A stretch of DNA of 9,295 bases, taken from NCBI GenBank assembly GCA_016844515.1, contig JAERMP010000121.1:1-9295 (forward strand). Direction: 5' to 3'. A model generated the notes under the pieces. The model was not told the DNA's origin. It saw only the letters and a program-made list of their open reading frames with translations, and did no database searches. This DNA is from Thermoleophilia bacterium. Its GTDB lineage: Bacteria > Actinomycetota > Thermoleophilia > Gaiellales > Gaiellaceae. Of this stretch, positions 1-9,295 are shown piece after piece (within the stretch, counting starts at the first letter, position 1; each line of letters starts with the position of its first letter). The position numbers and the translations under genes are program-made.

Positions 1-358
1 CGCCCTCAGAGCTGACCGCCTCGCCTTCCGGGGTGAGGATCTTCATGTTGAAATCGTCGAGCACGGTCCCCGTCGCCAGCGCGACCCCGCCAACGCCACG
101 CACGGTGTCTAGCAAGGAAGCCTCGACGGGCGGGCTCGGTGGTGTCTCGCCGTCGATCGAGATGTCCAGACCCTTTCCGGAGACCACGGCATCCGTTCCG
201 GCGTATGACTCCGTGAAGAGCGTGGTGAACGCACGGTTGATCGTGTCCGTGAGGATGTAGGTGCCGCTGATCATCGCGACGCCGAGGACGATCGCGATGC
301 CGGTGAGGACCGCGCGGAGCTTTCGGCCTGCGAGGCCCCGAAGAGAGACCTTGATCAC
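1..358 (-). CDS. FtsX/MacB-type ABC transporter permease, N-terminal part
   Basis: This is the membrane subunit of the exporter whose ATPase lies just upstream. The reverse complement gives 119 residues beginning MIKVSLRGLAGRKLRAVLTG, the usual N-terminus of the actinobacterial FtsX-like permease family. A first transmembrane segment follows at about residues 18-36 (GIAIVLGVAMISGTYILTD), then the start of a large extracytoplasmic loop of the MacB periplasmic core type. The start is GTG at 358-356, overlapping the ATPase stop as GTGA, a standard sign of translational coupling; I see no strong independent ribosome binding site. The gene runs off the left edge; family members are usually several hundred residues longer. 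The substrate cannot be read from this part. If the ATPase is really dead (see its entry), this permease would have no local motor. Confidence 0.88.
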   Translation of the reverse strand, partial: MIKVSLRGLAGRKLRAVLTGIAIVLGVAMISGTYILTDTINRAFTTLFTESYAGTDAVVSGKGLDISIDGETPPSPPVEASLLDTVRGVGGVALATGTVLDDFNMKILTPEGEAVSSEG

Positions 359-1044
359 GCGGCGGAGACTTCTTCCATCACGGAGAGGATCTCGTGCGCA
401 TTCGACTCGCCCAGCTCACGCACGATCTCCCCGTCGGCGAGGAAGAGCACTCGATTGGCCATCGCAGCCGCGCGAGCTTCATGCGTCACCATCACGATCG
501 TCTGGTGGTACTCGTCGACCGATCGGCGCAAGAGCTCCAGGATCTCGTGGCTCGTCGACGACGCACGGGCGATCGCCACGCGCTGTTGCTGTCCACCCGA
601 CAGCTCGGCCGGCCGATGCGTGAGCCGGTCCGTGAGCCCGACGTCGGCGACGAGCTGCTCGAACCAGCCGTCCTCCTGTTTCTCGCCGGCGATCGTGAGC
701 GGAAGCAGGATGTTCTCCTTGGCGTCCAACATCGGCAGGAGATTGAAGAACTGGAAGACGAAGCCGATGTGATCCCGGCGCAGCTTGGTGAGCGCGTTGT
801 CGCCGAGTTGCGTGATCGCCGTTCCGGCGACCTCGACTTCACCCGACGTGGGCTTGTCGAGCCCCGCGAGGATGTGCATGAGCGTCGACTTCCCCGAGCC
901 GGACGGACCCATCACGGCAGTTGCCGCGCCCGATGCGATATCAACCGAGACCCCTCGCAGCGCATCGACCGCGGTCTCGCCTTCCCCGTATCGGCGGGTG
1001 ACGTCGCGCGCGACGACGACCGCCCCATTCTGGCTTTCGCTCAT
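355..1044 (-). CDS. ABC exporter ATPase (MacB/LolD-like), Walker B segment deleted
   Basis: This is the nucleotide-binding subunit of an FtsX-type exporter, 229 aa. Visible motifs are Walker A GPSGSGKST (46-54), the Q-loop with Gln98 in GFVFQFFNLLP, the signature LSGGQQQRVAIARA (148-161), and the H-loop His188 in MVTHEARAA. In this family the signature is followed at once by a stretch ending in the Walker B and D-loop (of the type VVFADEPTGNLD). Here Ala161 (codon 564-562) is joined directly to SSTSHEILELL. About 18 residues, including the catalytic glutamate, are absent, yet the reading frame is kept. Restoring them would give about 247 aa, a normal family length. Start ATG at 1044 has GGAG 9 nt upstream. 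As written, the protein could not coordinate Mg2+ or hydrolyse ATP normally. It is either a recent in-frame pseudogene or an assembly error. Family assignment is very sure; present function is doubtful. Confidence 0.9.
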   Translation of the reverse strand: MSESQNGAVVVARDVTRRYGEGETAVDALRGVSVDIASGAATAVMGPSGSGKSTLMHILAGLDKPTSGEVEVAGTAITQLGDNALTKLRRDHIGFVFQFFNLLPMLDAKENILLPLTIAGEKQEDGWFEQLVADVGLTDRLTHRPAELSGGQQQRVAIARASSTSHEILELLRRSVDEYHQTIVMVTHEARAAAMANRVLFLADGEIVRELGESNAHEILSVMEEVSAA

Positions 1045-1142
1045 TCCTCACGGCTCCTCTCTCGTCTCTGAGCGGCACAGGTTAGCCCCACGTCACCCGA
1101 TCGGCTACTTGCACAGCCGGGCCCGTAGGGCAGAGTTCGACT
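1045..1142. promoter_or_regulatory. Divergent promoter region between ABC ATPase and EgtB-like gene
   Basis: This 98-nt spacer must hold the start signals of both divergent genes. On the minus strand there is a plausible -10, TAACCT (1084 to 1079), about 35 nt before the ATPase ATG, followed by a GGAG ribosome binding site; I find no good -35. On the plus strand no clear -10 or Shine-Dalgarno precedes the GTG at 1143; only a weak AGGGCAG at 1127-1133 is present. The -10 call is inference from TAnnnT matching. Confidence 0.3.
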
Positions 1143-2426
1143 GTGGAATCGCGAAACGAGATCCGCGCAGCACTCGAGCGAGCCCGCGCGGCGACCGAGG
1201 CGCTGCTCGAGCCGATCCCGGACGACGTTCTCGTCGCGCCGGCCGGGCACGACCAGCCTCCTCTGATCTGGGACTACGCGCAGATCGCGTACTTCGAGGA
1301 GCTCTGGCTGCTTCGCAACGTCAAGGGCGACGCGCCGATCTCCCCCCTCCACGACGAGATCTACGCAGCGTTCCGGCACGAGCGCAGCGACCGCACAGGG
1401 CTCCCGATCCTGCAGCCTGCCGCCGCACGGGCGTATGCCGCAGACGTGCGCTCACGTGTCCTCGAGGCGCTCGAGCACATCGATCTGGACGCCCCGAACG
1501 CGCTCCTGCGCAACGCCTTCGTCTTCGGCCTGGTGCTCCAGCACGAGCTCCAGCAGCAGGAGACGATGCTCGAGGCATTGCAGCTACGCACTGACTTCGA
1601 GTATCCGGCTCCCGCGAGCTCCGCTCCGGATCGGGCACCCAGCGGACCCGCCGAGATCCATGTACCGGCAGGCTCGTTCATGCTCGGCGCAGTCGACGAG
1701 CCGTGGGCGTACGACAACGAGCTCGTCCCCCACGAGGTCGAGCTGCGCGCGTTCTGGATCGACCGCGCTCCGGTGACGAACGGTGCGTTCGCGAGGTTCG
1801 TCAAGGACAAGGGGTACCGGTCGAAGAGGCTCTGGAGCGCTGAGGGATGGGAGTGGCGCACGCGCGAGAACGCGCACGAGCCGCTCTACTGGGAGAAGGG
1901 CAAAGACGGCTGGGAGCGCATCCGGTTTGGCCGGCGTGAGCCCGTTCCGGCGAACGAGCCCGTTCAGCACGTCTCCTGGTTCGAAGCCGAGGCGTTCGCG
2001 CGTTGGGCCAGGAAGCGCCTTCCCACGGAAGCCGAGTGGGAACGCGCAGCCAGCTGGCATGAGCAGGAAGGAAAGTTCCGGTACCCGTGGGGCCAGGCGT
2101 GGATGGGCTTCGAGGCCAGCCTCGATCATCGTCGCTTCTCACCCGCCCCGGCGGGGTCGTACGCAGGTGGAGTCAGCCCTGTCGGCTGCGTCCAAATGGG
2201 AGGCGACGTGTGGGAGTGGACCTCGTCCCACTTCCAGCCGTACCCCGGGTTCCTCGCGTTCCCCTACCCGGAGTGCTCCGAGATCTTCTTCGGCGAGCAG
2301 TACCGCGTTCTTCGCGGCGGCTCGTGGGCGACCGCCGCACTCGTTGCGCGCACCTCGTTTCGCAACTGGGAGTTCCCGGGCCGGCGGCAGATGTTCGCCG
2401 GCTTCCGCTGCGCGCGGGACGCGTAG
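1143..2426 (+). CDS. EgtB-like sulfoxide-synthase-family protein with altered metal site
   Basis: This 427-aa protein has the EgtB architecture: an N-terminal DinB-like four-helix domain (about 5-150) and a C-terminal formylglycine-generating-enzyme/sulfatase-modifying C-type lectin fold (about 165-425). Hallmarks of the second domain are VPAGSFMLGA, FWIDRAPVTNGAFARFV, RLPTEAEWERAA, GGDVWEWTSS, YRVLRGGSWAT and FAGFRCARDA. EgtB uses non-haem iron held by three DinB-domain histidines to join cysteine or gamma-glutamylcysteine to trimethylhistidine. Here the usual WDLGHIA ligand is WDYAQIA (Gln47, codon 1281-1283). The usual HxxxH motif is HELQQ: His134 is kept and the second position is Gln138, codon 1554-1556. 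Two of three expected ligands are therefore lost by His-to-Gln changes. No egtA, egtC, egtD or egtE is nearby. Start GTG at 1143 fits the family N-terminus but has a weak ribosome binding site. It may be a pseudoenzyme or bind a different cofactor; membership of the fold family is secure, ergothioneine synthesis is not supported. Confidence 0.88.
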   Translation: MESRNEIRAALERARAATEALLEPIPDDVLVAPAGHDQPPLIWDYAQIAYFEELWLLRNVKGDAPISPLHDEIYAAFRHERSDRTGLPILQPAAARAYAADVRSRVLEALEHIDLDAPNALLRNAFVFGLVLQHELQQQETMLEALQLRTDFEYPAPASSAPDRAPSGPAEIHVPAGSFMLGAVDEPWAYDNELVPHEVELRAFWIDRAPVTNGAFARFVKDKGYRSKRLWSAEGWEWRTRENAHEPLYWEKGKDGWERIRFGRREPVPANEPVQHVSWFEAEAFARWARKRLPTEAEWERAASWHEQEGKFRYPWGQAWMGFEASLDHRRFSPAPAGSYAGGVSPVGCVQMGGDVWEWTSSHFQPYPGFLAFPYPECSEIFFGEQYRVLRGGSWATAALVARTSFRNWEFPGRRQMFAGFRCARDA

Positions 2427-2449
2427 AACGCGCGACCCGCCGATCCCGG

Positions 2450-2786
2450 CTAGAGGTCTTGATCCTCGGTATACGAGAGCAGGCGCTCGGCTAGCGCCCG
2501 CATCACCTTTCGCTCGACTCGTTGTGATGAGGGCGATCTCGCCGAAGAACTCACCAGCCTGCCGCGTGGCCAGGCGCTTCCCACCCTTCGTGACCTCCGC
2601 GACTCCGTCGACGATCACGAAGAACTCGCGGCCCAGGCTGCCCTCCTTGCAGAGAACTGTTCCCGCCTCGATCGTGAGATCCTCGGTCGCCCGCGCGAGC
2701 TCGCGCAGTTCCTTCTTGGACAGTCCCTCGAAGAGCGGTGCCCGCCCGAGCGCCTCGACCTTCACGTTTTGGCTGAAGAGCCGCAC
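2450..2786 (-). pseudogene. Cyclic-nucleotide-binding (Crp-like cNMP) domain protein, internally deleted and frameshifted
   Basis: The gene starts GTG at 2786 and reads MRLFSQNVKVEALGRAPLFE, then a typical single cNMP-binding domain: GTVLCKEGSLGREFFVIVDG, GKRLATRQAGEFFGEIAL. After EIALITT (about position 2521) this frame becomes meaningless and would continue as far as 2139, antisense to the EgtB-like gene. One frame over, the same DNA gives the expected C-terminus, VERKVMRALAERLLSYTEDQ, with a TAG at 2452-2450, only 23 nt from the convergent EgtB-like stop. The segment normally between these two halves, roughly 30 residues with the Arg of the phosphate-binding cassette, is missing. The deletion is not a multiple of three, so the product is broken and its cNMP pocket incomplete. 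An intact copy would be about 140 aa: a stand-alone cAMP sensor without a DNA-binding domain. Confidence 0.8.
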
Positions 2787-2816
2787 CAGGCGAGTCTATT
2801 CGTGGAGACTTGCATC

Positions 2817-4160
2817 GTGAAAGGCGAGACCCGGTACGCGAAGAGCGGCGACCTCCGTATCGCCTACCAGGTACACGGCGACGGCCCAATCGATCTCGTC
2901 TTCGCCCCCGGATACCTCTCCCACCTCGAGCAGAACCAGTGGTGGCCGGAGTACGCATCGTTCTTCGAGAAGATGGCGTCGTTCTCCCGGCTCATCGTCT
3001 TCGACCGTCGCGGCACCGGACTGTCGGATCGCATCTTGGCACTCGGCTCGTTCGAGGAGCTCATGGACGACATCGGCGTCGTGCTGGATGCAGTCGGGTC
3101 GGAGCGCGCCGCGCTTTTCGGCGGCGCCGAAGGCGGCCCCATGTGCATCTTGTTCGCAGCCACGTTCCCCGAGCGCACGTCGGCTCTCGTGCTCGGCGCC
3201 TCGTACGCCCGGCGGGGGTGGGCGCCGGACTATCCGTGGGGCCTCGACGAGGAAACGCAGCAGCGGATCCTCGACGGGTACGAAGAGCGGTGGGGAAGGA
3301 TCGGCTTCGGCGCGCGCGCGATCGCGCCCACGCTCGCCGATGACGAGCGATTCCAGGTCTGGTACGCCCAGGCGCAGCGCTTCTCGGGCACGCCCGCGTC
3401 CGCGCGCGAGTGGTTTCGGGTCACGATGGACATCGACGTACGGGATGTGCTCGCGGCGATTCGCGTCCCTACTCTGGTGATCCACCGCTCGGGAGATCGC
3501 GTCATTCCCGTTGAGTCGGGTCGCTACCTTGCCGAGCACATCCCCGACGCGAAGTACGTCGAGCTCCCTGGGCACGACCACTTTCCGTTCGTCGGCGACA
3601 TCGACGCGATCGTTGACGAGATCGAGGAGTTCCTCACGGGCTCACGACGCGTCCGAGAGCCGGACCGCGTCCTCGCGACGGTGCTCTTCACCGACATCGT
3701 CGGCTCAACCGAGCGTGCCGCGGAACTCGGCGACCGGCGGTGGACCGAGCTGCTCGCGGAGCATCATCGGCTGGTTCGAGCGGAACTCGAGCGCTTCCGG
3801 GGCAAGACGATTCGGATCGAGGGCGACGGGACGTTGTCCACATTCGACGGGCCCGCGCGCGCCGTGCGCTGTGCGTGCGCGATCCGAGATTCCGTTCGCG
3901 TGCTCGGGATCGAGATCCGTGCCGGGCTGCATACGGGCGAGATCGAGCTCGCTGAGACGGGAGTCGAGGGCATCGCCGTCCATATCGGCGCACGTATCGC
4001 CGCACTCGCTGGAGCAAGCGAAGTGCTGGTCTCCAGCACGGTCAAGGATCTCGTCGTGGGCTCGGGGATCGACTTCGCCGATCGCGGAACCGATGTGCTG
4101 AAGGGCGTGCCGGGCGATTGGCACGTTCACGCTGTCACCGATGCCGGCCCCGGCCGTTGA
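2817..4160 (+). CDS. Alpha/beta-hydrolase fused to class III adenylate/guanylate cyclase
   Basis: This 447-aa cytoplasmic two-domain protein is of a type common in Actinobacteria. Residues 1-275 form an alpha/beta-hydrolase domain (oxyanion region FAPGYLSHLE, FDRRGTGLSD, acid Asp227 in HRSGDRVIP, His255 in GHDHFPF). The nucleophile elbow, usually GxSEGG, is GGAEGG: Ala104, codon GCC at 3126-3128, replaces serine, so hydrolase activity is unlikely. Residues 284-440 form a class III cyclase domain with metal ligands Asp293 (LFTDIVGST) and Asp337 (IEGDGTLSTF), plus the VHIGARI and LKGVPGDW motifs of this subfamily. It should make cAMP or cGMP from ATP or GTP, perhaps with the dead hydrolase domain as a sensor. 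I place the start at GTG 2817 because GGAGA (2804-2808) lies 8 nt before it and homologous N-termini begin near ETRYAKSGD. An upstream ATG at 2769 would overlap the divergent cNMP gene. The two divergent starts are only 30 nt apart. Confidence 0.9.
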   Translation: MKGETRYAKSGDLRIAYQVHGDGPIDLVFAPGYLSHLEQNQWWPEYASFFEKMASFSRLIVFDRRGTGLSDRILALGSFEELMDDIGVVLDAVGSERAALFGGAEGGPMCILFAATFPERTSALVLGASYARRGWAPDYPWGLDEETQQRILDGYEERWGRIGFGARAIAPTLADDERFQVWYAQAQRFSGTPASAREWFRVTMDIDVRDVLAAIRVPTLVIHRSGDRVIPVESGRYLAEHIPDAKYVELPGHDHFPFVGDIDAIVDEIEEFLTGSRRVREPDRVLATVLFTDIVGSTERAAELGDRRWTELLAEHHRLVRAELERFRGKTIRIEGDGTLSTFDGPARAVRCACAIRDSVRVLGIEIRAGLHTGEIELAETGVEGIAVHIGARIAALAGASEVLVSSTVKDLVVGSGIDFADRGTDVLKGVPGDWHVHAVTDAGPGR

Positions 4161-4166
4161 CGGGAT

Positions 4167-4274
4167 TCAGCGCATGAGGGCCGCGGCCTCGGTGAGCACC
4201 TCGCCGAGAGCGCCGACGATCTCGTCGAACTCGGCCTGGCCCGCGACGAGCGGCGGCGAGATCCAGGAACGGGG
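4167..4274 (-). pseudogene. C-terminal remnant of a class III (PLP) aminotransferase
   Basis: The minus strand from 4274 to the TGA at 4169-4167 encodes WISPPLVAGQAEFDEIVGAL and ends EAAALMR. The SPPLV...EFDEIV pattern is the typical end of fold-type I class III aminotransferases. An in-frame TGA at 4277-4275 cuts it off, and nothing upstream resembles the catalytic domain with its PLP lysine. About 35 residues of a protein normally near 430-460 aa remain. It is convergent with the cyclase gene, with stops 6 nt apart, so the original gene probably filled this place before deletion. Another gene's tail is possible but less likely. Confidence 0.6.
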
Positions 4275-4328
4275 TCACTCTCTCGCGTCCGGGCCGCCGC
4301 GCTCGACGGCCTCCGTGAGCCGCGAAGC

Positions 4329-4363
4329 GGGCGGCGCCCGGCCACAAAAGCCGGGCGCCGCCC
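4329..4363. terminator. Perfect 14-bp hairpin, probable intrinsic terminator for the leftward small-gene operon
   Basis: Arms 4329-4342 and 4350-4363 are exact reverse complements (GGGCGGCGCCCGGC), with a 7-nt loop CACAAAA. It lies 56 nt past the stop of the minus-strand 75-aa gene. No real U-tract follows on either strand, as is common for GC-rich actinobacterial terminators. It could also stop read-through from the plus-strand cyclase gene. Confidence 0.65.
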
Positions 4364-4418
4364 TTGCCAGCTGCTCAAAGACGCCCCGAGTGTCGGGACC
4401 ACTCGGTGACAGCCCAGC

Positions 4419-4646
4419 TTAGGGCGAGCAGCCAGACGCCTCGGACGCAAGGATGAGATCGATCATGTTGCCCAGCCCTTGGTCCGACGCCTTCAGCATT
4501 CCCGCGAACCCGGTGGAGCTGACGTGAAGCATGTTGCACGCTCCGGGGCTGGCCGGCGCCGCGGCCGCTGGCATGGCCGAAAAGGCAACCGCGGCCGCCG
4601 CGAACACAAAGACCAGCGATATCGTCGCCATCAGCTTCTTGCTCAT
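4419..4646 (-). CDS. Small exported two-cysteine peptide, family not recognised
   Basis: This is a 75-aa protein. The N-terminus has Lys3-Lys4, a hydrophobic stretch (about 5-23) and an alanine-rich end, AMPAAAA, typical of a Sec signal peptide with cleavage after Ala30. The mature part would be about 45 residues with exactly two cysteines, Cys37 near its start and Cys73 three residues from the end, which suggests a disulfide closing the whole peptide. The middle, GMLKASDQGLGNMIDLILAS, looks amphipathic and helical. There is no canonical lipobox before Cys37 (PGAC). The ATG at 4646-4644 overlaps the upstream stop as ATGA, and GGAGGAGA sits 6 nt before it on the minus strand, so this start is well supported and high translation is likely. 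It is the second gene of a two-gene unit driven from the box at 5000-5017. I do not recognise the function; a surface or secreted structural or signalling peptide is possible. Confidence 0.82.
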   Translation of the reverse strand: MSKKLMATISLVFVFAAAAVAFSAMPAAAAPASPGACNMLHVSSTGFAGMLKASDQGLGNMIDLILASEASGCSP

Positions 4647-4939
4647 TTGATCTCTCCTCCTGTGGTCTGATTCGGCTTCCCGGCCGGGGTGGCCGAGACC
4701 GCCATCTGCATGAGGGGCTGGAGCGTGCGGATTCCGTCGCGGGCGCCGGCGGCCGCGCGGGCGGCCTCGCCGGCCCGGGCGGGGTCGAACGCCCAGCCCT
4801 CGAGCACGAGTCCCGCCGTCTGCTCGTCGCGTAGGAGCGAGACGCTGGTGACGCCGAGCTCGGCGAGCCGTTCGAGCGCGGCCGGCTGCAGCGCCGGCTC
4901 TTGGTCGGAGACCGGGAATAGCACCAGCACCATCGCCAC
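4643..4939 (-). CDS. Small soluble protein of unknown function coupled to an exported peptide
   Basis: This is a 98-aa protein with no signal peptide or membrane segment. It starts MAMVLVLFPVSDQEP and contains alternating strand and helix patterns: LERLAELGVTSVSLL, then EQTAGLVLEGWAFDP, then an alanine-rich helix and a tail LQPLMQMAVSATPAG. The pattern would suit a small ferredoxin-like or dimeric alpha-beta-barrel fold, but I cannot assign a family. The start is GTG at 4939, 5 nt after GGAG (minus strand 4948-4945); an in-frame ATG at 4933 is 11 nt away and is the alternative. The stop TGA overlaps the ATG of the exported peptide gene. It is divergent from the LuxR-type regulator, with 143 nt between the starts, and is the first gene after the shared promoter box. 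Confidence 0.75.
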   Translation of the reverse strand: MAMVLVLFPVSDQEPALQPAALERLAELGVTSVSLLRDEQTAGLVLEGWAFDPARAGEAARAAAGARDGIRTLQPLMQMAVSATPAGKPNQTTGGEIK

Positions 4940-4975
4940 CTCGGCTCCTTTCTGTGGTCGGGATTCGTGGCGGGG

Positions 4976-5017
4976 AGGCTAGGTCTGGCCGCCGGTGCCG
5001 ATCATCGGGGAAATCCC
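4976..5017 (-). promoter_or_regulatory. Promoter and putative regulator box of the small-gene operon (copy 1)
   Basis: Read on the minus strand, an 18-bp box GGGATTTCCCCGATGATC (5017 to 5000) is followed after 17 nt by CTAGCCTC, with -10 TAGCCT at 4981-4976. Transcription would begin near 4969, leaving a leader of about 30 nt with AAAGGAG. The same arrangement, with identical spacing, precedes the cupin gene (7839-7880). The box also sits about 65 nt upstream of the divergent regulator start at 5083, so it could control that gene too. That it is a protein-binding site is inference from the repeat. Confidence 0.6.
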
Positions 5018-5082
5018 TCGCCTTCGCACCCGCGCCCCTTACTTCTTGGCCGAAACGCCGTACGCTCTGCGAGGGGTGAGAC

Positions 5083-7854
5083 GTGTTCGTCGGTAGAGCG
5101 GGAGAGCTGGAAGCGCTGTCCGAGATCGCGGCGACGAGCGCGGTGGGCCCGGCCGCCGTCGTCGTCGTCGGCGAGCCGGGAGGCGGAAAGAGCCGGCTCC
5201 TGGCGGAGGCGCGCACCCGGACGGGGCTTCCGCACTCGTTCGCGGTCGTCGGCTACGAGCCCGAGCGGCAGGTGCCGCTCGCGGCGGCGGCGGGACTGCT
5301 GCGCGCGCTAAGTGAGGTGCCGCAGCACGGATCGCACCTCGAGGCCCTCCTCTTCGGCGCGCACGAGGCGACGCCGCTCGAGCCGGTGCGCGTATTCGAG
5401 GCCGCGCATCGCGCGCTCCGTGCGCTCGAGCCCGCGCTGCTCGTCGTCGACGACCTGCAGTGGGTGGACGAGCTCTCGCTGGCGCTCTGCCACTACCTGA
5501 TCCGCGCCGCCCGCGACTCGGGACAGCGTCTCGTCATCTTCGCGGCGACTCGACCCGGCGGCAGCGGCGTTTCGCTCGCCGATGCGCTGCCGCCCGAGCG
5601 TGTCAGCTGGATCGAACTCGCGCCGTTGAGCCGGGAGGAGGGGATCGAGCTCGTGCTCGGCCTCGACGCGGGGCTCGATCGCGCTTTCGCCGGCGGGCTG
5701 TGGGAGAAGGCAAAGGGATCGCCGTTCTGGCTCGAAGCGCTCGCCCGGGCCGGCGGTATCGCCGCGGGCCTCCGCCAGGTTCTGACGGCGCAGCTGCGCG
5801 GAGCCGGCGCCGACGCGGCGACCCTTCTTGCCCTGCTGGCGGTCGCGGGTCGCCCGGTCTCCGTGACGGACGCGGCACCGCTCGCGGAGTGGCCGCTCCC
5901 GCGGCTGGAAGCCGCGCTCCGCGCGCTCCTCGATCGCGGCCTCGTTGTCGAAGCCGGCGGCACCGCGCGGCTGACCCACGACCTGATCCGCGAGGCTGCA
6001 GTCGCGGACCTTCCCGACGAGGTCCGCCGGCGCATCCATCACCGCCTCGCCGAGCAGCTCGAGCTCGACGCCGGGTCCGACCTGCGGCTACTCCGGCAGG
6101 CGCTCGAGCACCGCCGGGCTGGGGGCGGGATGCCGACCCTCGATCTCGCATTGCGACTTGCCCGTTCGCCGCACCGGAAGCTGCTCGGCCCGGAGGGGCT
6201 CCGCCTCCTTGCCGGCATCGCCGACGAGGCCGATCCGTTCGGCGCCGACTCGTTGGCGTTGCAGGAGGAGGTTGCGTCGCTTGCCACTGAGCTCGCCGAG
6301 CACGAGGAGGCTCTGGCACGGTGGTCGCTCGTCGCGGACCGGGCCGCGGCGCCGCTGCACCGCGCCTCGGCGCTGCTCGCGGCGTCGAAGGCGGCGTACG
6401 CGCTCGCCCGGGCGGAGGATGCGCGCGAGCTGCTCGCGCGAAGCCGGGAGATCGGAGCGGCCGACGACGTGCTCGAGCTCGAGCAGGGCACGCACGACGC
6501 TGAGATCCGACTCTGGCTCGAGCAACGCGCAACGGAAGGCCCTGTGCTGGCGCGCGAGGCGGTCGCCGCCGCGAACCGTCTCGCGGCTCGTGCCGGAGGC
6601 GTGAGCGCGCTCGGTGCCCGCGCGCGCCGCGCGTACCTCGACGCCCTGCAGCTCGAGTACGAGGCTGCGGTCCAGGAAGCTGATCCCGAGACGATGCTGC
6701 GTAACGCGGTGGCGCGAGAGGTCGCCGCCCGCGGGTTCGATCTCGCGTCGTATCTCGACGCGTCGCTCGGGAGGTGCACGGCCTTGCGCTGGGCGGGTCG
6801 CGTCCGGGAGGCGGCGCGACAGTCGCGCTGGGCCTGGACCGAGGCGAATCGGCACGTCTTCCCCCGTCTCGCAGTCGATGCCGGCGAAGCCCTCGCGGGC
6901 TCGCTCCACGTCGTTGGGGAGCTGGCCGAGGCGGAGCGGATCGTTCGCGAGACGAGCGAGCTCGCGGCGCGCGCCGGCGACGTGCCGCGCGCCCGCCATC
7001 GCGTCGCACGGGTCGCTTGCAACATCGCTCTAGAGCGGGGCCAGCCGTGGGCGGCGCTGGAGCGGCTCGAACGTGAGACCGCCGAGGAGCCGAATGAGCA
7101 CCAGCGGATCGCCTTTCACGGCGATGTGGCGGTCTGGACCGCCCGGCTGAAAGGCCCGGCGTCGGCGGCGACCGTCCGGGAACAGGTGGCGGCGGGCCGC
7201 GCGGACGCGGAGAAGGTGGGCTGCCCACGCTGCGAGGCGGAGCTGCTCCTGCTCTCGGCCGAGGCGCTCGCACGAGTCGGCGAGCGCGAGCAAGCGCGGC
7301 GGCTGCTGGGGGCCTGGGATGGTCGCGGCGGCCACGCGAACGAGCTGGCCGGGCTGGTCCGGTTGCGCGCGGGCGCGCTGACCGAGGAGGATGCGGGCGC
7401 CCGCGCCGCGCAGCTGGAGGCCGTGCTCGCGGCCGCGGAGGGATCGCCGTTCCGGCTCGAGGCGCTTTGGGCGCGGCTCGACCTCGGGCTGGCGCTGGCC
7501 GATGCCGGCAACGACCGGGCGGCGGGGGAGCTCAAGCGCGCGGCCGCCGTTGCCGAAGAACTCGGCGCGGGGACGGTCGAGAAGCTCGCGGAGCGCGGGC
7601 TTCGTTCCCTCGGCGTGCGCACGTGGCGACGCGCGTCAGCCGGAGCGCCGCTGACCAAACGAGAGCAAGAGGTCGCGCGACTTGTCGCCGGGGGCGCGAC
7701 CAATCGGGAGATCGCACAGGTGCTGTTCCTCTCGCCGAAGACGGTCGAGCGTCACGTCTCGAACGTGTTCAAGAAAGTCGGAGTTCGCAACCGGGCCGAG
7801 CTCGCCTCGCGGTTGAGGGATCTCGCGGGCGAACATGCGGGAAATGCCCGATGA
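5083..7854 (+). CDS. Large ATP-binding LuxR-family transcriptional regulator (LAL/MalT-like)
   Basis: This 923-aa protein has an N-terminal AAA/STAND ATPase, a long helical repeat region and a C-terminal LuxR DNA-binding domain. Walker A is GEPGGGKS (30-37) and Walker B is LLVVDDLQWVDE (119-130). A winged-helix-like part (LLDRGLVVEAGGTARLTHDL) lies near 285-305. From about 320 to 840 are alanine-, leucine- and arginine-rich helical hairpins that look like degenerate TPRs, where ligands or partners usually bind in this class. Residues 857-915 are the helix-turn-helix: LTKREQEVARLVAGGATNRE then KTVERHVSNVFKKVGVRNRA. The start is GTG at 5083, with GAGGGG at 5071-5076 as ribosome binding site. 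Length is normal for LAL proteins. No kinase-receiver domain is present, so regulation is probably by ligand and ATP. Matching promoter boxes lie in front of both adjacent units, one overlapping the 3' end of this gene, which makes them the prime candidate targets. Confidence 0.9.
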   Translation: MFVGRAGELEALSEIAATSAVGPAAVVVVGEPGGGKSRLLAEARTRTGLPHSFAVVGYEPERQVPLAAAAGLLRALSEVPQHGSHLEALLFGAHEATPLEPVRVFEAAHRALRALEPALLVVDDLQWVDELSLALCHYLIRAARDSGQRLVIFAATRPGGSGVSLADALPPERVSWIELAPLSREEGIELVLGLDAGLDRAFAGGLWEKAKGSPFWLEALARAGGIAAGLRQVLTAQLRGAGADAATLLALLAVAGRPVSVTDAAPLAEWPLPRLEAALRALLDRGLVVEAGGTARLTHDLIREAAVADLPDEVRRRIHHRLAEQLELDAGSDLRLLRQALEHRRAGGGMPTLDLALRLARSPHRKLLGPEGLRLLAGIADEADPFGADSLALQEEVASLATELAEHEEALARWSLVADRAAAPLHRASALLAASKAAYALARAEDARELLARSREIGAADDVLELEQGTHDAEIRLWLEQRATEGPVLAREAVAAANRLAARAGGVSALGARARRAYLDALQLEYEAAVQEADPETMLRNAVAREVAARGFDLASYLDASLGRCTALRWAGRVREAARQSRWAWTEANRHVFPRLAVDAGEALAGSLHVVGELAEAERIVRETSELAARAGDVPRARHRVARVACNIALERGQPWAALERLERETAEEPNEHQRIAFHGDVAVWTARLKGPASAATVREQVAAGRADAEKVGCPRCEAELLLLSAEALARVGEREQARRLLGAWDGRGGHANELAGLVRLRAGALTEEDAGARAAQLEAVLAAAEGSPFRLEALWARLDLGLALADAGNDRAAGELKRAAAVAEELGAGTVEKLAERGLRSLGVRTWRRASAGAPLTKREQEVARLVAGGATNREIAQVLFLSPKTVERHVSNVFKKVGVRNRAELASRLRDLAGEHAGNAR

Positions 7855-7880
7855 TCCGAAGGGTGCTCGGCCACTAGCGT
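7839..7880 (+). promoter_or_regulatory. Promoter and putative regulator box of the exported cupin gene (copy 2)
   Basis: GGGAAATGCCCGATGATC (7839-7856) is followed after 17 nt by CTAGCGTC, giving -10 TAGCGT at 7875-7880. The first part overlaps the last codons and stop of the regulator gene. Compared with copy 1, 15 of 18 box positions and 7 of 8 positions around the -10 agree, with identical spacing, while the spacer has diverged. The leader to the ATG at 7922 would be about 35 nt. Confidence 0.6.
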
Positions 7881-7921
7881 CGCCTCCGCTGTTCAACCCA
7901 CAGGAGCGGAGGTAAACCGCG

Positions 7922-8404
7922 ATGAAGAGGCTGATTCTCATCTTGTCAACGGCTGCTGCCCTCGCCGTTGTTGGCGTCGCCGTGGCGTCGCACGTGACAC
8001 CGGCCGACCCGGCCACGGTGCCGACCGGGTTCCTGGTCGCCCACAACTCGATCGGAGACGTACCGGTCTCGGCGCTCGCGCGCGCCGTCACGCCCAACGG
8101 TGCCGACGTGTTCATCCAGCACGTGCGGCTTGGCGCGAACATGGCCACGGGCTGGCACACGCATCCAGGGCCGGCCATCGTGACCGTCGTGAAAGGCAAC
8201 CTCACGTTCGAGGACGCAGCCGCCAACAGGTGCCAGGACACCACCTACACCGCGGGTCAGGGATTCGTGGATCGCGGCTTCGGACACGTCCATCGGGCGA
8301 TCGCGGGCGCGGATGGCGTCGACTTCTACGTCGTCTACATCCTCCCGCCGGGAAGTCCGACCCACGTCATCTCGGCAACTCCGCCGGAGGAGTGCACCTC
8401 GTAA
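7922..8404 (+). CDS. Exported single-domain cupin protein
   Basis: This is a 160-aa protein. Lys2-Arg3, a hydrophobic stretch (4-22) and AVAS form a Sec signal peptide, so it acts outside the membrane. The mature part is a small cupin barrel. Motif 1 is GWHTHPGPAIVTVVKG (77-92), with His79 and His81 as metal ligands. The usual glutamate three to four residues later is absent: PGPA is found instead. Motif 2 is GQGFVDRGFGHVHRA (112-126), giving His122 or His124 as a further ligand. A metal may therefore be held by three histidines. The family includes enzymes and ligand binders, and the substrate cannot be told. ATG at 7922 has GGAGGT (7908-7913) 8 nt before it. It is transcribed alone, between the shared promoter box (7839-7880) and a hairpin terminator. 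Cys104 and Cys158 could form a disulfide. Confidence 0.87.
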   Translation: MKRLILILSTAAALAVVGVAVASHVTPADPATVPTGFLVAHNSIGDVPVSALARAVTPNGADVFIQHVRLGANMATGWHTHPGPAIVTVVKGNLTFEDAAANRCQDTTYTAGQGFVDRGFGHVHRAIAGADGVDFYVVYILPPGSPTHVISATPPEECTS

Positions 8405-8415
8405 CCACGCAGTGA

Positions 8416-8446
8416 GGCGAGGGGCCGCGGCGAGCGGCCCCTCGCC
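8416..8446 (+). terminator. Perfect 13-bp hairpin terminator after the cupin gene
   Basis: Arms 8416-8428 (GGCGAGGGGCCGC) and 8434-8446 are exact reverse complements with a 5-nt loop GGCGA, starting 12 nt after the TAA stop. No U-tract follows. Confidence 0.7.
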
Positions 8447-8570
8447 GGCCCCGGACACACCCCTCGACCATGGCAGTCGCTAGTCGAGCAGGTGTTCGTC
8501 TCTTGACTCCGACCCGGTGGCGGCAATGGCTGGCCGAGCGCTATCTCATATGACGAGGTTGGTCGGGTGG

Positions 8571-8740
8571 GCGGGAGGCGCCTAACGCCGTGCGGTCGTG
8601 GCCGACTGGCGCTGGCTTCCTCCCGCGCCCCATCGAACCGGGCATGCTGTTTTCCCGCACCCGGCTCACCGACATCCGTCACCGGCGGCATTCGGCCGTT
8701 CCCCGCGAGCCCGAGATCGGTCGCGGGCCGACGGTGCTTC
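8571..8740 (-). mobile_element. Group II intron 3'-end remnant (domains V and VI, no reverse transcriptase)
   Basis: The minus strand carries an intron-like 3' end. A GGGAACGGCCGAATGCCG stretch typical of the region before domain V lies around 8685-8705. It is followed by domain V (own entry), a short GATG joiner, and a domain VI stem whose base pairs CCTCCCGC (forward 8619-8626) with GCGGGAGG (forward 8571-8578). The 3' splice end would fall near 8560. Upstream on the minus strand I find no reverse transcriptase or maturase coding in any frame, so the element is truncated and dead. The outer boundary near 8740 is uncertain. The rest of 8447-8889 shows no convincing gene. Confidence 0.5.
8635..8667 (-). 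ncRNA. Group II intron catalytic domain V
   Basis: Read 8667 to 8635, the 33-nt element begins GAGCCGGG and ends CCCGGTTC, pairing with the conserved G-U wobble. The catalytic AGC triad is at its second to fourth bases, and a GAAA-type loop caps a TGC/GCA upper stem. This matches the bacterial domain V consensus. One upper-stem pair is lost (CAGC where CCGC would pair with GCGG), which fits a decaying copy. Confidence 0.7.
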
Positions 8741-8889
8741 CGTTCGGGTTGAGCAGGCCGAGCAGATCGGTTGACCGGTAGACGACCAGCCACCAGCCCC
8801 AGGCCGGCGGACGCTCGGAGGAACGGGGTCAGGTCTTCCTCGTTCCACCCCCGCGGGCTCGCACGGGCGCCACGGATCGAGGTCGAGGA

Positions 8890-9295
8890 GTGACGCTCGG
8901 CCTCGCCTCGCTCGAGCTTCCCGACCGTGCGCAGGTGATCGACCTGGACGATCCGGCCGTTCTCTCTGCTCACGAGCTGCGGCCTTCGCTCGTTGCCACT
9001 CGACACCGAGACGTCACACAGCCGCAGGCGCTCGTCCTCCATCGCAGGCATCGCTTCGCTGCGGGGCTGCGCTGGTGGTCCGTCTACGAGGCACTCTGGG
9101 CGAACCTCACGATCTTCGAGCGCGCAGCACGTCGCCTCACGGTCGACGGGGTCAGGCACCTGACGCTGGACGATCCTGCGGTCGAGATCACAGCTCGAGT
9201 CGGAGGCCCGGCGACTCACGTTCAAGAGCTGATGGATCCGGGGGAACCAGAGCGGGCCTTCCGGCTCGGTGGGTCGAGCTCGCTCGCTCCACGCG
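8890..9295 (+). pseudogene. RES-like domain protein, 5'-truncated fragment running off the window
   Basis: The frame that is open from 8782 to the window end gives protein-like sequence from about GTG 8890: VTLGLASLELPDRAQVIDLD, later LRPSLVATRHRDVTQPQALV, then GLRWWSVYEALWANLTIFE and RLTVDGVRHLTLDDPAVEI. The order (strand with VIDLDDPA, a T-Q helix, then GLRWWS) resembles the C-terminal half of RES-domain proteins, the toxin type that degrades NAD+ in RES-Xre pairs. The domain's Arg and Glu, which lie in the N-terminal half, cannot be found upstream in any frame, where intron-remnant sequence begins. I see no Xre-type antitoxin in the window. After ITARV the sequence may shift frame. The family call is tentative. 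Confidence 0.4.

Follow-up and report, generated by a model that had tools for sequence, protein, structure and literature searches.

Does a sequence repeated in front of two short transcription units, on either side of a large LuxR-type regulator gene, mark those units as targets of that regulator? The question is raised by a stretch of 9,295 nucleotides (nt) of a Thermoleophilia bacterium (assembly GCA_016844515.1, contig JAERMP010000121.1), here called the window, for which a preliminary description proposed a self-contained regulon in which the regulator switches on small exported proteins. The answer that we consider very probable is that the regulator, a large ATP-binding LuxR-family (LAL) protein encoded between two copies of a box, reads a MalT-style operator at the −35 position and drives p98, a 98-amino-acid (aa) protein, together with variable exported proteins on both sides. 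To our knowledge, most LAL regulators have no known targets.

Two composite promoter elements and the genes around them

Direct reading of the minus strand placed GGGATTTCCCCGATGATC at positions 5017 to 5000, followed by a 17-nt spacer and CTAGCCTC at 4982 to 4975. On the plus strand, GGGAAATGCCCGATGATC was found at 7839 to 7856, followed by a 17-nt spacer and CTAGCGTC at 7874 to 7881. Both elements named in the preliminary description are real, with true ends (4975 and 7881) one base further than the limits of 4976 and 7880 given there. Its counts of agreement between the two elements held on direct reading (box, 15/18 positions; −10 region, 7/8 positions; identical 17-nt spacing), and the spacers, described as unrelated, agreed at 4/17 positions. 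These two elements were the only matches at ≤3 mismatches within the window, the pattern itself having been derived from them. Transcription would be predicted to start near position 4969 for unit 1 and near position 7887 for unit 2. Box 2 and the 3′ end of the regulator gene overlap, the TGA of the box (7852 to 7854) being the stop codon of the regulator, which the first reading of the sequence had missed. The features of the locus are listed in Table 1.

Table 1. Coordinates of the regulator gene, its flanking genes, and the predicted control elements in the window
Feature	Position	Strand	Basis or remark
75-aa exported peptide, GACNM family	4419..4646	−	start overlaps p98 stop (ATGA)
p98, 98-aa cytosolic protein, predicted ferredoxin-like fold	4643..4939	−	ORF, structure model
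Predicted −10 of unit 1, TAGCCT	4976..4981	−	TANNNT at element position 37
Box 1, GGGATTTCCCCGATGATC, operator core upstream of p98	5000..5017	−	sequence
Weak upstream half-site, AGGCGA versus GGATGM, 3 mismatches	5018..5023	−	inferred
923-aa LAL regulator (large ATP-binding LuxR-family, MalT-like STAND)	5083..7854	+	Pfam, alignment A1
Weak upstream half-site, ACATGC versus GGATGM, 2 mismatches	7833..7838	+	inferred
Box 2, GGGAAATGCCCGATGATC	7839..7856	+	overlaps regulator 3′ end
Predicted −10 of unit 2, TAGCGT	7875..7880	+	sequence
160-aa exported cupin-like protein	7922..8404	+	relatives' names

The gene layout described earlier (a 98-aa protein, a 75-aa exported peptide, a 923-aa regulator, and an exported cupin-like open reading frame [ORF]) was borne out by the ORFs and by domain and family matches. 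In this layout, p98 and the 75-aa exported peptide form an operon on the left, and the exported cupin-like protein lies on the right.

The regulator has the architecture and the length (about 900 aa) of a LAL protein, with an N-terminal AAA/NTPase region containing Walker A (GEPGGGKS) and Walker B (LLVVDD) motifs and, at the C terminus, a GerE HTH. The Pfam model AAA_16 matched above its cutoff (E = 7.3e-16), and GerE matched residues 856 to 909 of 923 (E = 2.8e-18), with the recognition helix LSPKTVERH. Between the NTPase and the HTH, zero TPR models matched in the window regulator; a relative, P0049, carries PF14559, a TPR model. No autoinducer-binding domain was detected, the AAA and HTH models alone matching at E ≤ 0.001, and an assignment as an AHL-type LuxR quorum-sensing regulator was dropped. 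Among solved structures searched by sequence, matches to the regulator covered the HTH only, and a plasmid search with the regulator returned nothing at E ≤ 1e-60.

No model in Pfam or NCBIfam matched the p98 of the window, and weak Pfam matches (E = 0.013 or worse) were found in at most 3 of 17 members of the p98 family. The structure model of p98 (pLDDT 88.7) had a ferredoxin-like fold with generic structural matches only, and the protein was assigned to no family because its fold comparisons gave Foldseek E values no better than 5.5e-3 and Z scores no better than 6.6. Searches of solved structures by sequence at E ≤ 1 returned none for p98 and none for the cupin-like protein. The GACNM peptides comprised 295 database proteins at E = 0.01, the best 120 of which were mostly unnamed or “hypothetical”; their Pfam matches were weak (E = 0.015 or worse), and a fold for the 75-aa peptide taken from its model was rejected (mean pLDDT 55.5). 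The cupin-like protein had 977 relatives at E ≤ 0.001, and many of the best 120 of these 977 were named cupin by their source. One relative, P0177, carries PF07883, and a Pfam search with the window copy was empty at E ≤ 0.001.

Recurrence of the box and anatomy of the proposed operator

Genome scans for the box were run on relatives. Genome contigs searched with a 21-member regulator alignment yielded at least 79 loci, beyond which closer relatives may exist. The core GGGANNTNNCCGATGA was present within 230 nt of the regulator 3′ end at ≤2 mismatches in 20 of the 22 usable loci among the matches listed, and the remaining two carried degenerate boxes with the core at 3 mismatches (L015) and 4 mismatches (L007); orthologous loci thus carry the box, as the preliminary description had expected. 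Among more distant LAL loci, for part of which the end of the match is not the end of the gene, 1 of 52 had the core at 2 mismatches (L036). Random windows taken from the 22 loci contained it at ≤2 mismatches in 11 of 412 cases, some of which are perhaps true second boxes.

In a table of 32 operator sites, some of which had been collected with the pattern, G1, C10, and G12 to A16 were invariant, and the counts at other positions were 31/32 for G3, 30/32 for G2, 28/32 for C11, 26/32 for C9, and 25/32 for both A4 and T7. The core read CGATGA in 28 sites and GGATGA in 4 (L003, L014, L019, and L027). Its last base is position 16, which leaves about 33 nt to the predicted start, placed 7 nt past the −10. 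Of the 32 sites, 27 had the −10 sequence TANNNT at position 36 or 37, and five lacked it there (L004, L009, L010, L012, and L013); the spacing shared by the two window elements is therefore usual, not universal. Positions −5 to 0 resembled GGATGM (≤2 mismatches) in 18/32 sites (next best offset, 11/32), including 5 of the 8 sites where the upstream stretch is not regulator coding, and this half-site is weak in the window.

The operator was compared with those of known MalT-type regulators. In PMC7567727, MalT of Actinoplanes sp. SE50/110 (ACSP50_3915) is reported with a large maltose-regulated genomic region, and a MalT-like motif containing GGATGA, the palindrome TCATCC-5nt-GGATGA, lies upstream of 17 starts and stops 34.4 ± 1.0 nt short of the start. 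The Actinoplanes system has several features in common with the present locus as predicted here: the GGATGA element overlaps the −35 position, the LAL/MalT-like activator sits inside the region that it controls, the targets are mostly unclear in function, and the authors suppose that the region has passed from species to species. In contrast to the palindrome, the operator here reads GGGAnnTsmCCGATGA with a possible direct-repeat half-site and one or two boxes per locus, and TCATCC-N5-GGATGA was absent from the window at ≤2 mismatches.

E. coli MalT shares the STAND ATPase, the C-terminal DNA-binding domain, and a box adjoining −35 (a predicted position in the window), and the flank and box start of L021, GGATGAGG, can be likened to its box, cited as GGGGA(T/G)GAGG in PMC7567727. 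According to PMC4381067, MalT multimerizes on inducer and then binds its boxes cooperatively. The window regulator differs from MalT proper, scoring 32.4 bits with the NCBIfam MalT equivalog PRK04841 against a cutoff of 537, and no maltose genes were recognized within the window. LAL regulators are termed a poorly studied family in the abstract of PMC3282765. Those of Streptomyces (SCO0877, SCO7173, SCO6993, and LALs of antibiotic clusters) are described with the same architecture, and the one Streptomyces LAL included in the tree (L041) fell outside the box-bearing clade.

These comparisons bear on the direction of control. The LAL protein might bind the box and repress the two units, and one LAL, SCO6993, is termed a negative regulator in the title of a report; against this, the box ends beside the −35 position, like the motif of the Actinoplanes MalT-like activator, and we regard repression as unlikely. 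By analogy with that activator, the regulator would activate the units rather than repress them.

Restriction of the box to one regulator clade

A further alternative is that the box is read by an alternative sigma factor, as its promoter, or by another regulator, with the LAL gene a mere passenger. The −10-like part of 27/32 sites and the location of the element upstream of genes would suit such a promoter, and the distribution of the box among genomes speaks against it. In the class of L026, a looser pattern, with 2 mismatches, matched 128/299 genomes, and its reversed control often matched as well; because these matches looked mostly like noise, a stricter pattern was adopted (box, N18, and STARCSTC, with 1 mismatch; control, the reversed pattern). 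Three classes with 970 genomes in total yielded 14 sites of the strict pattern, in 13 genomes, and the control gave 0. By class, these were 7/177 genomes with 8 sites (class of L005), 1/394 genomes sampled from a larger group (class of L018, the match lying in the genome of L014 and not in that of L018), and 5/399 genomes also sampled from a larger group (class of L026). All 14 sites adjoined a regulator of the box-bearing LAL family, and five of them (G383, G387, G410, G313 contig 21, and G167), new relative to the regulator search, each lay between a regulator and a p98 gene. So small a number of sites, each at a locus of the regulator family, does not fit the plain housekeeping promoter that the preliminary description had named as the reading opposed to its own.

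The full box plus −10 pattern, searched at ≤3 mismatches in 22 family genomes, gave 13 sites at 0 to 2 mismatches in 12 genomes, all at family loci, and 11 stray matches elsewhere, all at 3 mismatches (reversed control, 5). At 3 mismatches, this pattern overlooked the locus box in 10 of the 22 genomes (5 without a match and 5 with strays only) owing to a divergent −10 part, a different spacing, or a weak core. With an earlier pattern, 5 of 7 genomes had a single site, which lay at the locus, and 2 had none; the control gave zero. Among viruses, 8 stretches matched the core with a loose −10, none of them with a regulator or p98 match.

The box also followed the phylogeny of the regulator. In a quick tree of 47 regulators, all 25 box-bearing regulators fell inside one supported clade of 26, the sole boxless member of which (L006b) is a tandem copy immediately upstream of a box-bearing regulator. 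Rows labeled Actinomycetota and Chloroflexota were intermixed, due either to gene transfer or to misbinned assemblies.

Covariation of the recognition helix with box position 5

Comparison of helix and box in 25 loci suggested that G/C at position 5 accompanies Arg in the helix (S-R-K-T) and that A/T accompanies Pro. The residue and the base were chosen post hoc from these 25 loci, and the covariation was then tested on other data, namely, 120 listed metagenome relatives in which the base was inferred from the C-terminal residue (83 scorable and 37 not). Among the 83 scored relatives, Arg occurred with G/C in 18/18, and other residues occurred with A/T in 60, with G/C in 4, and with an ambiguous base in 1, so that non-Arg residues accompanied A/T in 60/64 classifiable relatives. 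When relatives and genome loci were combined, Arg was paired with G/C in 37/38 and non-Arg with A/T in 72/76; the exceptions were four cases of Pro with G/C and one of Arg with A/T (L180).

A quick tree that excluded the HTH, and in which some long branches meet, gave six independent residue switches, at which the base matched in 5.7 on average, was opposite in 0, and was unchanged in 0.3 (median P = 0.031; range, 0.031 to 0.125). Counted from the base side, there were 10 independent changes, of which 5.5 were matched by the residue and 4.5 were unmatched. In the window, both boxes have A/T at position 5 and the helix has Pro, and the second boxes of L006, L020, and L021 also fit the helix residue of their own regulator.

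Close matches (0 to 2 mismatches in the family genomes and 0 to 1 with the strict pattern in the three classes) that all lie at loci of this LAL family, a box that tracks a single LAL clade, and a position 5 that changes in step with the LAL recognition helix at switches of independent origin together argue against a sigma factor or another regulator, which we consider very unlikely. The covariation is the best computational evidence that the LAL regulator reads the box, and from these sequence comparisons we infer direct binding. The self-contained regulon first proposed for the window is thus supported by the presence of the box in orthologous loci, by its confinement to family loci in the genomes scanned, and, independently, by the covariation of position 5 with the helix, and the binding and activation that it presupposes are put forward here as probable.

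Position of the box relative to the regulator gene

The box TGA is the in-frame stop codon of the regulator in 16/23 loci, and 69 of the best 120 listed regulator relatives end in G-x-[AP]-R. Both observations would be expected if conservation at the 3′ end reflected this C-terminal peptide of the regulator and not a function of the DNA. Against that reading, the regulator stop codon precedes the box in four loci (L004, L005, L008, and L009), a second, divergent box falls outside the regulator gene in three (the window, L020, and L021), and the second box of L006 is situated between genes; the peptide explanation is largely refuted and extremely improbable. A terminator or RNA element was dropped as a candidate, since the box is also found in divergent orientation and beyond the gene. 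Chance similarity, or a recent duplication inside the window, where there are just two copies, has a negligible probability as the origin of the repeat. When the upstream regions of the two units were compared, their best 18+8 match covered 22/26 positions, a value reached in 0 of 3,000 dinucleotide shuffles (maximum, 21). The spacers differ as described above, and the recurrence of the box in loci labeled as two phyla refutes such an origin and sustains the original claim of conserved function rather than recent duplication.

p98 as the partner gene and variable exported products

A search starting from p98 found 29 genes in 26/576 genomes, with 22 genes (one split over two rows and one with an internal stop) in 19/177 genomes of one class and 7 genes in 7/399 genomes of another. 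All 29 adjoined a family regulator and a box at ≤3 mismatches, except that the box of L007 had 4. In the window, L020, and L021, p98 is divergent from the regulator and has its own box, and the box 3′ of the regulator faces a gene for an exported protein; the box therefore follows the target and not merely the end of the regulator. In L022, the three target genes of the window stand in one row behind a single box.

The exported products differed among loci and included GACNM peptides, cupin, and other small exported families, with a dirigent-like product in L018 (E = 1.9e-4, below the curated cutoff), a locus of the cultured Geodermatophilus sp. YIM 151500. p98 was not detected at the box-bearing loci L004, L008, L018, and L027; the p98 of L019 looks decayed, and the contig of L005 breaks off. 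The proposal that the regulator drives small exported proteins was accordingly retained as to the regulon and revised as to its content, the most constant target being the cytosolic p98 and the exported products being variable.

Proposed mechanism and implications

In the LAL-driven regulon favored here, the regulator would sense a signal and then, in its ATP form, assemble on the box, as MalT does. Bound there, just upstream of the −10, it would recruit RNA polymerase, and two units would be switched on, p98 with the 75-aa exported peptide on one side and the exported cupin on the other. Proteins that modulate MalT exist, and our best guess, by analogy, is that p98 may partner the regulator in the cytosol or feed back on it, with the exported proteins as the changing output.

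A broader interpretation, which we hold to be doubtful, is that the LAL regulator, operator, p98, and a secreted small protein make up a compact, horizontally moving signaling cassette common to Actinomycetota and Chloroflexota. In such a cassette, p98 might serve the STAND regulator exclusively, as its sensor or as a feedback partner, and the peptide, which bears cysteine and is secreted, might be a message or effector for like cells; specificity might have been switched several times via one helix residue and one base, insulating neighboring cassettes.

LAL regulons as a kind are already known. The operator of this clade, its putative specificity residue, and the two protein families look new, and a literature search for the box letters and the regulon gave no relevant description among the matches listed. 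For this clade of LAL regulators as a whole, an operator and a specificity residue can now be predicted, along with a family of target genes dedicated to it. For the p98 and GACNM families, for which no Pfam or NCBIfam family above chance was found, the predicted coregulation offers a first handle.

Regulator genes and exported products in related loci

Among loci in other genomes bearing relatives of the LAL regulator, L006 (5206-10775) carried a tandem pair of family regulators with two boxes (predicted operator cores) downstream; the first box precedes a gene for an exported protein, and the second precedes p98, the family of the cytosolic 98-aa window protein, together with another exported protein. 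The L022 regulator (5290-7915) was split over two frames, recovered as two tblastn pieces, and this split is a predicted frameshift, either in the gene or in the assembly. In L019, a decayed-looking p98 frame (6124-6460) separates the box from the exported peptide.

A second exported family was repeatedly found 3' of p98 (L006, L015, and L144), with the sequence pattern NGQVxANGQNH...YGLExAHHGPDxGxPGKxDGCY. No Pfam model matched the L006 and L144 copies at E ≤ 0.1.

Genes in the left part of the window

The cyclic-nucleotide-binding gene looks broken from its translation: the frame that encodes the cNMP domain is not the one in which a plausible C-terminal stretch lies. The short open frame looks, on translation, like a C-terminal remnant of an aminotransferase. 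The 427-aa protein has the domain architecture of EgtB-like iron enzymes.

Features predicted in the left part of the window
Feature	Position	Strand	Domains or basis
427-aa protein	1143-2426	+	DinB_2 and FGE-sulfatase domains
Cyclic-nucleotide-binding domain gene, apparently broken	2450-2790	-	Domain match and translation
463-aa fusion protein	2769-4160	+	Alpha/beta hydrolase and class III guanylate/adenylate cyclase domain
Short open frame	4166-4290	-	Translation
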